64,000 nt of DNA from Steroidobacteraceae bacterium (GTDB taxonomy: Bacteria > Pseudomonadota > Gammaproteobacteria > Steroidobacterales > Steroidobacteraceae): positions 1-64,000 of the forward strand of contig JANWJS010000011.1 in NCBI GenBank assembly GCA_025451845.1, in the 5' to 3' direction. Shown here piece by piece: positions 1-64,000 of the stretch. A program made the position numbers and the translations under genes. Position 1 is the first letter of the stretch, and the number at the start of each line of letters is the position of its first letter. Under the pieces are notes generated by a model. That model ran no database searches and was not told the DNA's origin. It saw only the letters and a program-made list of their open reading frames with translations.

Positions 1-1
1 G

Positions 2-2679
<2,678 letters not shown>

Positions 2680-2684
2680 CAGTG

Positions 2685-2720
2685 CACCCTGGAGCTCTAC
2701 TGTCGCAGAGCTCCAGGGTG
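2685..2720. terminator. Bidirectional hairpin between convergent ligA and ppiase genes
   Basis: A perfect 14-bp inverted repeat (2685-2698 with 2707-2720, arm CACCCTGGAGCTCT) encloses an 8-base loop. It lies 5 bases after the ligA stop and 10 bases before the end of the convergent minus-strand gene. There is no U-tract on either side, so it may act in both directions or protect 3' ends rather than being a classical intrinsic terminator. Confidence 0.8.
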
Positions 2721-2729
2721 GCGACTCGG

Positions 2730-3671
2730 TTAACCGCCGCTGCCGGAGGGCGCGCTGCCAGCCGCCGGTGCCGGGGTCGGGGCCGCTGCCGGCGCCGGCG
2801 CGCCGCTCTTGCCAGCGCCCTCGGTGTCCGTGTTCGCATCGAGGAAGGTCGTGACCTGGGCCTGCTTCAATAGGCCATCGGTGTACTCGCGGAACTTCTT
2901 CGCCTGCACGACCTGCACCAGCCGCTGCTTCACCTGGTCGAAGGCCGGTGGGCTCACCGGCCTGGTGCCGAGCAACTGGATCACGTGCCAACCGTACTGG
3001 GTCTGCACGGGCTCGGTCGTGTACTGACCGTCCTTGAGGCTGCTGACCGCATCGGCGAACGGCTTCACCATGTGGTCCAGCGAGAACCAGCCGAGGTCGC
3101 CGCCGTTGGTCTTCGAGGAGTCCATCGACTCCACCTTGGCGAGGTCCTCGAACTTCTCGCCCTTCTTCAAGCGGTCGATGATCTTCTGCGCGAAGGGCTG
3201 CGTCGCGACGAGGATGTGCCGCGCGTGATACTCCTCCGTCGGCATCTTCGCGACTTCCGCGTCGTATTCGGCCTTCAGCTCAGCGTCCGTCGGCTGTTTG
3301 CCCGCGAGATACTTCTGCGACAGGGCCTGCTCGAGGACGTTGAGGCGCTCCATCTTTAGGAGCTGCGCCGTATCCGTCTGCTTGTTCAGGCCTTCCTTGA
3401 TCGCCTCCCCGGCGATGAGCTGCGCCCGGATGAGGTTATCGAGCACCTGGTCGCGCTGCTGCGGCGAGAGCTCGCTCGAGGTCTTGCCGGTGACTCCCTT
3501 GATGTAGAACTCGTAGAGATCGCGGCCGATCGGTGCGCCGTCGACGGCTGCGACCGCCGGGGACGCGGAGCTGCTCTCGCCGGCGGTGCCCGCGGGGGAC
3601 TTCGACTGCGGCTGACAGGCGGCCAGCGCAATCAGGGCGGCAGTGAGGCAGAGGATCCTAAGATGCTTCAT
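2730..3671 (-). CDS. Parvulin-type peptidyl-prolyl cis-trans isomerase, lipoprotein
   Basis: Probably a periplasmic foldase of the PpiC/SurA/PrsA type. The first 20 residues form a lipoprotein signal peptide with lipobox LAAC (lipidated Cys 19), followed by a Ser/Pro/Ala-rich tether. A SurA-like helical segment occupies about residues 45-140. The parvulin domain spans about 147-238 and has the typical ARHILVAT, GGDLGWFSLDHMVKPF and TQYGWHVIQLL blocks. The tail is Ala/Pro-rich and low in complexity. The gene starts 15 bases after bolA on the same strand, so the two are probably co-transcribed. The substrate is not deducible. Confidence 0.9.
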   Translation of the reverse strand: MKHLRILCLTAALIALAACQPQSKSPAGTAGESSSASPAVAAVDGAPIGRDLYEFYIKGVTGKTSSELSPQQRDQVLDNLIRAQLIAGEAIKEGLNKQTDTAQLLKMERLNVLEQALSQKYLAGKQPTDAELKAEYDAEVAKMPTEEYHARHILVATQPFAQKIIDRLKKGEKFEDLAKVESMDSSKTNGGDLGWFSLDHMVKPFADAVSSLKDGQYTTEPVQTQYGWHVIQLLGTRPVSPPAFDQVKQRLVQVVQAKKFREYTDGLLKQAQVTTFLDANTDTEGAGKSGAPAPAAAPTPAPAAGSAPSGSGG

Positions 3672-3686
3672 GGGTCTCTCGTTGGT

Positions 3687-4031
3687 TTATGACTCGTTGG
3701 GAGCGTGTGCGACGATGCTGAGCGCGTGGATGCCGCGGCCCATCAGGGGCGCGACGGCGGAATAGACCATCCGGTGCCGCTCGAGTTGCGCGCGGCCGGC
3801 GAAGGCGGAGGCCACCAGTGTCACCCGGTAATGGCCGCCTTCGCGCGCGCCCGCGTGACCCGCATGGCGGGCGCTGTCATCGAGCACCTCGACGGACAGA
3901 GGCGCGAGCGCCTGCTCGAGAGCGGCGCGAATCTCGCCGACGGTGGGTGCGCGCGTATGCGTTTTCCTGGGTCGCCAAAAAGGTCGCGTATCATAGCGTT
4001 TTCCGGGGAAAGACGTGCAAAAGCGAATCAT
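3687..4031 (-). CDS. bolA: BolA-family protein
   Basis: BolA proteins partner with monothiol glutaredoxins in iron-sulfur trafficking, and some bind DNA. The domain is clear: VEVLDDSARHAGHAGAREGGHY, then ERHRMVYSAVAPLM and IHALSIVAHAPNE. The start is uncertain. The only ATG upstream of the domain is at 4031, which gives about 26 extra N-terminal residues (MIRFCTSFPGKRYDTRPFWR) and sits 3 bases from an 11-bp hairpin. A promoter-like TTGCAC, 19-base spacer and TATGAT (centred near 3992 on the minus strand) lies inside that extension, which argues for a later start. No ATG, GTG or TTG in frame is available there, so 4031 is given as the only conventional choice. Confidence 0.85.
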   Translation of the reverse strand: MIRFCTSFPGKRYDTRPFWRPRKTHTRAPTVGEIRAALEQALAPLSVEVLDDSARHAGHAGAREGGHYRVTLVASAFAGRAQLERHRMVYSAVAPLMGRGIHALSIVAHAPNES

Positions 4032-4034
4032 CGA

Positions 4035-4221
4035 GCGGCCCAGGGTCGCTCCCTGGGCCGCGAGGTCGAAAAAACCAAAGCCCTGCGCGCGCGGACAAAA
4101 TCGCAGCAGCGATTTTGGACGGCGAATGCCCGCCCGCAGGGCGCGGGTGTGCAGATTGAGACCGGGCAAATCGCCGGAGCGATTGACTCGGCGCGCCCGG
4201 CGCCGCGGCCCTGCGGGCCGC
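4035..4221. repeat. Cluster of four hairpins between bolA and yciO
   Basis: The intergenic stretch holds four near-perfect inverted repeats: 4035-4045 with 4051-4061 (11 bp, loop TCGCT), 4096-4104 with 4109-4117 (9 bp, arm CAAAATCGC, loop AGCA), 4169-4174 with 4179-4184 (AATCGC, loop CGGA) and 4205-4211 with 4215-4221 (7 bp, loop TGC). The first two resemble, in order and arm composition, the pair before serC. No coding sequence is supported here. Confidence 0.7.
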
Positions 4222-4270
4222 CCTCGCGGGCGTTCAAACCGCGCCATGCGCTTTTGTGCGCCAATCTGAA

Positions 4271-4897
4271 ATGTCCCATTACTTCGAATTGCATCCCGTG
4301 ACACCTCAGCTGCGCCTCATCCGCCAGGCGGCAGACATCGTGCGTGCCGGGGGTGTGATTGCCTATCCGACCGATTCCTGCTACGCGCTCGGGTGGCATC
4401 TGGGCGACAAGAGCGCCCTCGAGCGCGTGCGCCGCATCCGCCGGGCGGATCGCCACCATCATTTCACCCTCATCTGCGCCGATCTCGCCGAGGTCGGCCG
4501 GTTCGCGCGCCTCGACACCTGGCAGTTTCGGATGCTGAAGGCCTGCTTGCCCGGGCCTTATACCTTTCTCCTCAGAGCCTCCCGCGAGACGCCGCGGCGT
4601 CTGCAGCACGAAAAGCGGCGCACCATCGGCGTGCGCATCCCGGATCATCCGGTGCCGCGGCTGCTCTTGCGCGAGCTGGGAGAGCCGCTCATGAGCTCTA
4701 CGCTCATTCTGCCTGATGAGCCGCGGACTCCGTTGACGTCTGGCCGCGACATTCAGGCGCGCCTCGAGCATGAAATCGATGCCGTGCTCGACGGGGGCGA
4801 CTGCGGCGTCGAGCCTACCACGGTCGTCGACTTGTCGGTCAGCCCGCCGGTGGTGGTGCGCGAGGGCCGGGGACCGCTGCGCCGGATCGTCGGATAG
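4271..4897 (+). CDS. yciO: YciO-family protein (Sua5/YrdC-like fold)
   Basis: Belongs to the Sua5/YrdC/YciO superfamily; YrdC and Sua5 make threonylcarbamoyl-adenylate for tRNA t6A, whereas the cellular job of YciO is less clear. The sequence follows E. coli YciO closely: HPVTPQLRLIRQAADIVRAG, GVIAYPTDSCYALG, the nucleotide-binding KAC-PGPYTFLLRAS block, EKRRTIGVRIPDHP and a C-terminal GGDCGVEPTTVVDLS. The ATG at 4271 (MSHYFELHP) matches the family N-terminus; an in-frame GTG 15 bases upstream is less likely. It is divergent from bolA across a hairpin-rich spacer. At 208 residues it is the expected YciO length and lacks the C-terminal Sua5 domain. Confidence 0.9.
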   Translation: MSHYFELHPVTPQLRLIRQAADIVRAGGVIAYPTDSCYALGWHLGDKSALERVRRIRRADRHHHFTLICADLAEVGRFARLDTWQFRMLKACLPGPYTFLLRASRETPRRLQHEKRRTIGVRIPDHPVPRLLLRELGEPLMSSTLILPDEPRTPLTSGRDIQARLEHEIDAVLDGGDCGVEPTTVVDLSVSPPVVVREGRGPLRRIVG

Positions 4898-4974
4898 GGC
4901 CCCGGAGATCCGCTGGCGCTAGAGGCGGTGCCTCGGGAAACGTATACTGACGGTTTGCGGATGGCCGAGAGAAA

Positions 4975-6213
4975 GTGTCGATAGATTCCAACCTGGCGAT
5001 GAGCGCCACGGCTTCGGGGGGGCGCGTGCTCTCGGGCATGCGGCCGACCGGGCGGCTGCACCTCGGCAACTACCACGGCGCCCTGCGTAACTGGGTGCAG
5101 CTGCAGTACCGCTACGAGTGCTTTTTCTTCATCGCCGACTGGCACATGCTGACCACCGGCTACGAGGACACCGCGCGCCTGCCGGAGTTCGTGCGCGAGG
5201 TGTTGATCGATTGGCTCGCCGCGGGGTTGAATCCCGGCGTGGCGACGCTCTTCATCCAGTCCCACGTGCCCGAGCATGCGGAGCTGCACCTGCTGCTGTC
5301 GATGGTCACGCCGCTCGCCTGGCTCGAGCGCGTCCCGAGCTACAAGGATCAGCTGGAGCAGCTCAGGGAGAAAGATATCGCGACCTACGGCTTTCTCGGC
5401 TATCCGCTGCTGCAAGCCGCGGACATCCTCGTCTATCGGGCGGCGCACGTCCCGGTGGGCGAGGACCAGGTGGCGCACGTGGAGCTGACGCGCGAGAGCG
5501 CGCGCCGCTTCAACCACCTCTATGGCCGCGAGCCGGACTTCGAAGAGAAGGCGGAGCGCGCGGTGAAGAGCCTGGGCGGGCGCAACACCACGCTCTACCG
5601 GCAGCTGCGGCGCCGCTTCCAGGAAAGCGGTGAGCGCGAGGCGCTCGAGCGCGCTCGAGCGCTGGTGCAGAGCAATAACCGGATCACCGTCGCCGACCGC
5701 GAGCGCCTGCTCGGCTACCTGGAGGGCACCGGCGTCACCATCCTGCCGGAGCCGCAGGTGCTGCTCACGGAGACGCCGAAGGTGCCGGGTCTCGATGGCC
5801 GCAAGATGTCCAAGTCCTATGGCAACACCATCGAGTTGCGCGAGGACCCTGAGTCCGTGACGAAGAAGCTGCGCGCGATGCAGACCGACCCCGCGCGCGT
5901 GCGCCGCACCGACCCCGGTGATCCTGACAAGTGTCCGGTGTGGGACCTGCACAAGATCTACTCCGATGAGACCACCCGCAAATGGGCCGCGGAGGGCTGC
6001 CGCTCGGCCGGCATCGGCTGCCTGGACTGCAAGCAGCCGGTGATCGAGAAGGTGGTGGCGGAAGTGACCGAGATGCGCCGGCGCGCGCAGGAGTATGTCG
6101 AGAATCCGGAGCTGCTGCGCGACATCGTCGCCGAGGGCGCGGAGAAGGCGCGCGAGGCCGCGCGCGAGACCATGGAGGAAGTACGCCGCGCGATGCACCT
6201 GCGGGCCGACTAG
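4975..6213 (+). CDS. trpS: Tryptophanyl-tRNA synthetase
   Basis: Class I aminoacyl-tRNA synthetase that charges tRNA-Trp. The HIGH-like motif is HLGN in GRLHLGNYHGAL and the KMSKS motif is GRKMSKSYGN. Other signature blocks are PLAWLERVPSYKDQ, the substrate-binding GFLGYPLLQAADILVYRA and GEDQVAHVELTRE. The protein is longer (412 residues) than E. coli TrpRS (about 334), with an insertion between the Rossmann fold and KMSKS loop, as in the longer bacterial form. The GTG at 4975 has a purine-rich GAGAGAAA just upstream; the alternative ATG at 4999 has none. The stop codon is the first three bases of a structured intergenic repeat. Confidence 0.96.
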   Translation: MSIDSNLAMSATASGGRVLSGMRPTGRLHLGNYHGALRNWVQLQYRYECFFFIADWHMLTTGYEDTARLPEFVREVLIDWLAAGLNPGVATLFIQSHVPEHAELHLLLSMVTPLAWLERVPSYKDQLEQLREKDIATYGFLGYPLLQAADILVYRAAHVPVGEDQVAHVELTRESARRFNHLYGREPDFEEKAERAVKSLGGRNTTLYRQLRRRFQESGEREALERARALVQSNNRITVADRERLLGYLEGTGVTILPEPQVLLTETPKVPGLDGRKMSKSYGNTIELREDPESVTKKLRAMQTDPARVRRTDPGDPDKCPVWDLHKIYSDETTRKWAAEGCRSAGIGCLDCKQPVIEKVVAEVTEMRRRAQEYVENPELLRDIVAEGAEKAREAARETMEEVRRAMHLRAD

Positions 6214-6324
6214 TATGATGCGCCGGATCCGGGCATCCTGCCCGTCCCAGCGGGCCTCGGGCAAAAGGCGCGACGCTTGCCCGACGCTCGCCGCCTGTGG
6301 CGGCGGGCACATGCATGTGCCTCG
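6211..6324. repeat. Structured intergenic repeat, copy 1 (trpS-scpA)
   Basis: About 114 bases beginning exactly at the trpS TAG stop. It shares a long, gapped similarity with 21811-21937 downstream of rpsA, starting with TAGTATGA and ending with CACAT..TGTGCC. It folds into four successive hairpins: 6230-6244 (arm CGGGCA), 6257-6264 with 6277-6284 (arm TCGGGCAA), 6290-6304 (GCCGCC/GGCGGC) and 6306-6321 (a perfect 16-base palindrome). It fills nearly the whole spacer up to the scpA start. Confidence 0.85.
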
Positions 6325-6333
6325 GCTTCCATC

Positions 6334-7320
6334 ATGACCAAGCCTGAATTGACCATCGTCGTCTCCAACCCGAGCCCGGAACCGCATCACAGCGAGGCGG
6401 CGCCCCAGCAGGTGGAAATGCCCTTTGCCGTCGTGAACGGCGAGCCGGTGACGGAGCTGCCGCGCGACCTCTACATCCCGCCGCAGGCGCTCGAGGTTTT
6501 CCTCGAGGCATTCGAGGGGCCGCTCGACCTGCTCCTCTATCTCATCCGGCGGCAGAACCTCAACATCCTGGACATCCCGCTCGCCGAGATCACCCGCCAG
6601 TACATGAAGTACATCGAGCTCATGACGGACCTGCAGCTCGAGCTCGCCGGCGAGTACCTGGTGATGGCGGCCACGCTCGCGGAGATCAAATCGCGGATGC
6701 TGCTGCCGCGGCCGAAGATCACGGCCGACGGCGTCGAGGAGGATCCGCGAGCCGAGCTGGTGCGGCGCCTGCAGGAGTACGAGCGCTTCAAGCGCGCTGC
6801 CGAGGGAATAGACTCGCTGCCGCGGCTGGAGCGCGACGTCTGGGCGACCTCGGCGGAGCTCAAGGACCGGCAGGTCGCGCGCGTCCTGCCGCAGATCACG
6901 CTGCAGGAGATGTTGGTCGCCTTCCAGGAAGTCGTGGTGCGCGCCGAAATGTTTGCGCACCATCACATCCAGCGCGAGCGGCTTTCCGTGCGCGAGCGCA
7001 TGGCCGATATTCTCTCGAGCCTCGAGCAGGCGAGCTTCGTCGAGTTCGTGCGCCTTTTCCGGCCGGAGGAGGGACGCATGGGGGTGACGGTCACCTTCAT
7101 GGCGATCCTCGAGCTCGTGCGCGAGGGTCTGATCGATATCGTGCAGGCGGAGCCCTATGCGCCGCTGCACGTACGGGGCGCGACTCCAGCGCGTAGACTG
7201 CGCGTGGTCGCTGACAACGAGGAGCCGCGCCCGAGCGGCGAGCCGGCGGCCCCGGAGAACGCCGTCGGGATGGATTCAGGCGTGCACGACGAGACAGAGG
7301 AGGACGGGACAAGCGAATGA
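6334..7320 (+). CDS. scpA: Segregation and condensation protein ScpA
   Basis: Kleisin subunit of the SMC-ScpAB complex that organises and segregates the chromosome. The N-terminal kleisin helices are clear (ALEVFLEAFEGPLDLLLYLI, then RRQNLNILDIPLAEITRQY), followed by LAGEYLVMAATLAEIKSRML and the C-terminal winged helix around SFVEFVRLFRPEEGRMGVTVTFMAILELV. The ATG at 6334 is preferred because the upstream frame reads through the structured repeat. Both ends carry extra acidic or Pro-rich low-complexity sequence (about 45 residues before the domain and 50 after). It overlaps scpB by ATGA. The presence of ScpAB implies an SMC rather than MukBEF condensin. Confidence 0.95.
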   Translation: MTKPELTIVVSNPSPEPHHSEAAPQQVEMPFAVVNGEPVTELPRDLYIPPQALEVFLEAFEGPLDLLLYLIRRQNLNILDIPLAEITRQYMKYIELMTDLQLELAGEYLVMAATLAEIKSRMLLPRPKITADGVEEDPRAELVRRLQEYERFKRAAEGIDSLPRLERDVWATSAELKDRQVARVLPQITLQEMLVAFQEVVVRAEMFAHHHIQRERLSVRERMADILSSLEQASFVEFVRLFRPEEGRMGVTVTFMAILELVREGLIDIVQAEPYAPLHVRGATPARRLRVVADNEEPRPSGEPAAPENAVGMDSGVHDETEEDGTSE

Positions 7321-8084
7321 ACGAGCACTATCTGCGCAACGTGATCGAAGCGGCGCTGCTCGCCGCGGGCCGACCGCTGCAGCCGGCGGAGCTGATCCAA
7401 CTTTTCGACGAGGGTGCCCGGCCGTCGGGCGAGCAGATGCGCGCCGCGCTGGACGCGCTCGCCGCGGAGTACGCCGAGAGGGGCGTCGAGCTCAAGGAGA
7501 CCGCCGGGGGCGTGCGCATCCAGGTGCGCCGTGAGCTGGCCGGCGAGGTCTCGCGCCTCTGGCCGGAGCGTCCGGCGCGCTACTCGCGGGCGCTTCTCGA
7601 GACGCTCGCGCTCATCGCCTATCGCCAGCCCATCACCCGTGGTGAGATCGAGGGCGTGCGCGGCGTCGCCGTCAATCCCAACATCATCAAGACGCTCCTC
7701 GAGCGGAACTGGGTGCGGGTCGTCGGGCAGCGCGATGTCCCGGGCCGCCCGGAGCTGCTCGGCACGACCAGGGATTTTCTCGACTACTTCGGACTGAAGA
7801 GCCTCGATGAGCTGCCGCCGCTCGCGGAGCTCAAGGCCGTCGGCGACATCAATCTGCAACTCGACCTGCAAGGCCAGTTGAGCCGGCAGACTGCGCCGGC
7901 CGACGGCGAGGCGCCGGCTGCGGCTGCTGAAGGCGAAGCGTCGGCGCAGGCTGCTGCGCAATCCGAAGTGCCTCCGATCGTCATCGAGGAGGAGGAGACC
8001 GGCGAGGAGGGCGACGACGAGTTGTCCGCGGAAGGCAGCGACTCCCACGAGCTCGTTGCAGCGCCCCCGGACAGCGGCGACTGA
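7317..8084 (+). CDS. scpB: Segregation and condensation protein ScpB
   Basis: Dimeric winged-helix partner that binds the linker of ScpA in the SMC complex. Signature blocks include LRNVIEAALLAAGRPL, RYSRALLETLALIAYRQPIT, GEIEGVRGVAVNPNIIKTLLER and GRPELLGTTRDFLDYFGLKSLDELPPL. The conserved core ends near residue 175; the remaining 80 residues are Ala/Glu/Asp-rich and probably disordered. It is coupled to scpA by a four-base overlap and followed after 5 bases by the RluB-like gene, so the three form one operon. Confidence 0.95.
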   Translation: MNEHYLRNVIEAALLAAGRPLQPAELIQLFDEGARPSGEQMRAALDALAAEYAERGVELKETAGGVRIQVRRELAGEVSRLWPERPARYSRALLETLALIAYRQPITRGEIEGVRGVAVNPNIIKTLLERNWVRVVGQRDVPGRPELLGTTRDFLDYFGLKSLDELPPLAELKAVGDINLQLDLQGQLSRQTAPADGEAPAAAAEGEASAQAAAQSEVPPIVIEEEETGEEGDDELSAEGSDSHELVAAPPDSGD

Positions 8085-8089
8085 GCGGC

Positions 8090-9052
8090 ATGCACAAGCA
8101 GCGCGGCGAGCCTGAGCGGCTGCAGAAAGTCCTCGCCCGCGCCGGACTCGCTTCCCGCCGCGAGGCGGAGGGCTGGATCAGGGCCGGGCGCCTCACCGTC
8201 AACGGCCAGGCTGCATCGCTCGGCGTGCGTGTCAGTCCGGACGATGAGGTGCGGCTCGATGGCCGTGTGATCCACCAGCGTGCGCCGCAATCGGGAGGCC
8301 GGGCCTACATCTATCACCGCTCGCCGGGTGAGAGCCTGGATGCCGCGCCCGCGGACGTGCCCGAGGCGGTGCCGCTGCTTGCACGGCTGCCGAAACGCGC
8401 GGGCCGGCGATTCATCGTCGTCAGCCCCATGCCGCGAATCGATGGCGGCCTGGAGTTTGTGTGCGGTGACGGGGAGCTCGTCGCCCGTCTGCAGCGCTCC
8501 GTCCGCCGGCTCTCGAGCGAGCTCAGCGTCAGAGTGCGCGGGGAGCTCATCGAGGACCAGATCGCGGGTGTCCTCGGCGGGGTGCTGGATAGCGGCGAAA
8601 GGTTGTCCGTGTCGAGCTGTGAGGCCGCGGGCGGGGAGGGCGCCAACCGCTGGTATGCGATCGTCACGCGAGGCGCGAGCGGCAAGGACGTGCGGCAGCT
8701 GTTCGAGCGCCAGGGTGCGATCGTCAGCCGGGTGTTGCGCACGCGCCTGGGGCCCATCGCGCTCGATCGCGCGCTCGCGCGCGGGCACTTTCGCGAGCTC
8801 ACGCGCGAAGAGATCGAAGGAATGCTGTCGGCAGGGGCGGCTGAAGTTGACTTGCCGGCCGCGGCTGCCGATGAGCCAGCCCCTGAGCGCCACAAGTCCG
8901 CCCCAGCCGGCCGGCCGAACCCATCCCACCGGCCGGGCCGCTCGGGCCGGCCAACCCCATCAGGGCGGCCGACCCAATCGAAGCCGTCCCCTCGCGGCCG
9001 CTCGCGCCGCTCGCCAGGCGCGCCAGTTCGCCGCGGCGGCAGCCGCGATTGA
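8090..9052 (+). CDS. RluB-like pseudouridine synthase, degenerate active site
   Basis: By position (after scpB) and by its N-terminal S4 domain (RLQKVLARAGLASRREAEGW, residues 10-60) this is the RluB/RsuA-type enzyme that would modify 23S rRNA. The catalytic part has drifted. The usual YKPxG block reads YHRSPGE, and the usual GRLDxxTSGLLLLTxDGEL reads MPRIDGGLEFVCGDGEL, keeping an Asp but losing three residues after it. The later WY and G(R/K)xRQ(V/I)R-like region is present as NRWYAIVTRG and GKDVRQLFE. The last 70 residues are Pro/Arg/Ser/Gly repeats and run antisense over the neighbouring gene. Activity cannot be assumed. Confidence 0.8.
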   Translation: MHKQRGEPERLQKVLARAGLASRREAEGWIRAGRLTVNGQAASLGVRVSPDDEVRLDGRVIHQRAPQSGGRAYIYHRSPGESLDAAPADVPEAVPLLARLPKRAGRRFIVVSPMPRIDGGLEFVCGDGELVARLQRSVRRLSSELSVRVRGELIEDQIAGVLGGVLDSGERLSVSSCEAAGGEGANRWYAIVTRGASGKDVRQLFERQGAIVSRVLRTRLGPIALDRALARGHFRELTREEIEGMLSAGAAEVDLPAAAADEPAPERHKSAPAGRPNPSHRPGRSGRPTPSGRPTQSKPSPRGRSRRSPGAPVRRGGSRD

Positions 9053-9793
9053 GGCGGCGGGAGGACGCGGCAAGGCGCGCTCCGCCCGAAGCGATGCCTG
9101 GAAGGCGAGCGCGGCCCACACCAGCAGTCCACGCGCGCGCTGTTGAGCCGCAGGCGAGAGGCCCGCCACGGCTGCCGCAAGTTGCTGCCGGAGGTGCTGA
9201 TGACGGCTACGCAGGATGTCTGCCAATGCTTGCGGCCACGGCGGCGCAGCGAGCGCTTCGGGCGCAACCGCCGCCTGCTCGAGCTCATCGAGCGGCACAC
9301 GCAGCCTGCCGGCGCGGGCATCGCCAGCGAGATGGCCGAGCAGCTCCAATTCACGCAGAGCCGTGCCGAGCCCGGTCCCGTCTGCTTCGGGCGCAAGCGG
9401 CGCGACCATTGCGGCCGCCCAACGCTGGCAGTAAGCCGTCAGCTCCGCGCGCCGCTCGAACGTTGCGCCCGCGAGATCCCAGGCGGCGGCATCCACCAGG
9501 CCCGAGAGACCCTTCAGGGTGGAGTCGGCACGGCTCCCCGCAGTGAGTTGCTCCACCTGGATCCGCAGCTCCCGCGCGAGCGGATGCACGGGATTGCCCG
9601 CGGCGCACCGGGCGCACTCGCCGCGCCACCACTCGAGGCGGGTGTGGGCGACGTGATGATCGAGGCCGGGCCGCACGCTGGCGCCGATTTCGCGCTCGAT
9701 CGCGCAGAGTGACGCGAGCACCGGCTGTTGGGACGGTGCGCAGTAGAGCCAGGCGAGGAAGCGGGGAGTGCGGGCCTCAGGATTCTCGGTCAT
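8960..9793 (-). CDS. Squalene/phytoene synthase-like protein
   Basis: The fold family is suggested by FLAWLYCAPSQQPVLASLCAIEREI, HTRLEWWRGE, HPLARELR and the later ALRELELLGHLAGDARAGRL-RVPLDELEQ block, the counterpart of the second aspartate-rich motif. The substrate-binding DxxxD motifs of true synthases are not seen (GHLAGDARAG has a single Asp), so a non-catalytic relative, similar to the mitochondrial complex I assembly factor NDUFAF6, is possible. The ATG at 9793 lies 17 bases inside the end of rmuC, and the order ubiG-rmuC-this gene suggests one operon. The last 93 bases overlap the convergent RluB-like gene. Confidence 0.7.
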   Translation of the reverse strand: MTENPEARTPRFLAWLYCAPSQQPVLASLCAIEREIGASVRPGLDHHVAHTRLEWWRGECARCAAGNPVHPLARELRIQVEQLTAGSRADSTLKGLSGLVDAAAWDLAGATFERRAELTAYCQRWAAAMVAPLAPEADGTGLGTALRELELLGHLAGDARAGRLRVPLDELEQAAVAPEALAAPPWPQALADILRSRHQHLRQQLAAAVAGLSPAAQQRARGLLVWAALAFQASLRAERALPRPPAASIAAAAAANWRAWRAARAAARGRLRLGRPP

Positions 9794-11054
9794 CGCTCGG
9801 CTCGGCGGCGGCGATCGGACGCACGGGCTGCTCGACGCCTCCGAGCTCGGGCAGCGCCGCATCGGCCGTGACGCCGAGATCGGGGAAGCGCCGCGCCTGC
9901 GGCAACACCTGACGCTCGAGTGAGCCCACCGCCGAGTTGTAGGCATCCACGGCGGCCCCGAGCCGCGAGCCGAGCCGCTCGAGATGGCCCGTGAAGGCTC
10001 CGAGCCTGCGATAGAGCTCCTGACCGAGCTCGCGGATCACCTTCGCGTTCTCCGCCACGACAGTCTGGCGCCAGCCGTGGGCGACGGTCTTGAGCAGTGC
10101 GATCAGGGTGGAGGGCGTGGCGATGATGATGCCCTGCTTGAGCGCGTTGTCGAGAAGCTCCGGCCGCTCGGCGAGCGCCGCGGACAGGAACTGATCGCCC
10201 GGCAGGAAGAGCACCGCGAACTCGGGACTCTGCTCGAACTGCGCCCAGTAGGCCTTGGAGGCGAGCTGGCGCACGCGGGCCTCGACCTGCTGCGCATGCT
10301 TCTTGAGAGCGAGTTGCCGCAGCTCGTCGGTCGGCGCTTCGAGTGCCTCGAGATAGGCATCGAGCGGCGTCTTCACGTCGACCACGAGGTCGCGCGACTC
10401 CGGCAGGTGCACGACGAGGTCGGGACGCAGCGCCCCGTCCTGGCCGAAGAGGTGGAGCTGCTCGGTGAAATCGCAATGCTCGCTGAGGCCGGCGAGCTCG
10501 ACGAGCCGCCGCAGTGTCAGCTCGCCCCAGCGCCCGCGCACTTCCGGTCGGCGAAGTGCCGTCACGAGGTTGCGTGTTTCGCGCTGCAGCTGGCTCTGAC
10601 CGCTCGCCAGCGAGTCGATCTGCGTGCGCAGCGCCGTATAGGCCGAGCTCCGTTCGCGCTCCAGCGCGTGCGCCTGTTGCTCCGTGCGCTCGAGCGCCGT
10701 ACGCAGCGGCTCGACGAGCTGCGCAATGGCGGCCTCGCGCTCCTTGAGAGTGCTCTGCGCGAGCACCTGGTCGCGCCCGAGCGCCTCGCGTGCGAGCCGC
10801 AGGAAGAGCTCGCTGTTGGCGCGCAGCGTCTCTCCGGCGAGCGAGTTGAAGGAGTCGCGCAGGCGGGCTTCCGACTGCTCGAGAAGAGCGGCGCGCTCGG
10901 CTTCCTTGCTCACGCCGGCCTCCAGACGCACGCGCGCGGCTTCGAGCTCCACGCGCAGCGACTCGATGCGTCGCAGGGCGAGCAGCTGCCCGAGAAGGAA
11001 CCCGAGCGCCGCGCCGACGAGGAGCGAGGCTGCCGCAATCAGCGCGAGGAGCAT
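9777..11054 (-). CDS. rmuC: DNA recombination protein RmuC
   Basis: RmuC proteins limit inversion recombination and contain a PD-(D/E)xK-type nuclease-like core; their biochemistry is poorly known. The start has a single membrane segment (residues 1-27, LLALIAAASLLVGAALGFLLG). A long coiled coil to about residue 165 and the conserved core follow: GRWGELTLRRLVELAGLSEHCDF, RPDLVVHLPESRDLVVDVK(T)PLDAY, and AYWAQFEQSPEFAVLFLPGDQF. The 425-residue length is usual. It starts 7 bases after ubiG ends and overlaps the downstream gene. Confidence 0.94.
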   Translation of the reverse strand: MLLALIAAASLLVGAALGFLLGQLLALRRIESLRVELEAARVRLEAGVSKEAERAALLEQSEARLRDSFNSLAGETLRANSELFLRLAREALGRDQVLAQSTLKEREAAIAQLVEPLRTALERTEQQAHALERERSSAYTALRTQIDSLASGQSQLQRETRNLVTALRRPEVRGRWGELTLRRLVELAGLSEHCDFTEQLHLFGQDGALRPDLVVHLPESRDLVVDVKTPLDAYLEALEAPTDELRQLALKKHAQQVEARVRQLASKAYWAQFEQSPEFAVLFLPGDQFLSAALAERPELLDNALKQGIIIATPSTLIALLKTVAHGWRQTVVAENAKVIRELGQELYRRLGAFTGHLERLGSRLGAAVDAYNSAVGSLERQVLPQARRFPDLGVTADAALPELGGVEQPVRPIAAAEPSDDRES

Positions 11055-11061
11055 GGGTCTG

Positions 11062-11784
11062 CTAGCCCTGCACCCGCTCGAGGTGCATGAGATAGTTGAC
11101 GGAAGGATCGCGCGTCAGGCGGCAGCTCCCGGTGTAAGGATTGAGCTCGATGCCGGCGAGGGCCCGCGGCAGCAGGCCCGCGCTGCGCGCCCAGCGCGCG
11201 AGCTCCGATGGGCGGATGAGGCGCTCGTATTCGTGCGTGCCGCGTGGCAAAAGCTTGAGCACGTACTCGGCACCGACGATCGCCAGAAGGAACGCCTTGA
11301 GATTGCGGTTGAGCGTCGAGACGAATACGGAGCCGCCGGGGCGGATGAGCGCAGCGAGTGTCGCGAGCATGTGCTGCGGCTGCGGGACGTGCTCCAGCAT
11401 CTCCATGCAGGTGATGACATCGAAGCTCTGCGCGAGGCTCGCGGCGAGCTCTTCCGCCGCCGCCACACGGTAGTCGATGTCAAGCCCTTCCTCGGCCGCG
11501 TGCAGCCGCGCCACCTCGATCATGCCGGGGGCGAGATCGATGGCCGTGACCCTGGCGCCCTGGCGCGACAGGGTCTCGCTGAGCAGGCCGCCGCCGCAGC
11601 CGACATCGAGCGCGCGCACGCCCGCGAGGCTCGCGTGCTCGGCGATGAACCCGAGGCGCACCGGGTTCAGCAGATGCAGCGGGCGGAATTCGCCGTGCGG
11701 ATCCCAAAAGCGGTGCGCAAGCGCGTCGAATTTCGACAGCTCGCCGCGGTCGGCATTGGGCGGCAGTTCCATGGACATGCGCAT
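11062..11784 (-). CDS. ubiG: Ubiquinone biosynthesis O-methyltransferase UbiG
   Basis: SAM-dependent enzyme catalysing both O-methylations in ubiquinone biosynthesis. The sequence has FDALAHRFWDPHGEFRPLHLLNPVR, SAM motif I in ALDVGCGGGLLSE, the acidic motif II in VTAIDLAPGMIE, DVITCMEMLEHVPQP, and the family-specific tail RGTHEYERLIRPSEL...SVNYLMH. The start ATG at 11784 is followed by a second ATG two codons later; either fits. The gene is divergent from gyrA with only 25 bases between them, so at least one promoter must overlap coding sequence. Confidence 0.96.
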   Translation of the reverse strand: MRMSMELPPNADRGELSKFDALAHRFWDPHGEFRPLHLLNPVRLGFIAEHASLAGVRALDVGCGGGLLSETLSRQGARVTAIDLAPGMIEVARLHAAEEGLDIDYRVAAAEELAASLAQSFDVITCMEMLEHVPQPQHMLATLAALIRPGGSVFVSTLNRNLKAFLLAIVGAEYVLKLLPRGTHEYERLIRPSELARWARSAGLLPRALAGIELNPYTGSCRLTRDPSVNYLMHLERVQG

Positions 11785-11809
11785 AACCCCCGTATGCTAA
11801 CATTCCCTG

Positions 11810-14410
<2,601 letters not shown>

Positions 14411-14439
14411 CGGTATATACCCAAAAGTTATGACGCATA

Positions 14440-14511
14440 GCGGGCCAGGGCCGTTCCCCGGCCCGCGGCAATCGTGTAGGGTCTCGCGGAAATCGTCTCG
14501 ACGATTTCCGC
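14440..14511 (+). promoter_or_regulatory. Two-hairpin leader between gyrA and serC
   Basis: The 107-base spacer carries an imperfect hairpin (14440-14446 with 14460-14466, plus an inner GGG/CCC pair) and a perfect 11-bp stem (14486-14496 with 14501-14511, arm GCGGAAATCGT, loop CTCG). The second hairpin ends 18 bases before the probable serC GTG start and 6 bases before an upstream ATG. It could end gyrA transcripts, control serC translation or be a repeated element; no U-tract follows. Confidence 0.6.
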
Positions 14512-14529
14512 CAATAAATGAGGACACTC

Positions 14530-15612
14530 GTGCGCGTATTCAATTTCGCCGCAGGACCCGCGGCACTGCCTCTGGAGGTTCTCGAGCAGGCTCGTGAGGA
14601 GCTGACCGACTGGCGCGGCAGCGGCATGTCTGTGATGGAAGTCAGCCATCGCAGCAAGGCCTTCATCGCCGTGGCCCAGGAAGCGGAGAGCCTGACGCGC
14701 TCGCTCCTCGCCATCCCGCAGAGCTACAAGGTGCTCTTCCTCCAGGGTGGCGCAACCGGCCAGTTCGCCGCCATCCCGATGAACCTCACCACTCCCGCAG
14801 CGGCCGCCGATTACGTGAATACCGGCGCCTGGTCGAAGAAGGCGATCGGCGAGGCGAAGCGGCTGCAGGTGAAGGTCAACGTCGCCGCAGATGAGGCCGC
14901 GTCGAACTACAGCACGGTGCCGGATCAGGCCAGCCTGAAGCTGACCCCCGGCGCATCATATGTGCACTACACGCCGAATGAGACGATCGGCGGGGTGGAG
15001 TATCCCTACGTGCCGCAAACGGGCGGGGTGCCGCTCGTCGCCGACATGTCCTCCACCATCCTGTCCAGGCCGATCGATGTCTCGAAGTTCGCGCTGATCT
15101 ATGCGGGTGCCCAGAAGAACATCGGCCCCTCGGGCCTTTGCCTCGTGATCGTACGTGAGGATCTGCTCGGCAAGGCTCGTCCGGGTACCCCGGCCGTGTG
15201 GGACTACCAGGCGATGGCAGCGGAAGGCTCGATGCTCAACACGCCGCCGACGTTCGGCTGGTACATCTGCGGGCTGGTGCTGAAGTGGCTGCAGGCTCAG
15301 GGAGGGCTCGAGGCCATGGCGGCGCGCAATCGTGCCAAGGCGGAGCTCCTCTACCGCAGCATCGATGAGTCCGGCTTCTACCGCAATCCGGTGGCGAAGC
15401 CCTGCCGCTCGTGGATGAACGTGCCCTTCACGCTGGCGCGCCCGGAGCTCGACCCGACTTTCCTCACCGAGGCGAAGGCCGCGGGGCTGGTGAGCCTGGA
15501 GGGCCACCGCTCGGTCGGCGGCATGCGCGCCAGCATCTACAACGCCATGCCCCTCGAGGGCGTGCAGGCGCTCGTCGCCTTCATGAAGGATTTCCAGCGC
15601 CGCCACGGCTGA
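14530..15612 (+). CDS. serC: Phosphoserine aminotransferase
   Basis: PLP enzyme converting 3-phosphohydroxypyruvate to phosphoserine, and also acting in pyridoxal phosphate synthesis. The N-terminus MRVFNFAAGPAALP matches the family when the GTG at 14530 is used; GAGGA lies 5-10 bases upstream. An ATG 12 bases earlier is possible but has no ribosome site and adjoins a hairpin. The PLP lysine is in YAGAQKNIGPSG (about residue 196). GSGMSVMEVSHRSK and SVGGMRASIYNAMP are further family blocks. It is followed after 5 bases by the serA-like gene, placing serine synthesis steps side by side. Confidence 0.97.
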   Translation: MRVFNFAAGPAALPLEVLEQAREELTDWRGSGMSVMEVSHRSKAFIAVAQEAESLTRSLLAIPQSYKVLFLQGGATGQFAAIPMNLTTPAAAADYVNTGAWSKKAIGEAKRLQVKVNVAADEAASNYSTVPDQASLKLTPGASYVHYTPNETIGGVEYPYVPQTGGVPLVADMSSTILSRPIDVSKFALIYAGAQKNIGPSGLCLVIVREDLLGKARPGTPAVWDYQAMAAEGSMLNTPPTFGWYICGLVLKWLQAQGGLEAMAARNRAKAELLYRSIDESGFYRNPVAKPCRSWMNVPFTLARPELDPTFLTEAKAAGLVSLEGHRSVGGMRASIYNAMPLEGVQALVAFMKDFQRRHG

Positions 15613-15617
15613 GGCCC

Positions 15618-16787
15618 ATGAAGTACCGCATCCTGACTCTCAACAACATCAGCGCCCGCGGTCTCGAGCGCCTGCCGCGCGACCGCTACGAGGTCGCCTC
15701 CGGCCTGGAGCGTCCCGATGCCATCCTGGTGCGCTCGGCCGACATGCACGGCACCGCGATCCCGGACACCGTCCGGGCCGTGGGCCGCGCCGGCGCGGGT
15801 GTCAACAACATCCCGGTCGCCGACCTGAGCCGCCGCGGCATTCCCGTTTTCAACGCGCCCGGTGCCAACGCCAACGCGGTCAAGGAGCTGGTGCTCGCGA
15901 GCTTACTTCTCTCCGCCCGCAACGTCTGTCAGGCCTGGGCGTTCGCGCGCGCGCAGAGCGGTGACGACCAGGCGATCGACGAGGCGGTGGAGAAAGGGAA
16001 GAAGGCCTTCGTCGGCTTCGAGCTTCCCGGGCGCACGCTCGGCGTCGTCGGTCTGGGGGCGATCGGCGTCGAGGTGGCCAATTCCGCGGAGGCGCTCGGC
16101 ATGAGCGTCCTCGGCTACGATCCGCAGATCACCGTGCAGCGCGCCTGGCAGCTCTCCTCGAGCGTCGAGCAGGCGCTCTCGCTCGATGATCTCTTCGCCC
16201 GCTCCGATGCGATCACGGTGCACGTGCCGCTCAACGATCAGACCCGCCGGCTGGTCAACGAGCCGCGCCTGCGTCTGATGAAGAAAGGCGGGGTGCTGCT
16301 CAACTTCTCACGCAGCGGGATCGTCGACGATCCGGCCGTAGTGGCAGCGATCGACGCCGGCCGCCTGCACGGCTACGTCTGCGACTTCCCGAACAACCTG
16401 CTCAAGGACCATCCGAAGGTGGTCACCCTGCCGCACCTCGGCGCCTCCACCGGCGAGGCCGAGGAGAACTGCGCCATCATGGTCGCCGACCAGGTGCGCG
16501 ATTTCCTCGAAAACGGCAACGTGCGCAACAGCGTCAATTTCCCGGAGGCGGTTCTGTCACGCGTGCCCGGCACGACGCGCCTCGCGATCACCAACAGCAA
16601 CGTCCCCAACATGGTCGGCCAGATCTCGACCTGCCTCGCCGACGCCAGGATCAACATCGCCGATCTGCTCAACAAGTCACGGGGCGAGTACGCGTACACG
16701 CTCATCGATTCCGACGGCGCCGTCGGCGAGGATCTGCTGGGCAAGATCCGCGGCATCACCGGCGTGCTCTCGGCGCGCCTGGTCTGA
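15618..16787 (+). CDS. serA: 3-phosphoglycerate dehydrogenase, short ACT-domain type
   Basis: First step of serine synthesis, oxidising 3-phosphoglycerate. The D-2-hydroxyacid dehydrogenase fold is clear: GRAGAGVNNI, the Rossmann motif GVVGLGAIGVEVA, catalytic Arg in LNFSRSGIVDD and His in LPHLGAST. The expected catalytic Glu of the DVFExEP motif is absent; the stretch reads GYVCDFPNNLLKDHP. An ACT domain at about residues 315-389 (TNSNVPNMVGQISTCLADA) would sense serine. The 389-residue length fits this compact class. The start at 15618 follows the serC stop by 5 bases. Confidence 0.9.
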   Translation: MKYRILTLNNISARGLERLPRDRYEVASGLERPDAILVRSADMHGTAIPDTVRAVGRAGAGVNNIPVADLSRRGIPVFNAPGANANAVKELVLASLLLSARNVCQAWAFARAQSGDDQAIDEAVEKGKKAFVGFELPGRTLGVVGLGAIGVEVANSAEALGMSVLGYDPQITVQRAWQLSSSVEQALSLDDLFARSDAITVHVPLNDQTRRLVNEPRLRLMKKGGVLLNFSRSGIVDDPAVVAAIDAGRLHGYVCDFPNNLLKDHPKVVTLPHLGASTGEAEENCAIMVADQVRDFLENGNVRNSVNFPEAVLSRVPGTTRLAITNSNVPNMVGQISTCLADARINIADLLNKSRGEYAYTLIDSDGAVGEDLLGKIRGITGVLSARLV

Positions 16788-16797
16788 TTCCGCCGCC

Positions 16798-17976
16798 ATG
16801 GCCGCTGGGAAAACCACTCGCGGACGCGGGGCGAACGCACCGCCCGCCACGGCGAAGCTCGAAGCCGTCCCGGCGCGCGCCCCCCCCAAGCCGCCAGGCG
16901 GCCTGGAAGCGGTACGCGCAAGGATCGACTCGGTCGATGAGCAGATCCAGCAGCTGATCAACCAGCGCGCCAAGCTGGCGCAGCTCGTGGGCATCTCCAA
17001 GAGCCGTGATGGCCACACTGTTGATTTCTACCGCCCGGAGCGCGAGGCGCAGGTGTTGCGGCGGGCGCGGGAGCGTAACCGCGGACCGCTGCGGGATGAG
17101 GAAGTCGTCCGCCTCTTCCGCGAGATCATGTCTGCCTGCCTCGCGCAGCAGGAGCCGCTCAAGGTCGCCTACCTCGGCCCCGAGGCCACCTTCAGCCAGA
17201 CCGCGGTGCTGACGCATTTCGGGCACTCCGTGCGCGCACTGCCCTTGGGCTCGATCGATGAGGTCTTCCACGAGGTGGAATCCGCGGCGGCGGACTTCGG
17301 GGTCGTGCCGATCGAGAACTCCACCGAGGGCACGGTCAATCACACGCTCGATCGCTTCAGCGCCTCGCCGCTCAAGATCTGCGGCGAGGTGGAGCTGCGC
17401 ATCCACCACTACCTGATGGGCAACATGAGCGCCCTCGGGCGGATCGTGCGCGTGTGCTCGCACCCCCAGTCGCTGGCGCAGTGCCGCGGCTGGCTGCAGG
17501 AGCACCTGCCGACCCTCGAGCTCGTGCCGGCATCGAGCAACGGCGAGGCCGCTCGCCGCGCGCGCGACGAGCGCGGCACGGCTGCCATCGCGGGCGAGAC
17601 GGCCGCGGAGATTTACGGCCTCAAGGTCCTCGCGGCGCAGATCGAGGACCGCGGCGACAACACCACCCGTTTCCTGGTACTCGGCCGCAAGATCCTCGCG
17701 GCGAGCGGCCAGGATCGTACGACGCTGCTCGTCTCCATCGCCGATACGGACTCACCTGGCGCGCTGCATCGGCTGCTGGAGCCTCTCGCGCGCCATCGTG
17801 TCAGCATGACGCGCATCGAGTCGCGCCCCTCGCACCGGCGCAAATGGGACTACATTTTCTTCATCGACATCGAGGGCCATGCCGAGGAGCCGCACGTCGC
17901 CCGTGCGCTCGCGGCGCTCAAGCGGCGCGCCTCGCTCTTTCGCGTGCTCGGCTCCTATCCGCGCGCCGTGCTGTAG
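16798..17976 (+). CDS. pheA: Bifunctional chorismate mutase/prephenate dehydratase
   Basis: Converts chorismate through prephenate to phenylpyruvate in phenylalanine synthesis. A Pro/Ala-rich leader of about 35 residues precedes the chorismate mutase helix bundle (VRARIDSVDEQIQQLINQRAKLA to about residue 115). The prephenate dehydratase domain runs from KVAYLGPEATFSQTA through VPIENSTEGTVNHTLD and DRGDNTTRFLVLG. A regulatory ACT domain with ESRPSHRRKWDYIFFID closes the protein and implies feedback control by phenylalanine. It begins 10 bases after serA. Confidence 0.97.
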   Translation: MAAGKTTRGRGANAPPATAKLEAVPARAPPKPPGGLEAVRARIDSVDEQIQQLINQRAKLAQLVGISKSRDGHTVDFYRPEREAQVLRRARERNRGPLRDEEVVRLFREIMSACLAQQEPLKVAYLGPEATFSQTAVLTHFGHSVRALPLGSIDEVFHEVESAAADFGVVPIENSTEGTVNHTLDRFSASPLKICGEVELRIHHYLMGNMSALGRIVRVCSHPQSLAQCRGWLQEHLPTLELVPASSNGEAARRARDERGTAAIAGETAAEIYGLKVLAAQIEDRGDNTTRFLVLGRKILAASGQDRTTLLVSIADTDSPGALHRLLEPLARHRVSMTRIESRPSHRRKWDYIFFIDIEGHAEEPHVARALAALKRRASLFRVLGSYPRAVL

Positions 17977-17986
17977 AGTGTCGGGC

Positions 17987-19315
17987 ATGACCGGTTCCAG
18001 TAGAGGCGCGCGCTATCGGGTCGAGCCAGGCGGCGAGGTCGCGGGCGAGCTCACGGTGCCCGGTGACAAGTCGATCTCCCACCGCTCGCTGATGTTCGGC
18101 GGCATCGCCGAGGGCGAGACCGAGATCAGCGGGTTCCTGGCCGGCGAGGATTGTCTCGCGACGCTGCGCGCCCTGCAGGCGCTCGGCGTGCGCATCGAGC
18201 GGCCGGAGCCGCAGCGGGTGCGTGTCAGCGGCCTGGGCATGGAGGGACTGACCGCGGCCGGGGTACCGCTCGACATGGGCAATGCCGGTACCGCGATGCG
18301 GCTCTTCATGGGCCTCCTGGCGCCGCAGGCGTTCGACTCCACCTTGATCGGTGACGAGTCGCTCATGCGCCGGCCGATGGAGCGTGTCGCAACGCCGCTG
18401 CGCCTGATGGGCGCCAACATCCGCACGCAGGACGGCCGGCCGCCCGTACAGATCCAAGGCAGCCCCCAGATGCGTGCGATCGACTACGCCCTGCCCGTAG
18501 CGAGCGCGCAGGTCAAATCGGCCGTGCTGCTCGCGGGCCTCAGGGCCTTTGGGCGCACTCGAGTGACGGAGCCGGCTCCGTCGCGAGACCACACGGAGCG
18601 CATGCTGACCGCCTTCGGCGTCGAGGTCCTGCGGGAAGGGGCGACCGTGGCCATCGAGGGGGGCCAGCGCCTCATCGGCACGTCGGTGGCGGTGCCGGCG
18701 GACTTTTCTTCGGCTGCCTTCTTCCTGGTCGCCGGCTGCTTCGCCGCAGAGCGCGGCCTCGTGCTGCGCAACGTCGGCGTGAATCCGACACGCACGGGAC
18801 TTCTCGAGATGCTGCGTCTCATGGGTGCCGACATTCGCGTGCATCCCGTGCGGCACGATGTCCGGCCGGGCGGGGAGCCGATCGCCGACATCGAGGTGCG
18901 CAAGAGCCGCCTGAAGGGCATCCGCGTGCCGGATGCGCTGGTGCCGCTTGCGATCGACGAATTTCCGGTGTTCTTCATCGCGGCTGCGGTGGCGGAAGGG
19001 GAGACCCTGGTGCGGGGCGCGCTGGAGCTGCGCGTCAAGGAGAGCGATCGGCTGGCCGCCATGGCGCAGGGGCTGACCGCGCTCGGGGTGGAGAACCAGC
19101 TGCTCGACGATGGGCTCTGGCTGCGTGGCAGCACGCGCTTGGGCGGCGGCACCATCGAGAGCCACGGCGATCACCGCATCGCCATGGCCTTCGCGGTTGC
19201 CGGGCTGGTTGCGGGCAGCCCCATCGAGATCCGCGACGTCACGAACGTCGCCACTTCTTTCCCCGGCTTCCTCCAGATCGCACGCTCGGCAGGGCTGCAG
19301 ATCGAGTCCGCATGA
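17987..19315 (+). CDS. aroA: 5-enolpyruvylshikimate-3-phosphate synthase
   Basis: Sixth step of the shikimate pathway, joining phosphoenolpyruvate to shikimate-3-phosphate. Motifs include the N-terminal VPGDKSISHRSLMFGGIAEG, LDMGNAGTAMRL (the GNAGT loop), RRPMERV and C-terminal ESHGDHRIAMAFAVAGL. The ATG at 17987 is 10 bases after the pheA stop; longer reading frames run back into pheA and are not used. The LDMGNAGTAMRLFMG form of the loop resembles class II-like or Pseudomonas-type enzymes, but herbicide sensitivity cannot be read with certainty. The stop overlaps the cmk start (ATGA). Confidence 0.97.
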   Translation: MTGSSRGARYRVEPGGEVAGELTVPGDKSISHRSLMFGGIAEGETEISGFLAGEDCLATLRALQALGVRIERPEPQRVRVSGLGMEGLTAAGVPLDMGNAGTAMRLFMGLLAPQAFDSTLIGDESLMRRPMERVATPLRLMGANIRTQDGRPPVQIQGSPQMRAIDYALPVASAQVKSAVLLAGLRAFGRTRVTEPAPSRDHTERMLTAFGVEVLREGATVAIEGGQRLIGTSVAVPADFSSAAFFLVAGCFAAERGLVLRNVGVNPTRTGLLEMLRLMGADIRVHPVRHDVRPGGEPIADIEVRKSRLKGIRVPDALVPLAIDEFPVFFIAAAVAEGETLVRGALELRVKESDRLAAMAQGLTALGVENQLLDDGLWLRGSTRLGGGTIESHGDHRIAMAFAVAGLVAGSPIEIRDVTNVATSFPGFLQIARSAGLQIESA

Positions 19316-20007
19316 CCGAAGCGGCGCCGGTCGTCACGCTCGACGGGCCCAGCGGCTCCGGGAAAGGGACGATCAGCCGGGCGGTCGCGCAGCAGGCCGG
19401 CTGGCACCTCCTGGACAGCGGTGCGCTTTACAGGCTGGTGGCCTACGCCGGGGCCGATCACCGGCTCGACGCCGCGGATGTCGAGGGTCATGCGCGGCTT
19501 GCCATAAGTATGCAAGTGACCTTCGGGGTGGGCCCGGACGGCAGCGAGCAGGTCCTGCTGGAGGGCCGGGACGTGACCCAGGCCATCCGCACGGAGACGG
19601 CCGGGCAGGGGGCCTCCCGGGTAGCCGCCTGGCCGGCGGTCCGTGCGGCGCTCCTCGAGCGCCAGCGTGCCTTTGCCCGCCCCCCCGGGCTGGTGGCCGA
19701 CGGCCGCGACATGGGGACCGTCGTCTTCCCGCAGGCCCGTCTCAAGGTGTATCTCACGGCCAGCGCCGAAGAGCGGGCGCTGCGGCGCTATAAGCAGTTG
19801 AAGGAAAAGGGGGCGGGTGTTAGCCTTGCCGCCCTTTCGCGCGAGATCACCGAGCGGGACGCGAGGGATTCGACGCGGGCGGTAGCCCCCCTGATTCCCG
19901 CCCCCGGAGCGGAGGTGATCGACTCGACGGGTCTGCCGATCGAGGCGGTCGTGGGCCGTGTGCTGGAGCTCGGAGCCCGGCGGTCGCTTTGGCCGCCGCG
20001 GACCTGA
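19312..20007 (+). CDS. cmk: Cytidylate kinase
   Basis: Phosphorylates CMP and dCMP. The P-loop is GPSGSGKGTI near the N-terminus, the NMP-binding region includes LLDSGALYRLVAY and ADGRDMGTVVFPQA, and the lid/anchor region is RRYKQLKEKG and ITERDARDSTRAVAPL. Length 231 is normal. Position between aroA and rpsA is the conserved gammaproteobacterial order. Coupled to aroA by a four-base overlap. Confidence 0.97.
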   Translation: MTEAAPVVTLDGPSGSGKGTISRAVAQQAGWHLLDSGALYRLVAYAGADHRLDAADVEGHARLAISMQVTFGVGPDGSEQVLLEGRDVTQAIRTETAGQGASRVAAWPAVRAALLERQRAFARPPGLVADGRDMGTVVFPQARLKVYLTASAEERALRRYKQLKEKGAGVSLAALSREITERDARDSTRAVAPLIPAPGAEVIDSTGLPIEAVVGRVLELGARRSLWPPRT

Positions 20008-20136
20008 GGCCCTTCCCGGCACGGGTCTCGCTGAAAGTATTTCTCGGCCGGTGCGCAGCATGAGGCGCGCGCCGTTTTTGCATCTGCCTGGCCTCGCCTG
20101 CAAGGAGCACGAGGCGCCAGTATTTCGATAGAGAGT

Positions 20137-21813
20137 ATGACAGAAAGTTTCGCGCAGCTTTTCGAGCAGAGTCTCGCCAATCAACGCATCCGTCCGGGGA
20201 TGATCCTCACCGGCCTGGTGGTCGACGTCACCCCCGATGTGGTGGTGGTCAATGTAGGCCTGAAGTCCGAGGCCGTTATCCCCGTCGAGCAGTTCAAGAA
20301 CGAGCGCGGGGAGCTCGAGGTCAAGGCCGGCGATGAGGTGGAGGTGGCCCTCGACTCGGTCGAGGACGGCACCGGCGAGACGCGCCTCTCGCGTGAGAAG
20401 GCGAAGCGCGCCCGCACCTGGACGCGCCTCGAGGAGGCATTCAACAAGTCGGAGATCGTCACCGGCGTCATCACCGGCCGCGTCAAGGGCGGCTTCACGG
20501 TGGAACTCGACAACGTACGGGCCTTCCTTCCCGGATCGCTCGTCGACGTGCGTCCCGTCCGCGATACCTCGTATCTCGAGGGCAAGCCGCTCGAGTTCAA
20601 GGTCATCAAGCTCGACCAGAAGCGTAATAACGTGGTGGTCTCGCGCCGCGCGGTGGTCGAGCAGGAGTTTTCCGCCGAGCGCAGCGCGCTCCTGGAGAAC
20701 CTACAGGAAGGCTCGGTCGTGCACGGCGCCGTCAAGAACCTCACCGACTACGGTGCGTTCGTGGACCTCGGCGGCATCGACGGCCTGCTGCACATCACCG
20801 ACATGGCGTGGAAGCGCGTCAAGCACCCCTCGGAGGTGGTGAAGGTCGGTGATGAGATCGACGTGCGCATCCTGAAGTTCGACCGCGAGCGCTCGCGCGT
20901 GAGCTTGGGTCTGAAGCAACTCGGCGCCGATCCGTGGGAGAACATCGCGCGCCGCTATCCGCCGCACACCCGCGTGTTCGGCAAGGTCACCAACATCGCC
21001 GACTACGGCGCGTTCGTCGAGATCGAGGACGGCGTCGAGGGACTGGTGCACGTGTCGGAGATGGACTGGACCAACAAGAACGTCAACCCGGCGAAGGTCG
21101 TGCACACCGGCCAGGAGGTCGAGGTGATGGTGCTCGATGTCGACGAGGACCGCCGCCGCATCTCCCTCGGCCTGAAGCAATGCAAGGCCAACCCGTGGAA
21201 GGAATTCGCCGAGAACTACAACCGCGGCGACAAGGTATCGGGCCTGATCAAGTCGATCACCGACTTCGGCATCTTCATCGGCCTGCCGGGCAACATCGAC
21301 GGCCTGGTGCACCTCTCCGACATCTCCTGGGATGTGCCCGGGGAGGAGGCGGTGCGCAACTACCAGAAAGGCCAGCAGCTCGAGGCCATGGTGCTCACCA
21401 TCGACCCGGAGCGCGAGCGCATCAGCCTCGGGATCCGGCAGCTCGCGAAGGACCCCTTCTCGAGCTACATCGCGGAGAACCCCAAGGGCACGATCGTCAG
21501 GGGCGTGGTCAGGGAAGTGGACGCCCGCGGCGCGATCATCGACCTCGGCAACGGTGTCGAGGGACAGCTGCGCGCCTCCGAGCTCGGCCGCGACCGCGTC
21601 GAGGATGCGCGCGCGGTGCTGAAGGTCGGCGACGAGGTCGAGGCGAAGTTCACCGGCGTCGACCGCAAGTCGCGCGCCATCTCCCTCTCGATCAAGGCGA
21701 AGGAAGCGCACGAGGAGGCGGAGGCGGTGCAGAGCTATCGCTCCTCCGAGTCGGCGACCACGGGCACGAGCCTCGGCGACCTGCTCAAGGAGCACATCGG
21801 GGATCGCAACTAG
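20137..21813 (+). CDS. rpsA: 30S ribosomal protein S1
   Basis: Recruits mRNA to the 30S subunit. Six S1 OB-fold repeats can be followed: the first two divergent ([37 protein letters not shown]) and four canonical (e.g. [71 protein letters not shown]). Length 558 equals the usual gammaproteobacterial form. The 129-base leader after cmk has only a weak ribosome site (GATAGAGAGT before ATG), as is usual for an autoregulated rpsA. The stop codon opens copy 2 of the structured intergenic repeat. Confidence 0.98.
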
Positions 21814-21937
21814 TATGAAGCGCTGGATCGGGGCTCCTGCCCCGCCCAGCGCGCCTCGGGCAACGCCGCAGCGGCTAAGCGTGGCTTTTGCCCGAGGCTC
21901 CGCCACCTGCGGCGGCGGGGCACATCCTTGTGCCTGG
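21811..21937. repeat. Structured intergenic repeat, copy 2 (rpsA-ihfB)
   Basis: About 127 bases starting at the rpsA TAG stop, homologous to 6211-6324. The four hairpins are 21829-21844 (CGGGGC/GCCCCG), 21853-21863 with 21888-21898 (11-bp perfect arm GCCTCGGGCAA), 21902-21916 (one mismatch) and 21919-21934 (GGCACA/TGTGCC). Arms differ from copy 1 but pairing is largely kept, which points to a conserved structure rather than conserved primary sequence. Confidence 0.85.
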
Positions 21938-21987
21938 ATTAGGGGCTCGTGCCGCTTCGGGGCCGGCATGGTCCGTGGAGAACTAAC

Positions 21988-22290
21988 ATGACGAAGTCCG
22001 AGCTCATCGAGATCATCACGGCGAAGCAGAAACATCTGCCTTCCAAGGACGTCGAGCTCGCGCTGAAACAGATCCTCGAGATCATGAGCGATTCGCTCTC
22101 GACCGGGGACCGGATCGAGATCCGCGGGTTTGGCAGCTTCTGCCTGCACTTCCGGCCGCCGCGGCAGGGTCGCAACCCCAAGACGGGCGAGGCAGTGGCT
22201 TTGTCGGGGAAGTACGTGCCTCACTTCAAACCTGGCAAGGACCTGCGGGAGCGGGTCAACGACGGCGCGGACAATCCCATTCGGGATTGA
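21988..22290 (+). CDS. ihfB: Integration host factor subunit beta
   Basis: DNA-bending HU-family protein that forms a heterodimer with IHF-alpha. Family features include [13 protein letters not shown], the dimer core, [28 protein letters not shown] (beta arm with the intercalating Pro region) and [17 protein letters not shown]. The ATG at 21988 has GGAG 8 bases upstream. The 100-residue length and position after rpsA support ihfB over a plain HU. Confidence 0.96.
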
Positions 22291-22304
22291 CTCTTTTGGC
22301 CTTC

Positions 22305-22326
22305 GGGGCCTCGCCGGCGAGACCCC
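22305..22326 (+). terminator. Probable terminator after ihfB
   Basis: A GC hairpin: GGGG and CCCC enclose a C-A mismatch and the self-complementary CTCGCCGGCGAG, followed by TTT. It lies 15 bases after the ihfB stop and 50 bases before lapB. Confidence 0.6.
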
Positions 22327-22375
22327 TTTCTGACAGTTCTACCTTTTGCGGCAGTGCGGCGCTATTGTGGTCGGC

Positions 22376-23503
22376 GTGATCGAGCTGCCTGCTCTTCTGC
22401 TTGCGCTGGCTTTTATCGCCGTGGGCGTTGCCGCCTGGTTTTTGGGGCGGCGCACCAGTCCCGGACGGACCGTGCGGTTGCCGCGCGATTACTACGTTGG
22501 TCTCGATCACCTCATCAACGACCGGTTCGATCATGCGGTCGAAATCTTCGCCCGCATGGCGGAGGCGGACGGGGACGCGGCGGAGATTCAATTCGCGCTC
22601 GGCAGTCTGTTCAGGCGGCGCGGTGAGGTCGACCGCGCGATCGCCATTCACTCGCATCTGCGCGAGCAGGGAGGCTCGTCGCTCAATGACAAGGCCGCCT
22701 TCGCGCTGGCGTTGGATTATCTGAGCGCGGGGCTGATGGATCGGGCGGAGCGCCTGCTCGAGGAGCTGTCCGCTTCGCGGGAGTACCGCAAGGCGGCGTT
22801 GGATCATCTGGTGCGGATCTACGAGGCGCAGGGGGACTGGGCCAACGCGCTGAAGATCTTCCATGCGCTGCCGCAGGCGGTGCAGATCGAGCGGCGGCGG
22901 GTGGCGGCGCACTACCTCTGCGAGCTCGCGGAGCAGGCGCTGGTGCAGGGGGATGCGGAGCGCGCGCGGACGCTCTTGCGCCAGGCGCGTACGCACCAGG
23001 CGGATCTGCCGCGCGCCGACGTCCTGACAGCGCGCATCACCGAGCTGGCGGGGGATGCGGCGGGGGCGCTGACACTCTACCTCAAGGCGCTCGAAGAGTC
23101 GCCGGAGCTCGCGCTCGAGATCATTCCGAGGGTGCTGGGACTGTGGCGAAATGCCTCCGGCGATGTGCTCTCGGAGATTGCGGCGCGGTTGCGCCGCAAC
23201 GGCACGATCAGCTCCCGGCAGCTCGCATGGCTGCTCGCCACGGCGCTGCCACCGCAGGAGGTCCGCCGGCTGCCTGATATCGCGGGCGAGGCGGGCTCGG
23301 AGACGGAATCGGCCGCGGATGCCCGCTCGCTCGGGGCGTTGCTGACGCGGATCGGGGACACGGGCGGCCGTTACCAGTGCGAGGACTGCGGCCTCCTCAG
23401 CGTGGGCTGGTACTGGCGCTGCCCGAAATGCCGCTCCTGGGACAGCATGCGGCCCTCGGTATTCAAATGGGCGGAAAAGAGCGAGGAGAAGGCGCTTTCC
23501 TGA
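22376..23503 (+). CDS. lapB: LPS assembly regulator LapB (YciM), TPR plus zinc ribbon
   Basis: Inner-membrane protein that in E. coli regulates LpxC turnover by FtsH and so sets lipopolysaccharide supply. The GTG at 22376 gives [17 protein letters not shown], a membrane anchor like that of E. coli LapB. TPR repeats fill the middle and the end carries the rubredoxin-like zinc ribbon [20 protein letters not shown]. In-frame TTG and GTG codons further upstream are less likely. The lapA (yciS) gene usually found between ihfB and lapB in enterics is missing; the spacer is only 85 bases. Confidence 0.92.
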
Positions 23504-23567
23504 AGCGCGGCATGCGCCTTGCGAAGTACACTTGACGATAAGCCAAGGTTTTCCGTGGAGAAATCCC

Positions 23568-24653
23568 ATGAGGATGACACCGAAGTCCGTGATCCGCACC
23601 GCCGTATTTCCGGTGGCCGGACGCGGCACTCGCTTCCTGCCCGCCACCAAGGCGAGCCCGAAGGAGATGCTGCCCGTCGTCGACAAGCCTCTCATCCAGT
23701 ACGCGGTGGAGGAGGCGCTGGCCGCGGGTGTGACGCGCCTGGTGTTCGTCACCGGCGCCTCGAAGCGCGCCATCGAGGATCACTTCGATTCCGATCAGGA
23801 GCTCGAGCAACTGCTCGAGCGCCAGGGCAAGAGCGACCTGGCGAACCAACTGCGCAGCGTGCTGCCCTCCTATGCCTCCTGCATCTACATCCGCCAGCCA
23901 GCGCCCCTGGGGCTCGGACACGCGGTGCTGTGTGCGCAGCCCGCGGTGGGCGCGGAGCCGTTCTTCGTGCACCTCGCGGATGACCTGATCAAGAGCGAAG
24001 TGGCCTGTCTGCGGCAGATGGCCGAGGTCTATGAGGCCAAGCGTGCGAGCATTCTCGGCGTGCAGGTGGTACCGAAATCCGACACCGACAAGTACGGCAT
24101 CGTCGCGGTGGAGGCCGACAAGTCCAATACCAGCCGGGTGCGCAGCATCATCGAGAAGCCGAAGCCCGCCGTGGCCCCTTCCAACCTGGCGGTGGTGGGC
24201 CGTTACGTGCTGGCCCCCGCGATCTTCGAGCACCTGGAACGGCTCGGGCAGGGCGCGGGCGGCGAGATCCAGCTCACCGACGGCATCGCGGCGCTGATGC
24301 GCGAGGAGGCGGTGTACGCATACCGCTTCACCGGCAAGCGCTATGACTGCGGCAGCAAGCTCGGGTACCTGCAGGCGACGGTGGAGTACGCGCTGAGCCA
24401 TCCGGCCCTGGGCAAGGAATTCCGCAAATATGTGAAGGGACTCGATGTCGACGCGGCGGAATTCAGGAGCGAGAAGGGCTACGCGGAGCCGAAGTGGGCA
24501 AGCGCAGCCGACGGGCGAACCGCGGCCGGCCGTCGCGGCTCGGCGCGCAACGAAACGAACGGTCTGCGCCGCGCGACCAATGGCAGCGGCGGGCGCACGA
24601 CTGCTGCCGGCGGCCCGACACGACGCCGCACGGGGCGGGGCGCGCCGCTGTAG
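23568..24653 (+). CDS. galU: UTP-glucose-1-phosphate uridylyltransferase
   Basis: Makes UDP-glucose for cell-envelope polysaccharides. Motifs: [25 protein letters not shown] (nucleotide-binding loop), [55 protein letters not shown] and [21 protein letters not shown]. The start at 23568 has GGAG 8 bases upstream; a second ATG lies two codons later. About 60 residues beyond the catalytic domain form a basic Gly/Arg/Thr/Ala-rich tail that ordinary GalU proteins lack. Convergent with the next gene, with 3 bases between stops. Confidence 0.96.
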
Positions 24654-24656
24654 CGG

Positions 24657-26795
24657 TCACGGCACCGGCTCGCTTCCCCGCGCCACGACGTGCGCAAGGG
24701 TGTTGATGTTATCGACCAGCCGGTCGCTTAACGTCGCGAGCTCACCGCTTATTTCACAGTCTCTGGATTCGCTGAGTTCCCGCGCTAGATCACGCTGCGT
24801 CGCACGCAGGCGCGGCGATAGGCATTCCGGCCGGGCTCCATTCTCGACCGCCGCGGCTATCTGCTCGAGCGTACCGGCGCTCTGAGTCAACAGGGGCCGC
24901 AGCGACTCCCAGGCGCGCTCGGCCGCCGGGGCGCCGCGCGCGGCATCTAGTGTCATCGTCGTGCGCACCAGGCGGTTGCTGTTGGTGAGCAGCGATTGCG
25001 CCAGCTCCGCGGGCGAAGCCGCTGTGACCGGCTCGGCAATGAGGCGGGCGAGCGCCGCCTCGGCGTTGGCGCGTGCGACGCGCGCTGCATTGCGGGCTTC
25101 GCGGCGCTCATGTTCGCCATCCGCGGCGCCGAGGCTTGCAACATAGGAGGCATACGCGCGTAGCAGCCGCACGAGAGTCGGGCGGATCTGCTCGCGCTCG
25201 CGCGTCGGCCACAGCCCGTAGGCGGTCAGCGCCAGGGTGCTTCCCACTACGGTCGCGATGAGCCGGCTGGCCATCGTGGGCGCCGCGGGCTCCCCGGCGA
25301 GGGCGAGAAGGAGCACCACCATGCCGGTCAGGGCGGTGACTGCCACGCCATAATGAACGGTGCCAAAGTAACGAAAGCCTGCGCAGAGCACCGCCATCAC
25401 CGCCAGGCGCGACCAGGGGCCGGGCGGCAGGAAATGCAGCAGCGCCGTGGTCAACAGGAGCCCCATGACTGTCCCGGCGACGCGCAGCAGCCCGTAGGAC
25501 AAAGTCGCGCCGTAGTCGGCCCGCAACACGATGGCGACCGTCATCGGGATCCAATAGCCGTGTGACAGTGCCAGCAGCCGCCCGATCCATAGCGCGGCAG
25601 CCAGGCAAACAGCGGTTCGGACGGCATGTCGAAACGCTGCCGATCCGGGCGTGAGGCTCGCTAGGAGGATCGACAGGCGCGATTCCGGGCGGACCGCGCG
25701 CGGCAGATGCAGGTCTTCCTGCTCGGCGCGCTGTGCTCCCGCCGTGCTGGCACGGCCGGCATTGCGCGCGGCGGCCGCGAGCTGGCCGCGGAGGGCATGA
25801 AAATGGCGAGCCTGCGCCAGATCCGGCACCGGTACGAGTTCCAGTGAGTTGGCGGGGGGCTCGCTCGCCGCTGCGGATGAGGCGCTGGCGACGGGGACGC
25901 CGGCCTCGGCCGTGCGCAGATCTTGCAGTGACCGCGCCAGTGTCTGGTCAACGTCTGTCCCGCCGGCGATGGACCGGGCGATGTCGTCCAACAGGGCAGC
26001 CGCTGCACCCCGGACGAACCAACCTATGCGCTCGCCCGGATCACCGAGAGTGAGCGCCGTCAACTCGAGGCGGATGCGCTCGGCCAGCTCGAGCAGCACG
26101 CCGAAGCTGTCCATGACGGCGCCCCGCGCCCGATGCCGGCCGAGCAGTGTGTGTTGCAATGCGGTCATGCCGTCGCTGAGAGCCGGCGCCGCGCCGCTGT
26201 CGATGTTCCGCTGGCGCGCCAGGGCAGCGAGTCCGCGGTAGACCGCGGACAGGGACTCCCGCTCCGGGCCGTAGCGTTGCAGCGGCCAGGCGGCGATGGA
26301 AAACAGGGTGAGGAGGAGTCCGCCGCAGGCAATCAGCGCGGCGGATTGCAGTGCCGCCCAGGCGTTGCCCGCGGGGTGAGCAGCAGTAATCACGAGCAGG
26401 ATCATGGCCGCCATGCCGACACGCCCGGCCGCATCACCGAAGACCACGAGCAGCGCGCCAGCAAACCCAACCACGACCGTCGCGACGAGGAGCGCTGCCA
26501 GCTTGGCGCCGAGCACCATCCCGATGAATGCCGCGAGACCGCCGGCCGCCGACACCGCGAGCAGCCGCGCCAGGCGCTGCCGATAAGGCCCCGGCTGGTC
26601 GGAGTACATGGTAACGATTGCGCCGACCGAGATCCCGAGGCCGATGCCCACCCGGCCGGTCGCGATGCCGAGCGCCAGGGGTACGATGACGGCCGCCGTG
26701 CTGCGCAGCAACACGCGCCACGGCACCTCGGCGCGCCTGGTCTGAACTAGGGTCGCCAGGATCCTGGTGCGGAAGGAGTCGCGGGTGGGCTGCAT
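24657..26795 (-). CDS. FUSC-family inner-membrane protein (aromatic acid exporter-like)
   Basis: Resembles the FUSC/YccS/AaeB group, whose characterised members export hydroxybenzoic acids or are of unknown function. Two blocks of transmembrane helices are present (about residues 30-180, e.g. AAVIVPLALGIATGRVGIGLGI and LAALLVATVVVGFAGALLVVF; and about 405-545, e.g. GYWIPMTVAIVLRADYGATLSYGLLRVAGT). Each is followed by a soluble helical region. This duplicated TM-cytoplasmic layout is the family architecture. The ATG at 26795 (MQPTRDSF) is preferred over a longer frame with no membrane features. Substrate unknown. Confidence 0.85.
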   Translation of the reverse strand: MQPTRDSFRTRILATLVQTRRAEVPWRVLLRSTAAVIVPLALGIATGRVGIGLGISVGAIVTMYSDQPGPYRQRLARLLAVSAAGGLAAFIGMVLGAKLAALLVATVVVGFAGALLVVFGDAAGRVGMAAMILLVITAAHPAGNAWAALQSAALIACGGLLLTLFSIAAWPLQRYGPERESLSAVYRGLAALARQRNIDSGAAPALSDGMTALQHTLLGRHRARGAVMDSFGVLLELAERIRLELTALTLGDPGERIGWFVRGAAAALLDDIARSIAGGTDVDQTLARSLQDLRTAEAGVPVASASSAAASEPPANSLELVPVPDLAQARHFHALRGQLAAAARNAGRASTAGAQRAEQEDLHLPRAVRPESRLSILLASLTPGSAAFRHAVRTAVCLAAALWIGRLLALSHGYWIPMTVAIVLRADYGATLSYGLLRVAGTVMGLLLTTALLHFLPPGPWSRLAVMAVLCAGFRYFGTVHYGVAVTALTGMVVLLLALAGEPAAPTMASRLIATVVGSTLALTAYGLWPTREREQIRPTLVRLLRAYASYVASLGAADGEHERREARNAARVARANAEAALARLIAEPVTAASPAELAQSLLTNSNRLVRTTMTLDAARGAPAAERAWESLRPLLTQSAGTLEQIAAAVENGARPECLSPRLRATQRDLARELSESRDCEISGELATLSDRLVDNINTLAHVVARGSEPVP

Positions 26796-27204
26796 GTCAG
26801 CCCGCGAGAATACGCGAACGCGCGTGGCCCCAGCTCGATGGCAGACGGCCGGCCACGCGTGACGCGCGACATCCTGTGCCCCCGCGCCGCGCAGGGGCAC
26901 CGCCACCGGCTCGCGGCGGCGGCGGAGGCGGCTCGAGATCGGCGATGCTCATATGGTGCTCGAGCCGTCATTGGCACGCCACGTGCCAACACGGAGGTTG
27001 CTCACAAACGCTTGAAAAAGGGCTGTGATTTTGCTGTTGCCCGCAGCGCTGTCACGGCGCGTACGCGTCCGTCCGTCCGCCGGACACTCGCGCGGATCCT
27101 TGCGGTCGCGCTGCGGTCCTGGCTTGCATGGCAGGCGGCCGGCCTGCAAGCTCTCGCCGCGCTCGAAGCGCACCGATCATCACAGGAGTATCGCAGGAGT
27201 CTTC
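26796..27204. other. Intergenic region with palindromes, no gene seen
   Basis: Spacer of 409 bases between the FUSC gene and the DUF2934 gene. It has a perfect palindrome at 26971-26989 (arms TTGGCACG and CGTGCCAA around CCA) and a GCAGGC/GCCTGC stem near 27130-27146. The palindrome looks like a regulator or promoter-associated site. No coding frame with family resemblance was found. Confidence 0.5.
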
Positions 27205-27501
27205 ATGGCCACTCGTCGCACGCCCGGTCCCACTCGCACCGCAGAACCCCCGCAGCCCCCGGCGGAAAAAGCCCCCGCGCGCCGCCCTGCGCCAGCCGCG
27301 ACGCCCGCCCCCGGCACGGCGGGCGCGTCGCCCCGCATCACCGTCTCCGAGGAGGCGCGACGAGCCATGATCGCGCAGGCGGCCTACCTTCGTGCCGAGC
27401 GGCGCGGCTTCGCGCCGGGCAATGAAGAGGAGGACTGGCTCGCGGCCGAGGCGGAAGTCGACGCCCTGCTCAGGGCCGGCCACGGCCGACCGCCGCAGTA
27501 G
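27205..27501 (+). CDS. DUF2934-domain protein
   Basis: Small protein of 98 residues with unknown function. Residues 1-45 are a Pro/Ala/Thr-rich, basic, probably disordered segment. Residues 47-93 match the DUF2934 pattern (ITVSEEARRAMIAQAAYLRAE, RGFAPGNEEEDWLAAEAEVD), typical of short proteins in soil and aquatic proteobacteria. GGAG lies 6 bases before the ATG. The gene is convergent with the RND permease, adjoining it without a gap. Confidence 0.8.
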   Translation: MATRRTPGPTRTAEPPQPPAEKAPARRPAPAATPAPGTAGASPRITVSEEARRAMIAQAAYLRAERRGFAPGNEEEDWLAAEAEVDALLRAGHGRPPQ

Positions 27502-30500
27502 TCACTCCGGCGCGATATTGGCACCGAAGAAACTCGCTTCCCGGACCCGATCGAGGTAGATGTAGAGGACCGGTGTGATATAGAGCGTGAGCAACTGGGA
27601 GAACACCAGCCCCCCCGCCACGCACAGGCCGAGCGGCCGGCGCGCGTCAGCGCCCATCCCGGTCCCGAATGCGATCGGCAGCGTTCCCATGAGTGCCGCC
27701 AGGGTCGTCATCATGATCGGACGAAAGCGGATCACTGCCGCCTGGTAAATCGCCTGCGCGGCGGTGACAGCGGGCTGGTTGCGCTGCAGGCCGAGCGCGA
27801 AGTCGATCATCATGATGGCATTCTTCTTGACGATGCCGATCAGCATGATCATGCCGACGAATGCGTAAATCGAGAGCGGCAGTCCGAACAGATAGAGCGT
27901 GAGCAGCGCGCCCACGGCCGCGGATGGCAAACCCGAGAGAATGGTGAGTGGGTGGATGAGGCTCTCGTAAAGAATGCCGAGGACGATGTACACGACGATC
28001 AACGCGATGAGCAGCAGCCATCCTATGTTGGACGTGGAGCTCTGGAACGCCGCTGCCGTACCCGCGAAGCTGCCCTGAACGGTCGCCGGCAGGCCTATGG
28101 CCGCCATCGCCTGCGCCACACCGGCGACGGCATCGCTCAAAGCCTTTCCGGGAGCGAGGTCGAAAGAGATCGTGATGGCGGGGATCTGCCCAGAGTGATT
28201 GATCACATCGGGCATGGTGCCGCGGCTGAACGTGGCCACCGCGCCGAGGGGGACGAGCGCGCCGCCGCTGCCGGCCAGATACAGGCGGGAGAGCGCCGAG
28301 GCGTCCCGCTGATATTTCGGCAGCAGCTCCAGCACCACCTGGTACTGATCGGTGGCGGCGTAGATCTGTGACATCTGCCGCCCGCCGAACGCCTCGCTCA
28401 ACGTCGATTCGATCTCCGCGGCCGTCACGCCCAGCGCCGCGGCCTTGCTGCGGTCGATGGTGACCTCGAGGGCCGGCGAGGAGGGGTTGAAGTCGCTGTT
28501 CACGCCGACGAAGGTCGGGTCCGACTGCAGCGCTTGCACGAGGCGTACCGAGGCATTCGTGAGGTCGGTGAGGTTGATACCCTTGAGGGTGTATTGGTAG
28601 CTCGAGCGCGAGGCGCGCGCCCCTATCTTCAGCGTTGGCGGATTGACGATGGTGACGCTGGTCCCAGGAATGTCATCGAGCTTCCTGCGCAGCTCGGCCG
28701 TGACCTGATCGGCGGTCAGCCTGCGCTGCGACAGCGGCTTCAGGGCGATGACGAGACTGCCGCCCTCATCCGATTGCAGTCCGGATACGTTCGGGTCCTT
28801 TTCGATGATCTTCCTGACTTGCTTCGTGTACTGGATGTAGCGGTCGAAGGAAGTGCCCACCTGTACCTGCACCTGGCCGCGCAGTTGGCCGGTGTCGTCG
28901 CTGGGCAGGAAGTCCTGCGGCATGATCTCGAACAGCACGCAGCTCGCCACCACGCTCGCCGCGAACACACCGAGAATGACCGGCGTGTGGTCGATGCTCC
29001 AGCGCAGTGTTCGATCGTAGGCCGCGTGCAGGCGCTCAAAGCCGCCCTCGGTGATGCGGTAGAAGGCGCCGTGAAGCTCGCCCGCCTCTCGTCGCAGGAC
29101 CCTGGCGCAGAGCATCGGCGTCAGCGTAACGGACACCACGCCGGAGATCAGAATCGCGACGATGATGGTCACGCCGAACTCGTGCAGCAGCCTGCCGATG
29201 ATGCCTCCCATGAAGACCACGGGGATGAAGACCGCCGCCAGCGACAGGGTCATGGACAGGATCGTGAAGCCGATCTCCGCCGAGCCCCGCAGCGCCGCCG
29301 TGTAGCCGCTTTCGCCGGCCTCGAGGTGACGGACGATGTTCTCGAGCATCACGATTGCGTCATCGACCACGAAGCCCACCGAGAGCGTGAGGGCCATGAG
29401 CGACAGGTTGTCGAGGTTGAATCCGAGCACGGCCATGCCGGCGAACGTGCCGAGCACCGCGATGGGCAAAGCGCACGAAGGGATGACCGTGGCGCTCACC
29501 CGGCGCAGGAACAGGAAAATCACGCCGACCACCATCGCGCCCGCGATGAGCAGCGTGAGCTGCACATCGTTGACCGCTGCCCGAATCGACTGGCTGCGGT
29601 CGTAGAAGATGGTCATGTGGAGAGATGCGGGCAGCTGCGCTTTGAACTGCGGCAACACGCGCTTGATTCTGTCGACGACGTCAAGCGTGTTGGAGCCCGG
29701 CTGCCGCTGGACCGTTACCGTCACGGCGCGCTGGTCGTTGTACCAGTCGGCCGAGCGAACGTTCTCGACACTGTCCACGACCTGTGCGACATCGCCGAAG
29801 GTGACTGCAGCGCCGTTGCGCCAGGCGATGATCTGGCGGCGGAACTGCGCCGCATCGTTCAGCTGGCCGCCGGTGTGGATCACCACGGTCTTCGAGGAGC
29901 CGTTCAGGGAGCCCGAAGACTGGTCCGTGCTGGTTGCGGTGATCGCGCTGGCCAGGTCGCTGAGCGTCAGGCCCCGCGCGGCGAGAGCGGCCGGATCGGC
30001 CTGGATGCGCACGGCGAATTTCGCCGGCCCGTGGACCTGCACCTGCGCCACGCCGGGCACCGTCGAGAGCTGATCGACCAGCACCGTGCGGGCATAGAAG
30101 TCGACCTTGGAGATGGGCAGGCTCTTCGAGGTCAGGATGACGTAGAAGACCGGCTGTGCCGTCGGATCTATCTTATAGACACTTGGCGGGTTCGGCATGG
30201 CGGGCGGCAGGCGGCGCTGCACGCTGGCGATGGCCGCCTGCACGTCCTGCGCCGCCGCATCGATGTTGCGGTCGAGCGTGAACTGCAGCGTGATGTCGGT
30301 CTGACCCTGGCTGCTCGAGGAGGTCATCGACTCTACGCCCTGAATTCCCGACATTGCGTTCTCGAGCGGCGTGGCCACCGCCGATGACATGGTGTCCGGG
30401 TCGGCTCCGGGCAGGATCGCCTGCACGTCCACGGTCGGGAATTCCATGTTCGGCAGCTCGCTCACCGGCAGCAGCGCGTAGCCGAATACGCCGAAGATCA

Positions 30501-30564
30501 CCAGCCCGGCCATGAGCAGGATGGTCATGATGGGCCGCTCGATGAACGGACGTGAGATGTTCAC
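27502..30564 (-). CDS. RND efflux permease (MdtB/MdtC-like)
   Basis: Inner-membrane proton antiporter of the AcrB/MdtBC class, 1020 residues with the usual 12-helix, two-periplasmic-loop layout. The start MNISRPFIERPIMTILLMAGLVIFG is characteristic. Helix 4 keeps the paired Asp of the proton relay (GFVVDDAIVMLENIVRH). Other blocks are GGIIGRLLHEFGVTI and, near the end, GIVKKNAIMMIDFAL. It follows the adaptor gene on the same strand with a 36-base gap. No outer-membrane channel gene adjoins, so it must use a channel from elsewhere. Confidence 0.93.
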   Translation of the reverse strand: MNISRPFIERPIMTILLMAGLVIFGVFGYALLPVSELPNMEFPTVDVQAILPGADPDTMSSAVATPLENAMSGIQGVESMTSSSSQGQTDITLQFTLDRNIDAAAQDVQAAIASVQRRLPPAMPNPPSVYKIDPTAQPVFYVILTSKSLPISKVDFYARTVLVDQLSTVPGVAQVQVHGPAKFAVRIQADPAALAARGLTLSDLASAITATSTDQSSGSLNGSSKTVVIHTGGQLNDAAQFRRQIIAWRNGAAVTFGDVAQVVDSVENVRSADWYNDQRAVTVTVQRQPGSNTLDVVDRIKRVLPQFKAQLPASLHMTIFYDRSQSIRAAVNDVQLTLLIAGAMVVGVIFLFLRRVSATVIPSCALPIAVLGTFAGMAVLGFNLDNLSLMALTLSVGFVVDDAIVMLENIVRHLEAGESGYTAALRGSAEIGFTILSMTLSLAAVFIPVVFMGGIIGRLLHEFGVTIIVAILISGVVSVTLTPMLCARVLRREAGELHGAFYRITEGGFERLHAAYDRTLRWSIDHTPVILGVFAASVVASCVLFEIMPQDFLPSDDTGQLRGQVQVQVGTSFDRYIQYTKQVRKIIEKDPNVSGLQSDEGGSLVIALKPLSQRRLTADQVTAELRRKLDDIPGTSVTIVNPPTLKIGARASRSSYQYTLKGINLTDLTNASVRLVQALQSDPTFVGVNSDFNPSSPALEVTIDRSKAAALGVTAAEIESTLSEAFGGRQMSQIYAATDQYQVVLELLPKYQRDASALSRLYLAGSGGALVPLGAVATFSRGTMPDVINHSGQIPAITISFDLAPGKALSDAVAGVAQAMAAIGLPATVQGSFAGTAAAFQSSTSNIGWLLLIALIVVYIVLGILYESLIHPLTILSGLPSAAVGALLTLYLFGLPLSIYAFVGMIMLIGIVKKNAIMMIDFALGLQRNQPAVTAAQAIYQAAVIRFRPIMMTTLAALMGTLPIAFGTGMGADARRPLGLCVAGGLVFSQLLTLYITPVLYIYLDRVREASFFGANIAPE

Positions 30565-30600
30565 TGCGATTCCCGCCGCGCCCGCGTGTGCAGCCGACAG

Positions 30601-31854
30601 TCAGCCTGCTTGCGCGGCATCACGCGGTCTGCCCCTTGGAGGCATGACCTGCACCGGGCCGCCCGGCACCACCCGCAGCTGCCCCTCGACGATCACCGCA
30701 TCGCCCGGCTGCAGGTCGCCTGCAACAGCCATGCTCCGCGAATCGTCGAACAGTACTCTCACCGGACGCGTAAGGGCCCGGTCACCGGCCACTACGTATA
30801 CGTAAGGCCCGTCGGGACCGTCATTGAGAGCGTCATCCGGCACTACCAGGGCGTGCGGGATGTCGGCGAGCTGTACGGTGACATTCACCAGCTCGCCCGG
30901 CACCAGTGACAGGCTGGTGTTGGCGAAGCTCGCGCGTAATTCGATGGCACCGCTCTGACCGGTGACGGCGTTGCTGATGAAGTCGATGGGTGCGGATAGC
31001 GGCGCGCCGCCCGGGCCTGCGATGGTCGCCAGCAACGCATGGGACTTCTGTCGTGCCTGGATGCGCGGCAGATCGCTCTCCGGCAGACTGAAGGAGAGCT
31101 TGACGGGCTGGACCTGCGCGATGGTGACCAGCGGCGTCGGACCGGTCGCGTCCACCAGGTTACCCGGCTGCACCAGCAGGGGACCTGTCTTGCCCTCGAT
31201 GGGCGAGCGGATCTGGGTGTATTCGAGATTGAGCTGCGCGAGGCGTGCCGCCGCGCGGTCCGCCGCCACGGTGGCCACGAGAGCGGCGACATTGGCAGCC
31301 GACGCATCCACCTGTTGGCCGGAGATGGAGTTCTGCTTGGCGAGGGACCGGTAGCGGCTCTCGTCGCGCCGGGCGTTGCGCAACAGCGCCTCATCGTGCA
31401 GCCCTATCGCCCGCGCTTGCGCGTAGGCGGCGTCGAACTGCCGCGGATCGATGCGGAAGAGAAGCTGCCCCTTGCTGACGAACTGTCCTTCCCTGAAGAA
31501 GGCCGACTCGAGAATCCCCTGGACGCGCGGCGTCACCTGAACCGTCACATTCGCCAGCACCGTACCCACCGTGCGCTCCACCACGGGCATGTCACGACGC
31601 TCGACTTTCGCGGTGCGGACCGGCGCGGCAGGCTCGCGGCTAGCGCCCGCGGAGCGATGGGGGAGCAGCCAATGCCATAGACCGGCGAGCACCAGCGCCC
31701 CCAGCGCGACAGCGACGAGGCGTCTGCGGCCAAGCCGCGGCCGAGGCGGTGCACGCTCCATCTGGGGCGCCTCGCCTGCGCCGGACATACGCGGATCGGA
31801 TTGCAGTTGCATAGCGCGCGGGCACGACTCGGTGTTCGACGAATCAAATTTCAT
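30601..31854 (-). CDS. RND periplasmic adaptor (MdtA-like)
   Basis: Membrane-fusion protein linking the permease to an outer-membrane channel. A basic N-terminus is followed by one membrane anchor (RRRLVAVALGALVLAGLWHWLLP). Then come the barrel/lipoyl blocks (VRTAKVERRDMPVVERTVGTV, GILESAFFREGQFVSKGQLLFRID), a short coiled hairpin and the lipoyl return NLEYTQIRSPIEGKTGPLLVQPGNLVDA. The start is uncertain: ATGs at 31854, 31812 and 31788 are all in frame; 31854 is preferred for GGGCGAG just upstream. The frame stays open far upstream, antisense to the receptor gene, which is a GC artefact. A response-regulator-type direct repeat lies 62-80 bases upstream. Confidence 0.9.
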   Translation of the reverse strand: MKFDSSNTESCPRAMQLQSDPRMSGAGEAPQMERAPPRPRLGRRRLVAVALGALVLAGLWHWLLPHRSAGASREPAAPVRTAKVERRDMPVVERTVGTVLANVTVQVTPRVQGILESAFFREGQFVSKGQLLFRIDPRQFDAAYAQARAIGLHDEALLRNARRDESRYRSLAKQNSISGQQVDASAANVAALVATVAADRAAARLAQLNLEYTQIRSPIEGKTGPLLVQPGNLVDATGPTPLVTIAQVQPVKLSFSLPESDLPRIQARQKSHALLATIAGPGGAPLSAPIDFISNAVTGQSGAIELRASFANTSLSLVPGELVNVTVQLADIPHALVVPDDALNDGPDGPYVYVVAGDRALTRPVRVLFDDSRSMAVAGDLQPGDAVIVEGQLRVVPGGPVQVMPPRGRPRDAAQAG

Positions 31855-31915
31855 ACTCGCCCAGCGCCCGGGTCCCGCCGCTGCGCGCTGCTGCCGATGC
31901 AGTTTGCCAATTTTC

Positions 31916-31934
31916 CCTGACGAAGTCCTGACGG
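31916..31934 (-). promoter_or_regulatory. Direct-repeat operator before the RND adaptor
   Basis: Reads CCTGACGAAGTCCTGACGG on the plus strand; in the direction of the adaptor gene this is two GTCAGG half-sites 11 bases apart. The 19 bases are identical to 36046-36064 and nearly so to the two sites around 50.2-50.3 kb. It lies about 60-80 bases before the adaptor start. It is also about 190 bases before the divergent TonB receptor gene. An OmpR/PhoB-type regulator is the expected binder. Confidence 0.75.
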
Positions 31935-32121
31935 ACGCTGCCGCGTTCCGGCCGGGCATCATGCGCCCGACGGCTGAGGGGGTCCGGGCTGTCACGTGCC
32001 CGCAACAGGCACGGGGCACTCTAGCGCCCCACGGTTCGTAACCAATCGCCTCGCGAAACGCTGCGCCGCCTCGAGTGACGCCCCCGGCCCGGTCTCCTAT
32101 TTCGGTAAGAAGGTCTTCGAA

Positions 32122-34845
32122 ATGACCGATCTCTGTATGCCTCCCGCCGCCACTCGTTTCAGTCTCCGAGGGCTCGCCGTCGCGACCATCGGCTTGTTCG
32201 CCGTCTATGGTCTCTCGGGCGGCCTCGCTCGCGCCGCCGACCCAGGCCCCACGCCCGCAAGCGACGGAAGCAAGAGCAAGCACGCCGATGCGCTCAAGGA
32301 GATCACGATCCAGGCGCAACGCACCACGGATGCCCTCGCGCGCCTCGCTCAGAAGCAGGCGATGAACGTCACCAACATCGAGACGTACAACACGATCAAG
32401 CAGATGCCCGACGTGACGGTAGCGGAGGCCGTGCAGCGCATACCCGGCATCTCTCGCGAGACCGACGAGGGCGAGGCTCGCTATATCAACATCCGCGGCC
32501 TCGACGCGGATCTCAACAGCACCACCTTCGACGGCGTGCAGCTCATGCCGACCAATAACGCCTCGGCTTTCGGCGGCTATCGCGGGGTTGCGCTCGACAT
32601 CATTCCGATCGGCCTGGCCGGGGCGATCACCGTCACTGATACCAACCTGCCGAGCCAGAACGCCGAGGCGCTCGGCGGCACCATCGAGATCACACCCAAG
32701 ACCGCGCCGCCGGACGGTAAGCCCTTCCTCGAGGGCCGGATAGGCGGTGGCTACGAGCCGCTGCGCGGCACGCCAATCATCGACCTGCAAGTCTCGGGCG
32801 GCACCCGCTTCGGCGGCACCGGTACGCCAGCCGGCGGCGTGAGCGCCTACAGCGACAACCCGTTCTCGATGGTCGCCACCGCGGCGTACTACGAGGACAA
32901 GCGCGGTATCGACGACGTCGAGCCGGCATACATCGGCGGGGTGGGGCCTTCCGATCCGCTCTATTTCGCGATCAACAACCTGCAGCAGCGCGACTACGAG
33001 TTGCACCGCAAGCGCTACGGCGGCGGGCTCGACCTCGGCTACCAGCCCGACGCCGGCGACCAATACTACATACGCGCTTTCCAGTCGGGCTACGGCGAGA
33101 ATTACCGCCGCCAGTTCTTCAATCTGCTCCCCGATTGCGCCGCGGCCGCGAACGGCTCCGGACACATCCTCGACACGCTGACGGGCGCGACCAATCAGTG
33201 CTCGAGCACTCCGGGGCCCAACTCGGACATGCAGATGGGGTTCCGCGACGAGCGCGAGCTCGACAAGGAATCGCTCTACATGGCTGGCGGCAGGAAGCTC
33301 TTCAGCGGCGGCCAGGAGCTGGACTACCGGGCCGCATTCGTCAAGGGCACCTGGCACAAGCCATACGACTACGACTCATACTTCAATTACACCAACCCGT
33401 TGGGTCCCACGAGTCCCATCAGCATGACCTACGCCCCGACGGGTGAGGGGCACACGCCGCTCTACACGATCAGCGGCGCGCCGGGATATCTCGCGGCCGC
33501 GAACTACAAGCTGGGAAGTTTCGGCAACAGCTCCGCCTATAACTACGACCAGGAGTGGTCCTTCGCGAGCAACCTCGACCTGCCGGTGAGCTGGGTCGGC
33601 GGCAGCTCCGAGGACCTCAAGGCCGGCGTGAGCGCGCGGCTGCGCAAGAAGCTGGAGAGCTACTTCCAGACCTCCTATCCGACATTGCCTGCGACTTCGC
33701 TGGCGCAGGCTTCGGGCGGCCGTCCCGCCGAGAGCTATTACGACGACCAATACATGAACCCGCCCGACATCCTGCCGGGATATCTGCAGTCCCAACTCGG
33801 CCCGGGCACGGCCCAACCTTCCGACATCCTCTTCGACGACTCGCAGTACCTGCTCGGCCAGGAGAAGGTCTACGCCGCTTACGCGCAATACAACGTTCAA
33901 TGGGACAGATTCGCCGTGGTCGGCGGCGTACGGGTGGAGAACACCCACGACGATCTCGGCTCATACGCGCTGGTAACCGATACCAGCGGCAACCAGACGG
34001 CCGTCCCTGCCGATGCGAGCCACAGCTATACCAACGTCTTTCCGGGAATTCAGGCCAGGTACACCATCAGTCACGACCTGCAGGCGCGCGCGAGCTGGTC
34101 CTCGACCCTTGCCCGCCCGGGGTTCAACCAGATCACCCCGAACGCGCTGGTCGATCTCGGGTCAGGACAAATCAACGTCGGCAACCCCAAGCTCAAACCG
34201 GCGTTCGCCGACAGCTTCGACGTGGGGCTGGAGGACTACCTGCCTCATGCCGGCATCCTGTCGCTCGACGGGTTCGACAAGCAGATCAAGGACTACATCG
34301 TCCCCGATCAGACCGGCGCGAGCATTTCGTTCTTCGGCGGCTTTGCCGATGCCTTGAGGACGTACACCTTCAACAACGCTTCGCACTCCTACGCCCGCGG
34401 GATCATGCTCGACTACCAGCAGGAGCTGAGCTTCCTGCCGGGGCTGCTGAGCGGATTCGGCCTCGGCGGTAACTACACTTACGTCGACTCGCGCTTGCAG
34501 ATCCGCCCCGGGGAATATGCGCAGCTGCCCTCGTCCTCGAAGGACACGTGGAACGCAACAGTCTATTACAAGCATGACGGGCTGCTGGTGCGGGTGGCCG
34601 CATATGGGGTCTCGGCGGATCTGTTCACGATCGGCGGCGACCCGTCGAGCGATGTCTACAACGCCAAGCGGACTTTCCTCGACTTCGGCGGCTCGTACGA
34701 CCTCGACGAGGAACGGCAGATCTACTTCAACGCGCAGAACCTGCTGAATACGCCGCACGCGTTCTGGCAGGGCTCATCCGACCGTCCGATCCAAAGAGAG
34801 TTCTACGGCCAGACCTATCAGGCGGGCTTCCGCTTCGACTATTGA
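32122..34845 (+). CDS. TonB-dependent outer-membrane receptor
   Basis: Gated porin for energised uptake across the outer membrane, 907 residues. A signal peptide (LRGLAVATIGLFAVYGLSGGLARA) is followed by the plug domain: KEITIQAQRTTDALARLAQKQ, MPDVTVAEAVQRIPGISRETD, YINIRGLDADLNSTTFDGV and ALGGTIEITPK. The C-terminal beta-barrel ends in the aromatic FRFDY expected for outer-membrane insertion. The type, with an INIRGLD plug, is common among receptors for plant-derived or oligomeric substrates, but the ligand is not readable. The ATG at 32122 has GAAGG upstream. It converges on a YVTN gene, 40 bases between stops. Confidence 0.93.
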   Translation: MTDLCMPPAATRFSLRGLAVATIGLFAVYGLSGGLARAADPGPTPASDGSKSKHADALKEITIQAQRTTDALARLAQKQAMNVTNIETYNTIKQMPDVTVAEAVQRIPGISRETDEGEARYINIRGLDADLNSTTFDGVQLMPTNNASAFGGYRGVALDIIPIGLAGAITVTDTNLPSQNAEALGGTIEITPKTAPPDGKPFLEGRIGGGYEPLRGTPIIDLQVSGGTRFGGTGTPAGGVSAYSDNPFSMVATAAYYEDKRGIDDVEPAYIGGVGPSDPLYFAINNLQQRDYELHRKRYGGGLDLGYQPDAGDQYYIRAFQSGYGENYRRQFFNLLPDCAAAANGSGHILDTLTGATNQCSSTPGPNSDMQMGFRDERELDKESLYMAGGRKLFSGGQELDYRAAFVKGTWHKPYDYDSYFNYTNPLGPTSPISMTYAPTGEGHTPLYTISGAPGYLAAANYKLGSFGNSSAYNYDQEWSFASNLDLPVSWVGGSSEDLKAGVSARLRKKLESYFQTSYPTLPATSLAQASGGRPAESYYDDQYMNPPDILPGYLQSQLGPGTAQPSDILFDDSQYLLGQEKVYAAYAQYNVQWDRFAVVGGVRVENTHDDLGSYALVTDTSGNQTAVPADASHSYTNVFPGIQARYTISHDLQARASWSSTLARPGFNQITPNALVDLGSGQINVGNPKLKPAFADSFDVGLEDYLPHAGILSLDGFDKQIKDYIVPDQTGASISFFGGFADALRTYTFNNASHSYARGIMLDYQQELSFLPGLLSGFGLGGNYTYVDSRLQIRPGEYAQLPSSSKDTWNATVYYKHDGLLVRVAAYGVSADLFTIGGDPSSDVYNAKRTFLDFGGSYDLDEERQIYFNAQNLLNTPHAFWQGSSDRPIQREFYGQTYQAGFRFDY

Positions 34846-34885
34846 GGAGCCCCTGCGCAGGCCGCCGATCGATTTCGCGGCGCTC

Positions 34886-35998
34886 TCAGTCGCCCTTCGG
34901 AGCGAATACCGCGATGCACCCCTGGGTGCAGTCGGCCATGGACGGATCCGCCTGGATTGGCACGAAGACCTTGCCGTTCCTGGCATCGACCGCCACCGAG
35001 TGGGCGCGCGGGCCCGTCGGGACGGCCGCGATCATGCGGTTGTGGAGCGAATCGACTATGCCGAGTGCAGGGCCGCCCTTGTTAGCGACGGCCGCGAGAT
35101 AGTAGCGGTGGTCGCTCATGTCGGACCAGACCTCGTCCGATCCGCCGACCGGCACGTCGGCCTCGATCTTGCCGGAACGGGCGTTCATGACGATCGAATG
35201 CGCCGGAAAGCCTGCATCCACACCATCATCGCTGCAGCCGAGGAGCAGGTTGTCGTGCGGTCCGAGCGCGAGGCCGGCGGGCATGCACTTCTGCACCGGC
35301 AGCATCTTGACGAGCGTGTGGCTGCGGGGGCTGATCACCGCCACCGCGCCGTCGGCGTCGACTTTGTCGACGACGGGAATGCTCAGGTAAATCAGCTTCG
35401 TCAGCGGATCGTAGAGCGGCTGCTCCGCACCGTCGGTCGCGTGCGGCAGCTCGAGGCGCCCCACGACCTTGCGTGTGCGCGTCGAGATGAAGGTCACGAA
35501 AGGCGGCGAGTCGGCATTGTTGACCGCGATGACGAGATGATCGCGCGGATCGTACGCGATCTCGTCGGTGCGCTCCTTGCCGTGGGTCGGAATGTTGGCG
35601 ATCACCTTCATCGTGCGGGCGTCAACCACCTTCACGCTGCTGTCGCCGTCGCTGGCCCAGAATTCGTGCGCGCCGACAGCCACCACCCCGTTGGGTCCCG
35701 CCACCTTGGTACCAGTCGCCTTGTTGAATCCCGCGAAGCCGCCGGCGCGGCCGAGATACTTGTCAGTTGCGGCATCGAAGAAGTCGAGCCCGGCGTTCGA
35801 GCGATCGGCGAGCGCGTATACGCCGTCCTGGTTGACGTATCCGATGTCGAACACGGCCAGCGGCACACCGGGAACGTGCAGCGTACCGACGCGCTCGAGA
35901 GAATCCACGGAAGATCCTGCCAGGGCGGTTCCGGGAAGCAGCGACAGGCTGGTGACGGCCGCAGCCAGCAAGGATATCAAGGAGCTCGATTTCGGCAC
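34886..35998 (-). CDS. Secreted YVTN-type beta-propeller protein
   Basis: A 370-residue protein with a cleavable signal peptide (SSSLISLLAAAVTSLSLLPGTALA). It has repeated propeller blades of the YVTN/NHL kind, e.g. SVKVVDARTMKVIANIPTHG, RTRKVVGRLELPHATDG, AVAVISPRSHTLVKMLPVQ and ALGIVDSLHNRMIAAVPTG. The GTG at 35998 is preferred because AAAGGAG lies 7 bases upstream and the signal peptide begins there. Function is unknown; such proteins are periplasmic scaffolds, binding proteins or enzymes. It faces the TonB receptor gene and has the direct-repeat operator 48-66 bases upstream, shared with two RND systems. Confidence 0.85.
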   Translation of the reverse strand: MPKSSSLISLLAAAVTSLSLLPGTALAGSSVDSLERVGTLHVPGVPLAVFDIGYVNQDGVYALADRSNAGLDFFDAATDKYLGRAGGFAGFNKATGTKVAGPNGVVAVGAHEFWASDGDSSVKVVDARTMKVIANIPTHGKERTDEIAYDPRDHLVIAVNNADSPPFVTFISTRTRKVVGRLELPHATDGAEQPLYDPLTKLIYLSIPVVDKVDADGAVAVISPRSHTLVKMLPVQKCMPAGLALGPHDNLLLGCSDDGVDAGFPAHSIVMNARSGKIEADVPVGGSDEVWSDMSDHRYYLAAVANKGGPALGIVDSLHNRMIAAVPTGPRAHSVAVDARNGKVFVPIQADPSMADCTQGCIAVFAPKGD

Positions 35999-36045
35999 AG
36001 CAGCTCTCCTTTGTGTGTTGGAGTAGCCGCACCATCCCACGTATT

Positions 36046-36064
36046 CCTGACGAAGTCCTGACGG
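36046..36064 (-). promoter_or_regulatory. Direct-repeat operator before the YVTN gene
   Basis: The same 19 bases as at 31916-31934 (CCTGACGAAGTCCTGACGG on the plus strand), 48 bases before the minus-strand YVTN start codon. In the gene direction it is a direct repeat of GTCAGG with an 11-base period. Confidence 0.75.
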
Positions 36065-36080
36065 TGGTCTTCGGGGCGGG

Positions 36081-36998
36081 TCACGCAGGGGACTCGAGCG
36101 CGTAGGGCCCCGATCGCAGGCGGGCACGCAGGTGGCGGATGCACAGCCGGGTGCGGCTGGAGTTCTCCGAGCGGATCTTGGTAACGGCCCAGATGTCTGC
36201 GGGCTGCAACAGCGTCGGCAGCACGCGCACGAGCTCGCCGGACTTCAGATTCTCGGCGATATCCCAGTACGAGCGCAGCATGATCCCGTGTCCCGCCAAG
36301 GCCCACTGGCGGACCACATCGCCGTGGTTCGACGCCAGCGAGCCTTTGACCCGGACGTTGCGGGTACCATCCTGACCTTGCAGCGACCAGCGGCCGAAGG
36401 TCTCGTTGCGCTCGCGAATGAGCAGACAGGAGTGGCGCCCCAGGTCCGCCAGCGTCGCCGGCTCGCCGCGGCGGCGCAGGTATTCCGGCGCCGCGCAGAG
36501 AATACGCTGGCCGGCGGCCAAGTGGTGCGGCACGAGATGCGGCTCGCGGATGTCGCCGATGCGAACATCGATGTCGATCTCCTCCTCGACGAGGTCGACC
36601 GAACGGTCGACGATCTTGAGATCGATCTCGAGCTCAGGGTGCGCCTTGATCAGGTCCGAGAGCACCGGCGCGACATGATTGCGGCCGAGGCCTGAGCTGG
36701 CGGCGATGCGCACGATCCCGCCGTAATCCGCCCGGATCTCCTCGAGCGCGCCGTCGACCTGATCGTAGGCGTCGAGCACCCGTTGCGCCCATGAGAGGAT
36801 CAGCTCGCCGCGCTCGGTCAGCGCAACCCGGCGGGTCGTGCGCAGGAAGAGCTTCGCGCCGAGAGCGTCCTCGAGCATGGCGATGCGCTTGCTGACGTAG
36901 GCCGGCGAGCTGCCGAGATCGTCCGCGGCCGCTGCGAAGCTCGCGCGCCGCGCGGCGTGGATGAGAACCCGCAGGTCCTGCGGCGGAATATTGTTCAC
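36081..36998 (-). CDS. LysR-family regulator (DmlR/TtdR-like)
   Basis: Transcription factor of 305 residues. The N-terminal winged helix is DLRVLIHAARRASFAAAADDLGSSPAYVSKRIAMLEDALGAKLFLRTTRRV. The effector domain runs from VRIAASSGLGRNHVAPVLSDL to the C-terminus. The GTG at 36998 fits the LysR N-terminus; longer frames upstream have no similarity. It is divergent from a tartrate/D-malate dehydrogenase gene, as dmlR is from dmlA in E. coli, so it probably controls that gene in response to a dicarboxylate. A 19-base palindrome covers its own ribosome-binding site, which would allow autorepression. Confidence 0.9.
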   Translation of the reverse strand: MNNIPPQDLRVLIHAARRASFAAAADDLGSSPAYVSKRIAMLEDALGAKLFLRTTRRVALTERGELILSWAQRVLDAYDQVDGALEEIRADYGGIVRIAASSGLGRNHVAPVLSDLIKAHPELEIDLKIVDRSVDLVEEEIDIDVRIGDIREPHLVPHHLAAGQRILCAAPEYLRRRGEPATLADLGRHSCLLIRERNETFGRWSLQGQDGTRNVRVKGSLASNHGDVVRQWALAGHGIMLRSYWDIAENLKSGELVRVLPTLLQPADIWAVTKIRSENSSRTRLCIRHLRARLRSGPYALESPA

Positions 36999-37002
36999 GA
37001 TC

Positions 37003-37021
37003 TGTGTTCTCCGAAAACACG
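37003..37021. promoter_or_regulatory. LysR-type palindrome between regulator and dehydrogenase genes
   Basis: TGTGTTC and AAACACG arms flank TCCGA (six of seven positions pair). A site with the same 7-5-7 layout, TGTGTTT-TTGGG-AAACACA, is at 47869-47887. The site is 5-23 bases upstream of the LysR start, overlapping its GGAG, and 88 bases before the divergent dehydrogenase start. Confidence 0.6.
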
Positions 37022-37108
37022 CGCCGCGGGCGCTGGCCGCGGGCAGGAGAGGTAATCTGCAGCCGTACAGTAACAGCGCCCCGGACGGCGTCGAACCTCG
37101 AGAGGCCA

Positions 37109-38200
37109 ATGAGCAGACATAGGATAGCGCTGATTCCGGGTGACGGTATCGGGCGGGAGGTCGTGCCCGCGGGGGTAGAAGTCCTCGAAGCGGCGGCCGC
37201 GCGCTTCGGAATCTCGTTCGAGTGGGACGCGCGCCCCTGGGGCTGCGACTACTATCGGCAGACCGGCCGCATGATGCCGGAGAACGCACTCGCGGACATC
37301 CGCCATCACGACGCCATCTATCTCGGCGCGGTGGGCTTTCCGGGCGTTCCCGATCACGTCTCGCTCTGGGGGCTCCTCATCGAGATCCGGCGCGGGTTCG
37401 AGCAGTACGTGTGCCTGCGGCCGATCCGCTTGATGCCCCATGTCGCCTCGCCGCTGCGCGATCGCAGCGCGGGCGACATCGACATCATGCTGGTGCGCGA
37501 AAATACGGAGGGAGAGTATTCCGACCGCGGGCGCATGCTGATGGAAGGCACGGAGCAGGAAACCGTCATTCAGGAATGCGTTTTCACGCGCCGCGGCATC
37601 GATCGCATCGTGCGGTACGCCTTCGAGCTCGCTTCCCGCCGTCAGCGCCGCAAGCTCACCTGGGCTACCAAGTCGAACGGCATCACGCTCACCATGCCTT
37701 ACTGGGATCAGCGCGCCGCGCTCATCGCGCAGGACTATCCCGGCATCGCGGTGGATCATTTCCATATCGACATCCTGGCTGCGCATTTCGTGCAGCGGCC
37801 GCAGCACTTCGACGTGGTCGTCGCCTCCAACCTTTTCGGCGACATCCTCTCCGATCTCGGGTCGGCATGCGCCGGCACGATCGGCATCGCTCCCTCGGCC
37901 AACATCAATCCCGAGCGCGCGTATCCGTCCATGTTCGAGCCCGTCCATGGCTCGGCCCCGGACATCGCCGGCCGGAATGTCGCCAACCCCATCGGGCAGA
38001 TCTGGTCGGGGGCGATGATGCTCGAGCATTTGGGGTACACCGAGGCCGCGGCTGCCGTGGTCGCGGCCATCGAGACGGTGTTGAGCACCGGCCCGCGAAC
38101 GCGCGATCTCGGCGGCACCGCGAGCACCCGGGAAGTCGGACGGGCCATCGCGGAACGAGTCCGCACGATCGATCCGGGAGCCGCGGCTGCAGGGAACTGA
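37109..38200 (+). CDS. Tartrate/D-malate dehydrogenase (isocitrate/isopropylmalate dehydrogenase family)
   Basis: NAD-dependent decarboxylating dehydrogenase, 363 residues. It is closest in appearance to DmlA/TtuC: IALIPGDGIGREVV, CDYYRQTGRMMPENAL, AVGFPGVPDHVSLWGLLIEIRRGFEQYVCLRP, VRENTEGEYSDRGRM, TWATKSNGITLTMPYWD, SNLFGDILSDLGSACAGTIGIAPSANINPER and FEPVHGSAPDIAG. These distinguish it from LeuB and Icd. Likely substrates are D-malate, tartrate or a substituted malate; which one cannot be told. ATG at 37109 with GAGAGG upstream. It heads a plus-strand run of five genes to 43277. Confidence 0.9.
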   Translation: MSRHRIALIPGDGIGREVVPAGVEVLEAAAARFGISFEWDARPWGCDYYRQTGRMMPENALADIRHHDAIYLGAVGFPGVPDHVSLWGLLIEIRRGFEQYVCLRPIRLMPHVASPLRDRSAGDIDIMLVRENTEGEYSDRGRMLMEGTEQETVIQECVFTRRGIDRIVRYAFELASRRQRRKLTWATKSNGITLTMPYWDQRAALIAQDYPGIAVDHFHIDILAAHFVQRPQHFDVVVASNLFGDILSDLGSACAGTIGIAPSANINPERAYPSMFEPVHGSAPDIAGRNVANPIGQIWSGAMMLEHLGYTEAAAAVVAAIETVLSTGPRTRDLGGTASTREVGRAIAERVRTIDPGAAAAGN

Positions 38201-38213
38201 TGAAGTCCCGCTC

Positions 38214-39551
38214 ATGAAGGCCCGCGCGCCCGGCATGCGCAAGTCCCGGGTCCCTGCGCTGCACACGCAAGTGCTGATCGGGATCATGGCCGGCATCCTG
38301 GTCGGGTACCTCGCGCCGCAGCTGGCGGAATCGCTCAAGGTGCTGGGCGACCTGTTCATCAAGTCGATCAAGATGATCATCGGCCTGGTGATCTTCTGCA
38401 CGGTGGTCAACGGCATCAGCGGCATGGGCGACATGAAGAAGGTCGGCCGTGTCGGCGGCAAGGCGCTGCTCTACTTCGAGGCCATGTCGACGCTGGCACT
38501 GCTCTTCGGCGCCGTGGTCGGCGGCCTGCTGCATCCCGGCACCGGCTTCGACGTCGACCCGGCCCGGCTCGACTCGGCCGCCGTGGCGAGCTACGCGGGC
38601 GCCGCGCACGCCCAGAGTGCGGTGAAGTTCCTGTCGGACATCATCCCGCGCACGCTGACGGGCGCATTCGCCGACGGTCAGATCCTGCCGGTGGTGTTCG
38701 TCTCGCTGTTGTTCGGCTACGTGCTTTCGCGCCTCGGCGAGCGCGGCCGGCCGCTGCGAGCGCTGGTCGACTCGTTGACCCACGTGATCTTCGGAATCAT
38801 CAATGTGCTCATGCGGACGGCCCCCATCGGCGCCTTCGGCGCGATGGCCTACACGGTCGGTCGCTTCGGCGTGAGCTCGCTCGGCCCGCTGCTGGACCTG
38901 ATCCTGATCTTCGCGGTCATGTGCGTCCTGTTCATCGTGGTCGCCATGGGCGCGGTGTGCCGCTGGGCGGGGATCAACATCTTCTCCTTCCTGCGCTATC
39001 TCAAGGAGGAGCTGCTGGTGACGCTCGGGGCCAGCTCCTCCGACGTGGCGATGCCGGCGCTGATGGAGAAGCTGCAGCACCTCGGATGCTCACAGTCCGT
39101 GGTCGGGCTCGTGGTTCCGACCGGCTACGTTTTCAATGCCGACGGCACCAGTCTCTACATGGTGCTCGCGGCCCTGTTCATCGCGCAGGCCATGAACATC
39201 CACTTGACCATCATGCAGGACCTGGCCCTGTTCGGCGTGTCGATGCTCACGTCCAAAGGCGCGAGCGGCATCTCGGGCGCCGGGTTCATCGCGCTGGTCG
39301 GCACCCTGTCGGTGGTACCGGCCATCCCGGCTGCCGGCATGGCCCTCCTGCTCGGCATCGACCGCATCATGAGCACGCTGCGCGCCATCGTGAACATCAC
39401 CGGCAATGCCGTGGCCACGGTGCTGATGGCGAGCCTCGAGCGCGAGCTCGATCGTGATTGCATGGCGCGGGTTCTGAGCGGCGCAGTGGCCGAGACCTAC
39501 GCCGTGGGCGATGTCGCCGACATATCACCGGCCTGCGGCCGGCGGGAGTGA
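38214..39551 (+). CDS. dctA: DctA-type dicarboxylate/cation symporter
   Basis: Inner-membrane sodium/proton-coupled carrier of the DAACS family, 445 residues. Typical blocks are VLIGIMAGILVGYLAPQ, FIKSIKMIIGLVIFCTVVNGI, TLGASSSDVAMPALMEKLQ, VVPTGYVFNADGTSLYMVLAALFIAQA and LTSKGASGISGAGFIALVGTL, with the NITGN motif near the end (VNITGNAVATVLMA). C4-dicarboxylates are the family substrates. It lies 13 bases after the dehydrogenase gene, linking uptake with oxidation. The stop overlaps a possible GTG start of the next gene. Confidence 0.93.
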   Translation: MKARAPGMRKSRVPALHTQVLIGIMAGILVGYLAPQLAESLKVLGDLFIKSIKMIIGLVIFCTVVNGISGMGDMKKVGRVGGKALLYFEAMSTLALLFGAVVGGLLHPGTGFDVDPARLDSAAVASYAGAAHAQSAVKFLSDIIPRTLTGAFADGQILPVVFVSLLFGYVLSRLGERGRPLRALVDSLTHVIFGIINVLMRTAPIGAFGAMAYTVGRFGVSSLGPLLDLILIFAVMCVLFIVVAMGAVCRWAGINIFSFLRYLKEELLVTLGASSSDVAMPALMEKLQHLGCSQSVVGLVVPTGYVFNADGTSLYMVLAALFIAQAMNIHLTIMQDLALFGVSMLTSKGASGISGAGFIALVGTLSVVPAIPAAGMALLLGIDRIMSTLRAIVNITGNAVATVLMASLERELDRDCMARVLSGAVAETYAVGDVADISPACGRRE

Positions 39552-39556
39552 AAGAA

Positions 39557-40642
39557 GTGAAGACGCTTTGCCGACTCCTCGGGCTGCGCAGCGGCCGTGC
39601 GGCGCGCCGCGCGGTGCGCGATGTGATGCTCACCCTGACAGCACTGCTCGCCTTCGGCGCCGGGGCGCCCCGCGCGACCGCCGCAGCCGCGCCGCTGCGC
39701 CTGATCCGCACGGTGCCCATGCCGGGAGTGCAGGGTGATTTCGATCACTTCATAGTGGATCTTGCACACAACCGGCTGTTCGTGACCACCGAGGATCATG
39801 CGACACTGGAGGTGTTCGACGTGCGCACCGGCGCGCATGTCGGTTCGATCAGCGGTTTTGGCAGCCCGCACTCCGGAGTGTTTCTGCCCGCGAGCAACCG
39901 CCTGCTCGTCACCGACAGCGGCGCCGGAGCAGTAAGGGTTCTCGACGCGACGAGCTATAAGATACTCAAGACCATTCCGGCGGTTCCGCAAGCCGATGCG
40001 ATGGCCTACGATCCGCGCGAGCACCTCATGTATGTCACCGGCGGCGGTGACGATGCGCATCTGGACTACTCGCTGATCGGGATCATCGACACTCGCCGCG
40101 AAGTGAAGGCCGGCGAGATTCGCATTTCCTCGACCAACCTAGAGTCCCTGGCGCTCACGCCCGGCGGCCGGCTGCTCTACGTGAACATCCGCGACCACCA
40201 TGCGATCGGCGTCATCGATCGGCGTACCCTGAAGCTCGTCAAGACCTGGACACTGCAGAGGATCCGCCAGAACACGCCACTCATCCTCGATGCGCATGAT
40301 CAGCGCCTCTTCGTCGGCGGACGCGGGCCCGGTGTGTTTGCCGTACTCGATGCGCGCGACGGTCACGAGATCACGGCGCTGCCGGCGCCCGAAGGTGTCG
40401 ACGATCTCTCGTGGGACCCGAAGTCCCGGCGACTTTATTTTCCCTGCATGGACGGACACCTGGCCGTATTCCGCCAGCTCGACGCCGATCACTATCAGTC
40501 GCTCGGCACCGTCGCGACCGGCTACCGGGGCAAGACCGGCGTACTGGTGCCGCAGCTCGGGAGATACTTCGTTGCCGTTTCCACTCACGGTGGCACCCCC
40601 GCGAGACTCTTCGTATTCCAGGTCTTGCATGGCGGTGGCTGA
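39557..40642 (+). CDS. Secreted YVTN-type beta-propeller protein
   Basis: A 361-residue propeller with a signal peptide whose hydrophobic core is MLTLTALLAFGAGAPRATA. Blades include GDFDHFIVDLAHNRLFVTTED, TLEVFDVRTGAHVGSISGFG, AVRVLDATSYKILKTIPAV and AIGVIDRRTLKLVKTWTL. It is a paralogue of the protein at 42219-43277 (both have GDFD, NRLF, EDH-T-EVFD). GTG at 39557 follows GGGAG by 8 bases; GTG 39548 overlaps the dctA stop, and an ATG at 39626 is possible. Function is unknown; the setting suggests a periplasmic role in organic-acid use. Confidence 0.83.
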   Translation: MKTLCRLLGLRSGRAARRAVRDVMLTLTALLAFGAGAPRATAAAAPLRLIRTVPMPGVQGDFDHFIVDLAHNRLFVTTEDHATLEVFDVRTGAHVGSISGFGSPHSGVFLPASNRLLVTDSGAGAVRVLDATSYKILKTIPAVPQADAMAYDPREHLMYVTGGGDDAHLDYSLIGIIDTRREVKAGEIRISSTNLESLALTPGGRLLYVNIRDHHAIGVIDRRTLKLVKTWTLQRIRQNTPLILDAHDQRLFVGGRGPGVFAVLDARDGHEITALPAPEGVDDLSWDPKSRRLYFPCMDGHLAVFRQLDADHYQSLGTVATGYRGKTGVLVPQLGRYFVAVSTHGGTPARLFVFQVLHGGG

Positions 40643-40694
40643 TCGCCCACTCACCGCGATTCCAACGACGACTCGGCCAGAAGGCAGAAACACA

Positions 40695-42212
40695 ATGCGC
40701 AGACGCGATTTCGGCAAGCTCTCGGTGGCAACTCTCGCTTCGACTCTGCTCGCCGAGGAAGCGGTTGCGGCCTCGAGCAAAGCATCCGCCGCGGGTGGCA
40801 AGACCTGCCCGCCGCCGTTCCCCAAAGTCGAGGGAGTCACCGCCCGCGTTGCCGGGTTCGTCACCCACACGCCTTATGGCGCCATTCCTGAGTCCGTGAT
40901 CGAGCTCGGCAAGAAATCCATCCTCGATGGCCTCGGCCTCGCGCTCGCGGGTCAGCATGCCGAATCCGGACCCATCCTGCTGCGCTATCTCGACAGCGTG
41001 GATAGCCGGGGCGACTGCACCGTCATGGGCACCAAGCGCACCACCTCGCCGGAATTCGCCGCCCTGGTCAACAGCGTCGCGATTCATGCCGAGGACTTCG
41101 ATGACACCCAGCTCTCGGCCGAGAAGACCAAGACTTACGGCCTGCTGATGCATCCTACCGCCCCGGTGCTGCCGGCGGCCTTCGTGCTCGCCGAAAAGCT
41201 CGGCACCTCGGGGAAGGACTTCATGCTCGCCTACCACCTCGGGGTCGAGGTGGAGTGCAAGCTCGCCGAGTCGATGGCACCGCGCGCGTATGAGGAGGGA
41301 TTCCACACCAGCGCGATCTGCGGCCCGTTCGGAGCGGCCGCGGCATGCGCGCGCCTGCGCAACCTCGATGTCGGGAAGACGCGCATCGCCTTCGGCCTCG
41401 CCGCCAGCGCCTCCGGCGGGCTGCGCGAGGAGTTCGGGACGATGACCAAGCCCTTCCAGGTCGGCCATGGCGCCGAGAACGGCTATGCGGCAGTGGAGCT
41501 GGCCCGGCTCGGCTGGACAGCCGCCGACAACATCATCGAGGCCGAGCGCGGCTTCATGCGCGCGGTGGCGGGCACGTACGACCCGGCGTGGCTGCTGGAG
41601 AAGCTTGGCGCACCCTGGACGTTCGAGTCACCGGGCGTATCCATCAAGCCCTATCCCTCGGGCTCGCTGACGCACCCGGCGATGACGGAGATGGCGGACC
41701 TCATCAAGAAGCACGACATCAGGCCGGACCAGGTCGCCGGCGTCGACGTCGGCGCGAGTCATAATAACGTGCAGACGCTGCTCTATCATGACCCGCACAC
41801 CGGCCTCGAGGCCAAGTTCAGCATGGAGTTCTGCATGGCGATCCTGCTGCTGGAGCGCAAAGCGGGACTGCCGCAGTTCCAGGATGCCGTGGTCAACCGC
41901 CCGGACGTGCGGGCGATGGTGAGGAAGGTGCGCTTCCACGTCGACCCGAAGGCGCAGGCCGCGGGCAACGACAAGATGATGTCCATCATCCAGATCACCC
42001 TCAAGAACGGCCAGGTGATCACCGGCCAGTCGAGCTTCGGCAAGGGCAGTCCCGCGAACCCCATGTCCTATGACGAGGTGGCCGACAAGTTCCGCGGCTC
42101 GGCCGAGTTCGCCCACTGGCCGCGGGCGAAGGCGGAGCGGATCATCGAGCTCGTCCGGACGCTGGAAGCGCAGTCGGACATGCGCAGGATGGCGGCGCTG
42201 CTGCGCGGGTGA
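40695..42212 (+). CDS. MmgE/PrpD-family protein with Tat signal peptide
   Basis: MmgE/PrpD proteins are dehydratases, decarboxylases or epimerases of polycarboxylates (2-methylcitrate dehydratase, cis-aconitate decarboxylase). The 505-residue protein starts with a twin-arginine motif, MRRRDFGK, then a mild hydrophobic stretch and EEAVAAS, a possible cleavage site, so export to the periplasm is predicted. The family body is clear: ARVAGFVTHTPYGAIPESVIELGKKSILDGLGLALAG, NSVAIHAEDFDDTQL, HPTAPVLPAAFVLAE, YHLGVEVECKLAE, FHTSAICGPFGAAAACARL and KPFQVGHGAENGYAAVELA. It sits between two YVTN propeller genes in the dctA operon. The substrate is unknown. Confidence 0.88.
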   Translation: MRRRDFGKLSVATLASTLLAEEAVAASSKASAAGGKTCPPPFPKVEGVTARVAGFVTHTPYGAIPESVIELGKKSILDGLGLALAGQHAESGPILLRYLDSVDSRGDCTVMGTKRTTSPEFAALVNSVAIHAEDFDDTQLSAEKTKTYGLLMHPTAPVLPAAFVLAEKLGTSGKDFMLAYHLGVEVECKLAESMAPRAYEEGFHTSAICGPFGAAAACARLRNLDVGKTRIAFGLAASASGGLREEFGTMTKPFQVGHGAENGYAAVELARLGWTAADNIIEAERGFMRAVAGTYDPAWLLEKLGAPWTFESPGVSIKPYPSGSLTHPAMTEMADLIKKHDIRPDQVAGVDVGASHNNVQTLLYHDPHTGLEAKFSMEFCMAILLLERKAGLPQFQDAVVNRPDVRAMVRKVRFHVDPKAQAAGNDKMMSIIQITLKNGQVITGQSSFGKGSPANPMSYDEVADKFRGSAEFAHWPRAKAERIIELVRTLEAQSDMRRMAALLRG

Positions 42213-42218
42213 GGGTAC

Positions 42219-43277
42219 ATGCATAAAACGATGAAGCTTGCCGCGAAAGCACCGCGTTGCGGGTCTGTCGCGCGATTCGCGCTCGCTGCCTGTGCGGCGC
42301 TTGCCACCGCGGCGCTCGCGGCCTCGCACACTGCGCCCCTGCAGCTGCTCGGCCATACCGATATTCCCGGCTACACGGGCGACTTTGACGCCATCACGCC
42401 GGACCCCGCGCGCAATCGTCTCTTCATGGCGGCCGAGGATCACGGCACGGTGGAGGTGTTTGACCTCGCGACCGGCAAGCACTTGAGGACGCTGACCACC
42501 TTCGGTACCCCGCACCAGATCTTCCTGGTCCCTGGAACGCACCGGATGATCGTCACCGACGGCGGCAGGGACGGCACGGCCATCGTCGATACGCGCACCT
42601 ACAAGGTTCTCGGGCACATCAAGCTTGCGCCGGGCGCGGATGAGGCTTACTACGATCCGTCCACCCGTCACTACTTCATCGTCACGGGCGGTGAGGACGT
42701 GGACATGAAGGTCTGCTACCTCAACGAGGTCGACCCATGGACCGGAAGAGTTCTCGCGCAGCTGAAGTTTGATTCCAACCACACGGAAACGCTCCGGGCG
42801 GAGCAGCACGGCAATCGGATGTTCATCAACGTCGCGGACAAGAACGAGGTCGACGTGCTGTCGAAGAGCCCGCTCGAGGTCATCGCCCGCTGGCCGATCG
42901 TCGGGGCGAAGAAGAATCTCACCCTGGCGCTCGATGAGCCCGATCATCGTCTCTTCGTCGTGACTCGCGATCCAACCAGGATGTTCGTACTCGATACCGA
43001 CAATGGCAGGACAGTCCAGGTGCTGGACGTGGCGGCCGTCAATGACGGGGTGTTCTGGGACGCGAAACGCAGGCGCCTATACGTTCCGGGGGCCGCGGCT
43101 GGCGAGGTGGGAGTCTATCAAGTGGGGCAGGGCGGGCAGGTGAAGGAGATCGGGCGCGTGCCGAGCGCCGCCGGCGGCAAGTCGGGCGCATTCTCGCCCC
43201 GGCTCGATGAGATGTGGGTGGCGGCCTCGCCCGGCAAGCGTACGGGCGGGGAGATTCTCTGGTATCGCGTCCATTAG
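42219..43277 (+). CDS. Secreted YVTN-type beta-propeller protein
   Basis: A 352-residue protein with signal peptide (FALAACAALATAALA) and blades such as GDFDAITPDPARNRLFMAAEDH, TVEVFDLATGKHLRTLTTFG, GTAIVDTRTYKVLGHIKL and MFVLDTDNGRTVQVLDVAA. It is a close paralogue of 39557-40642; the two flank the exported MmgE/PrpD gene. The ATG at 42219 is 6 bases after that gene's stop with GAGGGT upstream; a second ATG lies four codons later. Probably the last gene of the operon that begins at 37109. Confidence 0.85.
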   Translation: MHKTMKLAAKAPRCGSVARFALAACAALATAALAASHTAPLQLLGHTDIPGYTGDFDAITPDPARNRLFMAAEDHGTVEVFDLATGKHLRTLTTFGTPHQIFLVPGTHRMIVTDGGRDGTAIVDTRTYKVLGHIKLAPGADEAYYDPSTRHYFIVTGGEDVDMKVCYLNEVDPWTGRVLAQLKFDSNHTETLRAEQHGNRMFINVADKNEVDVLSKSPLEVIARWPIVGAKKNLTLALDEPDHRLFVVTRDPTRMFVLDTDNGRTVQVLDVAAVNDGVFWDAKRRRLYVPGAAAGEVGVYQVGQGGQVKEIGRVPSAAGGKSGAFSPRLDEMWVAASPGKRTGGEILWYRVH

Positions 43278-43298
43278 CCGGGCGGCGCGGCGGCCGGA

Positions 43299-44360
43299 TC
43301 AGGAGCGGGGAACCTCGACGGCAAGCAGGCGCTTGGGGACTTTGCCCACCTTCAGATCGGCGACTACTTTCTCCCTGCCGGCATCGATGATGGACATCGT
43401 GTCCTCGCCGGAATTGCTCACGGTGACGTATTCGCCGTTCGGGGTGACGGAAATCCAGTTGGGGCAATCACCCGTGTGAATCGGCCTGGAAAACGTCCCG
43501 GACGCGACGTCGTAAACGTAGACGGATCCGTTGTCCATGCTCGTGACCCACAGTTCCTTGCCGTCCGGGGTGAGCGCTACGCCGTGTGTAGGCGTATTCG
43601 GCTCATATCTTTGACAACCAGATGGCTCCGCTCCTGCATCGGGAAGGGATACGCGGTGAATCGCACGATCTTCCGTATCGACCACCACGAAACCATGGAA
43701 GCCTCCCAGGGCGGAGAAAATTCGCCCTGTCCTGGTCGCAATCGCGAAGGGCCGCGGATCCTGTCCGACGAAGAATTTTTCGTCGAAGCTCCTGGTTTTG
43801 AGGTTCAGGCGGTAAATTTGCCCCCGAGCCCGGGTCTCGCAATAGAGCAGCTCGTTGCTCCCTGCTTCCACGCAATTATGAGGAAAGGGGATCGGCAGGA
43901 CGTTCACGATCTTTCGTTGGCCCATGTCGATGATGTCCACATCGCCGAGCACCGACTGCTGCTTGCCCGAAAACCGCATGGGCACCGCGACGTAACGCCC
44001 GTCGGGCGTCGAGGCGCATTGATTTGGCCGCGCCCCGAAAGGATGGGAGACGAGGGGAACGGTTGCGACCACCCGGCTCGTCGCGGTGTCCACGATTTGC
44101 AGCGTTCTCGTGGACATGACGGTGAAGAAAGCCTGTCGTCCATCGGCGGGGGCGCAGGCGCCATGAACCCCTTCGCCGACGACGATGTTGGCAACCACCT
44201 TTCTCATTTGCAGATTGACGACCGTCACGTTATCGCCGCCGCTGTTCGTGACGTACGCCATCATCGTTGCATCGCCTGCTGGCGCGCCGAGGCTGCCTTT
44301 CGAGCCGATCACGCTCAACAGCGCGAGGCACAAAATCACACCCGGGTTCTTCGTCGCCAT
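43299..44360 (-). CDS. Secreted YVTN-type beta-propeller protein
   Basis: A 353-residue propeller with signal peptide (NPGVILCLALLSVIGSKGSLGA) and the classical YVTN motif itself: AYVTNSGGDNVTVVNLQMRKVVANIVVGEG, followed by TLQIVDTATSRVVATVPLV, ELWVTSMDNGSVYVYDVASG and TMSIIDAGREKVVADLKVG. Start chosen at the second of two adjacent ATGs (44360), 6 bases from GGAG. It follows the TonB receptor gene on the same strand after a hairpin, so the two may be one unit. It is less similar to the other three propellers. Confidence 0.83.
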   Translation of the reverse strand: MATKNPGVILCLALLSVIGSKGSLGAPAGDATMMAYVTNSGGDNVTVVNLQMRKVVANIVVGEGVHGACAPADGRQAFFTVMSTRTLQIVDTATSRVVATVPLVSHPFGARPNQCASTPDGRYVAVPMRFSGKQQSVLGDVDIIDMGQRKIVNVLPIPFPHNCVEAGSNELLYCETRARGQIYRLNLKTRSFDEKFFVGQDPRPFAIATRTGRIFSALGGFHGFVVVDTEDRAIHRVSLPDAGAEPSGCQRYEPNTPTHGVALTPDGKELWVTSMDNGSVYVYDVASGTFSRPIHTGDCPNWISVTPNGEYVTVSNSGEDTMSIIDAGREKVVADLKVGKVPKRLLAVEVPRS

Positions 44361-44374
44361 CATGCGCTCCAAGG

Positions 44375-44409
44375 GAGCCGCCGCCGTTTGAAATGTATCG
44401 CGGCGGCTC
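44375..44409 (-). terminator. Hairpin between TonB receptor and YVTN gene
   Basis: A perfect 10-bp inverted repeat (44375-44384 with 44400-44409, arm GAGCCGCCGC) with a 15-base loop, between two minus-strand genes. No U-tract follows on the minus strand, so it may be an attenuator, a processing site or an mRNA-end stabiliser rather than a full stop. Confidence 0.55.
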
Positions 44410-44439
44410 GCGTAGTGTCATCGCCCGCTGGTCTTCGCT

Positions 44440-47400
44440 TCAGAAGTGCGCCGACAGCTCTGCGAAGAGCTCACGCCCGAAGGGATCGTACACGCCCGAG
44501 AGCAGATTGCCGTTCTGCAACAGCGGGTTGGCCTGATAGCCGATGATCGGCGGCATCTTTCCCAACAGGTTGTTGACACCGAGACGCAGATTCACGGCCG
44601 GAGTGACATCGTATCCGAAGTCGAGGTCAAAGTAGTTGTAGTTCGGCACGTGGTCGTCGACCGGGAACGCCGGGTTGGAGGTCAGATACTGCCCGTACGC
44701 GGCGCTCGTACCCTCGAAGTCCATCGAGCCGATGAAGCGCCAGTTGAGCGATGCCTCGAGCTTCCCATTCGCCCAGGTCGTGCGCAGGGTGTGGCGCCAC
44801 TTCGGGATGGGCGAGGTCGGGCCCACCTGGGTGCAGCCGGCGCCGAAGAGCCCCGTACAATCGACCACCGGCTGTCCGGGAACCACCGCAATGGTGTTGT
44901 CGATCTCATAGCTGCCGTTGAGCGTGAAGGTCAGTGAGCCGGCGGAGCCCATCTTTGCGATGTACTGCCCGGCCACGTCGACACCGCTCTCCTCGTAGCT
45001 GTTGGTGTTGATGTCAGTGGCGATGAGGTGGCCGGAGGTGGTGGGAGAATTGCCGATCGAGATCGATCCCTGCGCATCACGCACGATGTTGTTGCAGAAG
45101 ACCGGCGCGGCGGTGGCGATGCAGCCGCCCAGAGAAGTGCTGGCCGCTACCGCGCCGATGAAGCTGTCGACCTTGATTCGCCAGTAATCGACACTCACCA
45201 GCAGAGACGGAGCCCGGTCGAAGTTGGTGAGCACCACGCCCGCCGTAATCGAGTGGGAGATCTCGGGCTTCAGCTGCGGGTTGCCGCCGAAGATCACGTT
45301 GACCGTGTTCGCGGCGGGGATGTTGCCGTATTGGCCGGGCTTCACGCCAAGCAGAACGCACTGGGCGGGTGTGGCTGTCGGGGTCTTCCCCGCACAGGGA
45401 TCCGGCGTCTGCTGCTGTACGAGCCACTCCGAGAGGAAGAGCTCGTGACCGTTCGGCGCGCGGACTGCGCGGTTCAAGCCGCCGCGGAAGCGCACCTGGC
45501 GAATGGGAGCGAACGACCCTTCCAAGCCGAACGCGTTAACCGTACCCTGCGGGCTGTACTCCGCTATGCGATCGCTCAGGTCGAGATTGGCATCGTATAT
45601 ACCCGGCTTGCCGTGCACCAGCGGAGCCTTGAGCTCGGTGAATGCCTCGGAAACATGGTAGGTACCGAGCGTCGGATGTACGGTGCCCATCGTCACGAGG
45701 TCGCCGGTGAGGTATGCCTGGTTGGGAACGTTATCGAGACGTTGCTCACGGTACTCGGCTCCCACGGCGAGGCCGAACGAGTCGACGGCCCAGGGACTCT
45801 TCACCCCATAGGCGCCAAGGTCACCCACCGCCTGGGCATTGGCGTCTATCTGCTTGGCATAGCCGTTCAGCTCGCCGTCCTCGCGGATGTAGTTGAGCGC
45901 GGCGGCTGTCACCGGCCCTGTGCCCCATAGGTTATAAGGGACGCACGCCGGATCGGAGCCGTCGAGCACCGAGCTGCATGTCGGGCTGCCGTTGGCGCTC
46001 ACCACGTCGAGCGCGTTGGTGACGCGCGCGAGTGAGACGTCGTTGTAGACCTTCTCGTGTGCGGTGACCTTGTCGTATTGCGCGTTGATATCGTAGGTCC
46101 AGTTCTCTGTGATATCGCCTTTCATTCCGGCCAGCAACCGCCAGGAGGTATGGCGGAAGGTGTCCTCGAGCGGGCCCAAGCCGACTGTCGCCTGGCCGAT
46201 GCCGAGGGTGGCGACGTCGGTGGCGGCGAGTCCATTGGCGGTGCACAGGGTCGCGACCTCGCTCGCGGACAGCAGCGGATCACTGCAGGGAATCGAGAAG
46301 CTGTTGCCGGGGGTGGAGCCGAGCGGGCTCGTCCCCGAGGGGCCGCTGTAGAACACCGTGGTGTAATCGTGAGTGAAGGTGCCCTCGAAGTATGCCTGGG
46401 CGTGCTCGTTGAATTTGTACTGAGCGAAGGCTCCGGCCTGATAGCGGGTGTCCGGCCGCGTCATGGAGATCGGAGTCGGGTTGTAGCCGTCGGCAACGGG
46501 GTCGAAGGGGTGGAGCGTTGCGCTGGGGCCCAGCGCCCAGGAATTGCCCGCGGCATCGACGAACTGCCCCGCGGGGGTCGTGCCGCTGAGCTGGCACTGG
46601 AAGGAGGGGCCGGTCTCGGTGAGCGTACAGGCGCTGAAATCGCGGCTGGTAGTCAGGACGCCGGCGCTGTGGCGGTAGCCGGCATACACCTCCATGTGAC
46701 CCGCGCCGCCCGCAAAGTGGAAGCCGTGGACACCGGCAATGTTGTAGGTCGCACCGTCGAACACGCTGTGCGTCGGCGGATTCACACCGCTCGCGCGGTC
46801 TATGGCCTGGACCTCCGTATCGCTGTTGCCGTAAAAATTGCCGCTCCCCTGTACCAGCAGTTTATCGCCGACGAAATTGGTATCGACGACGAAGTTGACA
46901 ACGCCTGAGATGGCGTCCGAGCCGTAGATCGATGACGCACCGCCGGTCTCCACCTCGACGCGCTGGATGAGGATCTCCGGAATGGTGTGCAGGTCGGGTG
47001 AGGGCTGGGTTGCATCACCCGGGGTGAGGCGGCGCCCGTTCATCAGTACCAGGGTCTTGAAGGAGCCGAGGCCGCGCAGATCGACGGTCGCCGTGCCGGT
47101 GAGTGGCGTGACGCCGGCGCCGTTGTCCGAGTCCATGAGCCCGGCGTTCGTCTGCGGCAGGCTGTCAAGCAGATCTTCGACCTTGGCCGTGCCCTGACGC
47201 AGCAGGTCAGCGCCGCCGACTATGGTGATGGGAGCGGGGCTCGCCGCGTTCGGCGTCTTGAAGCGGGTGCCGGTAACGATGACCTCCTTGAGGGACGTGG
47301 ACTGAGCGATTTGCGTCGCAGTATCGTTCGCGGCTCCCGGAGCCGGGTCGGTCGCTGGCGCCGCCGCGGCGGTTGGCTGCGCCGGCCCCATCTGTGCGGA

Positions 47401-47553
47401 AGTGTCGGTCGCGCCTGCCGCCACTGCTTCATCGAGCGGCGCAATGAGCGCCGGAACCCCGACCGCGAGTGCCGCTGCCGCGGCCGCGGGCGGCAACCGG
47501 TGCAGAATGGACATGATGGCTGCAGCAACGCTTCGGGCTGGACGCTCTGACAT
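44440..47553 (-). CDS. TonB-dependent outer-membrane receptor
   Basis: A large receptor, 1037 residues. After a long signal-like segment and an Ala/Pro/Thr-rich stretch (to about residue 85), the TonB box region and plug are seen: SLKEVIVTGTRFKTPNAASPAPITIV, LLDSLPQTNAG, TVDLRGLGSFKTLVLMNGRRL, VEVETGGASSIYGSDAISGVVNFVV. The barrel ends with LGVNNLLGKMPP...FGRELFAELSAHF, with the terminal Phe typical of Omp85 substrates. The NAASP/YGSDAISGVVNF type is common in sphingomonad and xanthomonad receptors. The ligand is unknown; the flanking propeller and organic-acid genes suggest a shared substrate. Confidence 0.93.
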   Translation of the reverse strand: MSERPARSVAAAIMSILHRLPPAAAAAALAVGVPALIAPLDEAVAAGATDTSAQMGPAQPTAAAAPATDPAPGAANDTATQIAQSTSLKEVIVTGTRFKTPNAASPAPITIVGGADLLRQGTAKVEDLLDSLPQTNAGLMDSDNGAGVTPLTGTATVDLRGLGSFKTLVLMNGRRLTPGDATQPSPDLHTIPEILIQRVEVETGGASSIYGSDAISGVVNFVVDTNFVGDKLLVQGSGNFYGNSDTEVQAIDRASGVNPPTHSVFDGATYNIAGVHGFHFAGGAGHMEVYAGYRHSAGVLTTSRDFSACTLTETGPSFQCQLSGTTPAGQFVDAAGNSWALGPSATLHPFDPVADGYNPTPISMTRPDTRYQAGAFAQYKFNEHAQAYFEGTFTHDYTTVFYSGPSGTSPLGSTPGNSFSIPCSDPLLSASEVATLCTANGLAATDVATLGIGQATVGLGPLEDTFRHTSWRLLAGMKGDITENWTYDINAQYDKVTAHEKVYNDVSLARVTNALDVVSANGSPTCSSVLDGSDPACVPYNLWGTGPVTAAALNYIREDGELNGYAKQIDANAQAVGDLGAYGVKSPWAVDSFGLAVGAEYREQRLDNVPNQAYLTGDLVTMGTVHPTLGTYHVSEAFTELKAPLVHGKPGIYDANLDLSDRIAEYSPQGTVNAFGLEGSFAPIRQVRFRGGLNRAVRAPNGHELFLSEWLVQQQTPDPCAGKTPTATPAQCVLLGVKPGQYGNIPAANTVNVIFGGNPQLKPEISHSITAGVVLTNFDRAPSLLVSVDYWRIKVDSFIGAVAASTSLGGCIATAAPVFCNNIVRDAQGSISIGNSPTTSGHLIATDINTNSYEESGVDVAGQYIAKMGSAGSLTFTLNGSYEIDNTIAVVPGQPVVDCTGLFGAGCTQVGPTSPIPKWRHTLRTTWANGKLEASLNWRFIGSMDFEGTSAAYGQYLTSNPAFPVDDHVPNYNYFDLDFGYDVTPAVNLRLGVNNLLGKMPPIIGYQANPLLQNGNLLSGVYDPFGRELFAELSAHF

Positions 47554-48114
47554 GGAATCGCCCCCTGGTACTCTGTGATACCGTCTTTCGATACCTAACT
47601 TCTGGCCAATACTCCCATTCGTTCCTCATGCTTCCGGCCCGAGACTCCTAACACCGCCGCCATCCATGCTTCTCGAGCTTCCTTGTGTTGGTGGGCTGTC
47701 GAGAGCGCACCCGAGCGATGATCGGCTCCGCCTGTGCCGGGCCAACGCGGAAATTCCCGCGGCGACGTACTTGTCGGCTCATGTCCCCCGATGTTGGCCA
47801 CCGTTCGGGTGGTGATTGGGTGCACGACGCAGATTACCTCTGCGGCCGGCGATTGGTGCCCGCCGGCGTGTGTTTTTGGGAAACACAGATCGTGTATAAT
47901 GGTCCGGGCGATGTCGTCCCGAATCTCATCGCGGGCCCCGCGGACCCACATTTGCCGCGAGGCGCAGCATGTTCTGCGAGCCCGCGGCGCCTCCAAGGGG
48001 GTGAAGCGCACGCCCGAGGAGCCCTACGCGAAGTCCACCGCGGTACGAGGGCCGCGCGCAAGCCGGCCGCGACCAGATGGATGACGGGTCTGCTTCTCGT
48101 CGGCCACCTGCGGG
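47554..48114. other. 561-base intergenic region with regulatory signals
   Basis: Lies between the TonB receptor start and the end of the histidine kinase gene. It holds a perfect palindrome at 47869-47887 (TGTGTTT-TTGGG-AAACACA) and, 8 bases further, TATAAT at 47895-47900 on the plus strand. A 58-codon plus-strand frame starts at 47911 but has no family resemblance and is not called as a gene. A minus-strand frame here also looks like GC noise. Confidence 0.5.
47869..47887. promoter_or_regulatory. Palindromic operator candidate upstream of TonB receptor
   Basis: Perfect 7-bp arms (TGTGTTT/AAACACA) around a 5-base centre, with the layout of the site between the LysR and dehydrogenase genes. 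It is about 315 bases upstream of the receptor start and just before a plus-strand TATAAT. Confidence 0.5.
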
Positions 48115-49509
48115 CTAAGCCGGGGCGGGCACCGCGGACGGCGCGCAGATGAGCGCGGGCAGATGCACTACGATGCACCCCAGGCCGGGAAGGAAATGAG
48201 CATCGCCGCCGTGGCTGCGCGCGACGTGACGGACGATAGCGAGCCCGAGCCCGGAGCCTGGTGTCTCGGCGTGCAGCTTGTAGAAGCGCTGAAATACCGA
48301 CTCCTCCTGACCCAGCGGCACGCCGGTGCCCTCGTCGCGTACTTCGATGACGATGAAGGCGGGGTCGTCGTTGGCCGCCTCGATCCTTGCCGTGACGGTG
48401 CCGCGGCCATGAATCAGCGCATTGTCGAGAAGGTTGCGGACCATGTCGCCTAGATCATCCGCGTGGCCGCGCATGGGGACTGAATCCGGAACGTCCACTT
48501 CCAGACGCCGCCCCTGCGCCTCGATCAGCGGTAGGACGAGTGCAGCGGCCTCGCGTACGAGGCGCGACAGGTTGACGACGGGAAGCTCCTCGGCGCGCCG
48601 CTCGCTCGAAAGCGCCTCTTTGCGCGCCAGGTCGATCAGCTGATTGACGAGCCTTCCCATCTGATTCAACTCCCGCTCGACCGACGGCCAGTCGATCGTG
48701 CCGGTCAGCCGTGCGCGCTGCAGGCGCAGATTCAACACGGCGAGCGGTGTCCTGAGCTCATGGGCCGCATCGGCCGTCAGCCGGCGCTCGGCGGAGTACG
48801 CTCGGGACAGGCGATCGAGGGCTCCGTTGACGGCCTCGACGAGCGGCCGGATCTCCGTCGCCAGGCCGGTCGGTGAGATGCGCAGGTCCGGCAGACGCGG
48901 CCCGACCTGCGCAGCCTCGCGCGAGGCGCGCGCAATCGGGCGCAGGCTCCACCCGCTGATCATCCAGATGAGGCCGAGCCCGAGGAGCGCGAACGGAATG
49001 AGAATCAAGGCGTGCTCGGACTCCTCCTCGAAGAGGCTGTCAACCAAGACGTCGCGATCGACGTGCTGGCGAGCAACCTGGACGGTGGTCTTTCCCGGGC
49101 CTCTTGCGGTGACGACTGCCTGCTGTGTGCGCCCGATGCCCGTGAACTCCACCGGTCCCAGCTGGCGGTCGCCTTTCACCGGCACGAATTGCAACGGGGC
49201 TGACAGATTCGCAGACCAGGCGATCGGGTGGCGCTCGCGATCGAACACGGTGAAGGTGAATTCACGCGAGGGGTCGGAGTACACCTGGCTCCAGTTGCTC
49301 TGGAGGATCACCTCGATGGAGCCATCGGGGCGCTCCTGCAAAGCCTCCAGGAGCTCATGCGCCTGGTTCTCGAGGGTGTGCTCGTGCAATCCCTCGATGA
49401 CATTGTCGACGCTCCAGCGGTATGAGGCCAGTGAGGCGCCGAGCCCGAGGGCGAACACGGCGAACATCGCGCCGAGGAGGCGGATCCGCAGACTATGGGC
49501 GCGGCTCAA
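48115..49509 (-). CDS. Two-component sensor histidine kinase (QseC/PmrB-like layout)
   Basis: A 464-residue membrane kinase. Transmembrane helices at about 10-30 and 167-187 flank a periplasmic sensor of about 135 residues. The HAMP segment is next, then phospho-acceptor His 250 in AAHELRTPLAVL, N box RNLLDNALIHG, G1 DEGTGVP and G2 GSGLGLAIV. The start is a TTG at 49509 that overlaps the regulator stop (TTGA), giving MSRAHSLRIRLLGAMFAVFA; a longer frame runs into the regulator gene. The signal sensed is not deducible; the neighbouring regulon of RND pumps suggests an envelope or toxic-compound stress. Confidence 0.92.
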   Translation of the reverse strand: MSRAHSLRIRLLGAMFAVFALGLGASLASYRWSVDNVIEGLHEHTLENQAHELLEALQERPDGSIEVILQSNWSQVYSDPSREFTFTVFDRERHPIAWSANLSAPLQFVPVKGDRQLGPVEFTGIGRTQQAVVTARGPGKTTVQVARQHVDRDVLVDSLFEEESEHALILIPFALLGLGLIWMISGWSLRPIARASREAAQVGPRLPDLRISPTGLATEIRPLVEAVNGALDRLSRAYSAERRLTADAAHELRTPLAVLNLRLQRARLTGTIDWPSVERELNQMGRLVNQLIDLARKEALSSERRAEELPVVNLSRLVREAAALVLPLIEAQGRRLEVDVPDSVPMRGHADDLGDMVRNLLDNALIHGRGTVTARIEAANDDPAFIVIEVRDEGTGVPLGQEESVFQRFYKLHAETPGSGLGLAIVRHVARSHGGDAHFLPGLGCIVVHLPALICAPSAVPAPA

Positions 49510-50186
49510 ACCTGCCCGCCTTCGACCAGGCGGTAGCCGATGCCCCACTTGGTCTCGATCTGCAACGAGGCGCGCGCCGCGGTGAGCTTGCGCCGCAGGC
49601 GCGAGACCGCCGCCTCGAGCGCGTTGGCGCTGCCGGAGTCCTCGAGCGCATACAGCCGGTCCTCCAGGCGGTCCTTGGTGATCACCTGCCCGGGGACGCG
49701 CATCAGCTCCTCGAGCAGCGCCGCCTCGCGGCGTGTGAGCTCCAGCGACTTGCCGAAGGCGGCGGCTTCCCGGGTGACGCTGTCGAAAGTCACGCCGCCG
49801 AGCGAGTGCGTGTTGCCACGGGGACTGCCGGCGCGACGCAGCACGGCGCGCAGCCGCGCCTCGAGCTCGAGCAGGTTGAACGGCTTGATGATGTAGTCGT
49901 CGGCGCCCGAGTTGAGACCGCGGAGCCGGTCATCGATGCTGTCGCGCGCCGTGAGAATGATGGCCGGGAGCTCCGCGCGGGAGGAGCGCAGCGAGGCGAG
50001 CACCTGCATGCCGTCGATATCAGGCAGCCCGAGGTCGAGAATCACCGCATCGAAGCGTGCGACTCCGGCTGCAGCGATCGCAGCCTCGCCCCGGGCTACC
50101 GCATCGACCGCGAAACCGCGCTCCTTGAGATGATCGGCGATCATCTCCCGCATCGCGCGGTGATCTTCGAGCAACAATACGCGCAT
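49506..50186 (-). CDS. OmpR-family response regulator
   Basis: A 226-residue DNA-binding regulator. Receiver domain: acidic pair in VLLLEDH, phospho-acceptor Asp 51 in DAVILDLGLPDIDG, Thr/Ser switch in IILTARD and Lys in DDYIIKPF. The winged-helix effector domain follows (LELTRREAALLEELMRVPGQVITKDRLEDRLYA, ALEAAVSRLRRKL, IETKWGIGYRLV). The ATG at 50186 is the first residue of the canonical MRVLLLEDH. Coupled to the kinase by TTGA. A direct-repeat site lies 51-68 bases upstream of its own start, and three similar sites precede pump and propeller genes, so autoregulation plus a small regulon is likely. Confidence 0.93.
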   Translation of the reverse strand: MRVLLLEDHRAMREMIADHLKERGFAVDAVARGEAAIAAAGVARFDAVILDLGLPDIDGMQVLASLRSSRAELPAIILTARDSIDDRLRGLNSGADDYIIKPFNLLELEARLRAVLRRAGSPRGNTHSLGGVTFDSVTREAAAFGKSLELTRREAALLEELMRVPGQVITKDRLEDRLYALEDSGSANALEAAVSRLRRKLTAARASLQIETKWGIGYRLVEGGQV

Positions 50187-50236
50187 CTCAAGACGGCTCC
50201 GGCGCGCCACACGCATATTCGATATTATCCCCAATC

Positions 50237-50254
50237 CCTGACGAAGTACTGACC
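50237..50254 (-). promoter_or_regulatory. Direct-repeat operator before the response regulator
   Basis: Plus-strand CCTGACGAAGTACTGACC; in the direction of the regulator gene, GTCAGT and GTCAGG 11 bases apart. A GATAAT (50223-50228 on the minus strand) follows about 9 bases later as a possible -10, so the repeat would overlap the -35 region, as at class II activator promoters. Confidence 0.75.
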
Positions 50255-50311
50255 GCACCCCGCTGCACCTTCGCCTCGTCGGACGCCGCTTGCCGCGGGC
50301 GCGCCTGCCCT

Positions 50312-50329
50312 CGTCAGGACTTGGTCAGC
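50312..50329 (+). promoter_or_regulatory. Direct-repeat operator before the tripartite efflux operon
   Basis: Plus-strand CGTCAGGACTTGGTCAGC, the same repeat in reverse orientation to the other three and facing the plus-strand efflux operon: GTCAGG and GTCAGC 11 bases apart. CATTCT about 10 bases later may be the -10. Transcription would then begin near 50350 and leave a leader of about 190 bases. Confidence 0.72.
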
Positions 50330-50434
50330 AATGCGGGTCATTCTGGCGCGCGGTGGCCCAGCCACCATTTTTGCGAGGAAAGAGATTTGCTATCCAGTCC
50401 TGGCTTTCCGAGCCTGCAGGGTGACTTCGGCGCC

Positions 50435-50471
50435 GCCCGTGCGGGCGCAGGCTGGAGGCGCCCGCACGGGC
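50435..50471 (+). promoter_or_regulatory. Long hairpin in the efflux operon leader
   Basis: A perfect 14-bp stem (50435-50448 with 50458-50471, arm GCCCGTGCGGGCGC) with a 9-base loop AGGCTGGAG. It sits about 70 bases before the probable GTG start of the outer-membrane gene. The loop contains TGGAG, which resembles a ribosome-binding site. No U-tract follows. Confidence 0.55.
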
Positions 50472-50540
50472 ATGGCGAGCGCCTGCGCGTTCTGGCACTG
50501 GCCCTTTCGTGTACCGGGCCGGGCTGAGGGGCGTTTCTTG

Positions 50541-51956
50541 GTGCAATCCGAGTTTCGACGAGCTCACGAGCGATCGGTTTTGGGTGGCCATGGGCTGCGG
50601 CTGGGGGCGCTCGCGGCGGGTGCCTGCGCCATGCTGCTGGGCGGGTGTGCGCTGTACCACAGCCTGCCGCTGCCGAAGCGTCCGGACCTGGTCGGGCAGC
50701 TCAGTCAGCTGCGCACGCGCATACCGGCCGTTCCCGGTGAAGCCCCGCGGACCATCGCGACGGACAAGCCGCTCGCGATAGACGACATCGGCCTACTGGC
50801 GGTGCTCAACGATCCAGACCTGCGCGCCGAGCGGGGCACCTTCGATGTGGCTCGGGCAGGGCTGCTGCAGGCGGCGCTGCTGCCAAACCCCTCGGGAAGC
50901 GTGAGCCACATGCCAATTCTGGGCGGCACCGACATTGCTCCGGCCTGGGCCGCGTCCCTGACCGAGGACGTCAAGGCGATCCTGACGTATCACACGCGAA
51001 AGAAATCGGCGCGTTTCCAGCTGGAGCAGGTCAACGCAGACCTGCTCTGGCAGGAGTGGCAAGTGGCCCAGCAGGCGAGGATCCTCGCCCTGGATCTCTA
51101 CTGGGGCGGCCTTTCGGTCTCTCTCGCCGAGCGGCAACTGCAGCTCCTCGACCGCGAAGTGCGGGAAGTTCAGGCTGCGACTCAGTCGGGAGTGCTCGAC
51201 CTCACCGCGCTGGCGCCGCTCCTCGCCGCCCAGGCGAGCGCCGCCCAGACGCTCGCCGCGCTCCATCTGGCGCAGCTGCAGGGATGGCAGCAACTCGATG
51301 CGGTGCTCGGACTCCAGGCGGACGTGCACTTCTCGATCGCGCCGCCGAAGCTCGCGCCATTGCCGCCGGACTTGGGCACGCTCATCGCGCAACTGCCGCA
51401 GCGCCGTCCGGACCTCGTGGCTCTGCAGCTCGGCTACCGCTCCGCCGACGAGAGCGTGCGCAGTGCGATAATCGGCCAATTCCCGGCGCTGGCCGCGGGC
51501 TATAGCTGGGGGCAGGACACCACGAACGTCCGCTCGGGCGGTCCGACCGCCAGTTTCGACCTGCCCCTCTTCGATCGCAATCAGGGACAGGTCGCCCAGA
51601 CGCGGGCCACGCGACTGCAGTTGCGCGAGCAATACGAAGCGCGGCTCGATGCCGCCGATGGCGCCGCGAGCGGGCTCGTGAGCCAGATCCAACGCCTGAG
51701 GAGCGACGCGCAGCAAGCCGAGCATGCGGCTGAGGCCGCCGAGGCCCAGTCGAGAGCGGCCCAGCAGGCCTACGCGCAGGACGCGCTCGATCAGCGCTCG
51801 CTCGCCGATTTCCAGACGGCCGCCCTGCAGCGGCGGATCGAGGCCTTGACGCTCGAGCGCTCTCTCGGTGAGGCGCGCATCACGTTGACCGTCGATCTCG
51901 GGCTCGGACTGCCGCAGACCCGGATTGCCCCACTCGGGACTTCGAGGAAGCTTTAA
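50541..51956 (+). CDS. Outer-membrane efflux lipoprotein (TolC/OprM-like)
   Basis: Channel component of a tripartite pump, 471 residues. The signal peptide ends in a lipobox LGGC (AGACAMLLGGCALY). Two OEP repeats are suggested by the long helical stretches (e.g. WQVAQQARILALDLYWGGLSVSLAERQLQLLDREVREV and ADGAASGLVSQIQRLRSDAQQAEHAAEAAEAQSRAA) and by PQRRPDLVALQLGYRSADESVRSAIIGQFPALAAG. GTG 50541 is chosen for its distance from GAGGGG and the n-region length; a TTG one codon upstream and an ATG at 50472 are possible. The stop overlaps the adaptor start (TAATG). Confidence 0.88.
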   Translation: MQSEFRRAHERSVLGGHGLRLGALAAGACAMLLGGCALYHSLPLPKRPDLVGQLSQLRTRIPAVPGEAPRTIATDKPLAIDDIGLLAVLNDPDLRAERGTFDVARAGLLQAALLPNPSGSVSHMPILGGTDIAPAWAASLTEDVKAILTYHTRKKSARFQLEQVNADLLWQEWQVAQQARILALDLYWGGLSVSLAERQLQLLDREVREVQAATQSGVLDLTALAPLLAAQASAAQTLAALHLAQLQGWQQLDAVLGLQADVHFSIAPPKLAPLPPDLGTLIAQLPQRRPDLVALQLGYRSADESVRSAIIGQFPALAAGYSWGQDTTNVRSGGPTASFDLPLFDRNQGQVAQTRATRLQLREQYEARLDAADGAASGLVSQIQRLRSDAQQAEHAAEAAEAQSRAAQQAYAQDALDQRSLADFQTAALQRRIEALTLERSLGEARITLTVDLGLGLPQTRIAPLGTSRKL

Positions 51957-53029
51957 TGACTCGCAGATCGATTGCCTGGGCCGCCTGTGTCGCGGTGAGC
52001 GCGGGGCTGATGCTGACCCCGGCCTTCGCCGATGGCGGCGATGATTCCAACTCCAGTCAGAGCGTCCTGGTCACCCTCTTGCACCTGAGAGAAGCGAGTC
52101 TGCCGAGTGTGGTCGTCGGGTATGGCACGGTGGGCGCCGCCAACTCGGGACGCAAGACGATCATGGCGCCGGAGTCGGCCGTGATCGGTGAGATTTTCGT
52201 GCGCCTTGGCGAGCAAGTCCCCGCGAACGCGCCTCTCGTGGAGCTCGTGCCGAGCCCGGCATCGGCGGCCTCCTACATGCAGGCCAAATCCGGCCTGACC
52301 GTCGCCGAGCAGTTGGTGGCGAGCACCGAGAGGCTCCGCTCCCTGCATCTCGCCACCGCGCAGCAGCTCGCGGATGCGAAGAAGGCCAGGTCCGACGCCC
52401 GCTCGCAGTTGCAAGCGCTCGACAGGGTGGGGGCCGCGGGGCCGAAGACCGTGCGCGCTCCGTTTCCCGCGATCGTCACCACACTGGCGGCCACCCCGGG
52501 CGCGATCGTCGCCGAGGGAGCAGCGCTCATGGATCTCGCTGCCCCGGGCCGTCTCGTCCTCACGGTCGGCGTCGTGCCGGCCCAGGCGGCGTCCATCGCC
52601 CCCGGCGACTCCGCAACGGTCACTATCGTCGGTGAGACCACTTCCGCGCCCGGCCGGGTCATGGTGCGCGGCGCCGTCGCGGAGGCCGACACCGGGCTCG
52701 TGCCCGTGGACATCGCTTTGCCGGCCGGCAAATTCTTTCCAGGCGAGATGGCCGAGGCGGTCATCACCACCGGGGAACTGCATGGCTATGTCGTGCCGCA
52801 TGCCGCGATTCTGGTCAGCGACAGCGGCGCGCCGTACGTCGTGCAGGCCATCGGCGACACGGCCAAGAAGGTTCCGGTGCAGGTCCTTGGCGCGCAGGGC
52901 GATCAGGATGTGATCGCGGGCGCGCTCAACTCCCGCGCGCCCCTCGTATTGACCGGCAACTATCAGCTCGATGACGGCATGAAAGTGCGTCTGGCCAACA
53001 GCCCGCAGGCGACGGTCGCCGGCAAATGA
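51956..53029 (+). CDS. RND periplasmic adaptor
   Basis: Membrane-fusion protein of 357 residues with signal peptide (AWAACVAVSAGLMLTPAFA) rather than a lipobox. The lipoyl half-motifs are VVGYGTVGAANSGRKTIMAPESAVIGEIFVRLGEQVPANAPLVEL and TVRAPFPAIVTTLAATPGAIVAEGAAL. They are separated by an unusually short helical hairpin (SYMQAKSGLTVAEQLVASTERLRSLHLATAQQLADAKKARS). A beta-barrel/MP domain follows. Layout resembles adaptors of heavy-metal or organic-solvent pumps, but substrate is unknown. The stop overlaps the permease start (ATGA). Confidence 0.87.
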   Translation: MTRRSIAWAACVAVSAGLMLTPAFADGGDDSNSSQSVLVTLLHLREASLPSVVVGYGTVGAANSGRKTIMAPESAVIGEIFVRLGEQVPANAPLVELVPSPASAASYMQAKSGLTVAEQLVASTERLRSLHLATAQQLADAKKARSDARSQLQALDRVGAAGPKTVRAPFPAIVTTLAATPGAIVAEGAALMDLAAPGRLVLTVGVVPAQAASIAPGDSATVTIVGETTSAPGRVMVRGAVAEADTGLVPVDIALPAGKFFPGEMAEAVITTGELHGYVVPHAAILVSDSGAPYVVQAIGDTAKKVPVQVLGAQGDQDVIAGALNSRAPLVLTGNYQLDDGMKVRLANSPQATVAGK

Positions 53030-56000
53030 GCTTTTCCGCCTGGGTGGAGCGCCACCGCCGCTCTCTCCTCACTGTTGCATTCGCGCTGGCGCTCGCTGGC
53101 GTCTTCGCCGCCATTGCGCTGCCCGTCGGGCTCTTCCCGGTCACAAGCTTCCCCCGCATCCGCGTCGAGGTCGACGCGGGCAGCATGCCGGCGAAGCAGA
53201 TGCTGATCGATGTCACCGAGCCGCTCGAGCGCGTGGCGCGCGCCGTGCCGGGAGCCCAGGACGTCACCTCCACGACTTCGCGCGGCTCGGCGGAGATCTT
53301 CGTCAACTTCCCTTGGGGCTACGACATGAACCGGGCGGTGCTCGCGGTCGATGCCGCCTTCGCCCAGAAATTGCCCACGCTTCCCCAGGGTACGAGCTAC
53401 GACATCATCCAGATGAGCCCGAACGTCATCATGCCGTTCGTCTCCTACGCGCTCGTCTCGAAGAGCACCTCGCCATCGGACCTCAAGCAGCTCGCCGAGT
53501 ATCAGATCGTCCCCCTGCTCACGGGCATTCCGGGCATTCGCAGGGTGGGTGTCATGGGCGGGCAGACGCCGGAGGTGGAAGTCTCCGTCGATCTGAACAA
53601 GCTACGCGCCTACGGCCTCACCCTGGCGGACGTCTCGAACGCCCTGTCGCAAACCAACAGCATTCAGGCGGTAGGCAGGCTCGAGGACAACGACCTGCTC
53701 TACCTTGCGATCAACGACAACGCGTATACCTCGATTGGATCGGTGCGCAACGCAGCACTCCACACGGGCTCTGACGGCATCGTGCGGGTCGGTGATATAG
53801 CCAAGGTAACCATGGGCAGCGTGCCGCAGTGGATGCTGATCGACGACAACGGTAAGCCTGCCGTCACGTTCGACGTCTACCAGCAGGACAGTGCCGACTC
53901 GATTTCCCTCGCCAAGTCCGTGCAGCAGCGGCTCGACGCTTTCATGAAGGCTCAGCCGGGCTCGATCCAGCTGTACAAATGGTACGACCAGACGCAGCTC
54001 GTCAGCTCCTCGATCTCCGCGCTGGAGGAGGCGATCCTGATCGGGCTCGTGTTCGCGGCTCTCGTGCTGCTCGCGTTCCTGCGCAACTGGCGTGTGACGC
54101 TGGTCGCGGTGATGGTGGTGCCACTCTCGGTGATGATCACCGTACTGCTGCTGTCGGTGCTCGGCTTGACCTTCAATATCATGACCCTCGGCGGCATCGC
54201 GGCAGCGATCGGCCTGCTGATCGATGATGTGATCGTCATCATCGAGCACATCGCTCGGCGCACGGGAGTGCCCGGTATCGAGAACCCGCATGAGACGGTG
54301 CTCGAGGCGGCCCGGGAGTTCCTGAGCCCGCTTTTTGGCTCGAGCCTGGCGACCATCATCGTTTTCGCGCCGCTCGCATTCCTCTCCGGCATTACCGGCG
54401 CGTTCTTCAAGTTCCTATCCCTGACGGTGGCTTCGGCCCTGGCCATTTCCTTCATTCTGAGTGCATTCATCGTGCCGCTGCTCGCGCGCGGCATCGTCGA
54501 TTTCCGCAAATTTCAGGACCCCTCGCACGGCAAGGAGACCTGGCTCAAGCGCACGCACGGACGCCTGCTCACGCGGCTCTTTGCCAGACCGCTGCTGCTC
54601 GTGCCGGGAGTCGCGCTATTGCTCGTGGTCGGATACATCGCCTACGCGCACGTCGGCACCGGGTTCCTGCCCAAGATGGACGAGGGCGGATTCGTGCTCG
54701 ATTACTACACGGCGCCGGGAACATCGCTGGCCGAAACCAACCGCGAGCTCTCGCAGCTGGAGCAAATCATCAAGGCCAGCCCTTACGTGTACACCTATTC
54801 GCGCCGCACCGGCGCGGGTCTCGGCGGAGACCTCAAGGAGGCCTACCAGGGCGACTTCTTCGTCCGCCTGGTCGACCCGTCGAAGCGGCCGTCCATCTGG
54901 AGCGTGATGGATGACCTCACGAATCAGATCACCGCCAAGGTGCCGGGCATCAACCTCGATCCGCACGAGCTGATCGATGACATGATCGGGGATATGGTGG
55001 GCCGACCGCAGCCCATCGTCGTCTCGCTGAGTGCCAAGGATCCTTCGGTTCTGCCGCCCGTCGCCACGAAGCTCGCCGCAGCAATTTCCAAGGTTCCCGG
55101 TATCGAGCCTTCTTCGGTCAACAATGGCGTGGTGCCCGCGGGCGATGCGCTCGATATCCACGTCGACCCGGCGGCCGCGGCAATGGAGGGTTTGACTGCA
55201 TCGGACGTTGCGAGTCAGGTAAACCAATATCTCTACGGCGCGGTCGTCACGCAGTATCTCGGCACGGTGCAGGACGTCGGCGTGCGGCTTTGGCTCGATC
55301 CCCCGCAGTCGAAGATCTACCGGGATCAACTCGGCGATCTTCCGATCCGCTCCGCGAGCGGCAGGATGCTGCGGCTGGCCACCGTGGCGAAGGTGAATTT
55401 CGTCGGCGGTCAGCCGCAGCTCACGCGCGATAATCTGGCGCAGGTGGTGCCGGTGACCGCAGAGATCAGCGGCGGACATGACCTGGGCTCCACGGCCGCC
55501 GCGGTGCAAAAGGTGCTGGCGAAGCCGGGCCTCCTGCCGCAGGGGGTCTACTACACGATGGGCGGCCAATACCTGCAGCAACAGCAAGCCGTGCATGGGA
55601 TGATCGGCGTCTTCGGTGCCGCGCTTGTCGCGGAGTTCATCCTGCTGCTCTTCCTCTACGAGCGCTTCTGGCTGCCGGTCATCATCATCGCGAGCTCTCT
55701 CCTCTCGACGGGCGCGGTGTTCATCGGGCTGTGGGTGACCGGGATCGAGCTGAACATCACCGCCATGATGGGCATGGTGATGATCATCGGCATCTCCACC
55801 GAAATGGCCATCTTCCTCATCTCGGAGTATCGGGAGCTCGAGCGAACGCTGCCGCCCCGGCAGGCGCTTTACGAGGCCGCTCTCAACCGGTTGCGGCCTA
55901 TCACGATGAGCACCCTTGCCATGATCCTGGCGCTGGTGCCGTTGGGCGCGGCGATCAGCGGCTCGGGCGATCAGATGCTGCAGCCGCTCGCCATCGCGAT

Positions 56001-56097
56001 CATCGCGGGGGCTCTGGTGCAGCTGCCGCTCGTGCTGCTGGCGATGCCGGTGGTGGTGGGGCTCACGACGCGCGAGGCGGGCGCTGCGGCAGGGTGA
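53026..56097 (+). CDS. RND efflux permease
   Basis: A 1023-residue RND transporter. Start SFSAWVERHRRSLLTVAFALALAGVFAAIALPVGLFP, periplasmic docking/porter segments, helix 4 with paired Asp in GLLIDDVIVIIEHIARR, and the second half with GTGFLPKMDEGGFVLDYYTAPGTSL and GMVMIIGISTEMAIFLISEY. The MDEGGFVLDY block recalls heavy-metal (CusA/CzcA) permeases, whereas the DD pair recalls drug permeases, so class is left open. Last gene of the three-gene operon controlled from 50.3 kb. Confidence 0.9.
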   Translation: MSFSAWVERHRRSLLTVAFALALAGVFAAIALPVGLFPVTSFPRIRVEVDAGSMPAKQMLIDVTEPLERVARAVPGAQDVTSTTSRGSAEIFVNFPWGYDMNRAVLAVDAAFAQKLPTLPQGTSYDIIQMSPNVIMPFVSYALVSKSTSPSDLKQLAEYQIVPLLTGIPGIRRVGVMGGQTPEVEVSVDLNKLRAYGLTLADVSNALSQTNSIQAVGRLEDNDLLYLAINDNAYTSIGSVRNAALHTGSDGIVRVGDIAKVTMGSVPQWMLIDDNGKPAVTFDVYQQDSADSISLAKSVQQRLDAFMKAQPGSIQLYKWYDQTQLVSSSISALEEAILIGLVFAALVLLAFLRNWRVTLVAVMVVPLSVMITVLLLSVLGLTFNIMTLGGIAAAIGLLIDDVIVIIEHIARRTGVPGIENPHETVLEAAREFLSPLFGSSLATIIVFAPLAFLSGITGAFFKFLSLTVASALAISFILSAFIVPLLARGIVDFRKFQDPSHGKETWLKRTHGRLLTRLFARPLLLVPGVALLLVVGYIAYAHVGTGFLPKMDEGGFVLDYYTAPGTSLAETNRELSQLEQIIKASPYVYTYSRRTGAGLGGDLKEAYQGDFFVRLVDPSKRPSIWSVMDDLTNQITAKVPGINLDPHELIDDMIGDMVGRPQPIVVSLSAKDPSVLPPVATKLAAAISKVPGIEPSSVNNGVVPAGDALDIHVDPAAAAMEGLTASDVASQVNQYLYGAVVTQYLGTVQDVGVRLWLDPPQSKIYRDQLGDLPIRSASGRMLRLATVAKVNFVGGQPQLTRDNLAQVVPVTAEISGGHDLGSTAAAVQKVLAKPGLLPQGVYYTMGGQYLQQQQAVHGMIGVFGAALVAEFILLLFLYERFWLPVIIIASSLLSTGAVFIGLWVTGIELNITAMMGMVMIIGISTEMAIFLISEYRELERTLPPRQALYEAALNRLRPITMSTLAMILALVPLGAAISGSGDQMLQPLAIAIIAGALVQLPLVLLAMPVVVGLTTREAGAAAG

Positions 56098-56337
56098 CAG
56101 GCCGGCATGAGGCGCGGATGACGGTTGCAACGAATTCCTGGCGGGCGCTCTCGACGCGGATGTGCACAGCACCGCCCGCCGGGGATCCGCGGGCAGCTCG
56201 AGCCTTAGAGCCGGAAGACTCTGCAGCCGGCTGATTTTGCTGGAGTTGAGACCCCGGCACAGCTTCCGCCTGGGCCGCACGGTCATAATTTGGAGCCGAT
56301 CACACCGGACGGACCCGATCGCGCCTATTGTCCCCGC

Positions 56338-57573
56338 ATGTTGCTGTCGCCACCGAGCCTCGAGGGTCTGCCCGACTCACCTCACGCGGCGGAGCTGCGC
56401 AAGGCGCGTCCCAGCGCGCGCTTCGCACCGGCCCTGGAGGCCGAGTACGTCCGCAGCTTTCTGCGTGACAATCGCACCTTGGTACGGCTCTCCTGCACGC
56501 TTGCGGTGCTGCTCCTCGCGCTGCGCGGCCTGGAGGTTCTGATCGGGAGCGCGGTCTCCCAATCTTCGAGGCCGGCGTTCCTCGTAGCGAGTGTCCCCTC
56601 GTTCATCCTGGTCTGGCTCGCCTGGAGCCGCCGCTACGAGAGTCTCTACCTGCCCTGTGCGCACATCCTCATCCCGCTGCGCAACAGTATGGTCGCGGTG
56701 CAGCTCGTGCGGGTGGCCGCGCACGGCCAGCTGGATGTCGTGATGCTGCTGCCGCTGATTCTTCTCGGGCCCTTCTACTTCATGGGGCTGCAGTACCGCG
56801 CGGCGCTGCTCATCATCTCGCTGACGGGCGCCTCCATGTTGGCTGCCGCCGTCGCATTCCATCTGCCGCCGACCATCGCATTTCACAGTGGCGCGTTCGC
56901 GCTGATCGCGATCATCGCCTTCGCCGTCGCCGCCCAACAGATCGAGAAGCGCTCCCGCCGCGCGTTCCTCGAGGGCCGGCTGGTCGCCGAGCTCGCCCAG
57001 CACGATGTGCTCACCTGGACCAAGAACCGGCGCGTGTTCGATGAGTATCTGCCGCGGCTCTGGCGCCAGGCCGCCGAGGACGGCCGCACGCTCGCCATCC
57101 TGCTCATCGACGTCGATCATTTCAAACCCTACAACGATCGCTATGGACACCAGGCAGGCGATGCGGCGTTGCGCAAGGTCGCGCAAGCCATCCAGGCCTG
57201 TGTGCGCCGGCCGTTGGATCTCGTCGCCCGCTACGGCGGTGAGGAGTTCACTGCCATCCTCTATGACACCGACAGTGGCCGCGCCGCCAGCGTCGCGGAG
57301 CACATCCGCAAAAGCATCGAGCGCCTGGCCATCGAGCATCGGGGCTCGCGTGCGGGCCCCGTGCTGACGGTCAGCATAGGCGCGGCCGTGGTCGCGCCGG
57401 ATCTGGAGCGCAGCCCGGGCGGCGCGCTGCAACTCGCCGACGAGGCGCTCTACCGCGCGAAGTCAAACGGGCGCAACCGGATCGAGACCGTGGACGAGGC
57501 GGAGCACCAGCTGCTGGTCACCGGTGTATTCGCCAAGGGCCTCGCCGACTCGCTCAAGCAACGCCGCGTCTGA
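56338..57573 (+). CDS. Membrane-bound diguanylate cyclase
   Basis: Makes cyclic di-GMP. About six membrane helices occupy residues 50-210 (e.g. LVRLSCTLAVLLLALRGLEVLIG, VVMLLPLILLGPFYFMG), of no recognised sensor family. The GGDEF domain then runs from DVLTWTKNRRVFDEYL to the end, with active site GGEEF at about residues 300-304. An RxxD product-inhibition site lies five residues before it (RPLD at 291-294). ATG 56338 is preferred; a TTG 48 bases earlier is in frame. A 240-base spacer from the permease gene holds no gene. Confidence 0.9.
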   Translation: MLLSPPSLEGLPDSPHAAELRKARPSARFAPALEAEYVRSFLRDNRTLVRLSCTLAVLLLALRGLEVLIGSAVSQSSRPAFLVASVPSFILVWLAWSRRYESLYLPCAHILIPLRNSMVAVQLVRVAAHGQLDVVMLLPLILLGPFYFMGLQYRAALLIISLTGASMLAAAVAFHLPPTIAFHSGAFALIAIIAFAVAAQQIEKRSRRAFLEGRLVAELAQHDVLTWTKNRRVFDEYLPRLWRQAAEDGRTLAILLIDVDHFKPYNDRYGHQAGDAALRKVAQAIQACVRRPLDLVARYGGEEFTAILYDTDSGRAASVAEHIRKSIERLAIEHRGSRAGPVLTVSIGAAVVAPDLERSPGGALQLADEALYRAKSNGRNRIETVDEAEHQLLVTGVFAKGLADSLKQRRV

Positions 57574-57716
57574 ATCAAGGCGCCGATCTCGCCAATCTAT
57601 GCAACGAGGCGGCCTTGGCCGCAGCGCGCGAGAACCGCAAGCAGATCGGCATGAGCAAGGCGGAGGCTGCGCCCAAGCCCGAGCGGCAGGCCAAAGCGCG
57701 ATCAAGCGTAGGATGA
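57574..57716 (+). pseudogene. Remnant of an ftsH (AAA+ metalloprotease) gene
   Basis: The frame 57576-57716 reads QGADLANLCNEAALAAARE followed by NRKQIGM, which matches the SGADLANLxNEAALxAARxN helix at the end of the FtsH AAA+ module. Similarity then breaks into a short basic tail ([20 protein letters not shown]) and a stop. No P-loop, second region of homology or HExxH protease part is present. It starts at the cyclase stop, with no start codon of its own. A relic of a deleted or rearranged gene is the simplest reading. Confidence 0.7.
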
Positions 57717-57855
57717 TGCGCCGGACCGCCGGGCGTTACGCCGTCGTCACGGTCAATACGTATACTGCGCGCTGGCGTGCGAGCAGCTTACGCTTGGCCA
57801 ATCGGTGCGGATGCGGCGGCGTTTTCCGGCCACAGAGCTGTCCCGGAGGTGCGTG

Positions 57856-60216
57856 ATGGCGGAACCCCTTTCACCGGAATTGCTGCAGCGGATGGATGCG
57901 TACTGGCGGGCGGCAAACTACCTGTCGGTGGGACAGATCTATCTTTACGACAATCCCCTGCTGCGCCGGCCGCTCGAGCCGCGGCACATCAAGCCGAGGC
58001 TCCTCGGGCATTGGGGCACGACGCCCGGACAGAACTTCATCTACGTGCATCTCAACCGTCTCATCCGCGACCATGAGCTCGAGATGATCTATGTGGCGGG
58101 GCCGGGACACGGCGGCCCTGCGCTGGTCGCCAACACCTATCTCGAGGGAAGCTACACCGAGCGCTATCCCAACATCACGCGCGATGAGGAGGGACTGCGC
58201 AAGCTCTTCAGGCAGTTCTCCTTTCCCGGCGGCATCCCGAGTCACGTCGCGCCCGAAACGCCAGGCTCCATCCACGAGGGCGGGGAGCTCGGCTACTCGC
58301 TGAGTCACGCGTTCGGCGCGGTGTTCGACAACCCCGGACTCGCCGTGGCCTGTGTCATCGGCGACGGCGAGGCGGAGACCGGTCCGCTCGCTGCCGGCTG
58401 GCACAGCAACAAGTTCCTCAATCCGGCCACCGACGGGGTGGTACTGCCGATCCTGCATCTGAACGGCTACAAGATCGCGAACCCGGCGGTGCTCGCCCGC
58501 ATCGGCAACGAGGAGCTCTCTCAGTATCTGCGCGGCTGCGGCTACGAGCCGCACTGGGTGGAGGGCGATGATCCGCCGCGCATGCATCAACTCATGGCGA
58601 GGACGCTCGACACCGTGATCCGGGAGATCCGGCGCATCCAGGGCACTGCACGCTCGGAAGGCATGCGGGAGCGCCCGCGTTGGCCAATGATCGTCCTGCG
58701 TACGCCCAAGGGGTGGACGGGACCGAAGATCGTCGATGGCGAGCAGGTGGAGGGCACGTTCCGCGCCCACCAGGTGCCGCTCGCGCAGGTGCGCACCAAT
58801 CCGGCGCACCTGAAGATGCTCGAGCAGTGGATGCGCGGCTATCGGCCGGAGGAGCTGTTCGATGCCGGCGGCACGCTGCGCGCGGACCTGGCGGCGCTTG
58901 CGCCGGAGGGCGCGCGGCGGATGGGCGCCAACCCGCACGCCAATGGCGGGCTGCTGCTCAAGGATCTTGCGCTTCCTGATTTTCGCCGGTACGCCGTCGA
59001 GCTGCCGCGTCCCGGTACGGTTGATGCCGAGGACACGCGCGTGCTCGGAGGCTTCCTGCGGGATGTCGTGAAGCTCAACCAGCAGCCGCGGATCTTCCGG
59101 CTCTTCGGACCGGACGAGACTAACTCCAACCGTCTGGGCGCCGTGTTCGAGGCGACGGAGCGGCAGTGGATGGCGGAGCGCATTCCGGGAGACGACCACC
59201 TGGCACCCGAGGGTAGCGTCATGGAGGTGCTGAGCGAGCACCAGTGCCAGGGTTGGCTCGAAGGGTATCTGCTCACCGGCCGCCACGGAGTATTCAACTC
59301 CTACGAGGCATTCGTGCACATCGTGGACTCGATGTTCAATCAGCACGCCAAGTGGCTCAAGGTGACGCGGGAGATCCCCTGGCGGCGGCCGCTGGCCTCC
59401 CTGAATTACCTGCTTTCCTCACACGTATGGCGGCAGGATCACAACGGATTCACGCATCAGGATCCGGGCTTCATCGATCACGTGGTGAACAAGAAGGCCG
59501 ATATCATTCGGGTGTACCTGCCTCCCGATGCCAACTGCCTGCTGTCCGTGATGGATCACTGCCTGCGCAGCCGACACTATGTCAACGTCGTGGTCGCGGG
59601 CAAGCACCCGGCGCCGCAGTGGCTCACGATGGATCAGGCCGTCAAGCACTGCACGGCGGGAATCAGCATCTGGGAGTGGGCGAGCACCGATCGCGGCAGC
59701 GAGCCGGATGTCATCATGGCATGCGCGGGGGATGTGCCCACGCTCGAGACGCTCGCCGCGGTGAAGCTGCTGCGCGAGCTCGTGCCGGAGCTGAAGATCC
59801 GGACCATCAACGTCGTCGACCTGATGAAACTCGTGCCGGAGACCGAGCACCCGCATGGTCTGAGCGAGCGGGACTTCGATGCGCTCTTCACGCGCGACAA
59901 GCCGGTCATCTTCGCCTTTCACGGCTACCCGTGGCTCATCCATCGGCTGGCGTATCGGCGCGCGAACCATGACAATATGCACGTGCGCGGCTACAAGGAA
60001 GAGGGCACGATCACGACGCCGTTCGATATGGCCGTGCTCAATGATCTCGACCGGTTTCATCTGGTGGCCGACACGATCGATCGGCTGCCGCAGCTCGGCT
60101 CGCGGGCGGGGTACATCAAGCAGGCGATGCGCGAGAAGCTGATCGAGCACCGGCAGTACATCCGCGATGCCGGGGAGGATATGCCGGAGATCCTCAACTG
60201 GCGGTGGTTGACCTAG
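57856..60216 (+). CDS. xfp: Xylulose-5-phosphate/fructose-6-phosphate phosphoketolase
   Basis: Thiamine-diphosphate enzyme splitting sugar phosphates to acetyl phosphate. The 786-residue length is typical. Motifs: [83 protein letters not shown], the ThDP motif [22 protein letters not shown] and [27 protein letters not shown] lies 6 bases upstream of the ATG at 57856. No acetate kinase or phosphotransacetylase adjoins, so acetyl phosphate must be used elsewhere. It is convergent with the next gene. Confidence 0.96.
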
Positions 60217-60222
60217 CGCTGC

Positions 60223-60921
60223 CTAACCGGCGTGCGTGAGCTCACGCATGATCGCCTGGATGTGCGCACGCGCGCCGTCAATGTGTGGGAAGTCGGCGTT
60301 CTCCGTGTTGAAGACGAACGCCCAGTCCGTTCCCGCCAGCAGGATGCCGTCGAGCCGCTCCTGCTCGATGAGCCGGTGCGCCAGGGCGCGCAGGCTCGCG
60401 ATTTCCGCAGGCGTCGCGGCTTCATTTTCCACGATGCGCTTGTAACTCTCACTGATCAGATCCAGGTCCGGCGCTGCCGGTACGATGACTTCGGCCTGAT
60501 CGCGCAGGGCTCCGAAGAGGCTCGTCTCCATGGTGACGCGTGCCCCGAAGACGGCGATCCGTGCAAAGGCGCGGCGCCTGACTTCCGCGGCCGCGGCTTC
60601 CAGCAGGCCCACCAGCGGGAGGGGTGTCTTTGCCGCGAGCTCCTGGGCACAGACCTGGGGCGAGAAGGCGGGTATCGTTGCGAGAGTGCAGCCCGCGGCG
60701 GCGAGTTGCCGCAGCAATTCCGCCAGATACGAAGACAGCTCATCGACCCTGCGCTCCTGCGCCAGCCGCATCGCCAGCCGTACGTCGGCATGTACCATGA
60801 GTAGCCGGGGCGAGAGGCCTCTCTCGAGGTGCGCCGCCACCAAAGCCCGATAATAAAACACGGCGGCGCCGACTCCGAGTCCCGCCACCAGGCCGAAGGT
60901 GTGAGGGGCCGATCTGCTCAA
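60223..60921 (-). CDS. Aspartate/glutamate racemase-fold protein lacking catalytic cysteines
   Basis: A 232-residue member of the Asp/Glu/hydantoin racemase superfamily by the layout GLVAGLGVGAAVFYYRALV and ERLDGILLAGTDWAFVF. The two catalytic cysteine sites are changed: the usual ACNTxH block reads ATIPAFSPQV, and the usual LGCTE reads LAGTDWA. Racemase activity is therefore doubtful; a binding or different enzymatic role is possible. Start is a TTG at 60921 overlapping the stop of the hydrolase gene (TTGA), so it is translationally coupled to it. Confidence 0.75.
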   Translation of the reverse strand: MSRSAPHTFGLVAGLGVGAAVFYYRALVAAHLERGLSPRLLMVHADVRLAMRLAQERRVDELSSYLAELLRQLAAAGCTLATIPAFSPQVCAQELAAKTPLPLVGLLEAAAAEVRRRAFARIAVFGARVTMETSLFGALRDQAEVIVPAAPDLDLISESYKRIVENEAATPAEIASLRALAHRLIEQERLDGILLAGTDWAFVFNTENADFPHIDGARAHIQAIMRELTHAG

Positions 60922-61817
60922 AGTTCATGCTCCACTGAAGAATCATCGACGCGCATCCAGCCATCGCTCTTGCGGCGTGCGCGGCCCTCGGCTTCGAGCT
61001 TCAGCAGATGGGCGAGGAGGGAGCGTTCCGCCAGTGCGTGCAGTTGCGGCGAGACATCGTTGTAGACGCGCCGCACCAGCGTGGGCAAAGCGAGCGGCAG
61101 CGGCGTTAACGCAGCCAATACCTTGGCTTCACGGTGGAGGCGGTGTTGGATGAGCAATTGGATCGCCTCGCGAGGCTCGGGGATCAGGGTGCCGTGACCG
61201 GGAGCGAGGTAGTCCAGAGGTTCGCGCAGGAGCGACTGCAGGGCGGCGATGTAGTCGGCCATGTTGCCGTCGGGAGGGTCGATGACCGGCGTCGAGCCTT
61301 GGATGATGTGGTCGCCTGTGAAGAGAATGCGCTCCTCTTCCAGCAGGAAGCACAGGTGGTTGCTGGCGTGGCCGGGAGTGTGGACGACGCGCAACGTGGC
61401 TCCGGCCGCGAGCGTCAGGCGATCCTCGTGGCGCAGCTCGCGGTCGGGGACGAAGGTGGGGTCCTGCCAGTGGTGGTGGCTCGTCTTTCGACCCAAGAGC
61501 AGAGCGCCTGTAGAGGACTTCAGCGGTGCCGATCCGGGGGAGTGATCCTCGTGGGTGTGCGTGACAACGATGTAGCGGACGGTTCCGGGAGCAGCGTCCA
61601 GGAGTGCCTGGAGATGACGGTCATCCGCGGGGCCTGGATCGAGGATCGTCCATTCCCTTCCGGCGCCGATGAGATAACTGTTGGTGCCGGGCCCGGTCAT
61701 CACGCCCGCATTGCGGGCGGTAACGCGCCAGACAACCCTCGAGAGGCGGATGGCAACGCCGGGCTGGATGCCGGGGTCGCGAGGAGGACCGCTCCAGTCG
61801 CGCTGCGTCTCGATCAT
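60918..61817 (-). CDS. Metallo-beta-lactamase-fold hydrolase (LACTB2-like)
   Basis: Zinc hydrolase of 299 residues. Metal motif THTHEDHSPG at about 86-95, third histidine in HTPGHASNHLCF, Asp in LFTGDHIIQGST and late His in APGHGTLI. NAGVMTGPGTNSYLIG at the N-terminus and the C-terminal winged-helix segment (LPTLVRRVYNDVSPQLHALAERSLLAHLLKLEAEGRA) are typical of the LACTB2/hydroxyacylglutathione-hydrolase-like branch. Substrate unknown. Part of the minus-strand group with the OYE and flavodoxin-like genes. Confidence 0.9.
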   Translation of the reverse strand: MIETQRDWSGPPRDPGIQPGVAIRLSRVVWRVTARNAGVMTGPGTNSYLIGAGREWTILDPGPADDRHLQALLDAAPGTVRYIVVTHTHEDHSPGSAPLKSSTGALLLGRKTSHHHWQDPTFVPDRELRHEDRLTLAAGATLRVVHTPGHASNHLCFLLEEERILFTGDHIIQGSTPVIDPPDGNMADYIAALQSLLREPLDYLAPGHGTLIPEPREAIQLLIQHRLHREAKVLAALTPLPLALPTLVRRVYNDVSPQLHALAERSLLAHLLKLEAEGRARRKSDGWMRVDDSSVEHEL

Positions 61818-61842
61818 CTGCCCATGCTAGCACGGGACCCGA

Positions 61843-62334
61843 TCAGAAAATGCCCAGAGCCAGCCCCGCCGCCAGGGTCGCGCCGAGCTCCTCACAGCGG
61901 GCGAGATCCTGCGCGCCTATCCGCTTCGGACGCAGAATTTCTTCGGCGGTTTGTGCATGGGTGCATACGATGAGGGGCGGGGCGATGTCGCGCAGCCGCC
62001 AGCCGGCGGCAATACGCTGGATCTGCCGGGCCGCGTTGCTGCCGTCGCTGCCGGCGCAAACGAGTATGGCGTAGGCACGACCCTGGATGCGATCCAGCAC
62101 AAAATAGTAGGTGCGATCGAAGAAATCCTTCATGACCCCCGACATCGCCGCGAGATTCTCGGGGCAGGCGAAGAGATAACCGTCACACTCGATCAGTGCC
62201 TGCGGACCGGCGGCAGCGGCTGGCTCCAGGCGCACCGTCACGCCGACCTCGCGCCGTGCTCCTGCTGCGGCGGCCTGTGCCATCTGCAGCGTGCCGCCCG
62301 TGACGGAATGATGGACGATCAGGAGGCTCTTCAA
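61843..62334 (-). CDS. Flavodoxin-like / NAD(P)H-dependent FMN oxidoreductase
   Basis: A 163-residue flavodoxin fold: SLLIVHHSVTGGTLQMAQAAAAGA is the FMN phosphate loop, DGYLFACPENLAAMSGVMKDFFDRTYY the isoalloxazine-binding region, and AILVCAGSDGSNAARQIQRI the second loop. Start is TTG at 62334, 3 bases after the OYE stop, so they are co-transcribed. It may supply reduced flavin or act on quinones alongside the OYE; this is inference. Confidence 0.83.
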   Translation of the reverse strand: MKSLLIVHHSVTGGTLQMAQAAAAGARREVGVTVRLEPAAAAGPQALIECDGYLFACPENLAAMSGVMKDFFDRTYYFVLDRIQGRAYAILVCAGSDGSNAARQIQRIAAGWRLRDIAPPLIVCTHAQTAEEILRPKRIGAQDLARCEELGATLAAGLALGIF

Positions 62335-62337
62335 CGC

Positions 62338-63441
62338 TTACCCCGCGGCCTGCGCACGCACGCCGTCGAGCGCGGCCTCCGCTCCCGCTGTGTCCTGAGT
62401 GGGATAATCCGTGTAGCCCAACGCGCCGCCGCGATAAAAGGTGTCGGTTTGCGGTGCGTTGAGCGCTGCGCCGGAGAGAAAGCGTGCCGGCAGGTCGGGG
62501 TTGGCGATGAAGAGCTTGCCGAAGGCGACCGCGTCGGCTCTGTCTGCATCGAGCGCCTGCTGCGCGCTCTCGTGGGTGAATCGCTCGTTGGTGATGTAGA
62601 CACCGCCGAAGGCGGCCCTGAGCTGTGGACCGATACTGTCGGGGCCCACGTATTCCCGGGCGCAGAGGAAGGCGATCCTGCGGCGGCCCAGCTCGCGGGC
62701 GACATAGCCGAAGGTGGCCGCGCGATTCGAATCACCCATCGAGTGAGAATCAGCGCGCGGGGCGAGGTGCACGCCTACACGGCCTGGACCCCATACGGAT
62801 ATGGCTGCGTCCGCGGCCTCCAGTAGCAGTCGGGCGCGATTTTTCACCGGACCGCCATACTCGTCCTCACGGTGATTGCTGCCGTCCTGCAGAAACTGAT
62901 CGAGGAGATAACCGTTGGCCCCGTGCAGCTCGACGCCATCGAAACCGGCGAGCTCGGCATTCTGTGCACCGCGGGTGAACGCAGCTACGATTTCCGGAAT
63001 CTCGCTGCGCTCGAGGGCGCGCGGCGTGACGAAAGGTGTTGCCGGGCGCAGCAGGCTGACATTGCCGCTGGGGGCGAGAGCGCTGGGAGCGACGGGCACC
63101 TTGCCGTCCAGGAAGACAGGATGCGAGATCCTGCCGACATGCCAGAGCTGCAGAAATATCCGGCCGCCCGCGGCGTGGACCGCCTGCGTCACCTGCTTCC
63201 AGCCCGTCACCTGCTCGGTCGACCAGATCCCCGGCGTATCCGCGTAGCCGATGCCCATCGGCGTCACCACGGTGGCTTCCGACAGGATGAGCCCGGCCGA
63301 AGCGCGCTGCGCGTAGTACTCGGCCATTAGGGCGTTGGGCGTGCGCCTGACGCCCGCGCGGCTGCGGGTGAGGGGCGCCATGAGGACGCGGTTCGGCAGC
63401 ACCAGATCGCCTACCTTGAGCGGGTCGCAGAGCGAGGGCAT
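62338..63441 (-). CDS. Old Yellow Enzyme alkene reductase (NemA-like)
   Basis: FMN flavoprotein of 367 residues reducing activated C=C bonds or nitro compounds with NAD(P)H. Blocks: LPNRVLMAPLTRSRAG, YYAQRASAGLILSEATVVTPMGIGYADTPGIW, QLWHVGRISHP, AGFDGVELHGANGYLLDQFLQDGSNHREDEYGG (catalytic HGAN) and ADAVAFGKLFIANPDLPARF. ATG 63441 has GGAG about 8 bases upstream. It is divergent from an ArsR-type regulator, with a palindrome between them. Confidence 0.95.
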   Translation of the reverse strand: MPSLCDPLKVGDLVLPNRVLMAPLTRSRAGVRRTPNALMAEYYAQRASAGLILSEATVVTPMGIGYADTPGIWSTEQVTGWKQVTQAVHAAGGRIFLQLWHVGRISHPVFLDGKVPVAPSALAPSGNVSLLRPATPFVTPRALERSEIPEIVAAFTRGAQNAELAGFDGVELHGANGYLLDQFLQDGSNHREDEYGGPVKNRARLLLEAADAAISVWGPGRVGVHLAPRADSHSMGDSNRAATFGYVARELGRRRIAFLCAREYVGPDSIGPQLRAAFGGVYITNERFTHESAQQALDADRADAVAFGKLFIANPDLPARFLSGAALNAPQTDTFYRGGALGYTDYPTQDTAGAEAALDGVRAQAAG

Positions 63442-63462
63442 CGGGGGGCTCCATTCGTATAA

Positions 63463-63481
63463 AGTTCACAAAGATTGAACT
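63463..63481. promoter_or_regulatory. Palindromic operator candidate between OYE and regulator genes
   Basis: AGTTCA and TGAACT arms separated by 7 bases, within the 85-base divergent promoter region. It is 22 bases from the OYE start and 46 from the regulator start. The size and symmetry suit an ArsR-type dimer. Confidence 0.6.
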
Positions 63482-63526
63482 ACGGAATATAGGAACTTGC
63501 AACCCCTCTAGAGGTATGATGCGCAC

Positions 63527-63901
63527 ATGAGCCGTCCGCTCGCCCATCCCGCTGCGGCTGCCGTCACCCTGGCGGGCCTTCTCTTCGCGCTCGCCGACCC
63601 GGTGCGGCTCGCGATCGTGCGCGAGCTGCTGCGCAGCCCCGCCGGCCTCAATTGCACGGAAGCGAGGGCGCGGCTCGGGCTCGCGATGCCGAAGTCGACC
63701 TGCTCGCAGCACTATCGGATCCTGCGGGAAAGCGGCCTCATCGCGAGCGAGCGCCGCGGCACGGAGCTGGTGAGCCATGTGCGGGCGCAGGTTCTCACCG
63801 AGCGCTTTCCCGGGCTGCTCGAGTCGGTCTTCGGCGCCTACGAGCGGGAATGTCAGCCGGCGGGGCGGCGGCGCGCCAGCCGCGCTGCAGCAGTCGGCTG
63901 A
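63527..63901 (+). CDS. ArsR-type winged-helix regulator
   Basis: A 124-residue protein with an HTH of the ArsR/SmtB kind: ALADPVRLAIVRELLRSPAGLNCTEARARL, then KSTCSQHYRILRESGLIASERRGTELVSHVRA (recognition helix and wing). The order of Cys residues does not show a clear metal-binding CxC site. It probably represses the divergent OYE-flavodoxin-hydrolase group in response to an electrophile, by analogy with similar pairs. The ATG at 63527 is followed by a normal Ala/Pro-rich start. Nothing is recognised in the last 99 bases of the window. Confidence 0.88.
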   Translation: MSRPLAHPAAAAVTLAGLLFALADPVRLAIVRELLRSPAGLNCTEARARLGLAMPKSTCSQHYRILRESGLIASERRGTELVSHVRAQVLTERFPGLLESVFGAYERECQPAGRRRASRAAAVG

Positions 63902-64000
63902 TCGGCAGCTCGCCGGGCTGCGGCAGCGTGACCAACACATTCCAATTGCGCCGACGCCGGTAACAGCGTCGGCAAGCACGCTAGGACCGCGTGACACAAA

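Follow-up and report, generated by a model that had tools for sequence, protein, structure and literature searches.

An RluB-derived protein with a rewritten active site occupies the rluB position after scpB in Steroidobacteraceae

Introduction

Does the gene that stands in the place of rluB in a Steroidobacteraceae genome still encode a pseudouridine synthase? The gene lies at 8090-9052 of the window, the 64,000-nucleotide stretch of DNA analysed here, and the original prediction described it as an RluB with an eroded active site, either inactive and turned to RNA binding or rebuilt as an enzyme. In E. coli, RluB makes pseudouridine 2605 of 23S rRNA, and much is known about the residues that it needs. 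The R108A variant retains 0.6% activity and Y140F retains 2.8%, Arg17 is the main RNA anchor of the S4 domain, and residues 131-138 form the bulge-binding loop (PMC3919597). Mutation of the equivalent catalytic Asp abolished activity in TruA, TruB, RluA and RsuA, as cited in the same paper. Below, residue numbers between 74 and 198 are those of E. coli RluB, and positions given as aa 77-204 are those of the window protein.

Results

The gene at 8090-9052 (+) is an open frame of 320 amino acids plus a stop codon. It starts 5 bp after the stop codon of scpB (7317-8084, +; Pfam SMC_ScpB, E = 1.7e-50), which follows scpA (6277-7320, +; Pfam SMC_ScpA, E = 6.3e-34; start codon provisional). The gene order is thus scpA-scpB-rluB, the place that had been predicted for it. 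No promoter or terminator was found in a scan of 7900-9200. The predicted S4 RNA-binding domain was also recovered, at aa 9-54 (8114-8251, +; PF01479, E = 3.8e-14, 52.6 bits against a cut-off of 22.8). The NCBIfam RluB model matched residues 9-243 with 136.6 bits, under half of its cut-off of 290, and the nearest solved proteins by sequence were E. coli RluB (4lab, E = 3.1e-35; 9cl9, E = 5.1e-35), then RluF and RsuA. A GGEGANRWY block (aa 181-189; 8630-8656, +) is present here as it is in intact RluBs of sister families. Beyond it, the translation ends in a basic low-complexity tail (8837-9049, +); most relatives align only up to about residue 250-300. Together with scpB-linked relatives in 91 genomes of the family, these matches identify the gene as a direct descendant of the ancestral scpB-linked rluB.

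The Pfam search gave no PF00849 match in this protein at E values up to 1, and the same model matches three other places in the window's genome. One of these three is a second RluB, and the draft may lack some rRNA and tRNA synthases that are normally present.

The catalytic block aligns without gaps to E. coli RluB in both pairwise and multiple alignments. The 24-residue block of the window protein falls on RFIVVSPMPRIDGGLEFVCGDGEL, and a 12-residue stretch on SPMPRIDGGLEF. With no gap in the block, SPMP takes the place of GRLD, and Thr113 is matched by the Asp of RID. A loss of three residues had been described for the motif that follows the catalytic Asp, an impression that arose from placing RID on RLD. 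E. coli positions 102 to 126 correspond to 25 residues in 126 of 126 scpB-linked loci of the family, so the shortening is rejected. RID can also not be taken as a shifted RLD for the family at large. Residue 111 is R in only seven of 24 genera (g1, g2, g27, g35, g39, g44 and g45) and some other letter in 17, so a displaced RLD would fit one part of the family only. The element common to all is the acid.

The residues that changed are those of the active site. Former motif I, KPxGE, now reads RSPGE (aa 77-81; 8318-8332, +), as was predicted, and K74R and P75S are shared by all 47 rows from the genus. What was the catalytic loop (E. coli 107-117) has become SPMPRIDGGLE (aa 112-122; 8423-8455, +). 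Within it, Arg108 is replaced by Pro113 (8426-8428, +), the catalytic Asp110 by Pro115 (8432-8434, +), and Thr113 by Asp118 (8441-8443, +), all from the alignments. Tyr140 is Leu145 in the window (8522-8524, +), and the same-genus rows have Phe (42) or Leu (5 of 47) at this site. Former motif III, EGRNREVRRL, aligns with GASGKDVRQL (aa 195-204; 8672-8701, +), which places Lys199 at Arg194; E190G, R192S and R198Q occur in 47 of 47 same-genus rows and R194K in 46 of 47. The window protein also carries Arg for His131, Ser for Arg138 and Gln for Arg198. Among the bulge-binding residues of the same-genus rows, His131 is Arg in 47/47, Ser133 is Val in 44/47 and Arg138 is Ser in 40/47. The loss exceeds that first described, extending to Arg108, Tyr140, His131, Arg138, Arg194 and Arg198. 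The base-flipping wedge, the catalytic Asp, the cleft Tyr and most of the bulge-reading loop are gone, and the scaffold and the S4 anchor are kept.

A homologue search of 99 relatives gave a match in 91. Many genomes of the same genus have a pair of matches, the closer with about 57-87% identity and the more distant with about 33-47%. Rows of the first, rewritten kind, the window's among them, have R74, S75, S107, P108, M109, P110, R111, D113, G114, E117, Q130, R131, G190, S192 and Q198 in 47/47 (L003, a duplicate, and L204, from another genus, were left out of this alignment; an earlier alignment left out L161, L162 and L206, whose matches did not exceed 150 aa). Rows of the second, intact kind have R108, D110, T113, Y140 and R194 in 43/43. 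The S4 residues R17 and R18 of E. coli RluB are kept in all 45 of the 47 rewritten rows that have a letter there.

The rewritten copy is under purifying selection. Its median dN/dS is 0.28 (707 of 1081 pairs, those with dS between 0.05 and 1), and that of the intact copy is 0.24 (315 of 903 pairs, same dS range). Across 45 same-genus genomes, the codons of the replaced residues vary synonymously while the residue stays constant, except for Met109; Pro110 is encoded by four codons, Arg111 by five and Asp113 by two.

We then compared invariant sites between 45 rewritten same-genus genomes and a group of 44 intact same-genus and 20 sister-family rows. Thirty-six sites are invariant in both groups with the same letter, 17 of them in the S4 part. 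At 13 others (74, 75, 107-110, 117, 130, 131, 190, 192, 194 and 198) each group has a fixed letter of its own, and every one of these falls within the former active-site motifs. In the rewritten copy, 23 of 36 former motif sites are invariant against 39 of 129 in the rest of the domain (Fisher p = 4e-4, a descriptive value, as the motif sites were picked after the same-genus site table); in the intact copy the figures are 29 of 36 and 52 of 129. Mean identity is 0.79 in S4 and 0.70 in the catalytic domain of the rewritten copy, and 0.72 and 0.75 in the intact copy. The switched but fixed sites, the invariance of the motifs and an S4 domain that is now the better conserved part make this look like replacement. 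An eroded active site, as first proposed, does not describe it well: the positions have been fixed to new residues and are not decaying.

Some RluB-type match, a figure that takes in intact copies and other S4 synthases, was found in 210 of 217 genomes of the family (25 genera). Neither Asp110 nor Arg108 occurs in any of the 126 scpB-linked loci, which come from 91 genomes and 24 of the 25 genera of Steroidobacteraceae (translations of 100 aa or less were left out of the family alignment). We give the count as 91 genomes because the 126 loci include duplicates of one and the same gene; from genus g33 no scpB-linked copy was obtained. Taking the first locus per genus, position 110 is P in 14 genera, A in five, G in two and N, Q or H in one each, and position 108 is P in 19, A in three and S or T in one each (the group counted was scpB-linked and not Asp at 110, which left out no scpB-linked locus of the family). 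Positions 110 and 111 vary among genera, and position 113 is Asp or Glu in 91/91 genomes and 24/24 genera. Position 194 is uncertain in g4, g30, g32 and g40, which have one extra residue in the motif. The reading frame is kept at rewritten loci of 24 genera.

Fifteen sister families keep both Arg108 and Asp110, with Thr or Ser at 113, in 29/29 loci (20 from ten families and nine from the other five, where a tenth ended before the site). These loci are scpB-linked in 20 of 20 and eight of nine cases, respectively. Arg108 and Asp110 are also kept in 27/27 class-level loci outside the family, the 27 best, three of which have another single change within the seven sites compared. In a 75-row tree all 46 rewritten proteins sampled form one clade (SH-aLRT 99) on a stem of 0.46 changes per site; the tree came from a quick search method and its finer order is unsure. 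A more careful tree of 52 rows groups the 14 same-genus rows in one clade (100/98), with a long-branch warning for L160 and L163. These trees and counts indicate that the rewriting had one origin, at the base of the family.

The rewritten gene is not universal in the family. It was not seen in ten of 58 same-genus genomes, the window's own included in the 58 (G007, G009, G016, G017, G019, G025, G028, G031, G034 and G053), among which completeness reaches 90% in G016 and G053 only. Nor was it seen in G127, G134 and G135, which are 91-100% complete. Genus g28 shows both states, as G134 and G135 are near-complete and have no rewritten copy and G133 has one.

The window's genome has a second RluB, which the original prediction had suggested looking for. 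A search with a mixed RluB alignment returned the gene at 8090-9052, a gene on contig C47 and one S4-only match at E = 0.08. The C47 gene (L164, 3960-4742; G000:C47) is intact in sequence, with PF00849 and S4 both over cut-off, and this rules out a loss of RluB from the genome that the window belongs to. The C47 gene is flanked by genes for an alpha/beta hydrolase and a Ribosomal_S30AE protein and precedes a cluster of three tRNA genes. Its contig stops within a few hundred bases in many genomes; repeated tuf genes beside such tRNAs could presumably explain these ends. The second type occurs in 98 of 217 genomes and ten of 25 genera of the family (E up to 1e-50). The 15 sampled form one clade in the 75-row tree, which is not the sister of the rewritten clade.

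An AlphaFold2 model built with 47 aligned sequences reached a pLDDT of 88.1 and a pTM of 0.76. Its top match in the PDB is RluB with RNA (4lgt; Z 21.6, TM 0.78, rmsd 3.4 over 241 residues), tied by Z with RluF (21.3, rmsd 2.7 over 228 residues). The sequence identities to the window protein are 35% for RluB and 22% for RluF. The protein is thus predicted to keep the RsuA/RluB-type synthase fold. Trypanosome and Leishmania mitochondrial assembly intermediates matched at Z of about 10. A comparison with mt-LAF5/6 of that particle as synthases was rejected, because these two proteins are described as corresponding to the dimer of the methyltransferase MRM3.

Finally, we looked at the 23S rRNA target. 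The window's own draft genome gave no 23S rRNA match. The RluB stem-loop was matched in 37 of 217 family genomes by a pattern search that allows up to 3 mismatches and would miss more diverged loops, and 11 of the 25 genera are without a matching genome. G132 and G205 were set aside because their 23S sequences share no more than 84% and 80% identity with the rest; these fragments (L351 and L366) are likely contaminating contigs in the drafts. U2604 and U2605 are present in 35/35 sequences kept. Beside the RluB target, in the stem-loop 2588-2606, an A2588-U2606 pair replaces G2588-C2606 in 11 of 12 genomes of genera with a second RluB (L342-L345, L349, L350, L362-L364, L373 and L374; the exception is G224) and in 0 of 23 genomes of genera without one, counts that are not independent on the tree. 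Among 125 class-level genomes with a match, A2588-U2606 occurs in two and G2588-U2606 in four. As the swap and the G-U pair also occur in the class, we draw no mechanism from this change, and do not take it as a cause of the rewriting.

Discussion

The known catalytic set is gone from this protein, the frame is under purifying selection, and the S4 domain and, by the model, the fold are kept. These features together point to a pseudoenzyme. Loss of the original chemistry is well supported. We regard it as somewhat more likely than not that the gene encodes an RluB-derived pseudoenzyme that binds a stem-loop RNA and, without catalysis, serves to hold it or to assist 50S assembly. Of the two outcomes first proposed, lost activity with a switch to RNA binding is the better supported, as the needed residues are gone and S4 is kept, though the binding itself, its RNA target and its purpose are what we infer.

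In the preferred model, the active site would have been dismantled once, at the base of the family, with loss of Arg108 and Asp110 and a change of Thr113 to an acid. The former active site would then have been rewritten with new, fixed residues while S4 and the fold stayed under selection. Binding of an RNA stem-loop most likely persists, and the first candidate is the 23S rRNA stem-loop 2588-2606, the target of RluB. Binding without chemistry is the simplest function to propose: the protein could serve in 50S assembly by holding this stem-loop, which lies close to the peptidyl transferase centre, or some related RNA. The absence of the gene from some genomes of the family counts against this reading. 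In addition, the invariance of the former active site (23/36 against 39/129) would seem to be more than a bare RNA clamp needs.

There is some precedent for such a role. RlmB and RlmL act in 50S assembly without catalysis (PMC11194073), and the title of PDB entry 9cl9, '12C IM fraction ... with RluB bound', hints at RluB being present on particles under assembly. RlmB and RlmL, however, are methyltransferases and are naturally active, and RluB had no such effect in the same report: in E. coli without ten rRNA-modifying enzymes, re-expressed RluB brought no gain in growth or 50S assembly (PMC11194073). Even for the active enzyme, then, a structural role has yet to be established.

The protein might instead be a non-catalytic binder of a non-rRNA target, such as an mRNA or a small RNA, or might regulate the intact RluB. 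We consider this rather unlikely. In its favour, the RNA target may have changed, since His131, Ser133 and Arg138 are gone; recognition may differ while S4 is kept. Chlamydomonas Raa2 is also a synthase homologue with another RNA task, serving intron splicing with no need of enzymatic activity (PMC13172542). Regulation of RluB cannot be the general role, because a second RluB of this type is absent from 15 of the 25 genera and the rewritten copy is found in all 15.

A rebuilt active site, the other outcome first proposed, is the less supported of the two, and we think it unlikely. Here the acid would have moved from 110 to 113, and the enzyme would still isomerise uridine or perform some other base reaction on the same or another RNA. 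The fixed new residues at the 13 switched sites fit this idea, as does the acid at 113 in every rewritten genome (91/91), where all 29 intact loci of the order have Thr or Ser, and so does the former active site being the more conserved part of the domain. Tyr140 points the same way. All loci read keep it in 11 of the 15 genera without a second RluB, and it is kept in none of the nine genera that have a second RluB and a scpB-linked copy that was read. Against these points, the base-flipping Arg108 is lost in 24/24 genera, with Pro in 19, and R108A alone leaves 0.6% activity in E. coli (PMC3919597). Tyr140 and Arg194 are moreover gone in the window's own lineage, whose genome has an intact RluB. 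The acid at 113 may serve to cap the rebuilt loop or to make contact with RNA or a metal; that it is the relocated catalytic residue is doubtful. It is just as doubtful that the protein is a synthase-fold enzyme with its catalytic acid three residues along the loop, no flipping arginine, and kept or new RNA chemistry. Were that so, it would be an active member of the fold without the Asp described as conserved in known pseudouridine synthases.

That the gene is a pseudogene in decay, left behind when its enzyme was displaced, is very improbable. The lost catalytic residues, the second RluB in 98/217 genomes and the genomes that lack the copy would fit decay, but the frame is kept in 24 genera, dN/dS is low, and the replacements stay fixed through synonymous change. 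An assembly or sequencing error, which a draft of 58 contigs might invite, is ruled out for practical purposes by the motif, which recurs in 47/47 same-genus rows and also in NCBI records of independent origin from the window's (L034-L049).

Compared with E. coli RluB (4LGT, 4LAB), the pseudoenzyme that we favour shares the S4 domain, the synthase fold, the place after scpB, the GGEGxNxWY block and the S4 anchor Arg17, and RluB is its top match in both sequence and structure; Asp110, Arg108, Tyr140, Arg194 and most bulge-binding residues are swapped for other fixed ones. The fold of E. coli RluF (3DH3) is alike, but RluF keeps GRLDKDS and the window protein does not. Human RPUSD3 offers a parallel, as its catalytic Asp is replaced by Gly, it is reported to have no activity on rRNA and tRNA, and an active close homologue is present in the same cells (PMC12716993). 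RPUSD3 is a vertebrate homologue of RPUSD4 and belongs to another synthase family, whereas the protein described here is bacterial, RluB-type, spread over 24 genera and carries a rewritten loop. Raa2 resembles it in serving an RNA task where catalysis is not needed (PMC13172542).

Synthase homologues without the Asp are known singly in eukaryotes, RPUSD3 and Raa2 among them, and the earlier cases have been described without activity. In the open-licence PMC literature on inactive pseudouridine synthases, on RluB, U2605 and RluF, on 50S intermediates and on pseudouridine in Steroidobacter, as far as its retrieved texts go, there is no report of such an RluB. The present case is a natural loss across 24 genera within a single bacterial family, in a protein whose active relatives have RNA-bound structures. 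Sister families keep the intact gene and 98/217 genomes of the family add a second copy that is intact in sequence. This makes it possible to test whether rRNA-modifying enzymes are worth keeping for the RNA binding that they provide during ribosome assembly, independently of the modification that they make.

For annotators, a gene in the rluB place of Steroidobacteraceae is no evidence for pseudouridine 2605. At loci in other genera without a second RluB, we take the motifs to be those of RluF. Small amounts of pseudouridine 2605 are made by RluF in E. coli (PMC3919597), so in such genera the RluB function may either be covered in this way or have been lost. Six genomes of genera without a second RluB (G060, G152, G194, G197, G209 and G218) carry another intact RluB-like type with the motif GRLDxDS[TS]GL (L278, L280, L380, L381, L382 and L383), which was possibly acquired separately.
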